Source: Halobaculum saliterrae (GTDB taxonomy: Archaea > Halobacteriota > Halobacteria > Halobacteriales > Haloferacaceae). From it: 64,000 bases of DNA. Every line of letters starts with the position of its first letter. Positions within the stretch are counted from its first letter, which is position 1. Both the position numbers and the translations under genes were made by a program. The stretch covers positions 1 through 64,000 of the forward strand of contig NZ_WUUS01000009.1 in assembly GCF_009831625.1 (NCBI RefSeq), in the 5' to 3' direction. This document shows, piece by piece, positions 1-64,000 of the stretch. The notes below the pieces were generated by a model. That model worked only from the letters and a program-made list of their open reading frames with translations. It was not told the DNA's origin and searched no databases.

Positions 1-622
1 CGCTCTCGACGGCGCTCGCGCGCCGGCGGTCCCCGTCGCCGGGGTCGGCCGCCCGCTCGCCGGTCGCGTGGCGGCGCCCGGTGGGGATGCGGACCTCCAC
101 GTCGCCGTCGGCGTCGCCGCCCTCCATATCCGGCGGCTCGGCCCCCTCCAGCGTATCGGCGTCGGAGGCCGCGGCCCCGTCGTCGGCGTCCGGCCCGGCT
201 CCGTCGTCGTCCGGACCGTCCTCGCCCCCCGCCTCGGGCCCGTCGTGGTCGGTCGCGACCGCCGAGATCCCCGACCGAAGCCGGTGCCAGAACGACGGGA
301 ACGCGGAATCGAACGCGTCGGCGTCCTCCGCCGACGAGAGCAGCGACGCCCGCAGCGCCGCCTCGACGGCCTCGCGGTCGGACAGCCCGACGACCGAGAG
401 CGCCCGGCCCGCCGACAGCGTCGCGCTCGGGGGGACCTCGACGCCGTCGTCCCGGAGCACGGCCGCCAGCCGGACGAGCTCGATCAGGACGTGTCGCCGC
501 GCCGCTCGGAAGTCGGGGACCCCGTCGTCCGCGCTCGGACCGCCGCCGCGGCCCGTCGGCTCGTCGAGGCCGTTCGAGGGCGGGTCGGGCTCGGGGTCCG
601 TCGGCGGGGACGGGGGGATCAT
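1..622 (-). CDS. coxE: CoxE-like VWA-domain protein, N-terminal part (cut by window edge)
   Basis: The frame opens with ATG at 622 (MIPPSPPTDPE) and runs off the left edge, so only about 207 residues are visible. The segment HVLIELVRLAAVLRDDGVEV followed by a helical stretch and FPSFWHRL is the usual N-terminus of CoxE/VWA-CoxE proteins; an acidic low-complexity linker follows and the von Willebrand A domain itself should lie outside the window. It starts 7 bases after the MoxR ATPase stop. In CO-dehydrogenase clusters CoxD (AAA+) and CoxE (VWA) act as a pair in maturing the Mo-Cu active site. The family call rests on N-terminal similarity and context, since the VWA domain is not seen. Confidence 0.75.
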   Translation of the reverse strand, partial: MIPPSPPTDPEPDPPSNGLDEPTGRGGGPSADDGVPDFRAARRHVLIELVRLAAVLRDDGVEVPPSATLSAGRALSVVGLSDREAVEAALRASLLSSAEDADAFDSAFPSFWHRLRSGISAVATDHDGPEAGGEDGPDDDGAGPDADDGAAASDADTLEGAEPPDMEGGDADGDVEVRIPTGRRHATGERAADPGDGDRRRASAVES

Positions 623-629
623 GCGTGGC

Positions 630-1631
630 TCACTCCGCGGTCGGGCCGAGCGGTCCGGCCTCGGCGGCCGCCGCCCGAAGCGTCTCCAGCAGGTCGGCGT
701 CGACCCGCTCGACGTCCTCGACCTCCTTGAGCAGGCAGCCGATCGTCCGCTCGATCTCCTCGCCCGACAGCGGCTTGTCGCCGTCGTCGTGGCGGAGGTG
801 TGCGACCGCGCGGGCCCAGTCGAGCGTCTCGGCGACCCCCGGCCGCTTCAGGAACGCCTCCTCGCGCAGGCGCGCGACGACCGCGCACACCTCCGCGGCG
901 ACCGCGGCGTCCAGCTCGGGCACCTTCCGCCGGACGATCTCGTACTCCGTCTCGAACGACGGCGGCTCGACGTTGAGGTACAGACAGCGACGCTTCAGCG
1001 CGTCGCTCAGCCCTCGCGTCCGGTTCGAGGTGAGGATCACGACCGGCGGCCGCTCGGCCGTGACGGTGCCCAGCTCGGGGATCGACACCTGGAAGTCCGA
1101 CAGCAGCTCCAGCAGGAACGCCTCGAACTCCTCGTCGGCGCGGTCGATCTCGTCGATGAGCAACACCGGCGGCGTCCCGCCCTCCGTGCGCAGCGCCCGC
1201 AGCAGCGGTCGCTCGAGGAGGTACTCCTCGTCGAACACGGAGCCGTGTCGGTCGGCCGCGCCCGGCGGCGACTCGTCGACGGCGGATGCTGCGGCGGAGT
1301 CGGCGGTCCCCCCGGCGACGCTCCCCTCGTCAGCCTGCACGGCGAGCAGCTGCTTCGTGTAGTTCCACTCGTAGAGGGCGTTCTCGGCGGTGAGCCCCTC
1401 GTAACACTGCAGGCGGATGAGCTCGGTGTCGAACGCCTCGGCGAGCACCTTCCCGAGCTCGGTCTTCCCGCTGCCCGGCGGCCCCTCGACGAGGAGCGGC
1501 CGCTCCAGCCGCAGCGCGAGGTCGACCGTCGTCACCGTGCGGTCGTCGGCGACGTAGTCCGCCGCCTCGAACCGCTCGGCGAGGTCGGCCTCCGACACCC
1601 GGCCGAACGGGTCGTCGTCTCCCCGCGTCAT
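630..1631 (-). CDS. coxD: MoxR-family AAA+ ATPase (CoxD-like)
   Basis: A 333-residue MoxR/CoxD-type ATPase. Walker A is EGPPGSGKT (about residues 49-57), Walker B is LLIDEIDRADEEFE, and sensor 1 is VVILTSNRTR, in the usual MoxR order; the C-terminal lid domain is complete. An insert rich in Ala, Ser and Asp (about residues 105-130) separates Walker A from Walker B. The ATG at 1631 was chosen because it overlaps the upstream xdhC stop by four bases (ATGA) and gives the family N-terminus; longer in-frame extensions are read-through of xdhC. In bacterial cox clusters CoxD is a membrane-associated chaperone for sulfuration of the CODH centre. That role here is inferred from position between coxF and coxE. 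Confidence 0.88.
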   Translation of the reverse strand: MTRGDDDPFGRVSEADLAERFEAADYVADDRTVTTVDLALRLERPLLVEGPPGSGKTELGKVLAEAFDTELIRLQCYEGLTAENALYEWNYTKQLLAVQADEGSVAGGTADSAAASAVDESPPGAADRHGSVFDEEYLLERPLLRALRTEGGTPPVLLIDEIDRADEEFEAFLLELLSDFQVSIPELGTVTAERPPVVILTSNRTRGLSDALKRRCLYLNVEPPSFETEYEIVRRKVPELDAAVAAEVCAVVARLREEAFLKRPGVAETLDWARAVAHLRHDDGDKPLSGEEIERTIGCLLKEVEDVERVDADLLETLRAAAAEAGPLGPTAE

Positions 1632-2797
1632 GAGGTGGCGGCGCCCTCCGTGTCGGCGTCGAGGTACTCGTCGGGGTCGGCCGCGAAGGAGTCGGCACAG
1701 CCGCGGCAACAGAAGTGGTACGTCTCGCCGTCGTACTCGACCGTGTCGGCCGCCGACGCCGGGTCGACGGTCATCCCGCAGACTGGGTCGACGGCCTCCT
1801 CGGCCTCGCCCGAGGTGTCGGTATCGGCGTCCGTGTCGGCCTCGTCATCGGTGTCCGTATCGGCCCCGTCGTCGGCGTCCGTGTCGGCGTCGGACTCCAC
1901 GGACCCCGAGTCGTCGCCCGCGGCCGCGCCGGCGACCGGCTGGCCGCCGCCCCCGCGGCCCGGCCGCTCGTCGACGACCTCCGCGAGCAGGCTGGCGGCG
2001 ATCTCGGCGGGTGTGTACGCCGCGACGTCGACCCCGGCGGGGTTCGTCACTCGATCCGCGACCGCCTCGGGATCGGCGTCGACCAGCCCCGCGGCGGTCT
2101 CGACGACCTCTCCCGCGCGGGTGTCGCTTGCAACCAAGCCGACGTAGGGGGCGTCCGCGAGCACGCCGGCGGCGACGCCGCGGGCGTCGAACGATCCCAT
2201 CGTCGCGACGACCACCAGCGGCTCGGGACCGACCGCGTCGGCGACAGCCGACGGCTCGGTGTCGGTCAGTACGCGCGTCCCGTCGGGCAGGCCCGACTCG
2301 TCGCCGTCGGGGTCCACCAGGACCACGTCGACGGCGAGCTCCGCGGCCAGCCGGGCGAGCGACCGCGCCGCCGGCGAGCCGCCGACGATCACCAGCTCCT
2401 GCCGGGGGCGCACCGGCTCGACGAACAGCTCCAGGACGCCCTCGCTGTGGCACGTCATCGGGAACGCCTCCAGTCCCGGGCGGTCCACGTCGTCGGGGTC
2501 TGGCGCGATCCCGATCAGCCGGGGCTCGCCCGCCTCGATGACCTCGGCGGCCTGCGTCGCGGCGATCGTCTGCGCGCAGGCGGCGCCGCCGATCCAGCCG
2601 CGGAGCTCGCCGTCGCGGGTGACGACCGCGCGGTCGCCGACGTTCGCGGACACCGGCGGCTCCCGGCGGACGACCGTCACCCGGGCGTACGGTTCCCCGG
2701 CGGCGGCGAGGTCGCGCTCGAGGGCGGCGACGTCGCCGTCGGCGTCGCCGGGGCTGTGCTGGGTCGCGGTCGGTTCCTCGTCGGTGTCGTGTGTCAT
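1628..2797 (-). CDS. coxF: XdhC/CoxF-family maturation protein fused to a YHS domain
   Basis: A 389-residue protein of three parts. Residues 30-100 form the XdhC/CoxI N-terminal domain (RDGELRGWIGGAACAQTI). Residues 130-265 form the XdhC Rossmann domain (LVIVGGSPAARSLARLAAEL). A long Asp/Thr/Ala-rich linker then leads to a YHS (TRASH-like) domain from residue 336, beginning VDPVCGM and containing YHFCCRGC, with Cys340, 363, 364 and 367. XdhC proteins handle the molybdenum cofactor before insertion into hydroxylases, and CoxF has been linked to Cu-Mo centre assembly. YHS/TRASH domains bind soft metals, so the fusion hints at metal delivery; that is inference. It follows coxL after 69 bases that contain a hairpin, and overlaps coxD by ATGA. 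Confidence 0.85.
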   Translation of the reverse strand: MTHDTDEEPTATQHSPGDADGDVAALERDLAAAGEPYARVTVVRREPPVSANVGDRAVVTRDGELRGWIGGAACAQTIAATQAAEVIEAGEPRLIGIAPDPDDVDRPGLEAFPMTCHSEGVLELFVEPVRPRQELVIVGGSPAARSLARLAAELAVDVVLVDPDGDESGLPDGTRVLTDTEPSAVADAVGPEPLVVVATMGSFDARGVAAGVLADAPYVGLVASDTRAGEVVETAAGLVDADPEAVADRVTNPAGVDVAAYTPAEIAASLLAEVVDERPGRGGGGQPVAGAAAGDDSGSVESDADTDADDGADTDTDDEADTDADTDTSGEAEEAVDPVCGMTVDPASAADTVEYDGETYHFCCRGCADSFAADPDEYLDADTEGAATS

Positions 2798-2825
2798 GAG
2801 TAGTGTGGTGGGGCGCGTCGGGAGG

Positions 2826-2850
2826 ACCCGGTCGACGGGGTCGACCGGGT
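2826..2850. other. Perfect hairpin between coxL and xdhC
   Basis: An 11-base stem (2826-2836 with 2840-2850, ACCCGGTCGAC against its complement) closes a GGG loop. It fills much of the 69-base gap between coxL and the xdhC/coxF gene, the only sizeable gap in an operon otherwise joined by 1-7 base overlaps or gaps. It could stabilise the upstream coxGMSL message, mark a processing site, or attenuate transcription into the maturation genes; no T-tract follows it. Confidence 0.6.
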
Positions 2851-2866
2851 TCGTTCGGGGAGGCGA

Positions 2867-5373
<2,507 letters not shown>

Positions 5374-5377
<4 letters not shown>

Positions 5378-6084
5378 TCGTCGTCACCTCCCATGTGCTC
5401 GGTGTCGAACTGTGCGGGCGGGTCCTCGCCGGGATGGGTCTCGTCCGTCGACGGACCGCCACAGCAGTCCTCGCGGCCGCAGAAGGTGTCCGCGTCGCCG
5501 GCGTCGGCCTCGTACAGCGGGCCGTCCGCCGGGTCCGGGCCGCCGTCACCGGCTGTGTCGGCCGCGAGCGCCCCGCCGTCGGCGGCGACGCGCTCGGCGT
5601 CGTCGAGCTCGTCGGCGGCGTACTCGATCGCCTTCACGATGTTCTGGTAGCCGGTACACCGACAGAGGTTCCCGCTGATCGCCTCGCGGATCTCCTCCTC
5701 GTCGGGGTCGGGGTTCTCCTCGAGCAGGGCCTTCCCGGCCATCAGCATGCCCGGCGTGCAGTAGCCGCACTGGAGGCCGTGCTCCTCCTTGAACCCCTCC
5801 TGCAGGGGGTGCAGCTCCGGCCCAGCGTCCGGGAGGTCCTCCATCCCCTCGACGGTGAGGATCTCGCTGCCGTCGGCCTGCGCCGCGAACATCAGGCAGG
5901 ACTTGATCGGCTCGCCGTCCACGAGGACGGTGCAGGCGCCGCAGTTGCCCGTGTCACAGCCGATGTGGGTGCCCGTCATGCCCAGGTCCTCCCGGATCGC
6001 GTGGACGAGCAGGCGCCGCGGCTCGACCTCGATCGTGTGCTCGGTACCGTTGACCGTCAGCGTGATCTCGCGTTCGTCGCTCAC
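5374..6084 (-). CDS. coxS: CO dehydrogenase small subunit, 2x[2Fe-2S]
   Basis: A 236-residue iron-sulfur subunit. The plant-type cluster is bound by Cys43, 48, 51 and 63 ([16 protein letters not shown]), the second cluster by Cys106, 109, 141 and 143 (QCGYCTPGM and [12 protein letters not shown]). The core ends near residue 160, the normal length of CoxS. A further ~75 residues form an acidic tail with an unusual CGREDCC motif (Cys202, 207, 208) that is not part of the standard fold. The gene overlaps coxM and coxL by ATGA on each side, as expected for subunits made in fixed ratio. It relays electrons from the Mo-Cu site to FAD in CoxM. Confidence 0.95.
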
Positions 6085-6968
6085 TGTGTAACCCTCCGTT
6101 TGACCGCGCCGGCCCGCTCGGCGGCGTCGCCGAGCGCCCGCTGTGCCAGCACGTCGACCATGCGCTCCTTGTAGGAGGCGTCGCCGTGTTCGTCGGACTC
6201 GGGGTTCGACGCCTCGGCCGCCAGCTCGCCCGCCTCCTCGAACAGCTCCGGGCTCGGGCGCTCGCCCTCGAGCGCCTCCTCGGCCTCGCTCGCGCGGGCG
6301 TTCGTGATGTCGACGGCGGTCATGCCGATGCCGGCCGACTCGATCCGCCCGTCGTCGTCGAACCGCAGCCGCGCCGCGACGCCGGCCATCGCGTAGTCGC
6401 CGGTCTTGCGCTTCAGCTTGTGGTAGGCGCTTCCCTCCCGGTCGGCCGGGGTGGGGACGCGCGCCTCCGTGATGAGCTCCTCCTCGCCCAGCGTCGTGTC
6501 GTACGGGAGCAGGAAGAACTCGTCCGCGGGGATCGCCCGCTCGCCGTCGGGGCCCTCCACGACGACCTCGCCGTCGTGGGCGATGAGGACGCTCCCCCAG
6601 TCGCCCTTGGGGTCCGCCTGCGCGACGGAGCCGACGACGGTGCCGCGATTTCGGATCTGGGGGTCCGCCACGAGCGGCGCCGTGTCGGCGAAGCTACCGT
6701 AGCGCTCGTCGATCAGGTCGGAGTCCTCCACGTCGGCGTGGCGCGCGAGCGCCCCGAGCTTCAGGTAGCCGTCCTCCTCGCGGAGGTACTCCAGCGAGTC
6801 GATGCCGTTGATGTCGACGACCACGTCGGGGTTCGCCAGGCGGAACCGCAGCATCGGCACGAGGCTCTGCCCGCCCGCGAGGATCGTCGGGTCGTCGAGG
6901 CTCTCCAGCAGGCTGACGGCCTCGGAGACGCTCTCGGGCTCGTGGTGTTCGAACGGTGCGGACTTCAT
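6081..6968 (-). CDS. coxM: CO dehydrogenase medium (FAD) subunit
   Basis: A 295-residue FAD-binding subunit of the CoxM/xanthine-dehydrogenase FAD family. Both flavin-binding motifs are present: [13 protein letters not shown] near residue 36 and [14 protein letters not shown] near residue 108. The C-terminal CO_deh_flav_C domain contains [18 protein letters not shown] at 6968 is the only start that gives the family N-terminus ([11 protein letters not shown]); it overlaps the coxG stop by one base (TGATG), and its own end overlaps coxS by ATGA. It accepts electrons from CoxS and hands them to the respiratory chain. The gene order M-S-L is that of canonical form I cox operons. Confidence 0.94.
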
Positions 6969-7561
6969 CAGAACATCCCCCGGATCTTGTCGGTGACGCC
7001 GGAGTCGGTCTCCTCCACGTCGGTCATCTGCGCCTCGATGTCGCTGAAGAAGTTGTTCACGATCTTGTTGGCGACCGGGTTGATCACCCGACCGCCGAGC
7101 TGTGCGATCCGCCCGGAGATGTCGGCCTCGGTCCACCACTCGATGCGGGAGCCGTCGCCCTCCTCCTGCGGGTGGATGTGCATCCCCGACTCCATGCTGA
7201 AGCTGCTGCCGCTCGCGGAGCCGGAACCGGTCGCGGTCATGACGAACTCCTCCTCGTCGCGGTCCTCGATGGTGACCGTCGTCTCGAACTTCGGCTTCAC
7301 GCTGCCGACGCCCACCTGCATCAGCGCGGCGTACTTCTGTCCCCCCCGGAACGCCCGGGCGGCGACCTCGTCGGGGTCCGCCTCCGGCAGCGTCTCGATG
7401 TCCTCCTCGGGCTCGTAGGAGTCCCACTCGAAGGAGTCGTCCATCGGGGTGATGTACGCGCACCCCTTCAGCGAGTCCCGGACCGCGATCGGGTCCGAGA
7501 GGACGACCCACGCCTTCTCCGGCGGGACGCCGTCGAGCTCGAACTCGCCGTCGAACTCCAT
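6968..7561 (-). CDS. coxG: CoxG-like SRPBCC protein (CODH subunit G)
   Basis: A 197-residue protein of the CoxG/SRPBCC (START-like) family: MEFDGEFELDGVPPEKAWVV is the standard N-terminus, followed by ALMQVGVGSVKPKFETTVTI and a second half ending INPVANKIVNNFFSDIEAQM. CoxG is needed to tether CO dehydrogenase to the inner face of the membrane in bacteria. Here it is the first gene of the operon, which is not its place in the classical bacterial cluster. A ribosome binding site GGAGGTG (7570-7576) lies 8 bases before ATG, and a TATA box sits at 7611-7620, giving a predicted leader of about 28 bases. Confidence 0.9.
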   Translation of the reverse strand: MEFDGEFELDGVPPEKAWVVLSDPIAVRDSLKGCAYITPMDDSFEWDSYEPEEDIETLPEADPDEVAARAFRGGQKYAALMQVGVGSVKPKFETTVTIEDRDEEEFVMTATGSGSASGSSFSMESGMHIHPQEEGDGSRIEWWTEADISGRIAQLGGRVINPVANKIVNNFFSDIEAQMTDVEETDSGVTDKIRGMF

Positions 7562-7610
7562 CAGCCGTCCACCTCCGCCGTCGGTGTCGTTCGCTGTCCC
7601 GTGCCCGTCA

Positions 7611-7620
7611 TCTTTTATAG
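7611..7620 (-). promoter_or_regulatory. TATA box of the cox operon
   Basis: On the minus strand the sequence reads GCTATAAAAGA, a strong archaeal TATA element 50 bases before the coxG start. Transcription should begin near 7589 and include the GGAGGTG ribosome binding site. A TAGCACCC direct repeat (7618-7625) overlaps the box. Confidence 0.7.
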
Positions 7621-7633
7621 CACCCCACTATGT

Positions 7634-7662
7634 GCATACTATTACCTCGGCCTATGGTATGC
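7634..7662. promoter_or_regulatory. Inverted repeat between divergent cox and moeA promoters (candidate operator)
   Basis: GCATACTAT (7634-7642) faces ATGGTATGC (7654-7662): 8 of 9 positions are symmetric, the inner spacer is 11 bases and the half-site centres are 20 bases apart, about two helical turns. The repeat is 13 bases from the cox TATA box and 10 bases from the likely moeA TATA box. A direct repeat TAGCACCC occurs once beside each TATA box (7618-7625 and 7665-7672). The layout suits one regulator acting on both operons. Confidence 0.55.
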
Positions 7663-7672
7663 GGTAGCACCC

Positions 7673-7681
7673 AAATAAAAG
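7673..7681 (+). promoter_or_regulatory. Likely TATA box of moeA-mocA
   Basis: AAATAAAAG lies 89-97 bases before the moeA ATG, predicting a start near 7704 and a leader of about 65 bases. That leader ends with GGAGG (7761-7765), a good ribosome binding site for the ATG at 7770. The box is AT-rich in an otherwise GC-rich region but less canonical than the cox TATA box on the other strand. Confidence 0.45.
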
Positions 7682-7769
7682 TTCATGACCTCGGAACCGT
7701 CGCCGGACGTTTACCCGCGAGCGCGCCAGAGGCGTTCGGGAACGATGACGCAGGACACCCGGAGGAACG

Positions 7770-9131
7770 ATGACGAACGATGACCGCGCGACCGGGGGAA
7801 CCGACGGCGACCGAGACGGCGAGCCCGGCCGCGACCACGGACCCGGCCGTGACGACACGTCCGACAGCGACGACGGGTCGGACCAGAACCACGAACCCGA
7901 CCACGACCACGGGTCAGACCACGATCACGACGGGCTGATCGGGTGGCGGGAGGGCGCCGACCGCGTCGGCGACCTCCGCGGTCGCCTGCTCGATCGGGTC
8001 GGGACCGGGACCGTCGACATCGACCGCATCGCGGGCCGGACGCTCGCGGAGGGGCTGGACGCGCCCCGGGCGGTGCCGGACCGGAGCCACTCGACGATGG
8101 ACGGCTACGCGTTCGCCGCCGGCGACGACTACCCGTTGGCGGTGATCGAGGCCGACGTGTTCCCGGAGGACGACCCGCCCGAACTCGCCGCCGGCGAGGC
8201 GGTGCGGATCGCCACCGGGGCGCCGGTGCCCGACTCCGCGGACGCGGTGCTCAAGCGGGAGGAGGCGGCCGTCGAGGACGGACGGCTCACCGGGCCCGAA
8301 CTCGACCCCGGTACCTACGTCTACGAGCGCGGGAGCAACGTCGCCGAGGGCGAGCGGCTGTTCGAGGCCGGCGAGCGACTCGCGCCCCGGGACGCCCTCC
8401 TGCTCGGCGACCTGGGCGTCGACGAGGTGACCGTCCGCGAGCGGCTCTCGGTCGGACTGCTCGCCACGGGAACGGAGATCCACGAGGGCCGCAGCCGCGA
8501 CCTCGACTCGCCCATGCTCGCGAACCTCGTCTCGGCGTGGGGCCACGAGCCGACCCACGAGGGCTCCGTCCCCGACGACTACGAGCGCGTCGAGTCGCGG
8601 ATCGCCGCGCTCGCGGCCGAGCACGACGTGGTCGTCACCACGGGCGGAACGAGCGTCGGCGACAAGGACTACGTCGTCCGCGCGCTCGACGCGCTCGGCG
8701 AGGTGCTGTTCCACCGCGTCGCCCTCCGGCCGGGCAAGCCCATCGCGGTCGCGGACCTCCCGGAGCACGACGCGGTCGCCGTCGCCGTCCCCGGCAAGCC
8801 GGTCGGCGCCCACGCGGTGACGACGCTCGTGGCCCGACCGCTGTTCACCGGCGAGTCCGAGCTCTCGACCGTCGAGGCGACCCTCTCGACCGACGTGGGG
8901 ATCGGTCCGGCCGGGTTCACCTACGCCGTGCCGGTCGTCCTCGAGGACGAGACCGCGACGCCGCTTGGACACGCCGACTCCGCCCTGCAGGTGTACGAGG
9001 AGACGTTCGACCCCAGCGTGCTCTCATCGTCCACGCGGGCGACACGCGCGGACGGGTTCGTCCTCACGGAGTCGGGACTCGCCGCTGGCGACGCCGTCGA
9101 CGTCGTCCCGTACCCGGCGGTCGAACGATGA
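7770..9131 (+). CDS. moeA: Molybdopterin molybdenumtransferase MoeA
   Basis: A 453-residue MoeA family protein that inserts molybdate into adenylated molybdopterin. Recognisable segments are PDRSHSTMDGYAF, GEAVRIATGAPVP, LGVDEVTVRERLSVGLLATG, and the MoCF-binding motif VVTTGGTSVGDKDYV; the MoeA domain IV is at the C-terminus. The first ~50 residues are an added Asp/Gly/His-rich stretch (for example DHDHGSDHDHDG) that looks disordered and could bind metal. GGAGG at 7761-7765 supports this ATG. It is divergent from the cox operon and overlaps mocA by ATGA. Placement beside CODH genes suggests it serves CoxL, though it may also be the general MoeA of the cell. Confidence 0.92.
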   Translation: MTNDDRATGGTDGDRDGEPGRDHGPGRDDTSDSDDGSDQNHEPDHDHGSDHDHDGLIGWREGADRVGDLRGRLLDRVGTGTVDIDRIAGRTLAEGLDAPRAVPDRSHSTMDGYAFAAGDDYPLAVIEADVFPEDDPPELAAGEAVRIATGAPVPDSADAVLKREEAAVEDGRLTGPELDPGTYVYERGSNVAEGERLFEAGERLAPRDALLLGDLGVDEVTVRERLSVGLLATGTEIHEGRSRDLDSPMLANLVSAWGHEPTHEGSVPDDYERVESRIAALAAEHDVVVTTGGTSVGDKDYVVRALDALGEVLFHRVALRPGKPIAVADLPEHDAVAVAVPGKPVGAHAVTTLVARPLFTGESELSTVEATLSTDVGIGPAGFTYAVPVVLEDETATPLGHADSALQVYEETFDPSVLSSSTRATRADGFVLTESGLAAGDAVDVVPYPAVER

Positions 9132-9805
9132 GCGGCGGTGACCTCCCGGTCGTGTCGCCCCCGTTCGACGCCGAGGACGGGGACGGGGACGGGGACGGGG
9201 ACGGGGACGGGGACGACGCCCCGCGCGTCGCCGGCGTCGTCCTCGCCGCCGGAACGAGCTCGCGTTTCGGCGAGCGGAACAAGCTCGTGGCGCCGGCGGG
9301 GGGCGACGGCGGCGAGCCGCTGGTCCGGGCGGCCGCCCGCACGCTGCTGGAGGCGGGCCTCGCGCCGGTCGTGGCGGTCGTCGGTCACGAGGCCGACCGC
9401 GTCGTCGACGCCCTCGACGGGCTCGACGTGCGGACGGTCCGCAACGACGAGTTCGAGAGCGGACAGGCGTCGTCAGTCCGGACCGGGATCGACGCCGTCG
9501 CGGCGGCGGAGCCGCCGGTCGACGCCGCGGTCGTCGCGCTCGGCGACATGCCGTTCGTCGACCCCGCGACGGTGCGGACGCTGGTCGACGCCTACGCCGC
9601 CGGCGTCGGCGGCGCGCTGGCGCCCGCCCACGAGGGTCGGCGGGGGAACCCGGTGCTGTTCGACCGACGGTTCTTCGATCCCCTGACCGACGTTGACGGC
9701 GACGTCGGCGGCCGGGCGGTCCTCCTCGGGAGCGACGACTCGGCGCTCGTCGCCGTCGACGACCCCGGGGTCCGCCGGGACGTCGACGAGCCGACCGACC
9801 TGTGA
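9128..9805 (+). CDS. mocA: MocA-like molybdenum cofactor cytidylyltransferase
   Basis: A 225-residue MobA/MocA-type nucleotidyltransferase. The nucleotide-binding loop is VVLAAGTSSRFGERNKL, followed by the conserved VVALGDMPFVDPATV and GNPVLFDRRFF motifs. CO dehydrogenase uses the cytosine-dinucleotide form of molybdopterin, and MocA attaches CMP, so the pairing with moeA and divergence from coxGMSL fit an MCD-making role; CTP rather than GTP specificity is inferred from family resemblance and context. The ATG overlaps the moeA stop by ATGA. Residues 17-29 are an Asp-Gly run encoded by a tandem hexanucleotide repeat. The CoxI/YgfJ group of the same fold is the main alternative name. Confidence 0.86.
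   Translation: MSGGDLPVVSPPFDAEDGDGDGDGDGDGDDAPRVAGVVLAAGTSSRFGERNKLVAPAGGDGGEPLVRAAARTLLEAGLAPVVAVVGHEADRVVDALDGLDVRTVRNDEFESGQASSVRTGIDAVAAAEPPVDAAVVALGDMPFVDPATVRTLVDAYAAGVGGALAPAHEGRRGNPVLFDRRFFDPLTDVDGDVGGRAVLLGSDDSALVAVDDPGVRRDVDEPTDL
9176..9214 (+). repeat. GACGGG hexanucleotide repeat inside mocA
   Basis: Six exact copies of GACGGG plus a final GAC encode an Asp-Gly run between the start codon and the nucleotide-binding loop. Because the unit is a multiple of three, slippage would change linker length without breaking the frame. Confidence 0.9.
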
Positions 9806-9827
9806 GGCGGCGCGGCCCTCGACGGTG

Positions 9828-9995
9828 TCACTCCCCGTCGGATCCGTCGGGGTCGAGCTTCTCGACGACGATCTCGCCGTCACGGACGTGCCACTCGACT
9901 CGGTCGCCCGCGCCGACGTCGAGGAAGTTCCTGACCGACTTCGGGACGGTCGTGAGGTTCTTCTCGGAGACTTTCGTGTCCGTCAGCGTACCCAT
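9828..9995 (-). CDS. AbrB/SpoVT-family DNA-binding protein
   Basis: A 55-residue protein with the swapped-hairpin AbrB fold: TKVSEKNLTTVPKSVRNFLD and GDRVEWHVRDGEIVVEKL match the family core, with the typical VP-x(2)-VR motif. ATG at 9995 is chosen because it begins the AbrB core directly. Such short proteins act either as MazE/VapB-type antitoxins or as regulators. No toxin gene adjoins it; the gene upstream, 38 bases away on the same strand, is a small HTH protein, so a two-gene regulatory operon is more likely than a toxin-antitoxin pair. Confidence 0.8.
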   Translation of the reverse strand: MGTLTDTKVSEKNLTTVPKSVRNFLDVGAGDRVEWHVRDGEIVVEKLDPDGSDGE

Positions 9996-10033
9996 CGGTC
10001 CGGAGTAGACACGTAGCGCATACGTAGCTTTCG

Positions 10034-10345
10034 CTATGAGGGGGAGCCCGAGCGGGCGTCGGACCGGGTCGGCCCGCCCGACTCCCAGCGGTGGGTGCCG
10101 TTGTCGGAGGCCTTGGAGAAGTCGAGGTCGTAGCGGTCGGACTCGATGAGGACGGGCCCGGGGACGTACGCCCCGTCGCCGGCCGCGTCGAGGAGGTCGC
10201 GCTCGGCCATCGTCCCGAGGACGTCGCGGACTGTCCGCTCGCGACCGGCCAGGAGGTTCGCCTCCTCGACGACGGCCTCGACGGTGACCCGTCCCCGGAG
10301 CATCGCCAGCCGGATCGCCGCGACCCACGCCGGCTCGCGTCTCAT
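10034..10345 (-). CDS. Small winged-helix-like protein, haloarchaeal
   Basis: About 103 residues beginning MRREPAWVAAIRLAM, followed by a helical region with VEEANLLAGRERTVRDVL, consistent with a winged-helix DNA-binding domain, then DRYDLDFSKAS. Many haloarchaeal PhiH1-repressor-like proteins begin with MRREP/MRREAxWM, which is why ATG 10345 is preferred to the in-frame GTG at 10366. A TATA element at 10379-10388 would start transcription near 10357, close to both. The AbrB-type gene follows 38 bases downstream and is probably co-transcribed. Target unknown. Confidence 0.6.
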   Translation of the reverse strand: MRREPAWVAAIRLAMLRGRVTVEAVVEEANLLAGRERTVRDVLGTMAERDLLDAAGDGAYVPGPVLIESDRYDLDFSKASDNGTHRWESGGPTRSDARSGSPS

Positions 10346-10378
10346 CTCACGACACACGACCCGCACGATGAACAGGAC

Positions 10379-10388
10379 ACGTATATAG
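10379..10388 (-). promoter_or_regulatory. TATA box of the HTH-AbrB pair
   Basis: The minus strand reads AACTATATACG, a strong TATA element about 27-40 bases from the candidate starts at 10366 and 10345, predicting a leaderless or very short-leader transcript. Confidence 0.6.
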
Positions 10389-10435
10389 TTTCTTCCGCCA
10401 CGGAACGATCGTAACCGCCGACGGTTTCACGGAGG

Positions 10436-10487
10436 GCGCCGCCGGCGACGGCGATGGCGCCGCCGGCGACGGCGATGGCGCCGCCGG
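10436..10487. repeat. Tandem 21-base repeat, 2.5 copies
   Basis: Two exact copies of a 21-base unit starting GCGCCGCCGGCGACGGCGAT (10436-10456 and 10457-10477), then a ten-base partial third copy. It lies in the 296-base gap between gcvPB and the HTH gene, which holds no credible gene; the rest of that gap carries the HTH promoter. Confidence 0.85.
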
Positions 10488-10641
10488 AGCCTCACGGCAC
10501 CGGAGAGGAGTAGGCCGGAAACGGCAGGTGAAGTCGGAGACGACCGCGACCGTGTCCGTTCGCGTCCGGGACCGCGGACGTGACGCCGACCGTTCGGGTG
10601 GGTCGGGGGCTACTCCCCGTCGCCCTCGCTCGCGGGTCGTG

Positions 10642-12225
10642 TCACTCCCCGCTCGCGTTCTCCGAGGCGCGTTGCGCCTCGCCCAGCGCGTGCCACGACA
10701 GCCGCGGGTTCCGCGCCGCGGAGGTCTGGTCGACCCGCCGGGCGGTCGTCTTCGTCGGCGCCGCGTGCAGTTCCTCGTCGGTGTCGGCGACCGCCTCGTT
10801 GAACGCGTTCGCCAGGTCCTCCAGCGAGCGCTTGTTCTCGACCTCCGTCGGCTCGGTCAGCATCGCCTCGGGCACCATCTCGGGCCACTTCGTCGTCGGC
10901 GGGTGGACGCCGTAATCGAGCATCCCCTTCGCCACGTCGGCGGCGTCGCGGTCCCCGGCGGTGGCGGCGAACTCGTGGTGGAACGGCCCGTACGGCACCT
11001 CCATGTCGAGCAGGCTCGCGAGGTAGTTCGCGTTCAGCGTCGCCTTCGCGGAGGCGTCGAGCAGCCCCTCGTCGCCCAGCCGCCGGATGTACGCGTACGC
11101 CCGGATCAACACGAGCCAGTTGCCCGAGAAGCCGTGCACCTTGCCGATGCTGTGTTCGGGATCGAACAGCTCGTACTCGTCGTCCTGCGCCGCGTCGTCC
11201 GTGTGACCGTGATCGTGGTCGTGACCCGTCAGCGCGCCGCCGTCGGCGGCGGTGGCGGTGTCGTCGGCGTCGCGCTCCGACGGGTCGCTCCGCTCCCCGT
11301 CCCCGTTCGAGGCGCTCCGCGCCTCGCGGACCCGCGGACGGGGCAGGAACGGCGCCAGTTCGTCGACGACGCCCACCGGCCCCGCGCCGGGACCGCCGCC
11401 GCCGTGGGGCGTGGCGAACGTCTTGTGGACGTTGTAGTGCATGATGTCGAAGCCCATGTCGCCCGGCCGGGCGCGGCCGAGCAGGGCGTTGAGGTTCGCG
11501 CCGTCGTAGTACAGCAGGCCGCCAGCGTCGTGGACCATGTCCGCGATCTCCGTGATGTCGCGCTCGAACAGCCCAACCGTGTTGGGGTTGGTGAGCATCA
11601 GCGCGGCGGTGTCCTCGGAGACGGCCGCCTCGAGCGCCTCCACGTCGACGCGGCCGTCCTCGCCGGAGGGGAGTTCGACCACGTCGTAGCCGGCCATCGC
11701 CGCGGTGGCGAAGTTGGTGCCGTGGGCCGACGCCGGGATGATCACCTCGGACTTGTCGTTGCCGTGGTGCTCGTGGTACGCCTTGGCGACGGCGATACCC
11801 GTGAACTCGCCGGCGGCGCCGGCGGGCGGCTGCAGCGTCACCGCGTCCATCCCGCCGATGGTCGCGAGGTACTCCTGCAGGCCGTGGAGGAGTTCGAGGT
11901 TCCCCTGCACGGTCTCGGGGTCACGGTCGGGGTGGACCGCCGCGTTCGGATCGGCGGCGACGGCGTCCGCGAACGAGGGGTTGTACTTCATCGTGCACGA
12001 CCCCAGCGGGTACGGCCCCGCCTCGACGCTCCAGTTCATCTGCGACAGCCGGGTGTAGTGGCGCGCCAGTTCCGGCTCCGAGAGGCCGGGCAGCTCCAGC
12101 GAGTCGCGCGTCAGGTCGTCCGGCAGCGCCGAGCCCTCACCGGGGTCGAGCGCCGTCGAGTCCTTCTCCGACAGCAGCGGCTCGTTGCGCTCGTCGTCGC
12201 CGTAGCGGGCCTGATCGTAGTTCAC
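10642..12225 (-). CDS. gcvPB: Glycine dehydrogenase (decarboxylating) subunit 2
   Basis: The PLP-binding half of the split P-protein, 527 residues from a GTG at 12225. SD-like GGAGGTG (12231-12237) lies just upstream; the earlier GTG at 12234 would overlap it. Family motifs are GSCTMKYNP, LQPPAGAAGEFTG, ASAHGTNFATAAMAGY, and the PLP-lysine region MHYNVHKTFATPHGGGGPGA. After the RPRV segment an extra ~55-residue acidic insert with GHDHDHGH interrupts the domain before FDPEHSIGKVHGFSGNW. Two 19-base palindromes lie in the gene, one in the insert and one near the end, encoding related peptides. With GcvPA it decarboxylates glycine and loads the aminomethyl group onto GcvH. Confidence 0.93.
   Translation of the reverse strand: MNYDQARYGDDERNEPLLSEKDSTALDPGEGSALPDDLTRDSLELPGLSEPELARHYTRLSQMNWSVEAGPYPLGSCTMKYNPSFADAVAADPNAAVHPDRDPETVQGNLELLHGLQEYLATIGGMDAVTLQPPAGAAGEFTGIAVAKAYHEHHGNDKSEVIIPASAHGTNFATAAMAGYDVVELPSGEDGRVDVEALEAAVSEDTAALMLTNPNTVGLFERDITEIADMVHDAGGLLYYDGANLNALLGRARPGDMGFDIMHYNVHKTFATPHGGGGPGAGPVGVVDELAPFLPRPRVREARSASNGDGERSDPSERDADDTATAADGGALTGHDHDHGHTDDAAQDDEYELFDPEHSIGKVHGFSGNWLVLIRAYAYIRRLGDEGLLDASAKATLNANYLASLLDMEVPYGPFHHEFAATAGDRDAADVAKGMLDYGVHPPTTKWPEMVPEAMLTEPTEVENKRSLEDLANAFNEAVADTDEELHAAPTKTTARRVDQTSAARNPRLSWHALGEAQRASENASGE
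10663..10681. repeat. Palindromic element, copy 1 (3' end of gcvPB)
   Basis: CGAGGCGC-GTT-GCGCCTCG: a perfect 8-base stem with a three-base loop, coding for EAQRAS in the gcvPB frame near the C-terminus. Same stem as the copy at 11308-11326. Confidence 0.7.
11308..11326. repeat. Palindromic element, copy 2 (inside gcvPB insert)
   Basis: CGAGGCGC-TCC-GCGCCTCG, with the same 8-base stem as the copy at 10663-10681 and read in the same frame as EARSAS. It marks the start of the low-complexity insert in GcvPB. Confidence 0.7.
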
Positions 12226-12277
12226 GCGAGCCACCTCCGTGGCGAGGGTGAGCTCGTCGGACGCAGTCCGACGTAGT

Positions 12278-13618
12278 TCATGCCGTCACCTCCGCGACTG
12301 CGGCGACCAGATCGTCTGCCGCATCGACGTTCAGGTCGGTCACGCACACCTGCAGCGTCTCGTCGTCGAGGACGTGAACCGCGAAGCCGCGCTCCTCCAG
12401 TCCGGCGGCGACGCCGGGGGCGTCGTCGACGCCGACGGTGAACTCGCGGAAGTGGTGGCGGTCGTCCAGGGGCGCCTCGACCCCGTCCAGCGCGTCGAGG
12501 GAGGCCGCCACCGACGCCGCGTCGCGGACGCAGTCCTCGGCGAGGCCGACGAGCCCATCCGGGCCGAGGTACGCCGCGTGCATCGCCGCCCGAAGCGCCA
12601 CCCACGCCTGGTTCGTGCAGATGTTCGACGTGGCCCGTTCCTTCCGGATGTGCTGCTCGCGCGTCTGCAGCGTCAGCGTGAACGCCCGGCGGTCGTCGGC
12701 GTCCTCGCTCTTCCCGACGAGGCGGCCGGGCACCTGCCGGAGGAACTCCTCCGAGCAGGCGAACAGCCCGAGCCCCATCCCGTAGCTCGCGGGGAGCCCG
12801 AGCGCGCCGGCCTCGCCGACGACCACGTCGGCGCCGACGGACGCCGGCTCCTCCAGCAGGGAGAGCGCGACCGGGTCCGAGCCGACGCAGAACAGCGCGT
12901 CGTGCTCGTCCGCGAGGTCGCCGATCGCCGCCAGATCGGGCTCGATGGCGCCCGTCACGGTCGGCGTCTCCGCGTACACGAACGTGGTGTCCTCGTCGAC
13001 CGCGTCCGCGAGCGCGTCGAGGTCCGCGGTGTTGTCGGCGTAGGGGTACGTCTCGACGGTCAGGTCAGAGCCGTCGACGTAGTTGTCGAGCGTTCCGCGC
13101 TTCCCGTCGCGCAGGTCCTCGGGGACGAGGACGGTCGACCCGGAGGTCGAGCGGACGCGGTCGGAGAGGAGCGCCGCCTCCGCGAGCGCGGCCGCGGCGT
13201 CGTACATCGAGCAGTTGGCGATCGACAGCCCCGTCAGCTCGACGAGGATCGACTGGTACTCGAACAGCGCCTGGAGGAACCCCTGGGTGATCTCCGGCTG
13301 GTACTGCGTGTAGCTGGTGAGGAACTCCGAGCGCGACGAGAGGTCGTCGACGACCGCCGGAACGTAGTGGGAGTAGTGTCCCCGGCCGAGGAACTCGGTG
13401 AGGTCGTCGTTGCGGGCGAAGGTGTCCCGGAGGTCCGCCCTGACGGTTCGCTCGTCGCGCTGGGGGATGCCGAACTCCCCGTCGAAGGCGACCGCCTCGG
13501 GGATGTCGAACAGCTCGGCCTCGTCGTCGACGCCGAGCGCGTCCAGCATCGCTGCCGTCTCGTCGGCGGTGTGGGGCGCGAACGGCGACCCGCCCGTTCC
13601 CGCGGACCGTCCGCTCAT
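12278..13618 (-). CDS. gcvPA: Glycine dehydrogenase (decarboxylating) subunit 1
   Basis: The 446-residue alpha half of the split P-protein of glycine cleavage. Typical segments include [52 protein letters not shown] and [14 protein letters not shown] at 13618 gives [17 protein letters not shown], with a GGGGAGGT-type site before it. A TATA-like GCATATCT on the minus strand (around 13681-13688) suggests the gene can be transcribed on its own as well as from gcvT. It precedes gcvPB by 52 bases, and the two products form the heterotetrameric P-protein. Confidence 0.95.
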
Positions 13619-13785
13619 CGGGGGACCTCCCCGACACGTCCGTGCGGGTTGATCGCCGCCACGTGTCCACGTCTGTCCATAGATATGCCTACGGCGCGCC
13701 CACCAAGAGTCGTTCGTTCCCGGGCGGTGCGGCCGGCTGTCGGCGCTGGCGTGAAGCGTATCCGTTCGCGGCGCCGAGCGACGGC

Positions 13786-13983
13786 GTGACCGACCCGATC
13801 GACCCGCCGAAGGCCGACCCGCTCGACGTGGACGAGGAGACGTCGGTGTCGCCGCGGCCGTACGCGGACCTCGTCACGGGCGTGATGGAGGCGCGCGACT
13901 GCGCGAGGCCCGTCGCCGAGGACTGGGTGGACGAGCACGGCCGCGAGGCGGCGGAGCGGTTCCTGCTCGCTCGGTGGGCCTGA
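13786..13983 (+). CDS. Small hypothetical haloarchaeal protein
   Basis: A GTG-started frame of 65 residues ([19 protein letters not shown] at the start, [15 protein letters not shown] at the end). The acidic N-terminus and GC-rich third positions look like a real haloarchaeal gene; I recognise no family or motif. It ends 13 bases short of the convergent lipoprotein gene. A longer in-frame extension upstream has non-haloarchaeal composition and was not used. Confidence 0.5.
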
Positions 13984-13996
13984 CGGGCACGACTCC

Positions 13997-15004
13997 CTAG
14001 CCCTCCGTCGTCGGCGTCTCGGTGAACGACGACTCCTCCACCCGTAGCGACGCCCAGTACACCGCCCCGTCGTAGCGGACGACGTACTCGCCGCTGGCGC
14101 GCCACGGCTCAGACTCGTGCTCCCACCCGAGAACCACGGGGTCGCGCTCGCGGAACCGGTCCACGAGCGAGCGAAGCGCCTCGCTCGGCTCCTCGTCGCT
14201 CGCGACGTGGTACCCCGAGCGGTCGTCGGCGTCGGGCGCCGGCGTCTCGGGGGCGACCGCGGCGTCGAGGATCTCGCGCTCCTCCCGGGGGAGCACCGCC
14301 AGCGAGAAGCCGAACCGCTCGCGGAGGTCGGCCCCGAACCCGGGCGCCGAGTCGATGCGCTCGGCCGTCAACTCGTAGGTGTACACGCTGTACGTCGACG
14401 CGTCGTCGGCCTCGAAGCGGGCGGCCCCGTCCGGCCAGACGACGACCGAGTATTCGGGATCGGGGACGAGTACCGAGTCCTCGACGGCCTCGGGCCGGTA
14501 CGAGAGGCTGGTTCCGATCCCGATCGGTCGCTCGTCGTCGTAGCCCCGCTCGGCGAGCACCTCTCGGTCCACCGCCGGGAGGTCCCCGTACCGGATCCAG
14601 TCGCTCGGCCCGGGCGTCTCCTCGCCGTCGTCGACCCGGATCGGATCGATCGTCACGGAGAACGAGCGCAGCTCTCGGGAGTCGACCGCCTCGGCGTCGA
14701 ACCGGTACACGCCGTCGTTCACGACGACCGGCCGGTCGGTCGGGAGCGGAGGATCGGTATCCTCGACGGCCGCCGAGCCGTTCGCGACGACGCGCTCGGC
14801 GATGGCGGCTCGCTCCCGCTCCGGTCGGTCCGGCTCGGTGTCAGGATCGAACGTCGTCAGCGCCTCCCGCGCGAGCCCGGCGTCGCTCTCGGCGGTCATT
14901 CGGAGGGAGGCGGTCGGGGAGGCCGCACAGCCGGTGCAGCCGCCGGCGGCCGTCGCCGCGAGCGTCGCCGTCGTCGCGAGGAACGACCGGCGATCGAGTT
15001 CCAT
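13997..15004 (-). CDS. Tat-exported lipoprotein, function unknown
   Basis: A 335-residue secreted protein. The start MELDRRSFLATTATLAATAA carries a twin-arginine motif, and a GGC lipobox follows (Cys23), so the product should be exported folded by Tat and anchored by lipid. The mature part is acidic with no membrane segments; it has beta-rich segments such as VVVNDGVYRFDAEAV and YVVRYDGAVYWASL. I do not recognise the family. It sits between gcvH and gcvPA on the same strand, an unexpected member of a glycine cleavage cluster; its own promoter was not identified. Confidence 0.8.
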   Translation of the reverse strand: MELDRRSFLATTATLAATAAGGCTGCAASPTASLRMTAESDAGLAREALTTFDPDTEPDRPERERAAIAERVVANGSAAVEDTDPPLPTDRPVVVNDGVYRFDAEAVDSRELRSFSVTIDPIRVDDGEETPGPSDWIRYGDLPAVDREVLAERGYDDERPIGIGTSLSYRPEAVEDSVLVPDPEYSVVVWPDGAARFEADDASTYSVYTYELTAERIDSAPGFGADLRERFGFSLAVLPREEREILDAAVAPETPAPDADDRSGYHVASDEEPSEALRSLVDRFRERDPVVLGWEHESEPWRASGEYVVRYDGAVYWASLRVEESSFTETPTTEG

Positions 15005-15153
15005 GGTCGGCGTACACGACAGATCGACAAGAAGTATCCGGAGGCGAAAGCGGCGATTGTAGCGACCGGGCGTCGATCCGAGCGAGCGACGACCCACCCC
15101 GACGACCGGTCGTCGGTTCCGGCGATCCGACCGTCGGTTCCGGCGGTCGACCC

Positions 15154-15528
15154 TCAGGCGATCTGGTCGCGGTACTCGTCGGCCGAGAGCAGGTCGTCGA
15201 GGTCGCCCTCGTCGACGTCGAGTTCGAGCATCCAGCCGTCGCCGAACGGGTCCTCGTTGACGAGCTCGGGCGCGTCGAACAGGGCCTCGTTCACCGCGAC
15301 CACGTCGCCGGTGATCGGTGAATACAGGTCCGAGACGGCCTTGATCGACTCGACGACGCCGAACTCGGCGCCCGCGTCCACGGCGTCGCCCTCGCTCGGG
15401 AGTTCGACGAAGACCACGTCGCCCAGTTCGTCCTGTGCGAAGTCGGAGATGCCGACGCGGCCCGTCTCCGGATCGATCCACTCGTGTGACTCGCGGTAGC
15501 GAAGGTCGTCGGGAACGTCGAAGCTCAT
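15154..15528 (-). CDS. gcvH: Glycine cleavage system H protein
   Basis: A 124-residue lipoyl carrier. The lipoyl lysine is Lys63 in [13 protein letters not shown], and [20 protein letters not shown] is the usual N-terminal segment. It shuttles the aminomethyl intermediate between GcvP, GcvT and lipoamide dehydrogenase. It follows gcvT by 53 bases on the same strand. Confidence 0.97.
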
Positions 15529-15581
15529 CGTCTATCGGAGTTGCGGGGACGGGGGTACTTGGGTGTATCCGAACCGGCGCG

Positions 15582-16772
15582 CTACTCGAAGGGGACCGAG
15601 ACGACCTTCGCGCGCTTCTCGCGCCCGCGGACGACCACCCTGACCTCGGTCCCGGGGTCTGTGAGGTCGACCGGGAGGTAGCCGAGCGCGATCGGCTTGT
15701 CGAGGCTCGGGCTCATCGTCCCCGAGGTGACCGTCCCGACGACGTGTCCGTCCTCGTTGGTCACGTCGTAGCCGTGGCGCGGGACACCGCGGTCGAGCAG
15801 TTCGATCCCGACGAACGTCTCCTCGACGCCCGCCTCCGCCTGCGCGGCGAGGGCGTCGCGCCCGACGAACTCGGCGTCGAGATCGACCGCGAAGCCGATG
15901 TCGGCCTCGTAGGGCGTCCGGGGCTCGTCCTCGGGGTCGAAGTCCTGGCCCGACAGGAGGAACCCCTCCTCGATGCGCAGCGTGTCGCGCGCGCCGAGGC
16001 CGCACGGCGTGGCGTCGGCGGCGAACAGCTCCCACACCGCCTCGGCGTCCGACCACGGACACAGCACCTCGAAGCCGTCCTCGCCGGTGTAGCCCGTCCG
16101 GGCGACCCAGCAGTCCGCGCCTGCGAGCGGCGCGAACGTCGCCGAGAACCGCGAGAGGTCGCGCACGTCCGGGCCGCCGTCGTCGACCGCGTCGGCGACG
16201 AGATCGGGCGCGTCGGGGCCCTGAACCGCGAACATGGCCCAGTCCTCGGTGACGTTTCGGACCTCGCAGTCGAGGCCCCACTCGTCGCGGTGGTCGACCC
16301 AGCGCTCGTGCATCTCTGCGTCGTGGCCCGCGTTCGGGATGAACAGGTACGCGGGGACCGTCTCGTGGTCGCCGCGGTCGGCGCCGCCGGTCTCGCCGAC
16401 CCCGTCGCCGCCGACCGCGGCGTCCCCGTTCGCGCCGTGGCCGGGTCGCTCCTCGTCGGGGAGCCGGTAGACGACGGTGTCGTCGAGCATCACGCCGTCC
16501 TCGCGGGTGATCGCGGCGTACTGGGCGTCGCCCGGCGAGAGGCCGGTCACGTCGTTGGTCGTGAGGCGGTTCAGGAGGGTCGTCGCGTCGGGGCCGGCGA
16601 CCTCGATCTCCCCCATGTGGGAGACGTCGAAGACGCCGGCCGACTCGCGCACCGCCGCGTGCTCGGCGCGGATCGAGTCGAACTCCACGGGCATGTCCCA
16701 CCCGCCGAACTCGGTGAACTTCGCGTCGCGCTCGGCGTGGGCCTCGCGGAGGGGCGGCTTCCGGAGCGTCAT
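15582..16772 (-). CDS. gcvT: Glycine cleavage system T protein (aminomethyltransferase)
   Basis: A 396-residue tetrahydrofolate-dependent aminomethyltransferase. The N-terminal motif FDVSHMGEIEVAGPDA, the central ARTGYTGEDGFEV and the C-terminal VTSGTMSPSLDKPIALGYL are all present. A haloarchaeal insert rich in Gly and Asp (about residues 108-133) sits between the first two. ATG at 16772 is preferred because it gives the family start MTLRKPPL. It is the first gene of gcvT-gcvH-lipoprotein-gcvPA-gcvPB. With GcvH and GcvP it converts glycine to CO2, ammonia and methylene-tetrahydrofolate. Confidence 0.96.
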   Translation of the reverse strand: MTLRKPPLREAHAERDAKFTEFGGWDMPVEFDSIRAEHAAVRESAGVFDVSHMGEIEVAGPDATTLLNRLTTNDVTGLSPGDAQYAAITREDGVMLDDTVVYRLPDEERPGHGANGDAAVGGDGVGETGGADRGDHETVPAYLFIPNAGHDAEMHERWVDHRDEWGLDCEVRNVTEDWAMFAVQGPDAPDLVADAVDDGGPDVRDLSRFSATFAPLAGADCWVARTGYTGEDGFEVLCPWSDAEAVWELFAADATPCGLGARDTLRIEEGFLLSGQDFDPEDEPRTPYEADIGFAVDLDAEFVGRDALAAQAEAGVEETFVGIELLDRGVPRHGYDVTNEDGHVVGTVTSGTMSPSLDKPIALGYLPVDLTDPGTEVRVVVRGREKRAKVVSVPFE

Positions 16773-16934
16773 ACCCGCGAGGTCGGTCGGGGACGAGTAA
16801 TGGTTTGGTATTCGGGTCGCCGGTGAGCCCCGTCCCCAGCGAGTCCCGTCCGCCGGCGATCCCCGTCCGCTGTCAATCCATCCTGATAATCCGAGGCGAT
16901 CGTCTAAGTCGACCGGAGGACCGTACCCGAACGA

Positions 16935-18638
16935 ATGGTCGAACTCGTGAGCAGCGGATCGTTCTACTGGTACGTACTTGCCTACGTCTTCGCGGTTGTC
17001 GGCTGCGCCGTCGCGCTCCGACGCGCGAGACGGGTCGACGACCGGGAGACCCGGGTGGGGCTGGTGGCGCTGCTCGTCACGAGCGGCAGTTGGGCGGCCG
17101 CACAGTTGGGGTACCTCGTCGCGCCGACCGGGACGCCCCAGTACGCGCTGTACCTGACCGGACTGATCGTCGGACTCACCACCATCGGCGGGTGGCTCTA
17201 CTTCTGCTCGGCGTACACCGGCCGGTCGTTCCACCGGAACCGGACGTACCGCCGGCTCGCCGTGGCCGTGTACGTCGCCATCGTCGCCGTGAAACTGACC
17301 AACCCGTTCCACGGCCTGTACTTCACCGCCGAACCCATGACGACGCCGTTCCCCCACCTCGCGATCCAGCCGGGGCTGGCCCACTGGGTCGTCACGGGGT
17401 TGTCGTACTCGCTGGTCGCGGTCGGCTTCTTCATGCTGTTCGACCTGTTCCTCGAGGCGGACTTCGACACCCGCCCGCTCGCCGCGCTCCTGGCCGCGAC
17501 CGCCCTCCCGGTGACGTTCGACATCGTCGAGATGACGAGCACGACGATCCCGGATCTGAGCCTCGAACCCGTGGGCGTCGCGGTGTTCGCGGTCGGGACG
17601 CTGTTCGTCTTCGAGGACCGGTTCCTCTCGATACAGCTGTCCGACGGCGTCGACGACGCGCTGATCTACCTCGACGGCGACGGCCGGATCCGGGAGGCGA
17701 ACGGGCTCGCCCGCGAGCGCTTCCCCGAACTGCGCGGCGCACGGGGCCGGGCGCTGGAGGCCGTCCTCCCCGACGTCGCCTCGGCCCTCGGCGACGACGA
17801 GGGGATACTCGAACGGCGGGACGACGGCGGGGCGCGCTACTACCTCGTCTCCACGACGGAGTTCGTCCGCGGCGGCGGCGCGGTCGGGAGGCTGGCGATG
17901 GTGAGCGACGTGACCGACACCGAGCGGCGGAGGCGGGAGCTGGAGCGCCAGAACGACCAGCTCGAGTCGCTCGCGGCCGCGATGCGCCACGAGCTGCTCA
18001 ACACCCTCCAGATCGTCGCCGGTCGCGTCGACATCGCGGGGAGGGAGCTGGAGTCCGGAGACGTCCAGTCCGCCCGGGAGTCGTTGCGGACCGCCTCGGG
18101 GACCGCCCGGCGAATGCGGGAGCTCGTCGAGGACTTCGCCGACGTGGCCCGGCAGGGCCGGACCGTCGAGGCGACCGAGTCGGTGCCGTTCGACGTGGCA
18201 GTCGGGGAGGCGTGGGCCGGGGTCGACACGGCCGACACGGAGCTCGTGCGCGACGCCGAGGGCACGGTCGAGGCCGACGCCGACCGCCTCGCCTCGCTGC
18301 TCGAGAGCGCGTTCCGCTTCTTCGTTCACAACGGCGCCGAGCGGATCACCGTTCGGCTCCACGAGGAGGGGTTCTCGGTCGCCGGCGACGGCGACGAACA
18401 CCCCGACATGGACCCCGAGAGCTTCTTCGAGTACGGCGGCGCCGTTCCCGACGCCGAGGCCGGGATCGCGCTGCCGAACGTGCGGACGCTGGCGCGGGTC
18501 CACGGGTGGACGGCGACCGTCGACGCCGAGTACGACGACGGGGTCAAGCTGGTGGTGGAGAGGGCGTGTACCGAGCCGGCTCAGTCGGCAACGCGGTCCT
18601 CGGCGGCACGCGAGCCCCCCGCCTCGGGGGCTCAGTAG
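16935..18638 (+). CDS. Sensor histidine kinase with 7-TM N-terminal domain
   Basis: A 567-residue membrane kinase. Residues 1-225 hold seven hydrophobic segments (the histidine kinase N-terminal 7TM sensor domain). A PAS domain follows (DALIYLDGDGRIREANG), then HisKA with the phospho-accepting His in AAMRHELLNTLQIVAGRV, then a HATPase region. The ATPase part is weak: the N-box is SAFRFFVHNGAERI and the GDG loop is AGDGDEHPD, so catalytic activity may be reduced. It ends in overlap with gap on the other strand. No response regulator adjoins it; the signal is unknown. Confidence 0.85.
   Translation: MVELVSSGSFYWYVLAYVFAVVGCAVALRRARRVDDRETRVGLVALLVTSGSWAAAQLGYLVAPTGTPQYALYLTGLIVGLTTIGGWLYFCSAYTGRSFHRNRTYRRLAVAVYVAIVAVKLTNPFHGLYFTAEPMTTPFPHLAIQPGLAHWVVTGLSYSLVAVGFFMLFDLFLEADFDTRPLAALLAATALPVTFDIVEMTSTTIPDLSLEPVGVAVFAVGTLFVFEDRFLSIQLSDGVDDALIYLDGDGRIREANGLARERFPELRGARGRALEAVLPDVASALGDDEGILERRDDGGARYYLVSTTEFVRGGGAVGRLAMVSDVTDTERRRRELERQNDQLESLAAAMRHELLNTLQIVAGRVDIAGRELESGDVQSARESLRTASGTARRMRELVEDFADVARQGRTVEATESVPFDVAVGEAWAGVDTADTELVRDAEGTVEADADRLASLLESAFRFFVHNGAERITVRLHEEGFSVAGDGDEHPDMDPESFFEYGGAVPDAEAGIALPNVRTLARVHGWTATVDAEYDDGVKLVVERACTEPAQSATRSSAAREPPASGAQ
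18612..18633. terminator. Hairpin at the junction of convergent kinase and gap genes
   Basis: GAGCCCCC (18612-18619) pairs with GGGGGCTC (18626-18633) around a six-base loop, overlapping the 3' ends of both convergent genes. Symmetry lets it act on either transcript, but no T-tract follows on either side, so termination is only a guess. Confidence 0.4.
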
Positions 18639-19690
18639 GCGTCGACGTACGCGGCCACGTCGAGCATGCGGTTCGAGAAGCCGTACTCGTTGTCGTACCA
18701 CGTGAGGACCTTCGCGATCCCCTCGTCGTCGTCGCCGACGACGTTCGTCGACTGCAGGTCGACGTACGAGGAGAAGGGGAGCCCGAGGATGTCGCGGCTG
18801 ACGACCTCGTCGTCGGTGTAGCCGAGCACGCCCGCGAGCGGGCCGGAATCGGCCGCGCCGCGGAACGCCTCGTTGATCTCGTCGGCCGAGGGCGACGACT
18901 CCAGGTCGACGACGAGCTCGGTGAGCGAGCCGTTCGGAACGGGCACGCGCATGGCCATGCCGTCGAGCTTGCCCTTCAGTTGGGGGAGGATCTCCGTCGC
19001 CGCCTGCGCGGCGCCCGTCGAGGTAGGCACGATGTTCTCCGCGGCCGCGCGGCCGCGCCGGGTCTTCGCCTTCGGTCCGTCGACGAGGTTCTGGCTCCCC
19101 GTGTACGCGTGAACCGTCGTCAGCGTCCCCGAGGCGATGCCGAACTCCTCGTCGAGCACCTTCGCGACCGGCGTCACGGAGTTGGTCGTACAGGAGGCGT
19201 TCGAGACGACCGACTCGCCCTCGTACTCCTCCTCGTGGTTCACGCCGTACACGAGCTGCTTGACGGGCTCGTCGCCCTTCGGCGGCGCGGAGATGATCGC
19301 CACGTCGGCGCCCGCCTCGACGTGCTTCCCGGCGTCGCCCTTGGTGCGGAAGACGCCGGTACACTCCAGCGCCACGTCCACGTCGAGGTCGTCCCACGGG
19401 AGGTCCGCCGGGGCCTGCTCGTCGAGGATCGGAACGGCGGTGTCGCCGACGCTCAGTTCCCGGGCGTCGGCGTCGTACTCGACCCCGTCGAGCCGACCCA
19501 TCACGGAGTCGTAGGACGCCAGATACCGCATCTCCTCCCCCTCCATCACGTCGTTGATGCCCGCGAGCTCGACCCGCGGGTCCTCCAGCACCGCCCGGAA
19601 GACGTTGCGGCCGATCCGACCGAACCCGTTCAGCCCGACGCGGACCGGCTCGTCGACGTCGTCGCCGGCTGCGAGGTATGATTTACTCAT
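18632..19690 (-). CDS. gap: Glyceraldehyde-3-phosphate dehydrogenase, type I (bacterial-type)
   Basis: A 352-residue NAD-dependent GAPDH of the class found in bacteria: the Rossmann start VRVGLNGFGRIGRNVF, the catalytic Cys167 in SNASCTTN, and the C-terminal WYDNEYGFSNRM. It is clearly not the archaeal type II enzyme. In haloarchaea that possess it, type I GAPDH works in the catabolic direction of the semiphosphorylative Entner-Doudoroff route. ATG at 19690 gives an acidic leader of ~18 residues before the Rossmann fold. Its 3' end overlaps the convergent kinase gene by seven bases. Confidence 0.95.
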   Translation of the reverse strand: MSKSYLAAGDDVDEPVRVGLNGFGRIGRNVFRAVLEDPRVELAGINDVMEGEEMRYLASYDSVMGRLDGVEYDADARELSVGDTAVPILDEQAPADLPWDDLDVDVALECTGVFRTKGDAGKHVEAGADVAIISAPPKGDEPVKQLVYGVNHEEEYEGESVVSNASCTTNSVTPVAKVLDEEFGIASGTLTTVHAYTGSQNLVDGPKAKTRRGRAAAENIVPTSTGAAQAATEILPQLKGKLDGMAMRVPVPNGSLTELVVDLESSPSADEINEAFRGAADSGPLAGVLGYTDDEVVSRDILGLPFSSYVDLQSTNVVGDDDEGIAKVLTWYDNEYGFSNRMLDVAAYVDAY

Positions 19691-19827
19691 ATCCGAATTA
19701 CCAATGGCCGGCGACTTATCGCTTGCGGGTGCATCGGAGCGAACCGAGCGGCACACGGCGGCGGGAGTCGCCACGGCGGCGCGCTCGCCGTGTCAGTGAC
19801 AGGTCCGGACGCCGCCGGGGGGAGAAG

Positions 19828-19836
19828 GCTTATTCG
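19828..19836 (+). promoter_or_regulatory. TATA box of the hsp20 gene
   Basis: GCTTATTCG is centred 30 bases before the ATG at 19862, so the transcript should be leaderless or nearly so. Heat-shock control is likely for the family, but no specific extra element is seen. Confidence 0.5.
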
Positions 19837-19861
19837 GGGGAGCGAACTACCTCGGGCCAGA

Positions 19862-20245
19862 ATGCGCGACGACCGCGACGATCCGTTCCGCGATATCTTC
19901 GACGAGATCGAGCGGATGATGAACGAGATGTCCGGCGCGGCGGCGGCGGGCGAGTCCGGCGGCGACGCCGGCTTCGGCGACGAGACCCACGTGTCGGTGT
20001 ACGAGGAGGGACAGACGCTTCGCCTCGTGGCCGACCTGCCGGGGGTCGAGAAGGACGGCATCGACCTCCAGTGTGACGGCCGCACGCTCACGATCTCCGC
20101 GGAGGGCGCCGGCCGCCGCTTCGACGAGCGGGTTCGACTCCCCGTCCGTGTCGACGAGCACTCCGCGTCCGCGTCGTTCAACAACGGCGTGCTCGAGGTC
20201 ACCTTCGACGCGCTGGAGCCCTCCGCCGACATCGACGTGGAGTAG
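19862..20245 (+). CDS. Small heat shock protein Hsp20 / alpha-crystallin
   Basis: A 127-residue alpha-crystallin-domain chaperone: ADLPGVEKDGIDLQCDGRTL and the late ASFNNGVLEVTF motif are diagnostic. The N-terminal arm (FRDIFDEIERMMNEM) is short. It would hold unfolding proteins in the cytoplasm under heat or low-salt stress. The start at 19862 is supported by a TATA box 30 bases upstream; an earlier in-frame start is not needed. Confidence 0.92.
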   Translation: MRDDRDDPFRDIFDEIERMMNEMSGAAAAGESGGDAGFGDETHVSVYEEGQTLRLVADLPGVEKDGIDLQCDGRTLTISAEGAGRRFDERVRLPVRVDEHSASASFNNGVLEVTFDALEPSADIDVE

Positions 20246-20272
20246 TTCGCACGCTCGCTCGGCTCCCTCTCG

Positions 20273-21211
20273 CTACTGCCGTGCCGTCCGTCGGATCAGC
20301 GCCGCCAGGTCCGCGTCGAACCCCTCGCGGTACTTCTCGGCCGAGTCGATCGTCGGCCGCGCGTTGGTCTCGGAGACGACGAGTCGGCCGTCCGACTCCA
20401 GCAGGTCGACCCCGAGCAGCGGGATGCCCAACGCCTCGGCAGCGCGCTCCGCGAGCCGCCGCGGCTCCTCGCCCAGGTCCACCCCCTCGGCGACGGCGCC
20501 TCGATGGACGTTGTGTTTCCACCGGCCCTCCGCCAGCGCGGACTCGGGGAGCCGGCGCTCCACGGCGCCGGCGTAGACGGCGTCCAGCACCATGACGCGG
20601 TAGTCGGTCGCCGCGGGGAGGAACTCCTGCAGCAGGTACGACTTGTCGCCGGTCGCGCGGTAGTCGTGGACGAGGTCGAGGTAGTCCGTCACGCCCAGCA
20701 GCGAGTCCGGGTCGGCGGCCTTGGCGATGCCGACGCCGCGGGTCGCGGAGTTCGGTTTCACGACCAGCGGGTAGCCGATCTCGTCGGCCGCTGCGAGCAC
20801 CGCTTCCTCGTCGGCGGGGTTCGAGACGAGCCGCGTCTCCGGAACGGGGAGCCCCGCGTCCGCCAGCGTCGCGAGCGCGCCGGCCTTGTTACGGGAAGCC
20901 AGCACCGCGTCCCTGCCGTTCACCCACGGCACCCCGAGGCGGGCGTCGACGACCGCCCCCTCCATCAGCCGCGACGGGTACACCCAGCCGGCGTCGAAGC
21001 CGTCGAACTCCGTCTCGGCGTCCGCGTCGGCGGCGGTTTCGGGTTCGTCCCCGTCCGCGACCCGGAGCACGCGCTCGTCCGGCCGGACGTGGTCGACGGC
21101 GATGCCGTGCGGTGCGAGGCGCTCGCGGAGGCGCTCGAACGTCTCCGCGCGCGTCGTCATCGCGAGCCGGACGTCGGGATCTGAGTCGGGGTCGGACGGC
21201 GCCGTCGGCAT
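20273..21211 (-). CDS. RimK-type ATP-grasp protein
   Basis: A 312-residue ATP-grasp ligase of the RimK family. The N-terminal domain is followed by SRNKAGALATLADAGLPVPE, the ATP-binding YPLVVKPNSATRGVGIAKA and the metal-binding end LLGVDLLESDGRLVVSETNA. RimK-type enzymes add amino acids (often glutamate) to a protein or small-molecule carboxyl; the substrate cannot be told. An acidic insert is present near residue 60. ATG at 21211 was chosen over an upstream extension because it gives MPTAPSDPDSDPDVRLAM, a typical acidic haloarchaeal leader. Confidence 0.85.
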   Translation of the reverse strand: MPTAPSDPDSDPDVRLAMTTRAETFERLRERLAPHGIAVDHVRPDERVLRVADGDEPETAADADAETEFDGFDAGWVYPSRLMEGAVVDARLGVPWVNGRDAVLASRNKAGALATLADAGLPVPETRLVSNPADEEAVLAAADEIGYPLVVKPNSATRGVGIAKAADPDSLLGVTDYLDLVHDYRATGDKSYLLQEFLPAATDYRVMVLDAVYAGAVERRLPESALAEGRWKHNVHRGAVAEGVDLGEEPRRLAERAAEALGIPLLGVDLLESDGRLVVSETNARPTIDSAEKYREGFDADLAALIRRTARQ

Positions 21212-21348
21212 CGGTCTGTCGGAGCCGACGGTCGCCCGGCGTATAGCGGTTCGGCTCCCGGCACGGGCCATCGGCGCGACCGGGAGGTCCGTTCCACGAG
21301 GACAGGAAGCGACATCACCCCTTACCTCCGCGGACACGTATCACGCGT

Positions 21349-21531
21349 GTGTCATACCAGACCACCGTCGGCTGGTCGCTCCTGACGTCGGGCGTCGTGA
21401 GCATCGTCCTCTGGCTGATCCCCGGGGACTCGCTCTGGTGGGGAATCGGGCTCCTCGTGGTCGGACTCGTCGTGCTCTACGTCCGTCGTAACGACGTTCA
21501 GGAGGCGTTCTCCGCGCTGAACGACTCCTGA
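21349..21531 (+). CDS. Small two-helix membrane protein
   Basis: A GTG-started protein of 60 residues with two hydrophobic helices (LLTSGVVSIVLWLIPG and WWGIGLLVVGLVVLYV) followed by the basic RRNDVQEAF tail. No family recognised. It diverges from the RimK-like gene. Confidence 0.7.
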   Translation: MSYQTTVGWSLLTSGVVSIVLWLIPGDSLWWGIGLLVVGLVVLYVRRNDVQEAFSALNDS

Positions 21532-21591
21532 GGTTCCGCTCGGTGCAGCGAGTCCCGTACCGCTTCGCCGACGTGATCGCTACACCTCCGT

Positions 21592-21605
21592 ACGTGCTGG
21601 CACGT
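21592..21605. other. Palindrome between two plus-strand genes
   Basis: ACGTGC-TG-GCACGT is a perfect 6-base inverted repeat in the 185-base gap before the HVO_0476-like gene; a GC-rich, partly self-complementary stretch follows at about 21626-21660. It may be an operator or a terminator of the upstream small gene. Confidence 0.4.
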
Positions 21606-21716
21606 TCCGAACGCTCACCGATCGAGGGCCGGGGGCGCTCCGCTCCCCTACGACAGGCCCCCACACGCGGAGCCGCGGAAACGAGGCTTCTTACGGCGCG
21701 ACGCGGTATCGACGGT

Positions 21717-22370
21717 ATGAGCGATTCCGACGTTCCCTCGCAGGTGCCCGTGGAGTGCCCGGGCTGCGGCGAGGAGACGGCCCACGAGGTGCTGAAGCCC
21801 GGCGGTCACGCCACGGTGCAGTGTACGGTCTGCGGCCACACCCACAAGGTCGAGGTGCCCGAGCCGACGACCGTCGACGTGGACGTGGTCGTCTCCCAGG
21901 ACGGCGAGTCCTACACCGCGACGCTCGACGGGGAACCCGACCAGCAGGTCGCGACCGGCGACGAGTTCATCGTCGAGACCGAGGAGGCGATCCAGCAGGT
22001 GCGCGTCACCTCGATCGAGCTGTCGGGCGACCGCCGCGTCGAGGAGTCAGACCTCGACCACGCCGCGACCGTCTGGACGCGCGTCGTCGACAACGTCGCC
22101 GTCAACATCACTGTCCACCCGAAGGACGGCCGCCGCGACGAGACCCGGAGCCTGAAGGTGTACGTCCCCGGCGACTACGAGTTCACGGTCGGCGAGACCG
22201 TCTCGTTCGGCGACGACGAGATCGAGATCGAGGGCGTGCAGGTGCGCGACGAGGCCGCCGACACCTACCGCCACGAGAAGTTCGACCACGAGGGCGACAT
22301 GGTGTACGCCAAGGACGTGAAGCGCGTGTACGCCCGCGACACGAAGACGGCCGCCTGGTCCGCCTGGTAG
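21717..22370 (+). CDS. HVO_0476-family zinc finger protein
   Basis: A 217-residue haloarchaeal protein with an N-terminal zinc ribbon: PVECPGCGEETAHEVLKPGG and VQCTVCGHTHKVEVPEP supply two CxxC pairs. The rest is beta-rich (ATGDEFIVETEEAIQQVRVT) and ends DMVYAKDVKRVYARD. The family is conserved across Halobacteria but its role is not established; a nucleic-acid-binding function is likely from the zinc ribbon. ATG at 21717 begins the ribbon directly. Confidence 0.88.
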   Translation: MSDSDVPSQVPVECPGCGEETAHEVLKPGGHATVQCTVCGHTHKVEVPEPTTVDVDVVVSQDGESYTATLDGEPDQQVATGDEFIVETEEAIQQVRVTSIELSGDRRVEESDLDHAATVWTRVVDNVAVNITVHPKDGRRDETRSLKVYVPGDYEFTVGETVSFGDDEIEIEGVQVRDEAADTYRHEKFDHEGDMVYAKDVKRVYARDTKTAAWSAW

Positions 22371-22400
22371 GGCTCGTCCCCGCCCCCGCGACTCCTCTCG

Positions 22401-22416
22401 GTTTCTCGATAGAAAC
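22401..22416. terminator. Hairpin after the HVO_0476-like gene
   Basis: GTTTCT-CGAT-AGAAAC forms a 6-base stem with a 4-base loop, about 30 bases after the stop. It is AT-richer than its surroundings and precedes CTTTTC, so it could end the upstream transcript or bind a regulator for the next gene. Confidence 0.4.
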
Positions 22417-22511
22417 GAGCTTCAGCGAGCGCTTTTCACCCGCCCCGCTCACCGACGGAACATGCGAGACAGTTCCCGAACCCGCCGATCCTCCGCCCGC
22501 GGGGGCCGACG

Positions 22512-23591
22512 ATGAGCGCGTGGCGACGTGCGGATCCGAGCGCCCGCCTGACCGATCCCGACGCCGCCGAGAGGCCGCGGGAGACGGCGTTCGCCGACGC
22601 GGCGGCGCGCGCGAACTTCGTCGTCCACGAGCCGACCGCGCTCCCCGACGACTGCGCGATCGAGACGGTGACGTACCGTCCCGAACAGCCGCCGGGCAGG
22701 CCCGAGGGCGTCGACGCGGCCGACATGGGGCAGACGCCGTGGAGCGACGGCAACCCCGCGAGCGTCCGGGCGGTCGTCCGCGGCGACGGGCGGGCGCTGC
22801 GGATCAAGCAGTTCCTCTACGACTGGGCGCCGCCGGCGGCCGGGATCGCACCGCTGTGGCGCACTGCCGACCCGATGCCCGTCGACTGCGGCGACGCCGT
22901 CGGCTGGCTCGGCACGGACTACGAGGACCGGCGCGGCGCGTGTCTCCAGCGCGAGCGCGCCCAGATGGAGGTCTCCGTCACCGACGGCGCGTTCGACGAC
23001 GACGAGCTCGCGGCGACCCTGCGCGGGTTCGCCCCGGCCGACGCGGCCGCGAGCCGCGGCGTCCGGGAGGCGCCGTTTCACGCGCTGAACTACTGGGTTC
23101 GGTACGGCTGTCGGCCGCCCGGCGTCCCCCACGGCCTGTGGGACTACCCCGGACCGCGACCGTACGACGAGAGCCGACCCGTTTCCATGGCCGCGCTCGC
23201 GAGCGACCCGCCCGCCCGGCCGCTGGTTCCCGGGGACGACGACGCGTTCGTCCTCGACTCGGCGCTGGCGTTCCCCGACGCGGACGCGGTCGAGGTCCTC
23301 TTCCGAAGCCGGGCGAACGGGAGCGACCACCTCTGGATCACCGCCGCGGCCGAGGGGAGTCCGCTCGCGCCCGCCGTCCCCCCGGAGCCGGCCGACCAGT
23401 CATGCGAGCGTCGCGAGCGGATCGACCGCCGCGGCACCGACGTTCACTACGCCGCTCTCGACGAGACGTACGGCGCGTGGGAGGCGCTGTGGGAGGAGGA
23501 GGGAACCCGGTACGCCGCGTGGGCCGGCCCCTCGCTCGCGCTCGACGGCGCCGGGTTCCGCGAGGTGATCGGCGGGATGACCACGCCCTGA
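22512..23591 (+). CDS. Conserved-looking haloarchaeal protein, function unknown
   Basis: A 359-residue soluble acidic protein beginning MSAWRRADPSARLTDPDAAE. Distinct segments are RIKQFLYDWAPPAA, PFHALNYWVRYGCRPPGVPH and the C-terminal DRRGTDVHYAALDETYGAWE. It has no signal peptide or membrane segment, and I find no nucleotide-binding or catalytic motif that fixes a family. Codon use and acidity match neighbours, so it is a real gene. It follows the zinc-finger gene by 141 bases. Confidence 0.75.
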   Translation: MSAWRRADPSARLTDPDAAERPRETAFADAAARANFVVHEPTALPDDCAIETVTYRPEQPPGRPEGVDAADMGQTPWSDGNPASVRAVVRGDGRALRIKQFLYDWAPPAAGIAPLWRTADPMPVDCGDAVGWLGTDYEDRRGACLQRERAQMEVSVTDGAFDDDELAATLRGFAPADAAASRGVREAPFHALNYWVRYGCRPPGVPHGLWDYPGPRPYDESRPVSMAALASDPPARPLVPGDDDAFVLDSALAFPDADAVEVLFRSRANGSDHLWITAAAEGSPLAPAVPPEPADQSCERRERIDRRGTDVHYAALDETYGAWEALWEEEGTRYAAWAGPSLALDGAGFREVIGGMTTP

Positions 23592-23656
23592 TCGGCGGAG
23601 GTCAGCGGGGTGACACTCCGGAAGGGGGGCGTCCCGGTCCCGTCGGAGGGATGGCC

Positions 23657-23664
23657 TTTTATCG
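23657..23664 (+). promoter_or_regulatory. TATA box of the methyltransferase gene
   Basis: TTTTATCG is centred 30 bases before the ATG at 23691, predicting a leaderless or very short-leader transcript. Confidence 0.55.
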
Positions 23665-23690
23665 GTCCGGCATAGCCTCGTGGACGAGCC

Positions 23691-24614
23691 ATGCCGAGCG
23701 ACGAGCGAACGGGGCCGGAGATCCACGAGCTGTTCCTGCTGTGGGCGGCCCGACGGACGGGGATACTCGAGGCGTTGCTGTCGACGGCTGGGACGCCGGC
23801 GGAGGTGGCCGCGGCGACGGACGTCGCCCAGCCGGCCGCCGAGCGGGTCGTCCGTGCGCTCGCGCGGGTCGGGTTCCTCGAGCGCGTCGGCGACGAGTAC
23901 GAGCCGACGAACCGGGCGCTCGGGCTGCTTGCCAAGCGCGACGTGCGGTCGATCGGGGCGTTCCCCCACGAGCTCGACCGGCTCGACGAGCTGGTCGAGT
24001 TGCCCGAGACGCTGGAGACCGGCGTGGCGCCCGAGCGGCGCGGCGACTGGGAGGCGAACGCGCTGGGAGCCGACTACGCCACCGCCGAGGCCACCGTTCG
24101 CGCGTGCGTCACCGAGGCGGTGCGGGCCGCCCCCCACGCCGGGTCCGTCGTCGACCTGAGCGGCGGCTCGGGCGTGTACGCCCGCGAGTTCGTCGCCCGC
24201 GGCCTCGACGCGACGCTGGTGGCGTCGCCGGCGACTGCCGAGCGGCTCGGCCGGGTGCACGCCGACCGCGTCCGGATCCACGCGGACGTTCCGGCGGCGC
24301 TCGACCCCGACTTCGACGTGGCGTTCCTCGGGGACGCCCTCTCGGCGATGGACTCAGCGGAGGCGCGGGCGACCTGTTCGGTCGCCGCCGACCTCCTCGA
24401 CGGCGACGGCGCCGTCGTCGCCGCGGACGTGTTCGCCGACGGCGACGACGTGGCGGCCGTCGCGGCGGAGGTGCGCGGACTCGCCGCCGGCCACGGCGGC
24501 GCCCACCCGCCCGAGGACGTCCGCGACTGGTTGGTCGACGCCGGACTCGCCGACGTGCGGGTGTCGGCGATCCCCGGAACGGACCGCAGTGCCGTGGTCG
24601 GTACCGCCGACTGA
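23691..24614 (+). CDS. SAM-dependent O-methyltransferase-like protein
   Basis: A 307-residue protein with the two-domain layout of acetylserotonin-type methyltransferases. Residues 10-90 form a winged-helix dimerisation domain (PAAERVVRALARVGFLERVG). Residues 140-300 form the Rossmann fold with SAM motif I VVDLSGGSGVYAREFVARG. The family methylates hydroxyl groups of small molecules, often aromatic, but the substrate is unknown. The catalytic His of plant O-methyltransferases is not evident, so another substrate or non-enzymatic role is possible. Confidence 0.78.
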   Translation: MPSDERTGPEIHELFLLWAARRTGILEALLSTAGTPAEVAAATDVAQPAAERVVRALARVGFLERVGDEYEPTNRALGLLAKRDVRSIGAFPHELDRLDELVELPETLETGVAPERRGDWEANALGADYATAEATVRACVTEAVRAAPHAGSVVDLSGGSGVYAREFVARGLDATLVASPATAERLGRVHADRVRIHADVPAALDPDFDVAFLGDALSAMDSAEARATCSVAADLLDGDGAVVAADVFADGDDVAAVAAEVRGLAAGHGGAHPPEDVRDWLVDAGLADVRVSAIPGTDRSAVVGTAD

Positions 24615-24656
24615 CGGGGGAGAGTCTTGGAGGGTGGTCTCCGCCCCCGCGACCGG

Positions 24657-25610
24657 TCACTCCGATCCGGTACGGGGGTCGATGGCGACGGTTACCACGT
24701 CCTCGACGAGCGTGCTGAGCACGCCCAGCAGCGTCGTGATCAGCGTGGCCGCGAGGATGACGGCGACGTCGCGGTCGCGGATCGCCGTCAGCGTCACCTC
24801 GCCGAACCCGGGGATCCCCAGCGCCGTCTCGACGAGATAGACGCCCAGCAGGAGGACCGCGAGCACGCGGATCGAGAACAGCGCGACGAGCGGCGGCGCC
24901 GCGTTGCGGAGCACGTGCGCGGCGATCCGTCGCGGCGGGGCGCCGTTGGCTCGAAGCCGTTTCACGAACGGCTCCCCCGCCACGGCGGCCGTCTCGGCCG
25001 CCGAATACCGCAGCAACGTCGCGCCCAGCGTCGTCGCGACGACCGCGACGGCGACCGCGAGGACCGTCGGATTCGACCCGGCGAACGGACCCACCTCGGG
25101 GTTCCACTGCGCGACGACGTCCGCCTCCCCGACCGCGAGCAGCGCGATCCCCTCCGCGAGGAGGAACGCCGGGGACGCGGCGCCGAGGTGACCGAACGCG
25201 TCCGCGGCGCGACCGACGAGTCCGCGCCACAGCGAGGCCGCCAGTCCGCCGAGCACGGCCAGAAGCACCGCGAGGGCGACCCCCGGAGCGAGGTACGCGA
25301 GGGTGAGCCGCAGCGCCGGCGCGAGGATGGCGTTCACCGATCGCCCCTGCACGTACGACCGGCCGAACTGGAGCGTCCCCAGTTCCCACATCCAGTGGGC
25401 GTATCGGCGGAGCAGCGGCTCGTCGTAGTGCAACCGCTCGCGGTACTGCTCGGCGACACGGCGCGCCTCGTCCGGCGGAAGCCCGTACTGGAGCAGGCTG
25501 AGGTTGTGGTCCGGTGCGCCGACGAACGCGAGGAACGCCCCGGTGAGCACGACCCAGACGACGAACACCGCCCAGCCGAGCCGGCGGGCGAGGAACGCGC
25601 GACGGCTCAC
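24657..25610 (-). CDS. dppB: ABC transporter permease, DppB type
   Basis: A 317-residue inner-membrane permease of the dipeptide/oligopeptide family. The N-terminus (SRRAFLARRLGWAVFVVWV) and the YHYDEPLLRRY-like segment HYDEPLLRRYAHWM are typical DppB/OppB; the EAA loop (KRLRANGAPPRRIAAHVLRN) and five to six hydrophobic helices follow. The GTG at 25610 starts the first helix directly; longer in-frame openings upstream are Pro/Arg-rich non-coding sequence. It faces away from dppC, an unusual arrangement, since B and C are normally adjacent in one operon. Substrate inferred as peptides only from the family. Confidence 0.88.
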   Translation of the reverse strand: MSRRAFLARRLGWAVFVVWVVLTGAFLAFVGAPDHNLSLLQYGLPPDEARRVAEQYRERLHYDEPLLRRYAHWMWELGTLQFGRSYVQGRSVNAILAPALRLTLAYLAPGVALAVLLAVLGGLAASLWRGLVGRAADAFGHLGAASPAFLLAEGIALLAVGEADVVAQWNPEVGPFAGSNPTVLAVAVAVVATTLGATLLRYSAAETAAVAGEPFVKRLRANGAPPRRIAAHVLRNAAPPLVALFSIRVLAVLLLGVYLVETALGIPGFGEVTLTAIRDRDVAVILAATLITTLLGVLSTLVEDVVTVAIDPRTGSE

Positions 25611-26002
25611 GGGAGACCACCTCCGTCGCGGCCGGCGACCCGCGAGCGCCCGCCGCGTCGCCGGCGGGGGTCGAGGTCTGCACGGCGGGAGAGCCACGAC
25701 CGAGAGCGCGCCGGGCCGCCCGGCGAGCGGGAACACACCGGAGGGGTGGGCAGAGAACGCGAACGGGGACGCGAACGCGGCCGGGGGCGGGCCGGGGGCG
25801 CCTCGTGAGACGGGGGCTGCACACCGGGCGCATCCCGGTGACAATACGATAACTGTTTCCGTGGCTGATACGGCGGTTTTACCCTCCGCTACCCATTTAT
25901 CGTTTCACTCTGTCGCCGTGACATATCGATGGTCTCCGTTCGACGACGAGCCGCAATGGCGTCCCGCGGATGCGACGTGCGAGCCGGCTCGGAGGGACCG
26001 CG
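25611..26002. other. Divergent intergenic region between dppB and dppC
   Basis: This 392-base gap holds no full-size gene. Near 25842-25855 a TATA-like CAGTTATCG on the minus strand may serve dppB. On the plus strand ATTTATCG (25895-25902) is 30 bases before an ATG at 25929 that opens a 25-codon Arg-rich ORF ending in an ATGA overlap with dppC. No binding-protein gene is found here. Confidence 0.6.
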
Positions 26003-26006
26003 ATGA
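25929..26006 (+). CDS. Possible leaderless upstream ORF of dppC
   Basis: A 25-residue frame beginning MVSVRRRAAMASRG, whose ATG is 30 bases from a TATA-like ATTTATCG and whose stop overlaps the dppC start as ATGA. The spacing fits leaderless initiation followed by reinitiation at dppC. Short open frames are common in GC-rich DNA, so this may be chance. Confidence 0.25.
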   Translation: MVSVRRRAAMASRGCDVRAGSEGPR

Positions 26007-27199
26007 GCCGCGCCCACGACTCCTCCGACGACCGATTCGCCGTCGACCCCGGCGACCGCGGGGTCGCGGATCGACTCGCGGTCGCCCCGCGAACGCTCGC
26101 GCTGCTCGTCGCTTGGACCGTGCTCGCGGCCGCCGCCCTGTGGGAGGCGTTCGTCACGCCGACCGGACTCGTCCCGTTCTGGGGCGTCACGACCGGGATC
26201 ATCGAGTACCTCTACTACGCGTCGCTCGCGGTCGTCGGGTGGGTGCTGGCGCCGCTGGCCCGCCGCCCCGATCTCCGGCGGCGGTACTGGCGGCGGCTTC
26301 GCCGGAGGCCGGCGGCGCTCGTGTCCGCCGCATATCTCCTGCTGTTGTGGTACGCGGCGACGTTCGGCGAGCGGACGCTGTCGCTGCTCGGGATCGAGTC
26401 GGCCGACGACCTGCGCTACGGCGTGCCGGCGGCGCAGCCGCCCGCCTGGACGGGCGTCGAGATGTCGCCGACGATCCCGTACTGTCAGGCGTCGCTCGAC
26501 GGCGACGTCTGCCCCGGCACGTGGCACTTCCCGCTCGGGACGACCGTCGACGGCCACGGGATGATCCACCTGATCGTCGAGGGCGCCCGCGTCGCCGTGC
26601 AGGTGTCGCTGGTCACGGCCGCGCTCGTCGTCCCGACGGCGGTCTTCGTCGGGACGGTCGCGGCCTACTACGGCGGCCGGATCGACGCGGTCCTGATGCG
26701 GTACGTCGACCTCCAGCGGGTCGTTCCGGCGGTGTTCGTCGTCCTGCTGGTCCAGGAGACGTTCAGCCGGAGCCTGGTGACGATCGTCGTCGTGTTCGGG
26801 CTGTTCGACTGGGACGGCACCGCCCGGCTCGTCCGGAGCGCGGCCGCCTCGCGGGTCGACGCGGGGTACGTGCGCGCCGCCCGCGACGCCGGCATGAGCG
26901 ACGCGCAGATCGTCCGTCGACACGTCGTGCCGAACGTCTCCGACACCGTCGTCGCCGCCGTCGCGAACCGGATGCCGACGCTCGTGCTCGTCGAGGCGGG
27001 GATCGCCTACCTCGGGTTCACCAACCCCCTCGCGCGGTCGTGGGGGTCGACCATCGCGATCGGCTTCTCGCAGTTCCCCGAGCTGTGGTGGACGGTCGCG
27101 TTCGCCGCGATCCCGCTCGTGTGCACCGTCGCCGCGATGTCCGTCCTCGGTGACGCGCTCCGGGACGTGCTCGACCCGCGAACGGAGGTGCGACGGTGA
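26003..27199 (+). CDS. dppC: ABC transporter permease, DppC type
   Basis: A 398-residue permease. The N-terminal cytoplasmic region and three early helices are longer than usual for DppC; then comes the family core with ARVAVQVSLVTAALVVPTAV, the EAA loop RAARDAGMSDAQIVRRHVVP, and LVEAGIAYLGFTNPLARSWG. A periplasmic-side loop holds SLDGDVCPGTWHFPLGTT, also seen in DppC relatives. ATG at 26003 was chosen as it gives a plausible acidic leader. It overlaps dppD by GTGA and forms an operon with dppD and dppF. Confidence 0.9.
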   Translation: MSRAHDSSDDRFAVDPGDRGVADRLAVAPRTLALLVAWTVLAAAALWEAFVTPTGLVPFWGVTTGIIEYLYYASLAVVGWVLAPLARRPDLRRRYWRRLRRRPAALVSAAYLLLLWYAATFGERTLSLLGIESADDLRYGVPAAQPPAWTGVEMSPTIPYCQASLDGDVCPGTWHFPLGTTVDGHGMIHLIVEGARVAVQVSLVTAALVVPTAVFVGTVAAYYGGRIDAVLMRYVDLQRVVPAVFVVLLVQETFSRSLVTIVVVFGLFDWDGTARLVRSAAASRVDAGYVRAARDAGMSDAQIVRRHVVPNVSDTVVAAVANRMPTLVLVEAGIAYLGFTNPLARSWGSTIAIGFSQFPELWWTVAFAAIPLVCTVAAMSVLGDALRDVLDPRTEVRR

Positions 27200-28326
27200 G
27201 CCGCGACCCCGGGCGGCCGGCGTCCGAACGCGACGGAAGCCGACCGACACCCGAACGTGACGGCGACGCCGCCCCGCTGTTGTCGGTGCGGGACCTCCGG
27301 ACGCAGTTCCCGACCGTCGAGGGGACCGTCCGCGCCGTCGACGGCGTCTCATTCGACGTGTACCCGGGAGAGACGGTGTGTCTCGTGGGCGAGTCGGGCA
27401 GCGGCAAGACCGTCGCCTGCGAGTCGATCGCGCGGCTGGTCGACCCGCCGGGTGAGGTCGTCGACGGCGAGGTCCGCTTCGACGACCGGGACCTCCTCGC
27501 GTGCGCCGAGCGCGACCTCCGCGCGGTCCGCGGCGACCGCATCGCGTACGTGTTCCAGGACCCACAGCGCTCGCTGGACCCCGTGTACACCGTCGGCGAG
27601 CAGGTCACCGAGGCGGTCGGCTACCATCGCGACGTCGACGGCGCCGCCGCGCGCGAACGCGCCGTCGACCTGCTCGACCGGGTCGGCCTTCCGAACCCGG
27701 CGGCGCGCGCCGACGAGTACCCGCACCAGCTCTCGGGCGGGATGAAACAGCGCGTCGCCATCGCGACGGCGCTGGCGGGCGATCCCGACCTCCTGATCGC
27801 CGACGAGCCCACGACCGCCCTCGACGTGACGATCCAGGCGCAGATCCTCGATCTGTTCGCCGACCTCGGCGACGAGGAGGGACTCGCCACGCTGTTCGTC
27901 ACCCACGACCTCGGCGTCGTCGCCGGCATCGCCGACCGCGTCGTCGTCATGTACGCCGGCCGGGTGATGGAGCGCGGGTCCGTGACGCGAGTGTTCGAGC
28001 GCCCGGCGCACCCCTACATCCGCGGGCTGCTCGACTCGCTGCCCGGTCGCGGGGGCGAGCGGATCGGCGGCGAGCCTCCGGATCCGCTCGACCCTCCAGC
28101 TGGGTGTCGGTTCCACCCTCGGTGCCCACACGCGGTCGGGGAGTGCCGGAGCGGCGACGGACCCCCGTTACACGGCGTCGACGGCGGCGGCGAGGCCGCC
28201 TGCGTGTTCCACGACGGCGTGCGGGACTCGACCGTCGTGGAGGCGGGTCCCGAACCGCGTTCCGAGCGGGATCCGACGCACGACGCCGACACGTCGACTT
28301 GCGGCGCCGACGGAGGGCCGCGATGA
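27196..28326 (+). CDS. dppD: ABC transporter ATP-binding protein, DppD type
   Basis: A 376-residue nucleotide-binding subunit. Walker A is VGESGSGKTV, the Q-loop lies in YVFQDPQRSLDPVYTVGEQV, the signature is QLSGGMKQRVAIA, and Walker B is LLIADEPTTALDVTIQ. The C-terminal oligopeptide domain with GCRFHPRCPHAVGEC contains the Cys residues that often carry a cluster in this family. It starts with GTG, overlapping the dppC stop, and overlaps dppF by ATGA. It powers import with DppF. Confidence 0.93.
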   Translation: MSRDPGRPASERDGSRPTPERDGDAAPLLSVRDLRTQFPTVEGTVRAVDGVSFDVYPGETVCLVGESGSGKTVACESIARLVDPPGEVVDGEVRFDDRDLLACAERDLRAVRGDRIAYVFQDPQRSLDPVYTVGEQVTEAVGYHRDVDGAAARERAVDLLDRVGLPNPAARADEYPHQLSGGMKQRVAIATALAGDPDLLIADEPTTALDVTIQAQILDLFADLGDEEGLATLFVTHDLGVVAGIADRVVVMYAGRVMERGSVTRVFERPAHPYIRGLLDSLPGRGGERIGGEPPDPLDPPAGCRFHPRCPHAVGECRSGDGPPLHGVDGGGEAACVFHDGVRDSTVVEAGPEPRSERDPTHDADTSTCGADGGPR

Positions 28327-29666
28327 ACCGACCGGACTCCTCCGCGGATCCGGGAGCCGCGGCCCGGGAAGCCACCGCCGCGGACTCGGAATCGAGCGCC
28401 GCGGACTCAGGATCCACGGCCGACGGTGTCGACGACGCCGACCGGGAACCGCTGGTCGTCGTCGACGGACTGGAGAAGCACTACCCGGTCCGGTCGGGGG
28501 TGTTGCGACGGCGGACCGGGACGGTTCGCGCGGTCGACGGCGTCTCCTTCGCGATCGAACGCGGGGAAGCCCTGGGGCTCATCGGCGAGTCGGGGAGCGG
28601 CAAGTCCACCGTCGCCGAGACGCTGCTCCACCTGCAGGAGCCCACGGGCGGGACCGTCCGGTTCGACGGCAGGCCCGTCGGCGACGGGGGCGACGGGGTC
28701 GACGACCTCCGCCGACGAACCGCGATGGTGTTTCAGGACCCCTCGTCGAGCCTCGACCCCCGGACGACCGCCGGCGAGTCGGCCGCCGAGCCGTTGCGGG
28801 TCCGCGGGGTCGCCCGCCGGCGCCGCCGCGAGCGCGTGGCGACGCTGTTCGAGCGCGTGGGCCTGACCGCCGACCACCGCGACCGATACCCTCACGAGCT
28901 CTCGGGCGGGCAAAAGCGCCGCGTCGGCATCGCTCGCGCGCTCGCGCTGGACCCGGCGTTCGTCGTCCTCGACGAGCCCACCGCCGCGCTCGACGTGTCC
29001 GTGCAGGCGGAGATACTCGACCTGCTGGCGGACCTCCGGGACGCGTTCGACCTCTCGATGCTGTTCATCAGCCACGACGTGAGCGTGGTCCGCCGGGCGT
29101 GCGACCGCGTCGCGGTGCTGTACGCCGGCGAGGTGGTCGAGACCGGACCGACGGGCGCCGTGCTGGACGACCCCGCCCACCCGTACACGCGCGCGCTCGC
29201 CGCGGCCGTCCCGACGCCGGATCCCCGCGCCGACCGCCCCCGCCACTCCCTCTCCGGGGCCGTCCCGGACCCCGCTGACCCGCCCGATGGCTGCCGGTTC
29301 CACACGCGATGCCCGGAGGTGATCCCGCCGGAGGACGCCGACCTCACGAGCGCCGAGTACGGCGCGGTGATCGACCTCCGCGTCGATCTGGCCGACGGGG
29401 AGGTCGGCCTCGATCGGCTCCGCACGCGTGTCGACGGCGCCGACGCGGACTCGCTCGCACGGGCGCTCCGGGCGGAATACGACCTCCCAGACCCCGACGG
29501 CGACGCCGGACGCGCGCTCTCGGCCGCCGTCGACGAGGCCGTCGTCGGCGACGACGCGGCCGCGGTCCGCCGGATCCGCGAGGCGTTCGGATCGCCGTGC
29601 GTCCGCGAGAACCCCGAGCGCGGGGAGGGCGATCGCTCGTCGGCGTGTCACCTGCCGCCCGAGTGA
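28323..29666 (+). CDS. dppF: ABC transporter ATP-binding protein, DppF type
   Basis: A 447-residue ATPase with Walker [12 protein letters not shown], signature [13 protein letters not shown] and Walker [15 protein letters not shown]. The oligopeptide C-terminal domain ([17 protein letters not shown]) is followed by an extra ~120 residues without known domain, ending in a Cys-containing segment (SSACHLPPE). The first 40 residues are an Ala/Ser/Asp-rich linker. It ends the dppC-dppD-dppF operon; no binding protein gene follows. Confidence 0.92.
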
Positions 29667-29802
29667 ACCCGGGTCGCCCCGTGTGTGGCCGACTGAGCGC
29701 CGCCGTTCGACACTCCCACGGGTTCCGGCGGCCCCACACGCCTCCCGTCGGCCCCTCCCGTCTCCCGGCACCGCTTTGTCGGTTCGGACACACGTCGGAT
29801 CG

Positions 29803-30111
29803 ATGCCTCGTCCCCTCCACACGGCCCTCCGGGCGGCAGCGACCGCCCGCGCGGCGCTCGCCGTCACCGCGGCACTGCTGGCACTCGTCGGGCTCGCTCG
29901 GTTCACGCCGCTCCCCGACGAGGCGACCGTCGTCGCGTGGCCGGCGCTCGCGGCGGCGTTCCTGCTCGACACGGCGCTGTACAACGAGGCGGGCGTCGCC
30001 GTCGGCGACGCGGGGTTCTGGACGCTGGCGGTCGTCGGCTGCTACGTCGAGGCGGTCGTCGTCGTGGCCGTCGCTCGGGGGGTGCGGCGCCGCGTCGGGT
30101 CGGATCGCTGA
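29803..30111 (+). CDS. Small membrane protein, unknown
   Basis: A 102-residue protein with about three hydrophobic helices ([34 protein letters not shown] and WTLAVVGCYVEAVVVV), a basic C-terminus and no recognised family. It ends 10 bases from the convergent MarR-like gene. Confidence 0.7.
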   Translation: MPRPLHTALRAAATARAALAVTAALLALVGLARFTPLPDEATVVAWPALAAAFLLDTALYNEAGVAVGDAGFWTLAVVGCYVEAVVVVAVARGVRRRVGSDR

Positions 30112-30121
30112 TCGAGAGGTC

Positions 30122-30415
30122 TCAACGAGCCGACGCCGAGGACTCCGGCGCGATGCCGACGCCCGGCTCCTCCGCGGACCCCTCGGCGTCGCCGAGCGAG
30201 TAGAAGCGCTGACGGGCGTCCATGATGTTCAGCTCCTCGCGCAACACGCCGGCGTCGCGGAGCTCGTCGAGCGCGTACCGCACGGTGCGCTGGGGGAGCA
30301 GCGTCTCCTCGGCGAGCGCCGACTGCGTCAGGCGCTCGTGGTTCTCCAGCACCACGAACACGAGCTTCGCGCTCGGGGGGAGGTCGGCGACTGCCTCGCG
30401 TCGATCTGACTCCAT
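30122..30415 (-). CDS. MarR-like winged-helix regulator
   Basis: A 97-residue protein with one winged-helix domain: PSAKLVFVVLENHERLTQSA, then the recognition helix in PQRTVRYALDELRDAGVLRE. It resembles haloarchaeal MarR/TrmB-like helix-turn-helix proteins and lacks a ligand domain. It is divergent from the Pcm-like gene, so that gene may be a target. Well-supported as a DNA-binding protein, function otherwise unknown. Confidence 0.8.
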   Translation of the reverse strand: MESDRREAVADLPPSAKLVFVVLENHERLTQSALAEETLLPQRTVRYALDELRDAGVLREELNIMDARQRFYSLGDAEGSAEEPGVGIAPESSASAR

Positions 30416-30554
30416 CGTCTCGGTTCAACGGCGGCACCACAAAGACGCTCGCCGTTGGGTGCGCAGGCCGCGCACAACCGTCGCCGCTCGGTCGCTCGTG
30501 CGGCGGCCGTCGGCGAGCGTGCGGTTCATGTTCCGGGAGCGCTATCGCTCGACA

Positions 30555-31328
30555 ATGGACGGACCCGACCCGACTGTGCTGCGTGAGGACATGCTCGACT
30601 CGGTCGAGCACAGCCTCGGGCGGTCGATCGCGCCGGCGGTCCGCGAGGCGATGGCGACGGTTCCCCGCGAGGAGTTCGTCGGGGAGGCGCCGTACGCGAA
30701 CCGCGCGGGCGAACAGGGCGGAACCCGGGTGCTCTCGCCGGCGACGGTCGCGCGGCTGCTGTCGGCGCTCGACCCGGACGCGGGCGAGGAGACGCTCGTC
30801 GTCGGCGCGGGCGTCGGCTACACCGCGGCGGTGCTCGCGGAGGTCGCGGGAGCACGCCACGTGCACGCCATCGACATCTCGCGGCGGGTGGTGTACGACG
30901 CGCGCCAGAACCTCTCGGCGGCCGGCTACGACGCGGTGCTCGTCGACCGCGCGGACGGCGCGCGCGGGCTGCCGGCGTACGCGCCCTTCGACCGGATCCT
31001 CGTGGAGGCGGCCGCCGTCGAGCCGCCGCACGACCTCGCCGACCAGCTCGCGTCCGACGGCCGGCTGGTGCTCCCACGCGGCCGCGGCGCGGACCAGTCG
31101 GTCGTCGCCTACGAGCCCGACGACTCGGGGGAACTCCGAGAGGCCGAGACGGCCGGGCCGGTGTCGCTGTCGCCCCTGCTCGTCGAGGGCGAGCAGGCCG
31201 GCGCCGGCGTCCGGAACCGCACCCGCCGCGAGGACGCCGAGTTCTCCGAGCAGGGGTACTTCGCGAAGACCGGCTGGGAACAGGAGTGGATCGACTGGGA
31301 CGACCGGCTCACCGGGACCGATCGCTGA
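30555..31328 (+). CDS. pcm: Protein-L-isoaspartate O-methyltransferase-like
   Basis: A 257-residue PCMT-family enzyme. The SAM motif is LVVGAGVGYTAAVLAEVAGA; the upstream VPREEFVGEAPYANRAGEQG matches the PCMT N-terminal region. The family repairs isoaspartyl residues in aged proteins. The typical substrate-binding VISAPHM-type motif is not obvious, and the C-terminus is longer than in bacterial Pcm, so this may be one of the haloarchaeal PCMT paralogues. ATG at 30555 is chosen; an in-frame ATG at 30528 adds nine residues. Confidence 0.75.
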   Translation: MDGPDPTVLREDMLDSVEHSLGRSIAPAVREAMATVPREEFVGEAPYANRAGEQGGTRVLSPATVARLLSALDPDAGEETLVVGAGVGYTAAVLAEVAGARHVHAIDISRRVVYDARQNLSAAGYDAVLVDRADGARGLPAYAPFDRILVEAAAVEPPHDLADQLASDGRLVLPRGRGADQSVVAYEPDDSGELREAETAGPVSLSPLLVEGEQAGAGVRNRTRREDAEFSEQGYFAKTGWEQEWIDWDDRLTGTDR

Positions 31329-31474
31329 GTCGGACGGCCCGCGCTCGCGGCGCTCGCGCCGCCGCCGACTACCGCCTCGCCGCGACGACTACGGTCTCGC
31401 CGAGGGCGCCGTCACAGCGACGCTCGACAGGTACTGGTACCGCTGGCCACGTGGCGAGACGCGACGGGCGCTGA

Positions 31475-33553
31475 TCACTCATCGCTGCCGGCGTCGTCGA
31501 CGATCGGGAACCGGCAGGTGACGACCGCGCCGCCGTCCTGCCCCTCGCCGTACTCCACGGTCCCGCCGACGGCGTCGATCGTCCAGCGCACGAGCCACAG
31601 GCCGACGCCCTGCCCGTGTTCGGTCGGGGTCTCGGTGCCGGTGTCCAGCGGCGCGCGGCTGTCGGGGGTGATCCCCGGTCCGTCGTCGGCGACGCGAAGC
31701 ATCGCGTCGTCGCCGTCGACCGACAGCGAGACCCGGACGGTCGGCTCCGGGACGTGTTCGAGCGCGTTCGAGACCAGCTCGTCGACCGCCAGCGAGAGCG
31801 GGGCGGCCCCGGCGACGGCGACCGGCCGGTCCGGGGTCGACACGAGGACCTCGGCGTCGGGTGCGTCGGCCGCGAGCGCGCTCGCGACGTCGACCACGAC
31901 CGCCGCCGCGTCGACCGGCTCCGCGTCGCCGGCGCCGGCGATGTCCTCGCGGAACCGGCGGGCGCTGTCGGACAGATCGAGGATGTCGACGGCCGCGTCG
32001 CGGATCCGGTCGACGTCGGCCCGCAGCGCGCCGACGTCGACGGACGGCGTCGGATCGCCCGATCCGGCCCGCCCGTCCGCCGCCCCGGCGCCGGTCTCGA
32101 CACCGAGCTCGGCGAGCGCCTGATCGACCCGGTCGGCGTAGCCGATCACGACGTTCAGTCGGTTCCGGATGTTGTGTCTGAGCACGCGATCGAGCACCGT
32201 GAGCCGCTGCTCGCGGGACACCCACTCGGTCACGTCCCGCTGGAACCCGAGGTAGTGGGTCACCTCCCCGTCGGGGCCGCGGATGGGCGAGATGTCGAGC
32301 GCGTTGTACCACTTCCGGCCGTCGCCGCGCCTGTTCAACAACACGACCGACGCCTCCTCGCCGGCGTCGATGGCGCGCCGGAGGCGCGCGACCGGCTCGG
32401 GGTCGGTCGCGTCCGTCTGGAGCATTCGAGGGTTGTGTCCGAGGATCGCCTCGTCGTCGAGCCCGGTGAGCCGTTTGAACTCGTCGTTGGCGTAGACGAG
32501 CAGCTCGTCGTCGTCGTCGTGGTCCGCGATGGTGATGCCGACGGTCGCCTCGTCCATCGCGCGCCGGTACAGCGCCAGTCGCTCCTCGCGCTCCCGGCGC
32601 TCCCTGATGTCGTGGGCGATCACCTGCACGTCGCCGGCGCCGGCGTCGATCGCGTGCAGCTCGACCGGAACCGGCCCCTCTCCATCCTCGACCGGATCGA
32701 TCAACGGAGGGGGTGCCGGGTTCGCCGTGTCGGCCCTGTCCGTCGAGGTGGCGCCCTCGGGCGCCGGCTCGGCCGGCGTGTCGTCCTCGGATGCGGACCC
32801 GGTCGGCGCCGCGTCCCCGTCGGCGTCACCGAGCGCGCCGCGACACAGCGTCGTCTCGACGGGGTCGCTGTGTCCCCTCCTCGTCGCCGTCTCGAGCGCG
32901 CGGGCGACGCGGTCGCGGTCGACCGACGGGACGAGGTCGACGAAGTCGCGGCCCAGAAGCGCCTCCGGATCGACCCCGAGCATCGACCCGGCGGCGGGGT
33001 TCGCGTCCGTCACCCGACCGTCGGTGCAGACGAAGACGCCGTCCGGCAGTCGATGGACGAGTCGCCGAGTGCGTTCGCGGCTGTGTTCGAGTTGCGTCGA
33101 GAGCCGCCTCGTGCGAGCGAGCGCCCGCAGCCGCCGTGCGAGGGTCGCACGTCGGATCGGCGCCTCGATCACGTCGTCGACGCGGTCGCCGGCGTCGCCG
33201 AGGCGGGAGAGGACGGACTCGGCGTCGCCGTGCCGCTCGGGGACGAACAGCAGTGTCGGCGTGTGCGATTCCGTCGAGTCGCGGCGGGCGGCGAGCGCGT
33301 CGGCGACGCCCCGAAGCCCACCCACGTCGAACAGGCAGACGTCGAAGGCGACCTCGAACGGGGTCGGAGCGTCGGGGTCGGCCACCCGCGGCTCGAACCC
33401 GTCGTGGTCCGCGAGCAACTCCCGGAGCCGCCCGCGGTCGGCGTCGTCGTCGACGACGAGCAGCACCGTGACCACGGACGGCTCCGACGGCGCGGCCCCG
33501 TCGCTCACGTGAACGTTCGTTCCGTTCGCGTCGGCCGTCGGGTCGTCACTCAT
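31475..33553 (-). CDS. Hybrid REC-PAS-PAS sensor histidine kinase
   Basis: A 692-residue cytoplasmic kinase. Order: receiver domain (residues 25-150; acidic VVDDDAD, phospho-Asp in VCLFDVGG), PAS 1 (170-230), acidic linker, PAS 2 (325-435), HisKA with VLDRVLRHNIRNRLNVVIGY, and HATPase with ELVSNALEHVP, VADDGPGI and GQGVGLWLV. PAS 2 resembles a LOV domain, but where LOV has its photoactive Cys the segment reads GHNPRMLQ, with Pro375, so flavin photochemistry is not expected. No membrane helix. A 38-codon ORF overlaps its start by ATGA. Partner regulators are not adjacent. Confidence 0.9.
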   Translation of the reverse strand: MSDDPTADANGTNVHVSDGAAPSEPSVVTVLLVVDDDADRGRLRELLADHDGFEPRVADPDAPTPFEVAFDVCLFDVGGLRGVADALAARRDSTESHTPTLLFVPERHGDAESVLSRLGDAGDRVDDVIEAPIRRATLARRLRALARTRRLSTQLEHSRERTRRLVHRLPDGVFVCTDGRVTDANPAAGSMLGVDPEALLGRDFVDLVPSVDRDRVARALETATRRGHSDPVETTLCRGALGDADGDAAPTGSASEDDTPAEPAPEGATSTDRADTANPAPPPLIDPVEDGEGPVPVELHAIDAGAGDVQVIAHDIRERREREERLALYRRAMDEATVGITIADHDDDDELLVYANDEFKRLTGLDDEAILGHNPRMLQTDATDPEPVARLRRAIDAGEEASVVLLNRRGDGRKWYNALDISPIRGPDGEVTHYLGFQRDVTEWVSREQRLTVLDRVLRHNIRNRLNVVIGYADRVDQALAELGVETGAGAADGRAGSGDPTPSVDVGALRADVDRIRDAAVDILDLSDSARRFREDIAGAGDAEPVDAAAVVVDVASALAADAPDAEVLVSTPDRPVAVAGAAPLSLAVDELVSNALEHVPEPTVRVSLSVDGDDAMLRVADDGPGITPDSRAPLDTGTETPTEHGQGVGLWLVRWTIDAVGGTVEYGEGQDGGAVVTCRFPIVDDAGSDE

Positions 33554-33666
33554 CGACCGCCGTCGGGGGGCCGGGTCGGATCCCCCGACCTCGGGTCGTC
33601 GGCTCGCCGAGGACGACGCCGTCGGTGATCCGGGACACCGGGGTCGTGCCGCGGGAGGCCAGTCAT
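33550..33666 (-). CDS. Possible leaderless upstream ORF of the REC-PAS kinase
   Basis: A 38-residue Arg/Pro-rich frame beginning MTGLPRHDPGVPDH. Its ATG lies 27 bases from a TATA-like GATTAAGT (33689-33697), the spacing for leaderless transcripts, and its stop overlaps the kinase ATG by ATGA. If translated it would couple to the kinase by reinitiation. Chance is a real alternative. Confidence 0.3.
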   Translation of the reverse strand: MTGLPRHDPGVPDHRRRRPRRADDPRSGDPTRPPDGGR

Positions 33667-33838
33667 GGGGTCGAAACGGGCGTTACGCACTTAATCGTGG
33701 GGTGAACGTGTCAGATTCCCTGTGAGCCGCTCGCCACCATCGGCCCACCCGAAGCGCGGTCGGCGTCGACGCGCGGGCAGAGCGGTCCCCGTCGGGAGTC
33801 GATCGGGGGGGTCGGTCGAACGCCGATCCGGGGCCGAG

Positions 33839-34831
33839 CTACGTCGAGGTGTCGACGGGGTCGCCCCCGGAGTCGAACACCGCGTCGACGACGCGCTGGA
33901 CCGCCGTCGCCTCCGCGAACGAGACGAGGTCCGCGTCGCCGCCCTCCAGCGCGGTCACGAACTCGTCGACGAGCGTCAGCGTCGTCGACTCCCGCTCGGC
34001 ACACAACTCCTCCTCGGCGTCGGTGCCGGGGTTCGCGGTGAGGCGGAACCACTCGGTGAGCGTCAACTCGCCCTCGGTCCCGGTCACGGTGATCGCGTTC
34101 TCCTCCGGCTGTTCGTGGTCGGTGAGGAGGTCGATCGTGCCGTGAACCGGGCGGTCGACCGCCCCTCCCGCGTCGCCGCCGGCCTCGAACCACCCGACCA
34201 CCGACTCCTCGCAGGCGTCGGGGCCGGCGTACTGCACCTCGGCGCTCACGCGGTCGATGCCGCCGAACAGCTCCCGAACGCCGAACAGGAAGTGCGTGCC
34301 GACCTCGCGGGTCGGGCCGCCCTGCTCGCGCGACCGGAGCCAGTCGACGTCCTGCCACTCCCGAGGCCACTGCGGGAAGCGGAAGTCCAGCGAGACGCGT
34401 CGCGGCTCGCCCACGTCGCCGGCGGCGACGCGCTCGCGAAGCTCCACGAAGCCCGGGGTGTAGCGGAACGGGAGGTTCACCGCCGTGACGAGGTCCGCCT
34501 CCGCCTCCATCGCGGCCAGTTCCGCGCCCGTCTCGGCGTCCTCGGCGATCGGCTTCTCGCAGATGACGTTGACGCCCGCCTCCAGCCCCGCGCCGGCGAT
34601 CTCGCGGTGGTGGACCGGCGGGACGCCGACGTAGAGGACGTCCAGATCCTCGGCGGCGAGCATCGTCCCGTGATCGGTGTAGGCGGTCGCGTCGCGCTCG
34701 GCGGCGAACGACTCGGCGCGCTCGGCGTCCACGTCGCAGGCGGCCGCGACGGTCGTGTCCGGGTGCTCCGCGAACGACTCCGCGAGCCTGGTGCCGATGA
34801 CGCCGCAGCCGACGATCCCCACGTCGTACAT
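33839..34831 (-). CDS. Gfo/Idh/MocA-family oxidoreductase
   Basis: A 330-residue NAD(P)-dependent dehydrogenase. The N-terminal Rossmann fold is VGIVGCGVIGTRLAESF; the catalytic-lysine motif is NVICEKPIAED; the C-terminal domain contains GTHFLFGVRELFGG. Such enzymes act on sugars, inositols or related polyols; the substrate is not apparent. It is divergent from a VOC-family gene, the shared intergenic region being about 106 bases. Confidence 0.9.
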   Translation of the reverse strand: MYDVGIVGCGVIGTRLAESFAEHPDTTVAAACDVDAERAESFAAERDATAYTDHGTMLAAEDLDVLYVGVPPVHHREIAGAGLEAGVNVICEKPIAEDAETGAELAAMEAEADLVTAVNLPFRYTPGFVELRERVAAGDVGEPRRVSLDFRFPQWPREWQDVDWLRSREQGGPTREVGTHFLFGVRELFGGIDRVSAEVQYAGPDACEESVVGWFEAGGDAGGAVDRPVHGTIDLLTDHEQPEENAITVTGTEGELTLTEWFRLTANPGTDAEEELCAERESTTLTLVDEFVTALEGGDADLVSFAEATAVQRVVDAVFDSGGDPVDTST

Positions 34832-34937
34832 GGCTCGATGTTCGACCGGAGCGGTTTGTGCGTTCGTATTGCGGCCTGCAGACGGCGGGGGTCGCCGACG
34901 TCGCCACGGCTACGTCGTCGCCGCCCGTGGGCCCGGT

Positions 34938-35405
34938 ATGACGGAACCGGACGACCGGGCGCGAGCGCTGGGCATCAACCACGTCGCCCTGGAGGTGGGC
35001 GACGTCGACGCGGCCGTCGAGTGGTGGCGGTCGCTGTTCGCCGTCGAACTGCGCGGGACCGCCCCCGGGATGGCGTTCCTCGACATGGGCGACCAGTTCG
35101 TGGCGCTGAGCGAGACGGCCGACGGTGACGGGACCGCCGATCACCACCGCCACTTCGGGCTCGTCGTCGACGACCTCGACGCCGTCGAGGACCGGTTGAG
35201 CGAGGTCGACGGCGAACGCCTCGACACCGGCGGGTTCGACGTCCGCGATCCGTGGGGCAATCGGATCCAGTTGGTCGAGTACCGGTCGATCCAGTTCACG
35301 AAGGCCCCGCACGTCCTCGACGGGATGGGGGTCGACGGGGAGGCGCGGGCGAAGACCGCGGAGGCGCTCGCCGAACTCGCGGAGAAGGACATGGCCCCCG
35401 ACTAG
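34938..35405 (+). CDS. VOC (glyoxalase/dioxygenase) family protein
   Basis: A 155-residue single VOC module: INHVALEVGDVDAAVEWWRS at the start and DPWGNRIQLVEY at the end, the metal-ligand positions His16 and a C-terminal Glu being present. Closest in style to glyoxalase I-like/methylmalonyl epimerase-like proteins; reaction unknown. The last ~40 residues are helical (AKTAEALAELAEKDMAPD). Confidence 0.82.
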   Translation: MTEPDDRARALGINHVALEVGDVDAAVEWWRSLFAVELRGTAPGMAFLDMGDQFVALSETADGDGTADHHRHFGLVVDDLDAVEDRLSEVDGERLDTGGFDVRDPWGNRIQLVEYRSIQFTKAPHVLDGMGVDGEARAKTAEALAELAEKDMAPD

Positions 35406-35502
35406 GCGGGTCGCCGGCGTCGGCGGTCCGCTCGGACGGTCCCGTCCGATCGACCCCCCGGTCACGCGAAACGACTTTCACCTGATCCTGTGACACGTCG
35501 GC

Positions 35503-35985
35503 ATGGCATACAGCTACGAGCCGCACTACTTCGAGGACTTCGAGGAGGGACAGGAGTTCGTGAGCGTCGGGCGCACCGTCACCGAGTCCGACTTCGTGAT
35601 GCACTCGGCGCTGACGGGCGACTGGACGGAGCTGCACACGAACGCCGAGTACGCCGAGGACAACGCCTTCGGCGAGCGCATCGCCCACGGCCCGATGACG
35701 TTCGTGCAGGCGACGGGGTTCGTCTACCGGACGGGCATCGTCGAGCGCACCGCCCTCGCGTTCCTCGGGATGAACTACATGGACCTCCCGAACCCCGTGT
35801 TCATCGGCGACACCATCTCGATGGAGATGGAGGTGACGGAGACCAAAGACGTGTCCAGCCGCGACGACGCCGGCCTCGTCGTCATCGACTGCGAGGTGAC
35901 CAACCAGGACGACACCGTCGTCCTGCAGGGAGATATGAAGTTCCTCATCAAGACGCGCGCGGAAGCCGACGACCCGCACGCGTGA
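35503..35985 (+). CDS. MaoC-family hydratase
   Basis: A 160-residue hot-dog-fold protein. The MaoC catalytic segment is present as DFVMHSALTGDWTELHTNAE, followed by the RIAHGPMTF motif with its conserved His. Family members hydrate 2-enoyl-CoA esters, and PaaZ-type ring-opening enzymes carry such a domain. Closeness to the paa operon makes a role in aromatic-CoA breakdown possible, but it lies 420 bases beyond the operon end on the opposite strand. Confidence 0.88.
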   Translation: MAYSYEPHYFEDFEEGQEFVSVGRTVTESDFVMHSALTGDWTELHTNAEYAEDNAFGERIAHGPMTFVQATGFVYRTGIVERTALAFLGMNYMDLPNPVFIGDTISMEMEVTETKDVSSRDDAGLVVIDCEVTNQDDTVVLQGDMKFLIKTRAEADDPHA

Positions 35986-36062
35986 GCGGCCGAGGCCGTC
36001 GGTTCGACTCCCTCGGGATCGGTCGGCAGTTCTGAACGCCCGGCGGAAGCGGTCGCCGACGG

Positions 36063-36320
36063 TCAGACCGACCGGGCGTAGCGAACGCCCAGGTAGAACG
36101 CCACCGCGGGAACCACGAACGTCGAGAGGAGGCTCAGGGGAAGCAGGTACGCGGTCGCGGTCTCGCCGATCGTCCCGACCGTCGGCAACCACATCGATCC
36201 GGTCTCGACGTATCGGTTCAGCGTGACCTCGACGAGGAACTCAAGCAGGAGCACGCCGACCACGACCGCGAGGAGGGCGAGCGGGTAGCGGATCCGCCCG
36301 GCGGGGGTTCGTACGGACAT
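36063..36320 (-). CDS. Small two-TM membrane protein
   Basis: An 85-residue protein with two clear helices (LALLAVVVGVLLLEFLVEV and YLLPLSLLSTFVVPAVAFYL). A TATA element at 36343-36352 is 27 bases before the ATG, so it is a leaderless, separately transcribed gene rather than the tail of the paa operon. Unknown function. Confidence 0.75.
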   Translation of the reverse strand: MSVRTPAGRIRYPLALLAVVVGVLLLEFLVEVTLNRYVETGSMWLPTVGTIGETATAYLLPLSLLSTFVVPAVAFYLGVRYARSV

Positions 36321-36342
36321 CGGTTCGATCGTCCCGTCAAAT

Positions 36343-36352
36343 CGGTATAAAT
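36343..36352 (-). promoter_or_regulatory. TATA box of the small membrane gene
   Basis: The minus strand reads AAATTTATACCG, centred 27 bases before the ATG at 36320, the textbook spacing for a leaderless haloarchaeal transcript. Confidence 0.65.
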
Positions 36353-36404
36353 TTCTCGGCCACGAGCGCCCGCGGTCGCCGCCGCACGTCGCACGCCGGT
36401 GGGG

Positions 36405-36593
36405 CTACCCGAACCGCTCGAACGGCTCGCCGCACCCGCGACAGAAGTGCATCGACCGGCACAGCCCCGGCCCCTTCGGGTGTTCGCGCTCGGTGTCGGT
36501 CGAGCCGCAGTACGGGCACTCCGCGGGGTCGTCGTCCGCGTCGCTTCCGGCGACGCCCGCGGCGACGCTCGGGTCGGGCGCGTTCCGACGCAT
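36405..36593 (-). CDS. PaaD C-terminal zinc-ribbon domain as a separate protein
   Basis: A 62-residue protein matching the C-terminal part of bacterial PaaD: CPYCGSTDTEREHPKGPGLC and CRGCGEPFERF supply the metal-binding cysteines. In bacteria this ribbon is fused to the MIP18/DUF59 domain; here it is its own gene, with the ATG overlapping the paaD stop by one base (TGATG), so synthesis is coupled. An acidic ~20-residue leader precedes the ribbon. It presumably works with the upstream PaaD in loading iron into PaaA. Confidence 0.85.
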   Translation of the reverse strand: MRRNAPDPSVAAGVAGSDADDDPAECPYCGSTDTEREHPKGPGLCRSMHFCRGCGEPFERFG

Positions 36594-37069
36594 CAGACGC
36601 TCAACCCGAACTCGCGGAGGGCTTTCCGCCCCGCGTCGGTCACCATCGCGACGGTCCACTCCGGCGAGTACCGAAGGCGCACCTCGGCCGACCCGACGCC
36701 CGGCGCCGTCTCGGCGGCGCAGCGCACGTCGTTCGTGAGCATGTCGCGGGCGGGACAGCCGGTGTAGGTGAGGGTCATCTCGATCTCGCAGCGCCCGTCC
36801 CCGTCGACGGCCACGTCGTAGATCAGGCCGAGGTCGACGACGCTAACGGGCATTTCGGGGTCCTCGACCTCGGACAGGGCGTCCCACACGTCCGCCTCGA
36901 CGCCGGTGGAACCCGCGCCTGTCTTCGGGAACTCCTCGGGCGCCTCGCCGTCCTCGTAGGAGGTGTGGGCGCACGCCTCGGCGTCGGCGGCGGTGGCGCC
37001 GGGGGCGTCGTCCGCGGCGGCGTCGCCGGCGGACCCGCCCGGCACGTCGGTCGGCATGTTCGTCGGCAT
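36593..37069 (-). CDS. paaD: PaaD, MIP18/DUF59 domain (phenylacetyl-CoA epoxidase assembly)
   Basis: A 158-residue protein with a long acidic leader (residues 1-60) and a DUF59/MIP18 domain: LSEVEDPEMPVSVVDLGLIY and TLTYTGCPARDMLTNDV. PaaD takes part in Fe-S or di-iron assembly for the ring epoxidase. The usual C-terminal zinc ribbon is missing and is encoded by the next gene. It begins immediately after the paaC stop. Confidence 0.9.
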   Translation of the reverse strand: MPTNMPTDVPGGSAGDAAADDAPGATAADAEACAHTSYEDGEAPEEFPKTGAGSTGVEADVWDALSEVEDPEMPVSVVDLGLIYDVAVDGDGRCEIEMTLTYTGCPARDMLTNDVRCAAETAPGVGSAEVRLRYSPEWTVAMVTDAGRKALREFGLSV

Positions 37070-37939
37070 CTACGCCTCCTCCCCGCGAAGGCGGGCTGGA
37101 CGGTCGAAGTCGACCTCGCGGTGGGTCGCCGTGAACGCCTCCTGAAGGTCGAACCAGTCGTCCGTGTGGCTCCCGTCGCGGCCGCGGGCGTCCGGACGGG
37201 AGACGTCGTCCGGTTCCGGGACGACGAGGCCGTACCCCTCCAGCGTCGGGACGACCGTATCGAGCCACTCCTCGCGCATCGACGCGAGCGTCTCGCGGCG
37301 GAGGCCGGCGGCCCGGATCTCGGTCTCGTGCTCGCCGGGATACCACAGCGACAGCGCGTGCGGGAACAGGTCGTCGAGGGCGGCCTGCAGGCGCTCGCGG
37401 GCGTCGTCGTCGCTCGCGAGGCGTTCGAGCCAACTGAGCGCGTGCTCGCGGTGGTACTCCTCCTCGGCGAGTGCCTTGCCGACCCGGTCGGCGAGCGGGG
37501 CGTAGCTGGTGTCGACCAGCGCCTCCAGCCTGATGCGCTCGGCCACGTCGTACAGGTACGTTCGCACGACGTCGTCGCCCCAGCCGTCGTCGGCGAAGGG
37601 TCGCTCCACGAGCGTCGCGTGCGTCCAGTCGTCGGGGTCACGCCGCCAGATGCACTCCTCCTCCGTGTAGCCGAGTTCCTGCAGGAGGTCGTACCACAGG
37701 CGCGCGTGGCCGAACTCGTCCTGCGCGACGTTGGCGAGCGCGAGGTCCGACTCGATGGTCGGCGCGAATATCTGCCACTCGGTGAGGCGCTCGGCGTGGA
37801 CGAACTCGTCGTCCGCGAGCCGGAACAGCAACTCCTCCAGCGCGATCTGCCCCTCGGGGGTGAGGTCGTCGCGGTCGAGCGAGGCGGCGGCGGGCGCGTC
37901 GGTCTCGTCGGTGCCGGCGTCCGAGTCGCGTTCGCTCAT
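37070..37939 (-). CDS. paaC: 1,2-phenylacetyl-CoA epoxidase subunit PaaC
   Basis: A 289-residue ferritin-like structural subunit. Typical PaaC segments are ELLFRLADDEFVHAERLTEW, LANVAQDEFGHARLWYDLL and EEEYHREHALSWLERL. Unlike PaaA it does not carry the catalytic di-iron site but stabilises it. It overlaps paaB by ATGA, and paaD follows directly. Confidence 0.94.
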   Translation of the reverse strand: MSERDSDAGTDETDAPAAASLDRDDLTPEGQIALEELLFRLADDEFVHAERLTEWQIFAPTIESDLALANVAQDEFGHARLWYDLLQELGYTEEECIWRRDPDDWTHATLVERPFADDGWGDDVVRTYLYDVAERIRLEALVDTSYAPLADRVGKALAEEEYHREHALSWLERLASDDDARERLQAALDDLFPHALSLWYPGEHETEIRAAGLRRETLASMREEWLDTVVPTLEGYGLVVPEPDDVSRPDARGRDGSHTDDWFDLQEAFTATHREVDFDRPARLRGEEA

Positions 37940-38277
37940 ACCTCGCCCTCCGATTCCAACTGCTCGCGACGCTTCCGGGCCGCCTCGCGCTGTTCGGCCT
38001 CGCTGTCCTCCACCTCCTCGGCGAACGACGCGTCGATGTCGTTGTACGTCATCGCCCAGCGGTAGGACTTGTCAGTGCGACCGCCGAAGGCGGCCTCCTC
38101 GGCGTCGACCTCGCCGATCTCCGACTGCGGGACGACCCACAGCGAGTTGGTCTGCATCCGGCGGGCGTGCTGGATCTGCGCGAACAGCTTCGCCATCTCC
38201 CGGTCCGGCGCGTGGACGTTGCCGACGTGGCGGTGGTAGTCCCCCGGCTTCTCCTGTCTGAACACTTCCCAGATCAT
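37936..38277 (-). CDS. paaB: 1,2-phenylacetyl-CoA epoxidase subunit PaaB
   Basis: A 113-residue small subunit: MIWEVFRQEKPGDYHRHVGN and NSLWVVPQSEIGEV are diagnostic, and the basic/acidic C-terminal helix is typical. ATG at 38277, two bases after the paaA stop, is preferred to a TTG two codons upstream. PaaB bridges PaaA-PaaC heterodimers in the complex. Confidence 0.94.
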   Translation of the reverse strand: MIWEVFRQEKPGDYHRHVGNVHAPDREMAKLFAQIQHARRMQTNSLWVVPQSEIGEVDAEEAAFGGRTDKSYRWAMTYNDIDASFAEEVEDSEAEQREAARKRREQLESEGEV

Positions 38278-38279
38278 GA

Positions 38280-39218
38280 TCAATCGGCCGCCTGCGGCGT
38301 TCCCGCGGCGCTCCCCTCCCAGTCGTCGAGGCTCTCACGGACCCACGAGACGGCCTCCTGCCGACGGGCGCGCGAGCCGATCTGTTCGTCGCTTCCCTCG
38401 TACTCGTTCCTCGCGATGGTCCAGAACTCGTCCCAGTCGAGGTCGTCCTCGCGGACGGCCATCGTCCCGTCGTCGCGCTCGAAGATCCGGGGGTACTCGG
38501 GGATCTCCAGCCCGTACTTCTCTGCCTTCGGGACGTACATGTTCAGGAACGAGTTGCGGAGCTCGTCGTTGGAGGTCGTCTTGAGGCCGACCTCCTGGGC
38601 GAAGTCGTTGTGGGTGGACTCGTCGTTCGTCGGCCCGAAGAACTGGAGGATGCGCGGCCACCACTCCTCGAACGTCTCCTGTGTGCGCTCCTGTGTCGCC
38701 TTCGACCCCCGCATCAGCTCCCGCAGGATGGACTCGCCGTGCTTGACGTGGAACCCCTCCTCGAAGCACACCTTGTCCATCGCGTGGGCGTACGGCGTCC
38801 AGCTCGTCGACTTCAGGGTCGCCTGTCGGCGCATCGCGCCGCCGTCGACGAAGAAGTCGATCATCGGCGCCTCGTACCACGAGTCCACCGGATAGTGGAA
38901 GCAGTTGAGGAACTTCCCCTCGCCGTTCTGCAGTTCCTCGAGCATCTCGTCGCGCGTCTTCACGCCGAGCGTCTCCGCGGCGCGGTACAGCAACTGCGCG
39001 TGGCCGATCTCGTCCTGCACCTTCGCGGTGTTCGCCAGCTTCCGGTCGAGCGAGGGCGCGTGTCGAGTGAACTCCTTGTCGAGGTACCCGCCCATCACCT
39101 CGCTGTTGGCGTGGAACTGGATCATCCGGGTCGCCGCCCGGCGGTACTCCTCGGGCATGTCGTCGTTCGGGCCGAACTGCCGCGGTCCGGCGCGCTCCGT
39201 GACCTCCTCGATGTCCAT
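38280..39218 (-). CDS. paaA: 1,2-phenylacetyl-CoA epoxidase catalytic subunit PaaA
   Basis: A 312-residue di-iron monooxygenase. RMIQFHANSEVMGGYLDKEF and TAKVQDEIGHAQLLYRAAE (the DEIGH ligand motif) identify PaaA, with a second ligand set in CFEEGFHVKHGESILREL. It epoxidises the ring of phenylacetyl-CoA. ATG at 39218 gives the family start MDIEEVTERAGPRQF; a GTG at 39245 in frame could be used leaderless from the TATA at 39273-39281. It is the first gene of paaA-paaB-paaC-paaD-zinc ribbon; the reductase gene paaE is not in view. Confidence 0.96.
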   Translation of the reverse strand: MDIEEVTERAGPRQFGPNDDMPEEYRRAATRMIQFHANSEVMGGYLDKEFTRHAPSLDRKLANTAKVQDEIGHAQLLYRAAETLGVKTRDEMLEELQNGEGKFLNCFHYPVDSWYEAPMIDFFVDGGAMRRQATLKSTSWTPYAHAMDKVCFEEGFHVKHGESILRELMRGSKATQERTQETFEEWWPRILQFFGPTNDESTHNDFAQEVGLKTTSNDELRNSFLNMYVPKAEKYGLEIPEYPRIFERDDGTMAVREDDLDWDEFWTIARNEYEGSDEQIGSRARRQEAVSWVRESLDDWEGSAAGTPQAAD

Positions 39219-39231
39219 GATGATCGATCCT

Positions 39232-39242
39232 TCACATTGTGA
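39232..39242. promoter_or_regulatory. Palindrome near the paaA transcription start (candidate operator)
   Basis: TCACA-T-TGTGA is a perfect 5-base inverted repeat lying between the TATA box and the paaA ATG, just downstream of the predicted start. A repressor bound here would block transcription. The divergent bacterio-opsin-activator-type regulator is an obvious candidate. Confidence 0.4.
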
Positions 39243-39272
39243 CACTTACCGATTCACCCGTTCATGTACGTG

Positions 39273-39281
39273 TTTTATATT
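39273..39281 (-). promoter_or_regulatory. TATA box of the paa operon
   Basis: The minus strand reads AATATAAAAC, an excellent TATA element predicting a start around 39248 and a leader of about 30 bases before ATG 39218. The complement also has a TTTTATA on the plus strand that may serve the divergent regulator. Confidence 0.7.
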
Positions 39282-39356
39282 CTACCCACGCTATCACCCC
39301 ACACGATCTACCCCTGATCGAACCGAACCAATCCATGACCGACTCATGACCGACCC

Positions 39357-39995
39357 GTGATCGAGGAGTGTCTCGCCGTCGAGGTCCGCGTGAGCGGCGA
39401 CGACTGCCCCCTCGCCGAGGCGACGGCGGCGACGCGGGTGGCCGTGCGCGCGGAGCCGCCGCAGTTGCGCGCCGACGGCAACGTCCTCCTGCGGTTCGGG
39501 GCGCCGCGCGACGACGACCTCGCGGCGCACCTCGACGCCGACGACCGGGTCCGCTACCTCCACCGCTCGCGGGCCGGCGAGCGAGACACGTACCGGTGCC
39601 TCTCGAAGCATCCGTGCGTCGTCCACGAACTCGTCTCCGCGGGGCTGCTCGTCGAGGACGTGACCTACCGCGACGGCGACGCCACCGTCACGGGGGCCGT
39701 CGTCGGCCACGAGGTGCTTCGCGGCGTGATGCGGACCGCGGGCGAGACGGTCGGCGTGCAGTTGACCCGGACGTCTCCCCTCGGCGCGGAGTCCGCGCCC
39801 GTCGGCGGCCGGTTCGGGCTCACGCCGCCGCAGGTCGAGGCGTTGCGGGCGGCGGTCGAGGCGGGATACTTCGACGTGCCCCGAACGACCGACTCCGCGA
39901 CGGTCGCGGACGGCCTCGGCATCTCGAAGAGCGCGTTCCTCGAACGGCTCCGGCGCGCGGAGGCGACGCTGTACCGGGAGCTGTTCGGGAGCTGA
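39357..39995 (+). CDS. Bacterio-opsin-activator-type HTH regulator, divergent from paa
   Basis: A 212-residue protein whose C-terminal HTH_10 domain is clear: LTPPQVEALRAAVEAGYFDV followed by VADGLGISKSAFLERLRRAE. The N-terminal ~150 residues are a sensory domain like those of Bat-family proteins, with Cys residues in RCLSKHPCVVHEL. It begins with GTG at 39357, about 139 bases from paaA on the opposite strand. Location suggests that it controls the paa operon in response to phenylacetate or its CoA ester, which is inference. Confidence 0.85.
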   Translation: MIEECLAVEVRVSGDDCPLAEATAATRVAVRAEPPQLRADGNVLLRFGAPRDDDLAAHLDADDRVRYLHRSRAGERDTYRCLSKHPCVVHELVSAGLLVEDVTYRDGDATVTGAVVGHEVLRGVMRTAGETVGVQLTRTSPLGAESAPVGGRFGLTPPQVEALRAAVEAGYFDVPRTTDSATVADGLGISKSAFLERLRRAEATLYRELFGS

Positions 39996-40153
39996 CGGGT
40001 GACGAACGGCGCCGCCCTCGAACCGCGGATCAGATCGCACGCCCGCGTCGACGCGGTGAATGTTTCCGATTCTCGAATCGCCGTAAAGCGGCGCGTTCGT
40101 GTCTGTAACGCTCGAATCGCGCCAGTTATACCCGCTCGGTGGAACCCGCTAGT

Positions 40154-40330
40154 GTGACGCGAACCGACCTCGATACGGCCGACCGGCCCGTCTCCCTCTC
40201 GAGCCACGCGTACCGGATCACCGTCGACGACGGGCGGGAGACGTTCGACGCCCTCGAGATCTGCGACGAGCAGCGCCCCGAGGCGTACCTGATGTCCGAT
40301 ACGGTCCGCTCGCTCGACGCGATGCGGTGA
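40154..40330 (+). CDS. Small acidic haloarchaeal protein
   Basis: A 58-residue protein (VTRTDLDTADRPVSLSSHAY, then DALEICDEQRPEAYLMSD). A TATA-like CAGTTATAC (40123-40131) is about 27 bases before the GTG at 40154, supporting leaderless initiation there; another GTG at 40139 is in frame. No recognised family. Confidence 0.6.
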   Translation: MTRTDLDTADRPVSLSSHAYRITVDDGRETFDALEICDEQRPEAYLMSDTVRSLDAMR

Positions 40331-40444
40331 CCCGGCGACCGCGATCCCGTTCTCCGGCGGGCGTACCCCGACAGCCGTCTCCGACACTCGCTCTCCAATA
40401 GCCGTCCCCCACACACGCGCTCAGAAACGCTATCGCGGCGGATC

Positions 40445-41116
40445 TCACTCGATCTGCAGATCCGCGAGCAGACCGTTCAGCCAGTCGAACTCGTCGTCCG
40501 TGACCTCGTGACCGACGCCCTCGTATTCCCGTTCGGTCACGTCGGCGCCGAGCGCTCGCAGGACCCCCGCGGTCGCTCGAACGCGCTCGATCGGGACCCG
40601 GTCGTCGTCGGCGCCGCCGGCGACGAGCACGGTCGCACCGTCGAGATCGCCGGCGTACGACTCCGGGTCGACAGTCGGTCCGACCAGCCCGCCGCTGAGC
40701 AGCGCCGACGGGCTTCGGCCGCCGATCCCGGCGGCGTACTCGGCGGCGACGGCGGCCCCCTGCGAGAACCCCGTCACGACGACCGCCTCGGGAGGGAGAT
40801 CGAGCACCTCCCGCGTCCGCTCGAGGACCGCGTCGAGGGCCGCCACCGCGGACGACAGGTGGGGCTCGTTGCGCTCGCGCGGGGCGTCGGCCGCGTGCGG
40901 GGACCACCGGCTTCGAGCGCCCTGAGGCGCAACGAACGCGACGCCGTGGCGGGCGATCGGGTCGTAGAGGTTGATCGCGCCCTGCGCGGTTGCGCCGCGG
41001 CCGTGGAGACACACGACCGCCGCCTCCGCCGCGCCCCGCGGCGCGCCGGCGGTGACGACGGGCTGTCCGGCGTGGGGACGGGGGAGGTCGTCCGGCAGCG
41101 CTCCGCCCGGGAACAT
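40445..41116 (-). CDS. Alpha/beta hydrolase, MhqD-like (phospholipase/carboxylesterase family)
   Basis: A 223-residue serine hydrolase: oxyanion region VVCLHGRGATAQGA, nucleophile Ser in VTGFSQGAAVAAEYAAG, and the late GVGHEVTDDEF with His. This is the Abhydrolase_2 family. Its ATG overlaps the dioxygenase stop by one base (TGATG), a coupling like the mhqO/mhqD pairs of Firmicutes that deal with hydroquinones. A ring-cleavage-product hydrolase is the best guess; general esterase is the alternative. Confidence 0.87.
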   Translation of the reverse strand: MFPGGALPDDLPRPHAGQPVVTAGAPRGAAEAAVVCLHGRGATAQGAINLYDPIARHGVAFVAPQGARSRWSPHAADAPRERNEPHLSSAVAALDAVLERTREVLDLPPEAVVVTGFSQGAAVAAEYAAGIGGRSPSALLSGGLVGPTVDPESYAGDLDGATVLVAGGADDDRVPIERVRATAGVLRALGADVTEREYEGVGHEVTDDEFDWLNGLLADLQIE

Positions 41117-42057
41117 CAGGCTTGACGGCCCCCGGTCGGCACCTCGACGGGCGGGAGCTGCCCCTCGATCATCTCGCGGTCCTCCTCGGCCCACGGCGGG
41201 AGGACGAGCGACTCGCCGAACGACTCCGGGGACTCGTCGACCCCGAACCCCGGCCCCTCCGTCGACAGCTCGATCAGGATCCCGCCGGGCTCGCGGACGT
41301 AGATCGCCTTGTAGTAGTGCCTGTCGCGGATGCGCGACACGTCGATGTCGCGCTCGCGGAACAGGTCGTGCCACTCGCGCAGCTCCGCCTCGTCGGCGAC
41401 GCGAACGGCGACGTGGTGGACGCTTCCGCTCCCCTCGCGGGCGAACTCCGCCGTCCGGTCCAGCAGGTCGATGACCGTCGCGTGGTCGCCGCCGGCGCGG
41501 TAGCGGATACGGTCGCCGTCCTCGGCAACGAGGTCGAATCCGAGCGTTTCGAGGACGGTCGCGGTCGCGAACGGATTCGTCGGCAGCGCCGTGACGCCGT
41601 GGATGCCGCGGATCGCGGCGCGTTCGGGAACCGGGCCCTCGCTCCACGGCTCGACCGGCTGATCGGCGGCGACGAGTTCGAGACGGGTCCCCGAGGGGTC
41701 CTCGAACCGGAGCGCCGACTCCTCGAACCGAGAGCGTCGCTCGGTGTCGATCCCGCGGTCGCCGAGGCGGTCGGTCCAGTAGTCGAGCGAGCCCTCGGGA
41801 ACCGCAAACGACGCCGCGGTTATCTGGGGACGCCCGCGGCGTCCGGGCGGCTCGTTCGGATAGGGAAAACACGTGTAGACGGTGCCGAGATCGCCGGCGC
41901 CGTTTCCGTAGTACAGGTGATGGCGGAGCACGTCCTCGTGGTTGACCGTCCGCTTCACGAGCCGGAGTCCGAGCGTTCCGACGTAGAAATCGAGGTTCGT
42001 CTGTGCGTCGCCGACCATCGACGTGACGTGATGGATGCCCGGGGTGTCGGTGAGCAT
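41116..42057 (-). CDS. VOC ring-cleaving dioxygenase, MhqO-like
   Basis: A 313-residue double-VOC protein. GIHHVTSMVGDAQTNLDFYV is the MhqO/LinE-type N-terminus; the second VOC half is GIHGVTALPTNPFATATVLE with VREPGGILIELSTEGPGF. His residues in GIHH and SVHH and the Glu in ILIEL are the expected Fe(II) ligands. The group opens hydroquinone rings. ATG at 42057 gives MLTDTPGIHH; an upstream in-frame start is not needed. It is translationally coupled to the hydrolase. Confidence 0.88.
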   Translation of the reverse strand: MLTDTPGIHHVTSMVGDAQTNLDFYVGTLGLRLVKRTVNHEDVLRHHLYYGNGAGDLGTVYTCFPYPNEPPGRRGRPQITAASFAVPEGSLDYWTDRLGDRGIDTERRSRFEESALRFEDPSGTRLELVAADQPVEPWSEGPVPERAAIRGIHGVTALPTNPFATATVLETLGFDLVAEDGDRIRYRAGGDHATVIDLLDRTAEFAREGSGSVHHVAVRVADEAELREWHDLFRERDIDVSRIRDRHYYKAIYVREPGGILIELSTEGPGFGVDESPESFGESLVLPPWAEEDREMIEGQLPPVEVPTGGRQA

Positions 42058-42385
42058 TCGAACACCGTCCGTTGGGACCACAGGGTGTTAGCCCTCGCGG
42101 CACCGGCGGCAACCGACGGCGGGGAACGGCCGGTGCCGCGATGCGCGACGGAGCCGATTCCGCGGGATCGTCCGGTCGAGTCGAAAGAGTCAATCACGAG
42201 TCCGACGTTCGATCAGGTATGGACGATGTCGATCGACGCGTCGATAGCCATCGCCGCGGGTTCGATGGGGCCGTCGTGACCCACCGACGGATCGGCGGTG
42301 GCGCGTTCGACGCCGGGAGGCCCGCCGGGCGCTCCGTCGGCCTCCCCGACACCGATCAGCGTTCGACCCGAAACGGGGGCGGGCG
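42058..42385. other. 328-base intergenic region
   Basis: No convincing gene. A plus-strand frame at 42220-42389 ends in a GTGA overlap with the HalOD1 gene but has Arg/Gly-rich content typical of non-coding GC-rich sequence. Promoters for the divergent mhqO-like gene and the HalOD1 gene must lie here, though I see no clear TATA element. Confidence 0.5.
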
Positions 42386-42691
42386 GTGAATCCCGACCCC
42401 GCGGAGTCGGTGTCGGTCAGCTACGACCCGGAAACCGGCGAGTACACGGGCGCCTTCGATCCGGACGTCCTCGACGCCAGTATCGCGGTCGTCGAGGCCA
42501 CCGCGGCGATCCGTCGCGAGGAGCCCGATCGTCACGCGCCGCTGTTCGAGGTCATCGACCCGGACGCCCTCGACCGGATCTGCGACCGCAGCGGCGACGA
42601 CGACGTCCACGTGGAGTTCTCGTACCTCGATCACCGGGTTCTGGTCCGCAGCGGCGGGGAGATCTCCATCGCCCCGATACCGTCGGAGTAG
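42386..42691 (+). CDS. HalOD1-domain protein
   Basis: A 101-residue GTG-started protein. The HalOD1 output domain is recognisable from VSYDPETGEYTGAFDPDVLD, APLFEVIDPDALDRIC and VEFSYLDHRVLV. The domain is specific to Halobacteria and normally sits in signalling or stand-alone output proteins; its effector is unknown. It is convergent with the membrane-anchored protein gene, eight bases away. Confidence 0.75.
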   Translation: MNPDPAESVSVSYDPETGEYTGAFDPDVLDASIAVVEATAAIRREEPDRHAPLFEVIDPDALDRICDRSGDDDVHVEFSYLDHRVLVRSGGEISIAPIPSE

Positions 42692-42699
42692 CGTCGCGC

Positions 42700-43221
42700 T
42701 TACTCGGCGACCACGAGCACCCGCGTGTTCCCTCGCCTGTCCTCGTACTGACCGCCCGCAGGCGGCTTGATCGAGATGCTGAGCGTCCCCTGCTCCCGGT
42801 TCGGGCCGAGCGTCGGGGCGACGGCAACCGTCGCCGTCCCGTTCGCCCCCGTTCGCGCGGTGGCGACGCCGTCGAGCCGTGCCGTGTCGCCGGCGACGAC
42901 GACCGTCGCGCCCGCGACGGGGCGACCGTCGGGATCGACGACCGTGACGGAGAGTTCCTGCTCGCCCGGCGTCGTGACCTCCGGCGTCGGCCGCGCGTCG
43001 AGCTCGGTAACGGCGAGCCCCTGCACGCCGCTGATCATGTTGAGCATCACGCTCAGACTGGCGACGCCGACGACGAGGGCGATCACCAGTCTGACCGGGA
43101 GCCCCTCGATGGCGCGGTCGTCACGACGGAGTTCGGCGAGGCGGCGACGCTGCGTCGTCGCGGCCGAAGAGAGTCGAGGGCGGAGTCGGTCCCGGGTCGG
43201 AGAGGTGCTGTCGGGAGACAC
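42700..43221 (-). CDS. Membrane-anchored protein with carboxypeptidase-regulatory/Ig-like domain
   Basis: A 173-residue protein from GTG 43221 (VSPDSTSPTRDRLRPRLSSA). A basic cytoplasmic segment leads to one helix (LVIALVVGVASLSVMLNMIS), then an outside beta domain: ELSVTVVDPDGRPVAGATVV and TARTGANGTATVAVAP are the Ig-like/CarboxypepD_reg pattern. The family (RAIEGLPVRLVIALVVG) is common in haloarchaea and of unknown role. A TATA-like TTCAAATGG (43241-43252) lies about 27 bases upstream of the GTG. Confidence 0.72.
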   Translation of the reverse strand: MSPDSTSPTRDRLRPRLSSAATTQRRRLAELRRDDRAIEGLPVRLVIALVVGVASLSVMLNMISGVQGLAVTELDARPTPEVTTPGEQELSVTVVDPDGRPVAGATVVVAGDTARLDGVATARTGANGTATVAVAPTLGPNREQGTLSISIKPPAGGQYEDRRGNTRVLVVAE

Positions 43222-43296
43222 ACGTCCCGGTGGACCCGGTTTCCCATTTGAACGCTCGGACGAGAGTTCATCACGGATCCCGGGACCACACCCGCC

Positions 43297-44442
43297 GTGC
43301 ACGTGATCGGCACCGAGAAGGGCGGAACCGGATACGGGTGTGAGCCGGAGAGCCACGACTGGCGGGAGCCGGTCGCTCGGGACGGCGCGGCCCCAGTCGC
43401 GCCGCTCGGGCGGTTTCGCGCCACGGACGACAGCGTCGGCGCCCGCGTCGCAGTGGACATCGACGGCCCGCATGCGGCGCTCGTCGTCGGCAAACGTGGA
43501 TCGGGCAAGACCCACACCCTCGCGGTGCTGGCGGAGGGTGTGGCCGCGGCCGAGGGGCTCGCGCCCGTGGCGATCGATCCGATGGGCGTGCTCGCCGGAC
43601 TCGCGGCCGACGGCGGGACGGTTCACCGCCGTCCCCGGGTCAAGCCGGACGCGGTTCCGCCGCCGGCGTGGCCGGCGCTGCTGGATCTGGATCCGGCGGG
43701 CGCGGTCGGATCGCTCGTGTGGCGCGCGGTCGCCGAGTCGTCGGCTGTCTCGATCGCCGCCGCGCGCGAGTACGTCGCCGACGCGGACGCCGCCCGCGCG
43801 ACCCGTCGCGCCGCGGACACGCACCTCGCGCTCGCGGCCGAGTGGGACGCTTTCGATCCCGACGGGCTCGCGCCGCGGACGCTGGCCACGGGCGAGCCGA
43901 CGGTACTCGACTGTTCCGGACTCCCGCAGGCGGCCGCCGGGGCGGTCTGTGCCGCCGTCGCCCGCGGACTGTACGACGCGCGTGGTCGGGAGTCGATCGA
44001 GCGCCTGCCGTGGCTGTTCGTCGACGAGGCGCACGCCTTCTTCGACGGCGTCGCCGGCGACGCGCTGGCGACGCTGCTTACCCGCGGCCGGACGCCCGGC
44101 GTCTCCCTCGCGTGTGCCACCCAGCGGCCCGCGGCGCTGCCGCCGGTCGCGGTCTCGCAGGCGGACCTGCTGGTGGCCCACCGACTGCACAGCCGCGCCG
44201 ACATCGACACGCTCGCGGCCGCCAGACCGCTCGCGGTCGACGACGATCTCGGCGAGCGGCTGCCGACCGGCGTCGGCGAGGCCCTGGTCGTCGACGACGC
44301 GACCGAGACCGCGACTGCGGTGCGGATCCGCGAGCGACGAACGCCGGACTACGGTGTCAGTCCCAGGGCGAGCGACCGCGGTCGAGGCGGAACGGACGGC
44401 GAGAGCTGTGATCGAGCCGATCGATGCGAGCCCGACGAGTGA
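43297..44442 (+). CDS. HerA/TraG-like ATPase, short form
   Basis: A 381-residue P-loop ATPase. Walker A VVGKRGSGKTHT is at residues 63-74, Walker B with WLFVDEAHAFFDGV, and the arginine/sensor region LACATQRPAALPPVAVSQAD. Preceding the P-loop, VGARVAVDIDGPHAAL resembles the HAS-barrel end of HerA. Family members pump or unwind DNA; this short version lacks a nuclease partner in the window (the PD-(D/E)XK gene lies on the other strand with two small ORFs between). Function not assigned. GTG start at 43297. Confidence 0.78.
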   Translation: MHVIGTEKGGTGYGCEPESHDWREPVARDGAAPVAPLGRFRATDDSVGARVAVDIDGPHAALVVGKRGSGKTHTLAVLAEGVAAAEGLAPVAIDPMGVLAGLAADGGTVHRRPRVKPDAVPPPAWPALLDLDPAGAVGSLVWRAVAESSAVSIAAAREYVADADAARATRRAADTHLALAAEWDAFDPDGLAPRTLATGEPTVLDCSGLPQAAAGAVCAAVARGLYDARGRESIERLPWLFVDEAHAFFDGVAGDALATLLTRGRTPGVSLACATQRPAALPPVAVSQADLLVAHRLHSRADIDTLAAARPLAVDDDLGERLPTGVGEALVVDDATETATAVRIRERRTPDYGVSPRASDRGRGGTDGESCDRADRCEPDE

Positions 44443-44491
44443 AGGGTTATCCGCGCCGACGCACAAGCGGGGGCATGGACGTGATCCGATC

Positions 44492-44632
44492 GTGAGCGGC
44501 GGGAGGGACGATACGGTCCGAGCGAAACTCCTCGCCGGCGCGGTCGAGAAGCCCGTGCTCGGCGTATTCGTCGTGGTGATGCTGCTGATGTCCGTCGGGT
44601 TCCTCGTCTCGTTCCTGCTGTTCGTCCTCTGA
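44492..44632 (+). CDS. Small single-helix membrane protein
   Basis: A 46-residue GTG-started frame: basic/acidic start VSGGRDDTVRAKLLAGAVEK then one helix (VLGVFVVVMLLMSVGFLVSF). The layout (GAVEKPVLGVFVVVML) looks like small haloarchaeal membrane proteins. No other motif. It lies 49 bases after the HerA-like gene. Confidence 0.6.
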   Translation: MSGGRDDTVRAKLLAGAVEKPVLGVFVVVMLLMSVGFLVSFLLFVL

Positions 44633-44667
44633 GTCGGGTCGCGTCGATCGTCAGAACGGCATCGGCA

Positions 44668-44856
44668 GTGACGAGCGACCCCGACGATCCGTCATGCCCC
44701 GGATGCGACGGGTCAGTTTACGGAAATGTCGAAATTGACCCCCGTCAGCGGCAGGATCCGATCGAACGCAGCGGAGAGGTCCTTCGTGCCGTCGGCGTCG
44801 TTGTTGACGTCGTCGGCATGTGCTTATCGATCTCACGGGGGGAAGGAATGGAATAG
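44668..44856 (+). CDS. Doubtful small ORF with a CxxC pair
   Basis: A GTG-started frame of 62 residues containing PSCPGCDGSVYGN, a half zinc ribbon, then an unremarkable helix-like end. Third-position GC is lower than in neighbours and no promoter is evident. It may be a remnant or an acquired small gene; low confidence. Confidence 0.25.
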   Translation: MTSDPDDPSCPGCDGSVYGNVEIDPRQRQDPIERSGEVLRAVGVVVDVVGMCLSISRGEGME

Positions 44857-44909
44857 AATAGGAAACGGTGGCCGGGCTGGCAGTTGCCACGAGAACTACG
44901 TAGAATCCG

Positions 44910-45341
44910 TTATTCGGACGGAATAGATCCGTCGAATTCGTACTCCTCAGCCCAGTTGATCGCGGGGTGGTCGATGTCGGCGGAGAATCGAAGTTCCATC
45001 TTCTGTGACGTTGCCTCGTCGACTCCGATCCAATAGAGCGTTCCCGTCTCGGGATATCGAACGAGAAACGCATCGACCGAATCGACGTACGTTATCTCGT
45101 GATACTCGCCGTCCCGCGTCGTTTGCGAGTGGGTATTGAATCGTATCGTCTCCGACTTGTTCTGCCAAGCAGTCTTGCATTGAACACGGAGCAGTCGGTC
45201 CCCGTTGTCGACGACCAGATCGTACGCGTCGTTGTCACCGAACGGGATCGAGACGTTGTATCCGTTCGAGATCAGGGTTCGGAGCGCAGCAGCCTCGGTC
45301 TCGTCACCTACCTGCTTCGAGTTCACCGAGCCACGGTTCAT
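44910..45341 (-). CDS. PD-(D/E)XK endonuclease-like protein
   Basis: A 143-residue nuclease-fold protein. The core reads DNDAYDLVVDNGDRLLRVQC-K-T: catalytic Asp in AYDLVV and Gln-Cys-Lys at the K position, as in group I intron-associated PD-(D/E)XK endonucleases; a helical start with VGDETEAAALRTLISNGYNV supplies the Glu. Base composition is clearly lower in GC than the surroundings, and codon use differs, which points to acquisition. A TATA-like AACTTTACATCC (45366-45376) is about 27-30 bases before ATG 45341. It adjoins the 3' side of tRNA-Asp. Whether it is an active homing/mobile nuclease or a repair enzyme is not known. Confidence 0.78.
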   Translation of the reverse strand: MNRGSVNSKQVGDETEAAALRTLISNGYNVSIPFGDNDAYDLVVDNGDRLLRVQCKTAWQNKSETIRFNTHSQTTRDGEYHEITYVDSVDAFLVRYPETGTLYWIGVDEATSQKMELRFSADIDHPAINWAEEYEFDGSIPSE

Positions 45342-45534
45342 ACCGTCGATCGGGCCTCTATCGGATGTAAAGTTGAGCGAGTCACTCCGAATTCTGACGA
45401 GGTGAACACGCCAGAGGGGTAGATTCCTCAGTCGACCTGTCCGTGCCACCTCATTCGAATTCGTGTGATATGCGTCCACTACGGCACGGACTGCTCGCGA
45501 CACTCATCGCTCGTCATTCGGTCGAAACAGAAAG

Positions 45535-45607
45535 CGCCCGGAGCGGGATTTGAACCCGCGTCACAACCGTGACAGGGTTGTATGATGGGCCACTACACCA
45601 TCCGGGC
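45535..45607 (-). tRNA. tRNA-Asp (anticodon GTC)
   Basis: A 73-base tRNA with no intron. The acceptor stem is GCCCGGA against TCCGGGC with discriminator G, the anticodon arm is CAACC-CTGTCAC-GGTTG with GTC at the apex, and the T arm is GCGGG-TTCAAAT-CCCGC. CCA is not encoded. A T-rich CTTTCTGTTTCG follows its 3' end and may end transcription. It is transcribed away from rpoH. Confidence 0.97.
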
Positions 45608-45666
45608 ATGCATCGCGTCGGCGGGTTTCCACCACGCCTCTGCGCATCCATTCCTTTCCCGGGTAC

Positions 45667-45675
45667 ATAATTAAG
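45667..45675 (-). promoter_or_regulatory. TATA box of tRNA-Asp
   Basis: The minus strand contains CTTAATTATG about 60-68 bases before the mature 5' end, predicting a ~36-base leader to be removed by RNase P. Confidence 0.5.
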
Positions 45676-45819
45676 ACTTCTCATCCGACGCCACCGTGCC
45701 CCGCGATACCGTACGCCGTAACGTTCATATCGGCGGGGACGGATATCGCAGTCGTGCAAGCGGTGAGGTGGCCAGCCGCCGGTCCCCAACTCGTTTGACA
45801 AGCGTTATGTGGCCGGGAC

Positions 45820-45827
45820 GTATATAC
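45820..45827 (+). promoter_or_regulatory. TATA box of the rpo operon
   Basis: ACGTATATACCG is a strong TATA element 71-78 bases before the rpoH ATG, predicting a 5' leader of about 46 bases. It drives rpoH-rpoB2-rpoB1-rpoA1-rpoA2-nusA. Confidence 0.7.
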
Positions 45828-45897
45828 CGCCGTAGTATCTCGTGAAGACTTCTCCCCAGCAAACACGGCCGCGCGCGACTACGAACTCTCCCAAGCC

Positions 45898-46125
45898 ATG
45901 GTAAACGTAAGCGAACACGAACTCGTGCCCGATCACACGCTCCTCGAGGAGGACGAAATCGAGGAGGTGCTCGACGAGTACAACGTCAAACGGACCGATC
46001 TCCCCAAGATCAAGCGGACCGACCCCGCGACGCCCGACGAGGCCGAGACGGGCGACGTGGTCCGCATCGAACGGGACTCACGAACCACCGACGTCGCGGT
46101 CGTCTATCGACTGGTGGTAGAATGA
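45898..46125 (+). CDS. rpoH: DNA-directed RNA polymerase subunit H
   Basis: A 75-residue archaeal Rpb5-like subunit: [34 protein letters not shown] and the C-terminal VVYRLVVE are invariant features. It forms part of the downstream DNA jaw. First gene of the polymerase operon; overlaps rpoB2 by ATGA. Confidence 0.97.
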
Positions 46126-47687
46126 ACAGGGAGGCACGACGCTCCGTCTCCCGGGAGTACTTCTCCCAGGAGCGGCTCGCGGAGCACCACTTCCGGTCAT
46201 TCAACAACTTCCTCGACCGCGGCATGCAGCGCGTCGTCGACGAGAAGGAGACGATCGAGACCGACATCGGCGACAAGGAGGGGCAGGAGCCCGTCTACGT
46301 CGAGCTCGGCGACGTGCGGATGACGACGCCGCGCGTCCGCGAGGCCGACGGCTCCGAGGAGCTGCTGTACCCGCAGGAGGCACGCCTCCGCAACATCACC
46401 TACGCCGCCCCCGTCTTCATGGAGATGAAGATCATCCGCGGCGGCGAGGACGAGCCCGAGACGGTCGTCGACCAGACCGAGACGAAAGTCGGCCGGATGC
46501 CGATCATGGTCGGCTCGAACAAGTGCAACATCTCCGGGTTCTCCGACGAGGAGCTCATCGAGATCGGCGAGGACCCCGTCGACCCCGGCGGCTACTTCAT
46601 CGTCAACGGCTCCGAGCGCGTGCTCATGACGAGCGAGGACCTCGCGCCCAACAAGATCCTCGCGGAGTACGACTCGAAGTACGGCGACGAGATCCAGGTC
46701 GCCAAGACGTTCTCTCAGCGGCGAGGCTACCGCGCGCTCGTCCTCTGTGAGCGCAACCGCGAGGGGCTACTCGAAGTGAGCTTCCCCTCTGTGTCCGGCT
46801 CGGTCAACTTCGTCACGCTCGTTCGCGCCCTCGGGCTCGAATCCGACGAGGAGATCGTCCACCGCGTCTCCGACGACCCGGAGATTGTCAAGTTCATGCT
46901 GGAGAACCTGGAGGAGGCCGACGTGCAGACCGAGGAGGAGGCCATCGAGACCCTCGGCGAGCGCGTCGCCTCGGGCCAAGGGAAGAACTACCAGCTCAAG
47001 CGGGCCAACTACGTCATCGACCGCTACCTCCTGCCGCACCTCCACGAGGAGGGCGTCGAGGAGGAGGACGTCCGCATCAACAAGGCGTACTACCTCTGCC
47101 GGATGGCCGAGGCGTGCTTCGAGCTGGCGCTCGACCGCCGCGAGTCCGACGACAAGGACCACTACGCCAACAAGCGCCTCAAGGTCTCGGGCGACCTGAT
47201 GACGGACCTGTTCCGGACGGCGCTCAACAAGCTGGCGCGCGACGTGAAGTACCAGCTGGAGCGCGCCAACATGCGCAACCGGCAGCTCACCGTCAACACG
47301 GTGGTCCGCTCGGACGTGCTGACCGAGCGGCTCGAACACCCCATCGCGACGGGGAACTGGGTGGGCGGCCGCTCGGGCGTCTCCCAGCTCGTCGACCGGA
47401 CGGACTACATGGGCGTCCTGTCGCACCTTCGTCGCCTGCGCTCGCCGCTGTCGCGGTCGCAGCCGCACTTCGAGGCGCGCGACCTGCACGCGACCCAGTG
47501 GGGTCGCATCTGCCCCTCCGAGACGCCGGAGGGCCCGAACTGTGGACTGGTGAAGAACTTCGCGCAGGCGATGGAGCTGAGCCAGAACATCGAGGACGAA
47601 CAGGGACTGAAGCGAGAACTCGCGTCCATGGGTGTCGAGGGGATCCCCGGCATCGAGGGCGTTGACCGCGCATCCGCGGACGACTAA
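46122..47687 (+). CDS. rpoB2: DNA-directed RNA polymerase subunit B'' (N-terminal half of beta)
   Basis: A 521-residue protein covering the lobe and protrusion of the beta-like subunit. [20 protein letters not shown] begins it, [20 protein letters not shown] and [20 protein letters not shown] are conserved, the latter lying close to the active centre. The split of rpoB into B'' and B' is normal for Halobacteria and some methanogens. It is followed three bases later by rpoB1. Confidence 0.98.
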
Positions 47688-47690
47688 CAC

Positions 47691-49520
47691 ATGGCAAGCC
47701 AACAACGAGAAGCGAAAGTCTACGTCAACGGGAGCCTGGTCGGGACCCACCCGGACCCGAACCAGCTCGCGGCACAGATCCGTGAGGCGCGCCGCCGCGG
47801 CGACGTCTCCGACATGGTGAACGTCTCGGTGAAGGACCGAACGGACGAGGTCATCGTCAACGCCGACGCTGGACGCGCCCGGCGGCCGCTCATCGTCGTG
47901 GAGAACGGGGAGCCGCTCCTCGACGACGAGACGATCGAGGCGCTGGAGAACGGCGAGATCGAGTTCGAGGACCTCGTCGACCACGGCATCGTCGAGTTCA
48001 TCGACGCCGAGGAGGAGGAGGACATCTACGTCGCCACCGACGAGGAGGACCTCAACTCGCGGACGACGCACCTGGAGATCGACCCGCAGCTCATCTTCGG
48101 CATCGGCGCCGGGATGATCCCGTACCCCGAGCACAACGCCTCGCCGCGCATCACCATGGGCGCGGGGATGATGAAGCAGTCGCTCGGGCTGCCGTCGGCC
48201 AACTACCGGATCCGGCCGGACACGCGCCAGCACCTCCTGCACTACCCGCAGCTGTCGATGGTCAAGACGCAGACCACCGAGCAGATCGGGTTCGACGAGC
48301 GACCGTCGGCGCAGAACTTCGTCGTCGCGGTCATGTCCTACGAGGGGTTCAACATCGAGGACGCGCTCGTCATGAACAAGGGGAGCGTCGACCGCGCGAT
48401 GCAGCGCTCGCACTTCTTCCGGACCTACGAGGGCGAGGAGCGCCGCTACCCCGGCGGCCAGGAGGACCGCTTCGAGGTCCCGTCCCAGGACGTGCGCGGC
48501 GCCCGCGGCGAGGACGCGTACACCCACCTCGACGAGGACGGCCTCGTCAACCCCGAGACGAAGGTGGACGAGAACTCCGTCCTGCTCGGGAAGACCAGCC
48601 CGCCCCGGTTCCTCGAGGAGCCCGACGACATGGGCGGCCTCTCACCGCAGAAGCGTCGCGAGACCAGCGTCACGATGCGCTCGGGCGAGTCGGGCGTCGT
48701 CGACACGGTCACGCTGATGGAGGGCGAGGACGGCTCGAAGCTCTCGAAGGTCTCGGTGCGCGACGAGCGGATCCCCGAGCTCGGGGACAAGTTCGCGTCC
48801 CGCCACGGCCAGAAGGGCGTCGTGGGCCACCTCGCCCCGCAGGAGGACATGCCGTTCACGGAGGACGGGCTCGTTCCCGACCTCGTGATGAACCCGCACG
48901 CGCTCCCGTCGCGCATGACGGTGGGCCACGTGCTGGAGATGCTCGGCGGGAAGGTCGGCTCGCTGGAGGGGCGCCGCGTCGACGGCACGGCGTTCCAGGG
49001 CGAGGACGAGGAGGCGCTCCGCTCGTCGCTGGAGGAGCACGGGTACAAGTCCTCGGGGAAGGAGGTCATGTACTCGGGCGTCACCGGCGAGAAGATCGAG
49101 GCGGAGATCTTCGTCGGGACGATCTTCTACCACAAGCTGTACCACATGGTGAGCAACAAGCTGCACGCCCGCTCGCGCGGGCCGGTGCAGGTGCTCACCC
49201 GTCAGCCGACCGAGGGGCGCGCTCGCGAGGGTGGCCTCCGCGTCGGCGAGATGGAGCGCGAGGTGCTCATCGGGCACGGCGCCGCGATGGCGCTGAACGA
49301 GCGGCTGCTCGACGCCTCCGACAAGGAGACGGTGTACATCTCCGAGGAGACGGGGATGGTGGCCGTCGAGGACGTGGAGCAGCGTCGTATCTACGACCCG
49401 ATCACGGGCGACGAGGACGACATCCACGAGATGGAGATCAGCTACGCGTTCAAGCTGCTGCTCGACGAGATGAAGGCGCTCGGCATTCGACCGACCCTCG
49501 AACTTGAGGACGCAGTCTAA
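47691..49520 (+). CDS. rpoB1: DNA-directed RNA polymerase subunit B' (C-terminal half of beta)
   Basis: A 609-residue protein holding the hybrid-binding and clamp-contacting parts of beta. Conserved segments are [58 protein letters not shown] and [19 protein letters not shown]. The region that usually holds the C-terminal zinc motif reads [20 protein letters not shown] followed by DPITGDEDD and has no Cys, so zinc binding there is lost. The rest is full length. It precedes rpoA1 by two bases. Confidence 0.98.
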
Positions 49521-49522
49521 CT

Positions 49523-52474
49523 ATGGCAGGCCAGACACCCAAAGAGATCGGCGGCATCAACTTCGGGCTGATGGACCCGGAGACGTATCGGGACATGTCC
49601 GCGACGAAGGTCATCACCGCGGACACGTACGACGACGACGGCTACCCCATCGACATGGGGCTGATGGACCCGCGACTGGGCGTCATCGACCCCGGACTGG
49701 AGTGCCGCACCTGCGGCAAGCACTCCGGGTCGTGTAACGGGCACTTCGGCCACATCGAGCTGGCCGCGCCCGTCATCCACGTGGGCTTCACGAAGCTCAT
49801 CCGTCGGCTGCTGCGCGCGACGTGCCGCAACTGCGGCCGCCTCGCGCTCACCGAGGAGGAGAAGGAGGAGTACAAGGAGAAGCTCCAGCGCACGAAGGAC
49901 CTCGGCGGCGACCCCACCGACGTGCTGAAGTCGGCCGTCCGACAGGCCCGCAAGGCCAACAACTGTCCGCACTGCGGCGAGCCGCAGGCGGACATCAAAC
50001 ACGAGAAGCCGACCACCTACTACGAGGTGCAGGACGTGCTCTCGGGCGACTACTCGGAGCTCATCACCCGCGCGATGCAGCCCGACGAGCCCGAGGACGA
50101 CGAGGAGGAGGTCGACGAGAGCGAGGCGATGTCCCCGATGGATCTGGCCGACGAGACGGGCATCGCGCTCGACCGGATCAACGAGATCCTCTCGGGCGAG
50201 TTCCGCCCGCGCAAGGAGGACCGCAAGGCGCTGGAGAAGGCGCTCGGCATCGACCTCACCGTCGAGGACATGAACAAGCTGATGCCGAGCGACATCCGCG
50301 ACTGGTTCGAGGACATCCCGGACGAGGACCTCGAACCGCTCGGCATCCACCCGCAGAAGTCCCGCCCCGAGTGGATGATCCTGACGGTACTTCCGGTCCC
50401 GCCGGTCACCACCCGCCCCTCGATCACGCTCGACAACGGCCAGCGCTCCGAGGACGACCTCACGCACAAGCTGGTCGACATCATCCGGATCAACCAGCGG
50501 TTCATGGAGAACCGCGAGGCCGGCGCCCCGCAGCTCATCATCGAGGACCTGTGGGAGCTGCTCCAGTACCACGTCACCACCTTCGTGGACAACGAGATCT
50601 CGGGCACGCCGCCCGCTCGTCACCGGTCCGGCCGCCCGCTGAAGACGCTCTCCCAGCGCCTCAAGGGCAAGGAGGGTCGCTTCCGCGGCTCCCTGTCGGG
50701 CAAGCGCGTGAACTTCTCCGCGCGGACCGTCATCAGCCCCGACCCCACCCTCTCGCTGAACGAGGTCGGCGTCCCGGAGCGGGTCGCCGAGGAGATGACG
50801 CAGGTGATGAACGTCGCCGAGCGCAACATCGACCGCGCCCGGCAGTACGTCCGCAACGGGCCCGAGGCCCACCCCGGCGCCAACTACGTCAAGCGGCCCG
50901 ACGGCCGCCGGCTGAAGGTGACCGAGAAGAACTGCGAGGAGTTGGCGGAGAAGGTCGAGCCCGGCTGGGAGGTCAACCGCCACCTGGTCGACGGCGACAT
51001 CGTGATCTTCAACCGGCAGCCCTCGCTGCACCGGATGTCGATCATGGCCCACGAGGTCGTGGTCATGCCGTACAAGACGTTCCGGCTGAACACGACCGTC
51101 TGCCCGCCGTACAACGCCGACTTCGACGGCGACGAGATGAACATGCACGCGCTCCAGAACGAGGAGGCCCGCGCGGAGGCGCGCGTCCTCATGCGCGTGC
51201 AGGAGCAGATGCTCTCGCCGCGGTTCGGCGAGAACATCATCGGCGCCATCCAGGACCACATCTCGGGGACGTACCTCCTGACGCACGACAACCCCGAGTT
51301 CACCGAGACGCAGGCGCTCGACCTCCTGCGGGCGACCTCGGTCGACGAGCTCCCCGAGGCCGACGGCACGAACGACGCCGGCGAGCCGGTCTGGACCGGC
51401 CGGACGGTGTTCTCGGAGCTGCTGCCCGAGGACCTGAACCTCGAGTTCACCTCCTCGGCGGGCGACACCGTCCGCATCGAGAACGGCCAGCTGGTCGAGG
51501 GCACCATCGACGAGGACGCCGTCGGCGGCTTCGGCGGCGAGATCGTCGACACGCTCACGAAGGTGTACTCGAAGACCCGCGCCCGCGTGTTCGTCAACGA
51601 GGTCGCGTCGCTGGCGATGCGCGCCATCATGCACTTCGGGTTCTCGCTGGGCATCGACGACGAGTCGATCCCGCCGCAGGCCAACGAGCAGGTCGACGAG
51701 GCGATCGAGTCCGCGTACGAACGGGTTCAGGAGCTGATCTCGACGTACGAGGCCGGCGAGCTGGAGAGCCTGCCCGGTCGGTCGGTCGACGAGACGCTGG
51801 AGATGAAGATCATGCAGACGCTCGGCAAGGCCCGCGACTCCGCGGGCGAGATCGCCGAGGACCACTTCGCCGACGACAACCCAGCGGTCGTCATGGCGCG
51901 CTCCGGCGCGCGTGGGTCGATGCTGAACCTGACCCAGATGACCGGCTGCGTCGGCCAGCAGGCGGTTCGCGGCGAGCGCATCAACCGCGGCTACGAGGAC
52001 CGGACGCTCGCCCACTACGAGCCGGACGACCTCTCGGCGGAGGCCCACGGGTTCGTGGAGAACTCCTACCGCTCGGGCCTGACGCCCGAGGAGTTCTTCT
52101 TCCACGCGATGGGCGGCCGCGAGGGACTCGTCGACACGGCGGTCCGGACCTCGAAGTCCGGATACCTGCAGCGTCGCCTCATCAACGCGCTCTCGGAACT
52201 GGAGGCGCAGTACGACGGCACGGTGCGGGACACCTCCGACACCATCGTCCAGTTCGAGTTCGGCGAGGACGGCACCTCGCCGGTGAAGGTGTCCTCCAAC
52301 GAGGACACGCCCATCGACATCGAACAGATCACCGACCGCGTCGTCGACGCCGAGTTCGCCTCCGAGGAGGAGAAGGAGCGCTTCCTCGGCCGGCGCGAGG
52401 AGCCGACGAACCTTTCGGAGTACGCCGGGCCCGGTCTCGACAAGGCCGGCGGCGTGGGGGTGAGCGATGACTGA
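49523..52474 (+). CDS. rpoA1: DNA-directed RNA polymerase subunit A' (N-terminal part of beta')
   Basis: A 983-residue catalytic subunit. The N-terminal zinc motif is [18 protein letters not shown], a second zinc region has CRNCGR and CPHCGEPQ, and the catalytic Mg-binding motif [15 protein letters not shown] begins at Asn531. An acidic insert rich in Glu/Asp occurs around residues 180-215. [17 protein letters not shown] is also present. It overlaps rpoA2 by eight bases; together they equal the bacterial beta' subunit. Confidence 0.98.
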
Positions 52475-53714
52475 CGCCGTCGAGTCCGTCGACCGGTTCG
52501 TCGACGCTCACGAGGCGGTCACCGAGGACATCGCGCTGATCGTCGAGGACACCGAGCTGCCGCGGCGACTGCGGGACGAGATCTACGAGAACATCGACGG
52601 ACGCGGCGGCGTGACGGCCGAGCAGGCCGACGAGATCGCGCAGGCCGCCGAGTCGCGCTACCTCGACACGCGGGTCGACCCGCTGGACCCCGTGGGGACC
52701 GTCTCCGCACAGAGTATCGGCGAGCCCGGAACGCAGATGACGATGAACACGTTCCACTACGCGGGCGTCGCGGAGATGGACGTGACGCAGGGGCTCCCCC
52801 GGCTCATCGAGCTGGTGGACGCCCGGAAGACGCCGGACACGCCGATCATGGTCGTCCACCTCGACGAGGAGCACGCGACCGACCGCGAGAAGGCCCACGA
52901 GGTCGTCTGGCAGCTGGAGGCGACGAAGATCCTCGCGCTCGGCGACGTGTCGACGAACGTCGCGGACATGGTCGTCCGCGTCGACCTGAACGAGGAGACG
53001 CTGCTGGAGCGGTGGCCCACCCACGAGGACCCGACGGAGGTCGCCGGCATCGTCGCCGACATCGTCGAGGACTCGCTGGGCGTCTCCACGCGCCACTCGG
53101 GCACGACGATCGAGTTCGGGCCCGACGAGCCGAGCTACCGCGAGCTGCTCCAGCTCGTCGAGGAGCTCCGGGACATCGTGTTCAAGGGGATCGAGGAGGT
53201 CTCCCGCGTCGTTATCCGGAAGGAGGAAGTGGATGACGGCGAGGAGGAGTACGTCCTCTACACCGAGGGGTCGGCGTTCGCCGACGCCCTGGAGATCGAG
53301 GGCGTTGACGCCTCCCGGACCACGTGTAACAACATCCACGAGATCTACCGGACGCTCGGCGTCGAGGCGGCCCGCGAGACCATCATCAACGAGACGATGG
53401 AGACGCTCGAGGAGCAGGGCCTCGACGACGTGAACATCCGCCACCTGATGCTCGTCTCGGACATCATGACGAACCGCGGCACCGTCGAGTCGATCGGCCG
53501 CCACGGCATCTCCGGGTCGAAGGACTCCGTGCTCGCGCGCGCGGCGTTCGAGGTGACGGTGAACCACCTGCTCGACGCGGCGATCCACGGGGAGGCCGAC
53601 GACCTCAACGGCGTCATCGAGAACGTCATCGTCGGGAAGCCGGTGTCGATCGGCACCGGCGACGTCGACCTGCGGATGGGCTCGGCGCCCGACACGACGT
53701 CCGCGGACGACTGA
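52467..53714 (+). CDS. rpoA2: DNA-directed RNA polymerase subunit A'' (C-terminal part of beta')
   Basis: A 415-residue protein with the trigger loop: [20 protein letters not shown] and [20 protein letters not shown], and the C-terminal cleft region [20 protein letters not shown]. An acidic low-complexity end (APDTTSADD) is typical. It overlaps rpoA1 by eight bases and lies two bases before nusA. Confidence 0.98.
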
Positions 53715-53716
53715 CG

Positions 53717-54142
53717 GTGCGCGTCGAGATCACCGACGAGGCCCGGCGGTACATCGGGACGTTCGACGAGCTCGTCGGCGTCGCGCCGACGGACTGCCTC
53801 GTCTTCGAGGACGGCGATCGGCTGGTCTTCCTCATCCCCGCGGGCGAGATGGCCGAGGCGGTCGGTCCCGGCGGGCGGACCGTCGAGCGCGTCGAGGAGC
53901 AGCTCGGCGCGTCGGTGGAGCTGGTCGAGGACGCCGACACGCCCGAGGCGTTCGTCGCGAACGCGCTCGCGCCGGCGGCGGTTCGGGGCGTGACGGTGAG
54001 CCGGCAGAACGACGTCGTGGCGTACGCCGAGGTCGTCGAGGCCGACCGCGGCGTCGCCATCGGCGCCGACGGGCGCAACATCGAGACCGCGCGGACGCTG
54101 GCGGCGCGTCACTTCGACATCGACGACGTGCAGTTAGCCTGA
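53717..54142 (+). CDS. nusA: NusA-like transcription termination factor
   Basis: A 141-residue archaeal NusA made of two KH domains, without the S1 domain of the bacterial factor. DCLVFEDGDRLVFLIPAGEM and VGPGGRTVERVEEQLGASVE form KH1; the second GxxG loop is GADGRNIETARTLAARHF. It starts with GTG two bases after rpoA2 and ends the operon. Role in elongation or termination in archaea is inferred from the family. Confidence 0.95.
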   Translation: MRVEITDEARRYIGTFDELVGVAPTDCLVFEDGDRLVFLIPAGEMAEAVGPGGRTVERVEEQLGASVELVEDADTPEAFVANALAPAAVRGVTVSRQNDVVAYAEVVEADRGVAIGADGRNIETARTLAARHFDIDDVQLA

Positions 54143-54214
54143 ACGTGAGTTAGCCTGAGCCTCGCGCCGGTACGCGCCGACTGTTTTTCCGTCCCGACCG
54201 CGAGCCACGCCGGG

Positions 54215-55099
54215 ATGACGCCGTTCCAGATCGAGCCGCCCGACCCGGTACCGGTTCCCGTGCCGGTCGGCACCGCGACGGACGCGCTCGCGAGCGCGCT
54301 CGCCACGGCCGGCTGGGTGCTCGCCGTCGCCCTCCCGGTGTACGCCGTCGGTCGACTCCTGATCGCCCCGGCGGCCGCCCGCGTGGTTCGCTCGCGGAAC
54401 CCGAACAACCCGACGATCGTCGACGCGACGCGAACGTACGTGGGGGTGGCGTCGACGATCGTCGCGGTCGTCCTGGGGCTCATCGCCGGCGGGTACGGAG
54501 CGACGCTCGGCGGCTCGGCGGTCGTCGTCGCCGCCGCGACGCTCGCGGTCGGGATCGCCGGACAGGACCTCATCGGCTCGCTCGTCAGCGGCCTGTTCCT
54601 CGTCGTCGACCCGGAGTTCAACGTCGGCGACTGGATCGAGTGGCCCGGCGGCGAGGGTCGCGTCGAGCGCGTCGACTTCCGATCGACGCGCGTCAGGACC
54701 GGCGAGAACGCGGTCGTCACCGTTCCGAACACGGTGTTGACGGCCGACACGGTCGTCCGCCCGTACGCCCAGGATCGGATCCGAGCGAGAGAGACCGTCC
54801 CGATCGCATACGACGACGACCTCGCGACGGCCGCGCGGGAACTCGGCGACGCCGTGGCGGCCGTCGAGGGGGTCGCCGACTCGGTCGCGCCGAGTGTGCG
54901 GGTCGACGCGCTCGGCGACGACGGCGTGTCCCTGACCGTCGAGTACCACATCGACGACCCGACGGTCTCCCGCGTGCTACACGTCCGCGGAACCGTCAGG
55001 GAGCGGGCCGTCGACGCGCTCGAGTCCGCGGGGGCGACGCCCGGGCCGCCGGCCGGCCGCGAGCTCTCCGGGGCGGTCGCCGTGGACGGGGCGGAGTGA
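54215..55099 (+). CDS. mscS: MscS-family mechanosensitive channel
   Basis: A 294-residue membrane protein. Two to three N-terminal helices lead to TM3, whose Gly/Ala-rich pattern is VVVAAATLAVGIAGQDLIGS, and then the beta domain FLVVDPEFNVGDWIEWPGGE with the loop VTVPNTVLTADTVV. It opens under membrane tension to release solute at hypo-osmotic shock, relevant for a halophile. The N-terminus has a Pro-Val run (DPVPVPVPVG). It lies between nusA and rps12, which are usually adjacent in haloarchaeal clusters. Confidence 0.9.
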   Translation: MTPFQIEPPDPVPVPVPVGTATDALASALATAGWVLAVALPVYAVGRLLIAPAAARVVRSRNPNNPTIVDATRTYVGVASTIVAVVLGLIAGGYGATLGGSAVVVAAATLAVGIAGQDLIGSLVSGLFLVVDPEFNVGDWIEWPGGEGRVERVDFRSTRVRTGENAVVTVPNTVLTADTVVRPYAQDRIRARETVPIAYDDDLATAARELGDAVAAVEGVADSVAPSVRVDALGDDGVSLTVEYHIDDPTVSRVLHVRGTVRERAVDALESAGATPGPPAGRELSGAVAVDGAE

Positions 55100-55200
55100 C
55101 CGGCGATCGGAGTCCGGGTCGACGACGCTCGCTGCGGGCCTCATTCGAGCGGAAACGTTCGCTGCGCCCGTCATCGAGCGTGCGAAACGGACGTAGATCC

Positions 55201-55230
55201 CGCGAGAGGTACCGCTAATCGTCTCTCGCG
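55201..55230. promoter_or_regulatory. Inverted repeat upstream of the rps12 promoter
   Basis: CGCGAGAG (55201-55208) faces CTCTCGCG (55223-55230) with a 14-base spacer; half-site centres are 22 bases apart. It lies about 25 bases upstream of a weak TATA-like CCCTTAGG (55257-55264), which is 30 bases before the rps12 ATG. It could be an operator or the terminator hairpin of mscS. Confidence 0.4.
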
Positions 55231-55290
55231 TCGTCTCGGGGACACGGAAAGGGAACCCTTAGGTAGCTCCGCTGAGAACGGAAGTCCACG

Positions 55291-55719
55291 ATGGCCAACG
55301 GCAAATACGCCGCGCGGAAGCTCAAGAAGGACCGCCAGAAGCGGCGGTGGTCCGACTCCGAGTACGCGCGACGCGAGCGCGGTCTCTCCGAGAAGTCCGA
55401 CCCCCTCGAGGGCGCCCCCCAGGGTCGCGGTATCGTCCTGGAGAAGGTGGGCATCGAGGCGAAGCAGCCCAACTCGGCGATCCGGAAGTGCGTGCGGGTC
55501 CAGCTCATCAAGAACGGGAAGCAGGTCACGGCGTTCTGCCCCGGCGACGGCGCCATCTCGTTCATCGACGAGCACGACGAGGTCACCATCGCGGGGATCG
55601 GCGGCGCGAAGGGTCGCGCCATGGGCGACCTCTCCGGCGTCAACTACAAGGTCGAGAAGGTGAACGGCGTGTCGATGATCGAACTCGTCCGCGGCAACGC
55701 GGAGAAGCCCGTCCGATAA
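55291..55719 (+). CDS. rps12: 30S ribosomal protein S12
   Basis: A 142-residue uS12 with the archaeal N-terminus [20 protein letters not shown] and the universal [19 protein letters not shown] and [17 protein letters not shown] segments. It sits in the decoding centre. Its stop overlaps rps7 start by one base (TAATG). Confidence 0.98.
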
Positions 55720-56363
55720 TGAGCGAGTCAGAGCAAGACGCCGACGTCGACGCCGAGGCCGAGGCACCGGACCCGGACGCGCCCGCCGACTCCGAGCAGG
55801 CCGTCGAGAACGCGCTGCTGTTCGGCGAGTGGGACGTCTCGGAGATCGAGTACTCCGACCCGTCCACCCGGAAGTACATGAACGTGACCCCCATCGCGCA
55901 CACGATGGGTCGTCACGCGTCCAAGCAGTTCCAGAAGTCCGAGATCTCGCTGGTCGAGCGGCTCATCAACCGCCTGATGCAGACCGAGGAGAACACGGGC
56001 AAGAAGCAGCAGGCCCAGCGCATCGTTCGCGACGCCTTCGACACGATCCACTCGCGCACCGAGGACAATCCGGTGCAGGTGCTCGTCGAGGCCGTCGAGA
56101 ACGCGGCCCCGCGCGAGGAGACCGTCCGCCTGAAGTACGGCGGCATCTCCGTGCCGAAGGCGGTCGACGTCGCGCCCCAGCGCCGCGTCGACCAGTCGCT
56201 GAAGCTCATCGCCGAGGGCGTTCGCGGCGCCAGCTACAAGACGACGACCAGCGCCGCCGACGCGCTCGCGGACCAGCTCATCGGCGCCGCCCGCTACGAC
56301 GTCCAGACGTACGCCATCTCCCAGAAGGAGGAGACGGAACGCGTCGCCGCCGCCGCCCGCTAA
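55719..56363 (+). CDS. rps7: 30S ribosomal protein S7
   Basis: A 214-residue uS7. After a 40-residue acidic leader, MNVTPIAHTMGRHASKQFQK and RLINRLMQTEENTGKKQQAQ are standard, and the end ISQKEETERVAAAAR is typical. It nucleates 30S head assembly. Coupled to rps12 through TAATG. Unlike many archaea, the EF-2 gene does not follow directly. Confidence 0.98.
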   Translation: MSESEQDADVDAEAEAPDPDAPADSEQAVENALLFGEWDVSEIEYSDPSTRKYMNVTPIAHTMGRHASKQFQKSEISLVERLINRLMQTEENTGKKQQAQRIVRDAFDTIHSRTEDNPVQVLVEAVENAAPREETVRLKYGGISVPKAVDVAPQRRVDQSLKLIAEGVRGASYKTTTSAADALADQLIGAARYDVQTYAISQKEETERVAAAAR

Positions 56364-56479
56364 CGACGGCGGACCGCTTTCGTTCCGTTCGTTCACGTTC
56401 CGAGCGGCCGCGCCGGGGAGCGCGATCTCCGGCGAACGTCCCGTCGGGCGGCGGCCCGCTCCCGTCCGTCGAACGGGGA

Positions 56480-56629
56480 TCAGTCCCTGTTGTGGACGTT
56501 CGTACTGCCGCACTCGGGACAGCGAGTGAGCGTTCCGAGTCGGGGGTCGCTCACGCGATCCCACGCGTCGTTCCCGGTCGGTGCCTCGAAGCCGCAGCCG
56601 TCGCAGGTGAGTACGGTCGCCGGGGGCAT
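56480..56629 (-). CDS. Small CPxCG-type zinc finger protein
   Basis: A 49-residue protein: VLTCDGCGFEAPTGNDAWDR and TRCPECGSTNVHNRD form two CxxC knuckles of one zinc ribbon. Short proteins of this kind are abundant in haloarchaea. ATG at 56629 gives the ribbon directly. Convergent with rps7. Confidence 0.75.
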   Translation of the reverse strand: MPPATVLTCDGCGFEAPTGNDAWDRVSDPRLGTLTRCPECGSTNVHNRD

Positions 56630-56686
56630 GCGCGAGCGTACGACGCGGGATCGCATAGTCCTTGCCGACATGTCAGCCGACAGGTC

Positions 56687-57349
56687 CTACTGATCGGCGT
56701 CCTGTCCGTACCCTCGGAACTGTTCGATCGCGGTGTCGAGTTCGGACTCGGGGAGCTCGGTCGGCTCGCCGACGGCCGACGACTGGAGGTACAGCCGCGA
56801 GAGGTCCTCGACGTGGGTGGTGTGCTCCAGCGCGGTCTCGATGTCGTCGGCGGTGACGACGAGGCCGTGGTTCTCGATGAACGAGGCGGTGGCGTTCGCC
56901 TCCTCCATCGCGGCGACGACGTTCGCGGCCAGCTCCTCGGTGCCGTAGGGGGCGTACTCGGCGACGGGAACGCGCTTGCCGACGGTGACGATCATGTAGT
57001 GGATCGGGGGGAGCTCCTCGTGGAGCACGGCCATCGTCGTCGCCCACGGCGAGTGGGTGTGGACGATGGCGTCGGAGCCGTAGCCGCGGTAGATGTGCCG
57101 GTGCATCGGCACCTCGCTGGAGGGCTTCATCCGCCCGGCGACTCGCTCGCCCTCCAGATCCACGACCGGCACGTCGTCGGCGTCGAAGGCGTCGTAGGCG
57201 ACGCCCGTCGGCGTGACCGCGAAGCGGTCGCCGTCGCGGACGCTGAGGTTCCCGGTTCGCCCCGGCGTGAGTCGCGCGAGCTCGGGCGCGTGCTCGACGA
57301 CCGCCTCGCGGGCCCCGCGGAGGACCGCCGGGTTCGCCTCGTCGCTCAC
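56687..57349 (-). CDS. fucA: Class II aldolase/adducin family protein (FucA-like)
   Basis: A 220-residue zinc aldolase. [20 protein letters not shown] is the N-terminal phosphate-binding part; metal ligands appear in [13 protein letters not shown] (two His) and [10 protein letters not shown] (His), with Glu in [13 protein letters not shown] as catalytic acid. Candidate substrates are fuculose-1-phosphate or 5-deoxyribulose/methylthioribulose phosphates; the exact one is open. It begins with GTG, overlapping the HAD stop by four bases, so the two enzymes are made together. Confidence 0.88.
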
Positions 57350-58086
57350 AGCGCCACCTCCGTCACCTCGCCCAGGGAGTCCAGCCGGTGGTCCGGCGTT
57401 CGAACGTGGTTCGGGTTCTCCCCCGTCGCGCCGGCGCCGTCTCCGTCCCCGTCGGCGTCTCCCCCCGGCCCGTTGAACAGCGCCGTCTCCATTCCGAGCG
57501 CGTTTCCGCCCTCGATGTCGTTGGCGGGGGAGTTGCCGACGACGAGCGCCTCCGAGGGCGTCCGGTCGAGGCGGGCGAGCGCCGCCGTGAACACGGGCGC
57601 GGCCGGCTTCTCGCGGCCGACCTCCTCGCTGGTGACGAGCGCGTCGAGGCGCTCGTCGACTCCGAGGCGCGCGAGCTTGCGCAGTTGGACGCGCGTCGTG
57701 AGGTTCGTCACGACCGCCACGTCGACGCCGGCCTCCCGGAGCGCGTCGAGCGTGGGGATGGCGTCGTCGAAGGCCGTCATCTCGTCGAGGTACGCGTCCC
57801 AGTAGGCGTCGCCCAGCGCCCGCGCGAGGTCGGCGTCGAACGGTCGCGGGAGGTCCGCGACCAGCCGCTTGTAGTAGATGTGGCGGCTGTGGCTGCTGGC
57901 GGTGGCGCCGACCTCGCGCTTCGTCGCCCGTCGGGCACGTGCACGTCGCGCCTCGAACGCCTCCGCGTCGAGGTCGCCGCCGCGGTCGCGGTAGGTCTCG
58001 AAGGCGGCGCGCGTGCCGGCCTCGTTACACGGATCGTACGGGTAGAGCGTGTCGTCCAGATCGAACAACACGGCGTCGACAGCCAT
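57346..58086 (-). CDS. HAD-superfamily hydrolase
   Basis: A 246-residue phosphatase-like protein. Motif I is [14 protein letters not shown] with the nucleophile Asp, motif II is [16 protein letters not shown], and motif III/IV are [13 protein letters not shown] and [24 protein letters not shown] linker follows near the end. Co-expression with the aldolase suggests it supplies or removes a sugar phosphate in that pathway. ATG at 58086. Confidence 0.88.
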
Positions 58087-58155
58087 GCCGGGCGCTGCGT
58101 CCCCACGCCGCATAGGTGTTCGGTCGTGAAGCGCTGTCGCACCGGGGGAACGACT

Positions 58156-58842
58156 ATGTCCGCGGTCGGTCACGCGGGGCACGTGTTCCCGGAGGTCATC
58201 GAAACCGACCGGCTCCGGCTCGAACGGTGTTCCGCCGATCACATCTCCCCGCGTGCGCTGTACGAGGCCGCCTCCGACCGGAGCCCGACGATCGACGCCG
58301 AGACCGAGTACCTCCCGTGGTCCCCGCTGGACACGCTCGTCGACGCCGAGGAACGGCTCGCCGGGTTCGAGCGGCAGTGGGAGGAGCGCGAACGGGCGGA
58401 GTGGGTCGTGCGTCCCCGAAGTGGCGAGCCGGGTGCCGGCGAGTTCGCGGGGACCGCCGGCCTCATCCTCCGGTGGGACCGCGACCTCGCGCTGCTCGCG
58501 ATCTGGCTGCGGAAGCCGTTCTGGGGGAGGCGGTACTCGGGCGAGCGCGCCGACGCGCTGTTCGAGGTGGCGTTCGACCGACTCGACCTCGGGGTCGCCG
58601 CGGTGCCGCTCCACGGCGAGAACGACCGGTCGTACGCCGCCGTGGAGCGGTACGTCGACCGACACGGCGGTCGCTACGAGGGACGCCTGCGGAACCACGC
58701 GGGCCGGTACGACGAGCCCGCAGACCACCACCGGTTCTCGGTGACCCGCGAGGAGTGGCGTGCGGCCGACGGCGCTCGGACGGCCGTGGAGTTTCCCGAG
58801 TCCGATCCCGACGCCGACGTCGAACCCCCCTTCGACAGGTGA
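58156..58842 (+). CDS. GNAT-family N-acetyltransferase
   Basis: A 228-residue RimJ/RimL-type acetyltransferase: VIETDRLRLERCSADHISPR at the start and the acetyl-CoA segment LAIWLRKPFWGRRYSGERAD. LGVAAVPLHGENDRSYAAVE fits the last strand. The target may be an amine of a small molecule or protein N-terminus. Divergent from the HAD-aldolase pair. Confidence 0.83.
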   Translation: MSAVGHAGHVFPEVIETDRLRLERCSADHISPRALYEAASDRSPTIDAETEYLPWSPLDTLVDAEERLAGFERQWEERERAEWVVRPRSGEPGAGEFAGTAGLILRWDRDLALLAIWLRKPFWGRRYSGERADALFEVAFDRLDLGVAAVPLHGENDRSYAAVERYVDRHGGRYEGRLRNHAGRYDEPADHHRFSVTREEWRAADGARTAVEFPESDPDADVEPPFDR

Positions 58843-58951
58843 GGCGGACTCCCGCGATCCGGTCCGGCTCACGGTCCGACTCGATCGATCCGTTCTCGTC
58901 GCTGATACACGGGGGACGAGACATTTACCAGGCGAACCCGCCGGTTCGGGC

Positions 58952-59371
58952 ATGGAACCGCTCACCGCCCCGTTCGTGGGCGTCGCGGTCGCGGTGCTCG
59001 CGGGCGCGGCCGCCGGCGTCCCGTTCATGGGGACCGCGGCGGCCCGCCGGGCGTTGCGGCCGTTCGGCGGCGGCCCGGACGGCGACGACCCGTACGCGGC
59101 GGCGGGCGTGTTCGTCGGACTCTCGATCGCGTACGCCGGGCTCGTGGTCCTCACGGGGGAGACCGCCGTCGGCGCGGGACCGCTCGGGCTCACGCTGACG
59201 CTGTTGCTCCCGTTCGCCTTCGGCGTCGCCGCCGCGACCGCGTGGCTGCCGTCGGCCGGGGTCGAGTGGCGGCCGGCCGGCGAGGCACGCACGGACGCCA
59301 CCGTCACGTTCGCGGCGTTTCTCGCGACCCTCACCGCGACGACCGCGGGCGGGTGGCTGCTGCTGGGGTGA
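58952..59371 (+). CDS. Four-TM membrane protein, unknown
   Basis: A 139-residue protein with about four hydrophobic segments (FVGVAVAVLAGAAAGVPFMG, AGVFVGLSIAYAGLVVL, LTLTLLLPFAFGVAAATAWL and TFAAFLATLTATTAGGWLLL). A TATA-like ACATTTACC (58921-58929) is about 27 bases before the ATG. No family recognised. Confidence 0.75.
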   Translation: MEPLTAPFVGVAVAVLAGAAAGVPFMGTAAARRALRPFGGGPDGDDPYAAAGVFVGLSIAYAGLVVLTGETAVGAGPLGLTLTLLLPFAFGVAAATAWLPSAGVEWRPAGEARTDATVTFAAFLATLTATTAGGWLLLG

Positions 59372-59513
59372 CTCGTCGCGGGCGCGGTCGGTGCCGCGGG
59401 GACTCTCTCGGCGGCGAACGTTCAAATACGAACGCGGGACCAGTGCGAGCACGGGCGATGGGCGCGCCCGTCCGGCTCGCGAGCCGTTCGGTTCCCGCAG
59501 ACCCGCGCCGGTC

Positions 59514-60077
59514 TCAGGCGGACCGGCGGCCGAGTCGTCCGAACGCCAGCACGCGGCCGCCAGCGAGGAGCGCGAGGCTCGTCCCCGTGACCAACAGGAA
59601 CGGGACGTAGTCGCCGCGGGCGTTCGCGGCGAACACGCCGACCGCGAGGACGGCGCCGACCGCCCCGACGGTCGCGAGCCCAGACCCCGCGCCGACGCGC
59701 CAGCCGTCCCGCGCGCCGCGGGACCGGGCCGCCGATCCGCCGACCGCGGCGGCGGCCGCGAGGGCGGCGAGGAACCCGCCGAACGCCGCGTCGTAGGCGA
59801 TCGAACTCGGGAACGTCGGGAGGATCGCTTCGAGCCAGTCGAACGCGACGATGAGGAGGTACCCGGGGACGCCGAACGGCGGCAGCGGTACCGCGTACAG
59901 GAGCGCGTACAGTCCGGCGACGACGACGCCCGCGGCGACCCAGTCACGCAGGAGCGTCGCGGGCGAGTACGGCGGTCGAGTCGCTTCGCCGCCGTCGGTC
60001 ACGGTCGCGCGCGGATCGGACGCGTCGCCGTCCGGCCGATCGGCTCCGGTGGACTCCGTGGAGGGCTCGGATCCCAT
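59514..60077 (-). CDS. Membrane protein, unknown
   Basis: A 187-residue protein with a 45-residue acidic leader and about four hydrophobic segments (WVAAGVVVAGLYALLYAVPL, AAFGGFLAALAAAAAVGGSA, GLATVGAVGAVLAVGVFA and FLLVTGTSLALLAGGRVLAF). It resembles haloarchaeal membrane proteins with no set role. Convergent with the preceding membrane gene. Confidence 0.72.
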   Translation of the reverse strand: MGSEPSTESTGADRPDGDASDPRATVTDGGEATRPPYSPATLLRDWVAAGVVVAGLYALLYAVPLPPFGVPGYLLIVAFDWLEAILPTFPSSIAYDAAFGGFLAALAAAAAVGGSAARSRGARDGWRVGAGSGLATVGAVGAVLAVGVFAANARGDYVPFLLVTGTSLALLAGGRVLAFGRLGRRSA

Positions 60078-60187
60078 GGTCGGTCGTTTCGGGGCCGTTC
60101 ACGAAGTAGCTACTGGCGAGCCCCGTTCCCGCCGCCTCGGTCGCGACGGGGACGCGGCCTCCGTCGCGACGAGAACGCCCTCGGCGG

Positions 60188-60967
60188 TCAGTCGGCGGCC
60201 GCGGGACCGCCGCCTGCGTCGACGGCGTACAGCCGCGCGGCGTCGACCAGGGACTTGCGGTACTCCGACTCGGACGGGTCCGTCGCGAGCGACCGGAACA
60301 GCCGGGTGAACCCCTGTACGTCGACCCCCGGCGCGTCGTCGGCGGCGGCGTGTACCAGATCGTACAGTCGATGCCCGTCGTCGACGAGGTCGTGGCGCTC
60401 GCACATCGCCAGCGCGAAGGCGGCGTTGACGGCGGTGATGTCCGGATCGGAGCCGGGCGTCATGCGCTGCGAGTCGGGGTGGGGGTGGTCGCGCGGTCGG
60501 TCGGCGACGGCGGCGGCCAACTGCGACTCGAAGAACGTCGCCAGCTTCCCGCCCGGACCGACGGACAGCGTGATGTCGTCGGCGTACACGTCCTTCATGT
60601 GGTTCGCGATCTGGTAGCAGTGGTGGACCTTCCGGCGCTCGACCGACGCCCCCGACAGCGCGAGGAACAGCGCCTCGTCCGTCGACTGGTGGTGCGACGG
60701 ATGCGGCTCCTCGTAGCGGGCCATGTGCGACAGCTCGTGAAGGGCGAGCTCGCGCGCCATCGCGGAGGTCGCGGCCTTCCGGGAGACGTTGAGGACGTGC
60801 CGGTCGTCGTAGTGGCCCGCCCACGTCCGCTCCTCGGGGTTGTCGCGAACCTGCACCTCCACCGGAAGCGAGAGGTCGTGTTCCGTCTCGAACAGCGTCG
60901 CCGCCCCGAGGAAGGGATCGGGCGGGACGGCGCCGCGGACTCGGATATCCATGTGTAGAGTTGGCAT
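60188..60967 (-). CDS. DUF5781-family protein with an HExxH motif
   Basis: A 259-residue protein that precedes aEF-2 on the opposite strand, as in other haloarchaea. ELALHELSHMARYEEPHPSH contains an HExxH zinc-protease motif, and TWAGHYDDRHVLNVSRKAAT is a conserved segment. The ATG at 60967 (MPTLHMDIRV) is listed; the internal ATG at 60952 (MDIRV) gives the family start and may be the true one. A metallopeptidase function is a reasonable guess from the motif but is not established. Confidence 0.8.
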   Translation of the reverse strand: MPTLHMDIRVRGAVPPDPFLGAATLFETEHDLSLPVEVQVRDNPEERTWAGHYDDRHVLNVSRKAATSAMARELALHELSHMARYEEPHPSHHQSTDEALFLALSGASVERRKVHHCYQIANHMKDVYADDITLSVGPGGKLATFFESQLAAAVADRPRDHPHPDSQRMTPGSDPDITAVNAAFALAMCERHDLVDDGHRLYDLVHAAADDAPGVDVQGFTRLFRSLATDPSESEYRKSLVDAARLYAVDAGGGPAAAD

Positions 60968-61122
60968 GGTCCGTATCGGTTTGACTCTTGTGCCGATCGG
61001 ACGGGGGCGCGGCGACGACCGGGCCACGAGACGGCGTACCACGCGGTGTGAACCGTGGATTCGGGGGTTTCGGCGCCGCCAAAGCACTACCCTTTTGCCC
61101 GGGCGGGGAATACCGGTCGGTA

Positions 61123-63315
61123 ATGGGCCGACGAAAGAAAATCGTACAGGAATGTGAGGAACTGATGGACCAGCCGGAGCAGATCCGGAACATCGCCATC
61201 GCTGCTCACGTCGACCACGGGAAGACGACACTGACGGACAACCTGCTCGCCGGCGCGGGCATGATCGCCGACGCGGACGAGGCGACGCAGCTCGTGATGG
61301 ACACCGAGGAGGACGAACAGGAGCGCGGGATCACCATCGACGCGGCGAACGTCTCGATGACACACGAGTACGAGGGGGAGAACCACCTCATCAACCTCAT
61401 CGACACGCCCGGCCACGTCGACTTCGGCGGGGACGTGACCCGCGCGATGCGCGCCGTCGACGGCGCGCTCGTCGTGGTCGACGCCGTCGAGGGCGCGATG
61501 CCCCAGACGGAGACGGTCGTTCGGCAGGCGCTGCGCGAGGGCGTCAAGCCGGCGCTGTTCATCAACAAGGTCGACCGCCTCATCTCCGAGCTCCAGGAGG
61601 GGCCCGAGGAGATGCAGGAGCGGCTCCAGGCGGTCATCGGCGACGTCAACGAGCTGATCCGCGGGATGACCGAGGAGATGGACGACATCGACGAGGACTG
61701 GACGGTCTCCGTCGAGGAGGGGACCGTCGGGTTCGGCTCGGCGCTGTACAAGTGGGGCGTGTCGCTCCCGTCGATGCAGCGCACCGGCATGTCGTTCGCC
61801 GACATCATCGAGCTGGAGCAGAACCACGAGCGGCAGGAGCTCCACGAGCGGACGCCGCTGTCGGACGTCGTGCTCGACATGGTCGCCGAGCACTTCCCGA
61901 ACCCGCTGAAGGCGCAGCCGTTCCGCGTCCCGCGCATCTGGCGCGGCGACGACGACTCCGACGTCGCCGAGAGCATGCGGACCGTCGACCGCGACGGCGA
62001 CATCGTCTTCATGGCGACCGACATCGGGATGGACCCCCACGCGGGCGAGATCGCGACGGGCCGCGTCTTCTCCGGCACCCTCGAGAAGGGACAGGAGCTG
62101 TACGTCTCCGGGACCGTGGGCAAGAACCGCGTCCAGTCGGTCGGGATCTACATGGGCGGCGAGCGCGAGGAGCTCGACCGCGGCGTCCCCGCAGGGAACG
62201 TGGCTGCCGTCACCGGCCTCAAGGACGCCATCGCCGGCTCCACGGTCTCCGACAAGGAGATGACGCCGTTCGAGTCGATCGAGCACATCTCCGAGCCGGT
62301 CATCACCAAGAGCGTGGAGGCGAAGTCGATGGACGACCTGCCGAAGCTCATCAAGACGCTCCAGCAGGTCGCCAAGGAGGACCCGACCATCCGCGTGGAG
62401 ATCAACGAGGACACGGGCGAGCACCTCATCTCCGGGCAGGGCGAGCTCCACCTCGAGGTCATCACCCAGCGCATCCAGAAGAACCAGGGGATCCCGGTTC
62501 AGACCGGTGAGCCCATCGTCGTCTACCGCGAGCAGCCCCAGGGCTCCTCCCGCGAGGTCGAGGGCGTCTCGCCGAACCGCCACAACAAGTTCTACATCAC
62601 CGTCGAGCCGATGTCGGACGACATCGTCGAGACGATCCAGCGGGGCGAGGCCTCGATGGACATGCCCGAACTGGAGCGCCGCGAGGCGCTGCAGGAGGCC
62701 GGCATGGACAAGGACACGTCCCAGAACGTGGAGCACATCCACGGGACGAACGTCCTCATCGACGACACGAAGGGGATCCAGCACCTGAACGAGACGATGG
62801 AGCTGGTCATCGAGGGCCTCGAGGAGGCGCTCGACGACGGTCCCCTCGCCGCCGAGCCCGTGCAGGGCGCGCTGCTGCGCCTGCACGACGCGCGGCTGCA
62901 CGAGGACACCATCCACCGCGGTCCGGCGCAGGTCATCCCCGCCGTCCGCGACGCGGTCCACCGCTCGCTCATCGACGGCGAGATCCGTCTGCTGGAGCCG
63001 ATCCAGGACGTCCGCATCGACGTGCCCAGCGAGCACATGGGCAACGCCTCCGGCGAGATCCAGGGCCGCCGCGGCCGCGTCGACGACATGTACCAGGAGG
63101 GCGACCTCATGGTCATCGAGGGCATCGCGCCCGTCGAGGAGATGATCGGCTTCTCCAGCGACATCCGCTCGGCCACCGAGGGCCGCGCCTCCTGGAACAC
63201 GGAGAACGCGGGCTTCCGCGTGCTGGTCGACAACCTCCAGCGCGAGAAGATCATGGAGATCCGCGAGCGCAAGGGCATGAAGCTCGAGCTGCCGCAGTCG
63301 ATCGACTACATCTGA
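61123..63315 (+). CDS. fusA: Elongation factor EF-2 (aEF-2)
   Basis: A 730-residue translocase GTPase. G1 is [17 protein letters not shown]3 is [12 protein letters not shown]4 is NKVDRL, and the diphthamide site is DTIHRGPAQ with His598. [20 protein letters not shown] is the archaeal N-terminus, so ATG at 61123 is right. It moves tRNA and mRNA through the ribosome after peptide bond formation. No diphthamide genes are in the window. It has a TATA-like stretch about 30 bases upstream. Confidence 0.98.
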
Positions 63316-63511
63316 GGGAGCACGCCGGCCGTCGCGGCCGATCCGCGATCCGCGTTCTCTTTCGACGCCCCGTTCCCGAGAGCGACGGCGTCGCCGCGGC
63401 ACGGGAGCGTCCGTCTCGGTGACGACCTCTCGGCGATCACGACGTTCCTCCGACGGACCGTCGCCGATTCAACAGGATCGTTCACACACTGGCAAGGATC
63501 GCCACGGTGGA

Positions 63512-63522
63512 AGGCTTATCAC
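63512..63522 (+). promoter_or_regulatory. TATA box ahead of the ACT-domain locus
   Basis: AGGCTTATCACC is centred about 28 bases before the ATG at 63546, so transcription probably starts at that ATG and the ACT-domain gene has a 200-base translated leader. Confidence 0.5.
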
Positions 63523-63545
63523 CTCCCCACCTACACAGGGCAACT

Positions 63546-63755
63546 ATGCCAAGTGGCACGACCCACGGTCGGCGCGACGGCTGCGAACGAGCGACCCAGC
63601 CCCGCACGCCGATCACAATTATCGGGTCCGGAGCCACATCCCCCGGCGGGACACGGTCGACGGCGGACGCGGGCAAAGGGGCAGGCGCTCGTCGTCGCGT
63701 CGACGGCGGCGCGGCCTCGCCGGGGACGAGCGCTGGCGAACGGAGGGCGCGGTAG
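63546..63755 (+). CDS. Short Thr-rich leaderless ORF upstream of the ACT gene
   Basis: A 69-residue frame starting MPSGTTHGRRDGC, with seven Thr and three Ile in residues 4-36, including PRTPITIIGSGATSPGG. Its ATG has a TATA box at the leaderless spacing, and its TAG overlaps the next ATG (TAGATG). Codon third positions are less biased than in neighbouring genes, so it may be translated only as a regulatory leader, or be chance. Confidence 0.35.
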   Translation: MPSGTTHGRRDGCERATQPRTPITIIGSGATSPGGTRSTADAGKGAGARRRVDGGAASPGTSAGERRAR

Positions 63756-64000
63756 ATGCCGTCGGAGTCGACGCCAGCCCCCGGCGAGCAGCCGGTGGAC
63801 TCCGACGAGACGGCCGAGGATGCGGCGGAGACGGACGGCGGCCACGAGACCGAGTTGCAGGCGCACACCATCAGACTGGAGTTGGTCGACGAACCCGGCC
63901 AGCTGCTGGCGGCGCTGAAGCCCATCGCCGACAACGGCGCGAACCTGCTGTCGATCTTCCACGAGCGCGGCAGTCTCACGCCGCGGGGACGCATTCCCGT
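63755..64000 (+). CDS. ACT-domain amino acid-binding protein (cut by window edge)
   Basis: Only 82 residues are visible. After an acidic leader of ~30 residues an ACT domain begins: HTIRLELVDEPGQLLAALKP and ADNGANLLSIFHERGS. In haloarchaea this gene normally pairs with homoserine dehydrogenase and would sense threonine or isoleucine; the neighbour lies outside the window, so that is inference. ATG at 63755 overlaps the stop of the short ORF. Confidence 0.78.

Follow-up and report, generated by a model that had tools for sequence, protein, structure and literature searches.

In the 64,000-nucleotide stretch of Halobaculum saliterrae DNA analysed here (the window), the intergenic region upstream of the aerobic CO dehydrogenase (CODH) gene coxG carries a genuine, strongly conserved, protein-binding-like element that very probably governs the CODH genes of haloarchaea. 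From the sequence conservation, locus specificity, motif sharing, and gene co-occurrence that the analysis shows, the best overall explanation, which we regard as fairly probable, is a form I CODH operator with dedicated small regulators.

The region is bounded by the coxG start at 7561 on the minus strand and the moeA start at 7770 on the plus strand. The left operon follows the order coxG-coxM-coxS-coxL, continued by a gene for an XdhC-type maturation protein, while the right operon consists of moeA and a mocA-like gene. The product of coxL matches the active-site loop pattern AYxCSFR, with AYRCSFR encoded within 2867-5377, and exceeds the cut-off of the aerobic CODH equivalog TIGR02416 (1200 versus 991 bits), which together define the enzyme as a form I CO dehydrogenase.

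Table 1. Genes and sequence features of the CODH locus in the window.
Feature	Position	Strand	Remarks
XdhC/CoxI-type maturation protein, YHS/TRASH-like C-terminus	1628..2797	-	PF13478, PF02625, PF04945
coxL, form I aerobic CO dehydrogenase large subunit	2867..5377	-	AYRCSFR motif; TIGR02416
coxS (2Fe-2S subunit)	5374..6084	-	PF01799, PF00111
coxM (FAD subunit)	6081..6974	-	PF00941, PF03450
coxG, CODH operon gene 1	6968..7561	-	PF06240, E=1.4e-17
Possible 16-codon upstream ORF	7560..7610	-	TGA overlaps coxG start (TGATG)
Left AT-rich box TTTTATA/TATAAAA	7613..7619	.	near-invariant, 95% identity
Conserved core, putative operator, CTATGTGCATACTATTA	7628..7644	+	CTATG-N6-CTAT, half-sites 11 bp apart; 92% identity
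Right arm ATGGTATGC	7654..7662	+	kept only as RTGNTAT; at most auxiliary half-site
Predicted coxG promoter	7675..7687	-	BRE-like CATGAACT (7680-7687), TATA-like TTTAT (7675-7679)
moeA, divergent neighbour	7770..9131	+	PF03453, PF00994
mocA-like nucleotidyltransferase	9128..9805	+	PF12804, E=1.6e-35
AbrB-type (looped-hinge helix) small protein, candidate CODH regulator	9828..9995	-	TIGR01439 over cut-off
Motif copy 2, CTACGTATGCGCTA, in abrB promoter	10014..10027	-	about -32 from ATG
Small winged-helix protein, candidate CODH regulator	10034..10357	-	GTG start, MCRE...; form I CODH linkage; predicted H-H-H-E-E core

The conserved core at the coxG junction

Relatives of coxG are encoded in 52 of the 171 genomes of the family, and the nearest 22, the window included, were aligned. 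The core, CTATGNGCAYACTATTA, stands out from diverged flanks in this alignment. A further 20 intact loci from other families were added by means of the linked winged-helix gene. Across 40 loci from several haloarchaeal families, the core shows a mean pairwise identity of 92%, compared to 36-51% in its flanks, and the left AT-rich box is 95% identical pairwise across the same loci. The element accompanies coxG in all 46 loci examined, five of which carry a diverged version. These are found in four genomes (G165-G168) and at L166 in the Halovenus carboxidivorans cluster (L166, L197), where the element reads CTATG-N6-CTAAG or CTTAG with unchanged spacing. In the loci of the four genomes (L118-L121), the CTATG-N6-CTAAG unit 5' of coxG is joined by further GAGT/ACTC inverted repeats.

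A search of the family genomes for the core, allowing at most one mismatch, returned matches in 27 genomes. Mismatch-free copies occur in 21 of them, each time at the coxG junction only, and another genome (G007) carries the core at this junction with one mismatch. The remaining one-mismatch matches are few, scattered, and at control level. Distant coxG paralogues of about 50% identity (L028-L031) do not carry the core. In relatives with the same divergent gene order, where the earlier note had required the repeat to be conserved, the element as a whole is kept.

The earlier note had described the element as a bipartite palindrome, with a 9-base inverted repeat as its functional unit and a direct repeat beside each of two TATA boxes. 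The inverted repeat is present, with eight of nine positions matching between GCATACTAT (7634-7642) and ATGGTATGC (7654-7662) across an 11-nt gap, as are the AT-rich boxes (7613-7619 and 7675-7680) and two copies of TAGCACCC (7618-7625 and 7665-7672). However, dinucleotide shuffling yields an equally good inverted repeat in 26% of cases for the intergenic region and in 10% for the 71-bp segment, and an 8-mer direct repeat within 60 bp in 13%, so that the repeats by themselves are not significant. Nor are the arms and their spacing conserved as a unit. On average, the right arm agrees with the left arm's complement at 5.1 of 9 positions (3.8 +/- 0.15 for shuffled sequence), its best spacing drifts by 1 bp in some lineages, and its outer, terminal GC is not conserved. 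The left arm falls inside the near-invariant 17-bp core (7628-7644). As for the direct repeat, its left copy is not conserved and its right copy is kept in only part of the lineages. The near-perfect inverted repeat is mostly due to chance.

Promoters, leader and the moeA question

Box orientation was judged from the published haloarchaeal promoter consensus, CGAAA for the BRE and TTWT for the TATA element (PMC4983044), together with column counts. Taken on the minus strand, the right box has the sequence nnAACnTTTAT; an A occupies -3 in 46 of 46 loci and -4 in 37 of 46. As the BRE-like AA lies on the outer, minus-strand side, the right box points to coxG and not to moeA; of the two facing TATA boxes proposed earlier, the AT-rich sequences remain, but the right one, its BRE directed outward, is reassigned. 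It is also kept where no moeA is divergent. From the usual spacing of about 26 nt, transcription of coxG is predicted to start near 7649-7652. With the right box as a leftward coxG promoter, the core would lie at or just after this start (about +5 to +22), a repressor-like geometry.

The left box may be a rightward promoter, a second coxG promoter, or the A-rich context of the following ATG, and no single role assigned to it fits every locus. It is kept where moeA is gone, which is unexpected for a rightward moeA promoter, and in two loci (L145, L152) without a following ATG. The box is as conserved as the core; if it were the sole TATA of coxG, the core would become an upstream activator site. 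We consider it unlikely that coxG is mainly transcribed from a TATA in the left box, TATAAAAG, with the core immediately before it acting as an upstream activating sequence. TATAAAA is an ideal TATA sequence, nearly identical across loci, the box persists even without moeA and the upstream ATG (L152), and such a promoter would give the short leader usual in haloarchaea. On the other hand, the leader sequences hold no A-rich BRE upstream of the box when it is read as a minus-strand TATA, and six loci (L118-L121, L153, L166) have the coxG start codon directly against the box, which therefore cannot serve as the coxG promoter there.

Of the 40 long-leader loci, 38 have the start codon of the possible upstream ORF, 33 of these 38 with the same frame offset, and the stop of the ORF overlaps or abuts the coxG start in 22 loci, a pattern that suggests translational coupling with coxG. 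An explanation of the left box by this ORF only was weakened by L145 and L152, which keep the box without the start codon. If coxG starts near 7650, the core would be transcribed and could represent a conserved 5' leader RNA element or a leader-ORF translation signal of the cox mRNA, in keeping with the ORF start that follows the core in 38 of the 40 long-leader loci in a preferred frame. We regard this as very improbable, as the copy of the motif upstream of abrB overlaps the expected TATA and is oriented oppositely with respect to transcription, which suits a DNA site.

With regard to ARRANGEMENTS, moeA is directly divergent from coxG in 34 of the 46 loci and not directly divergent in 12. 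Six loci have the winged-helix gene, abrB, and coxG in this order on the same strand and lack moeA in the vicinity; abrB is placed between coxG and moeA in five, and the winged-helix gene in one. The element is kept with coxG in all three of these arrangements, and in six genomes the motif is absent both upstream of the relocated moeA and from the locus fetched around it. Retention at coxG without a divergent moeA, together with a moved moeA that lacks the motif, identifies the element as a probable CODH operator and leaves cofactor co-regulation as lineage-specific at most. Sharing between the CODH and Mo-cofactor promoters, which the earlier note had made its defining role, is thus not retained, and shared control of moeA by the element would be an optional, putative feature. 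The original proposal of a palindromic bipartite operator between outward-facing TATA promoters, co-inducing CODH and Mo-cofactor genes, could draw on the inverted repeat in the window, on the prevalence of the divergent moeA, on the conservation of both boxes, and on moeA and mocA as plausible partners of a molybdenum enzyme. It appears doubtful in view of the weakly conserved right arm with its drifting spacing, the right box reading towards coxG, and the independence of element and moeA described above. As a second target of the putative CODH operator, abrB is better supported than moeA.

The abrB motif copy and two candidate regulators

Upstream of abrB, a block of the form C[AG]TAGCG[TA]AA[AG]CTATGTnnnnRCTA[CG]G keeps a constant position relative to the ATG, lying at -31 to -34 in 41 of 43 loci. 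It has CTATGT-N4-RCTA in common with the cox core. In the source genome, CTAYGTNNNNRCTA occurs four times: at coxG, at abrB, and twice inside predicted ORFs, a position for which the latter two were dismissed as sites. Across the 46 loci (1.8 Mb in all, both strands), the expression CTA[TCA]G-N6-CTA, defined after both promoters had been inspected, yields 89 matches, 82 of which lie in coxG or abrB promoters. The copy in the window is a weak variant (CTACGT...CTACG) that scores low with the coxG matrix. Within the abrB match, ACTATGTA falls where the TATA is expected, so some of the similarity could reflect the promoter and not an operator. The motif is absent from the promoter of the winged-helix gene.

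The winged-helix and AbrB genes both adjoin mocA in the window. Both are present in all 26 family genomes with form I CODH; among the 145 without it, the winged-helix gene occurs in three and the AbrB gene in two (Fisher p about 1e-27, not phylogeny-corrected, with counts that are not independent). Accordingly, the winged-helix gene is found in 29 of the 171 family genomes (the 26 with CODH plus G130, G012, and G018) and the AbrB orthologue in 28 (the same 26 plus G130 and G006). Where a remnant is recognisable, these exceptions are remnants of CODH loss; the remnant loci comprise L115 (G130), L116, L117, and L146. In G130, the cox genes are deleted and an intact winged-helix gene remains next to mocA and abrB, G006 keeps abrB, moeA, and mocA with the cox genes gone, and the winged-helix genes of G012 and G018 are partial or broken. 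The pair also accompanies CODH in all 20 intact loci outside the family, which were found via the winged-helix gene. In Natronorubrum bangense, a single strain carries two winged-helix copies (L183, L185), one chromosomal and the other in a plasmid record, a hint of plasmid-borne transfer of the CODH cluster.

The winged-helix protein has no match in Pfam or NCBIfam, and sequence searches of the PDB gave no significant relatives. Its AlphaFold model consists of helices at residues 10-21, 26-32, and 40-52 and strands at 56-60 and 63-66, with pLDDT above 90 in the core, and the best structural matches (E about 0.01) contain winged-helix domains, IclR and MarR types included. The small protein is thus predicted to adopt a winged-helix fold with three helices and a beta wing. 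Across 27 sequences, M1-C2-R3-E4, H89, and W91 do not vary. The invariant MCRE N-terminus and the His-x-Trp near the C-terminus are unusual for a plain DNA-binding protein. It is conceivable, though rather unlikely, that a gas-, metal-, or redox-sensing site is built from MCRE, whose Cys is probably exposed once Met has been cleaved off, and the C-terminal His-x-Trp, and that the protein works with AbrB as a new CO- or starvation-responsive regulator of archaeal trace-gas oxidation.

The AbrB protein exceeds the cut-offs for looped-hinge helix proteins (TIGR01439, 32.7 versus 28.3 bits; PF04014, 33.6 versus 24.7 bits) and reaches 26.8 bits against the PrlF antitoxin model, whose cut-off is 125. 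The AlphaFold model of its monomer is poor (pLDDT 61). In most loci, its gene neighbours the winged-helix gene. Judged by their co-occurrence with CODH, the two proteins are likely candidates for regulators of the CODH element. A global or molybdenum-responsive (ModE-like) regulator could bind the element instead, with the small proteins serving another CODH-linked function: CODH is a molybdoenzyme, and a ModE-like protein, scoring below cut-off, is encoded on another contig of the source genome. We give this little credence, as the core occurs at a single locus, unlike what would be expected for a global regulator, and the small genes and the element are inherited together. The sites also seem unlike the ModE box.

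Proposed mechanism and relation to known regulators

We propose that the unit CTATG-N6-CTAT at 7628-7644 serves as the operator of the haloarchaeal form I aerobic CO dehydrogenase operon, with CTAnG half-sites about one helical turn apart and weaker conserved bases to the right of the core. A protein seated on the core, over the start region of coxG, would stop transcription at initiation or early in elongation. Most likely, the winged-helix protein, the AbrB protein, or both would bind the motif and repress cox transcription, abrB would be autoregulated via the motif copy overlapping its promoter, and repression could be released by a cue such as CO or carbon limitation. The best reading is a dedicated, autoregulated CODH regulatory pair. 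Haloarchaeal CO uptake is reported to be typically induced when substrate becomes limiting in stationary phase (PMC5743682), in keeping with a dedicated repressor that would not need to sense CO.

The open-access literature, to which our search was confined, yielded no described archaeal regulator of aerobic CODH, and as far as we found within it the pair is undescribed. The aerobic CODH regulators known so far come from bacteria and are LytTR proteins whose sensor domains are of the heme or MHYT type. By pointing to an exact predicted operator, a second putative target, and two candidate regulators, all conserved across haloarchaeal families, the analysis opens the regulation of CO oxidation in brines to direct tests.

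Among known families, the AbrB protein resembles AbrB/SpoVT members (Bacillus AbrB, SpoVT, and archaeal AbrB-like proteins) in its small size and in a looped-hinge helix domain that scores above the TIGR01439 cut-off. In contrast to these, it is short, has a single domain, and is usually encoded as the partner of a winged-helix gene in company with CODH, and no toxin gene was noticed among the neighbours inspected. The winged-helix protein shares its predicted fold with small IclR/MarR-type regulators, but differs in the lack of a Pfam or NCBIfam match and in its invariant N-terminal MCRE and C-terminal H-x-W. RcoM, a LytTR activator (PMC11347149) with a heme CO sensor and a LytTR DNA-binding domain, and CooA likewise regulate CO oxidation genes, yet are heme-domain activators of bacteria. 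The LytTR domain PF04397 is absent from the source genome and present in 5 of 14 controls. CoxC of Afipia carboxidovorans, a LytTR-MHYT repressor of cox genes (PMC11347149), is comparable as a locus-encoded form I CODH regulator with a direct-repeat operator overlapping the promoter and with repression, as proposed here. CoxC, however, is a membrane protein of the LytTR type, and its three TTNNNGCN repeats have a spacing of 18-21 bp, whereas the haloarchaeal locus presents winged-helix and AbrB candidates and half-sites 11 bp apart.
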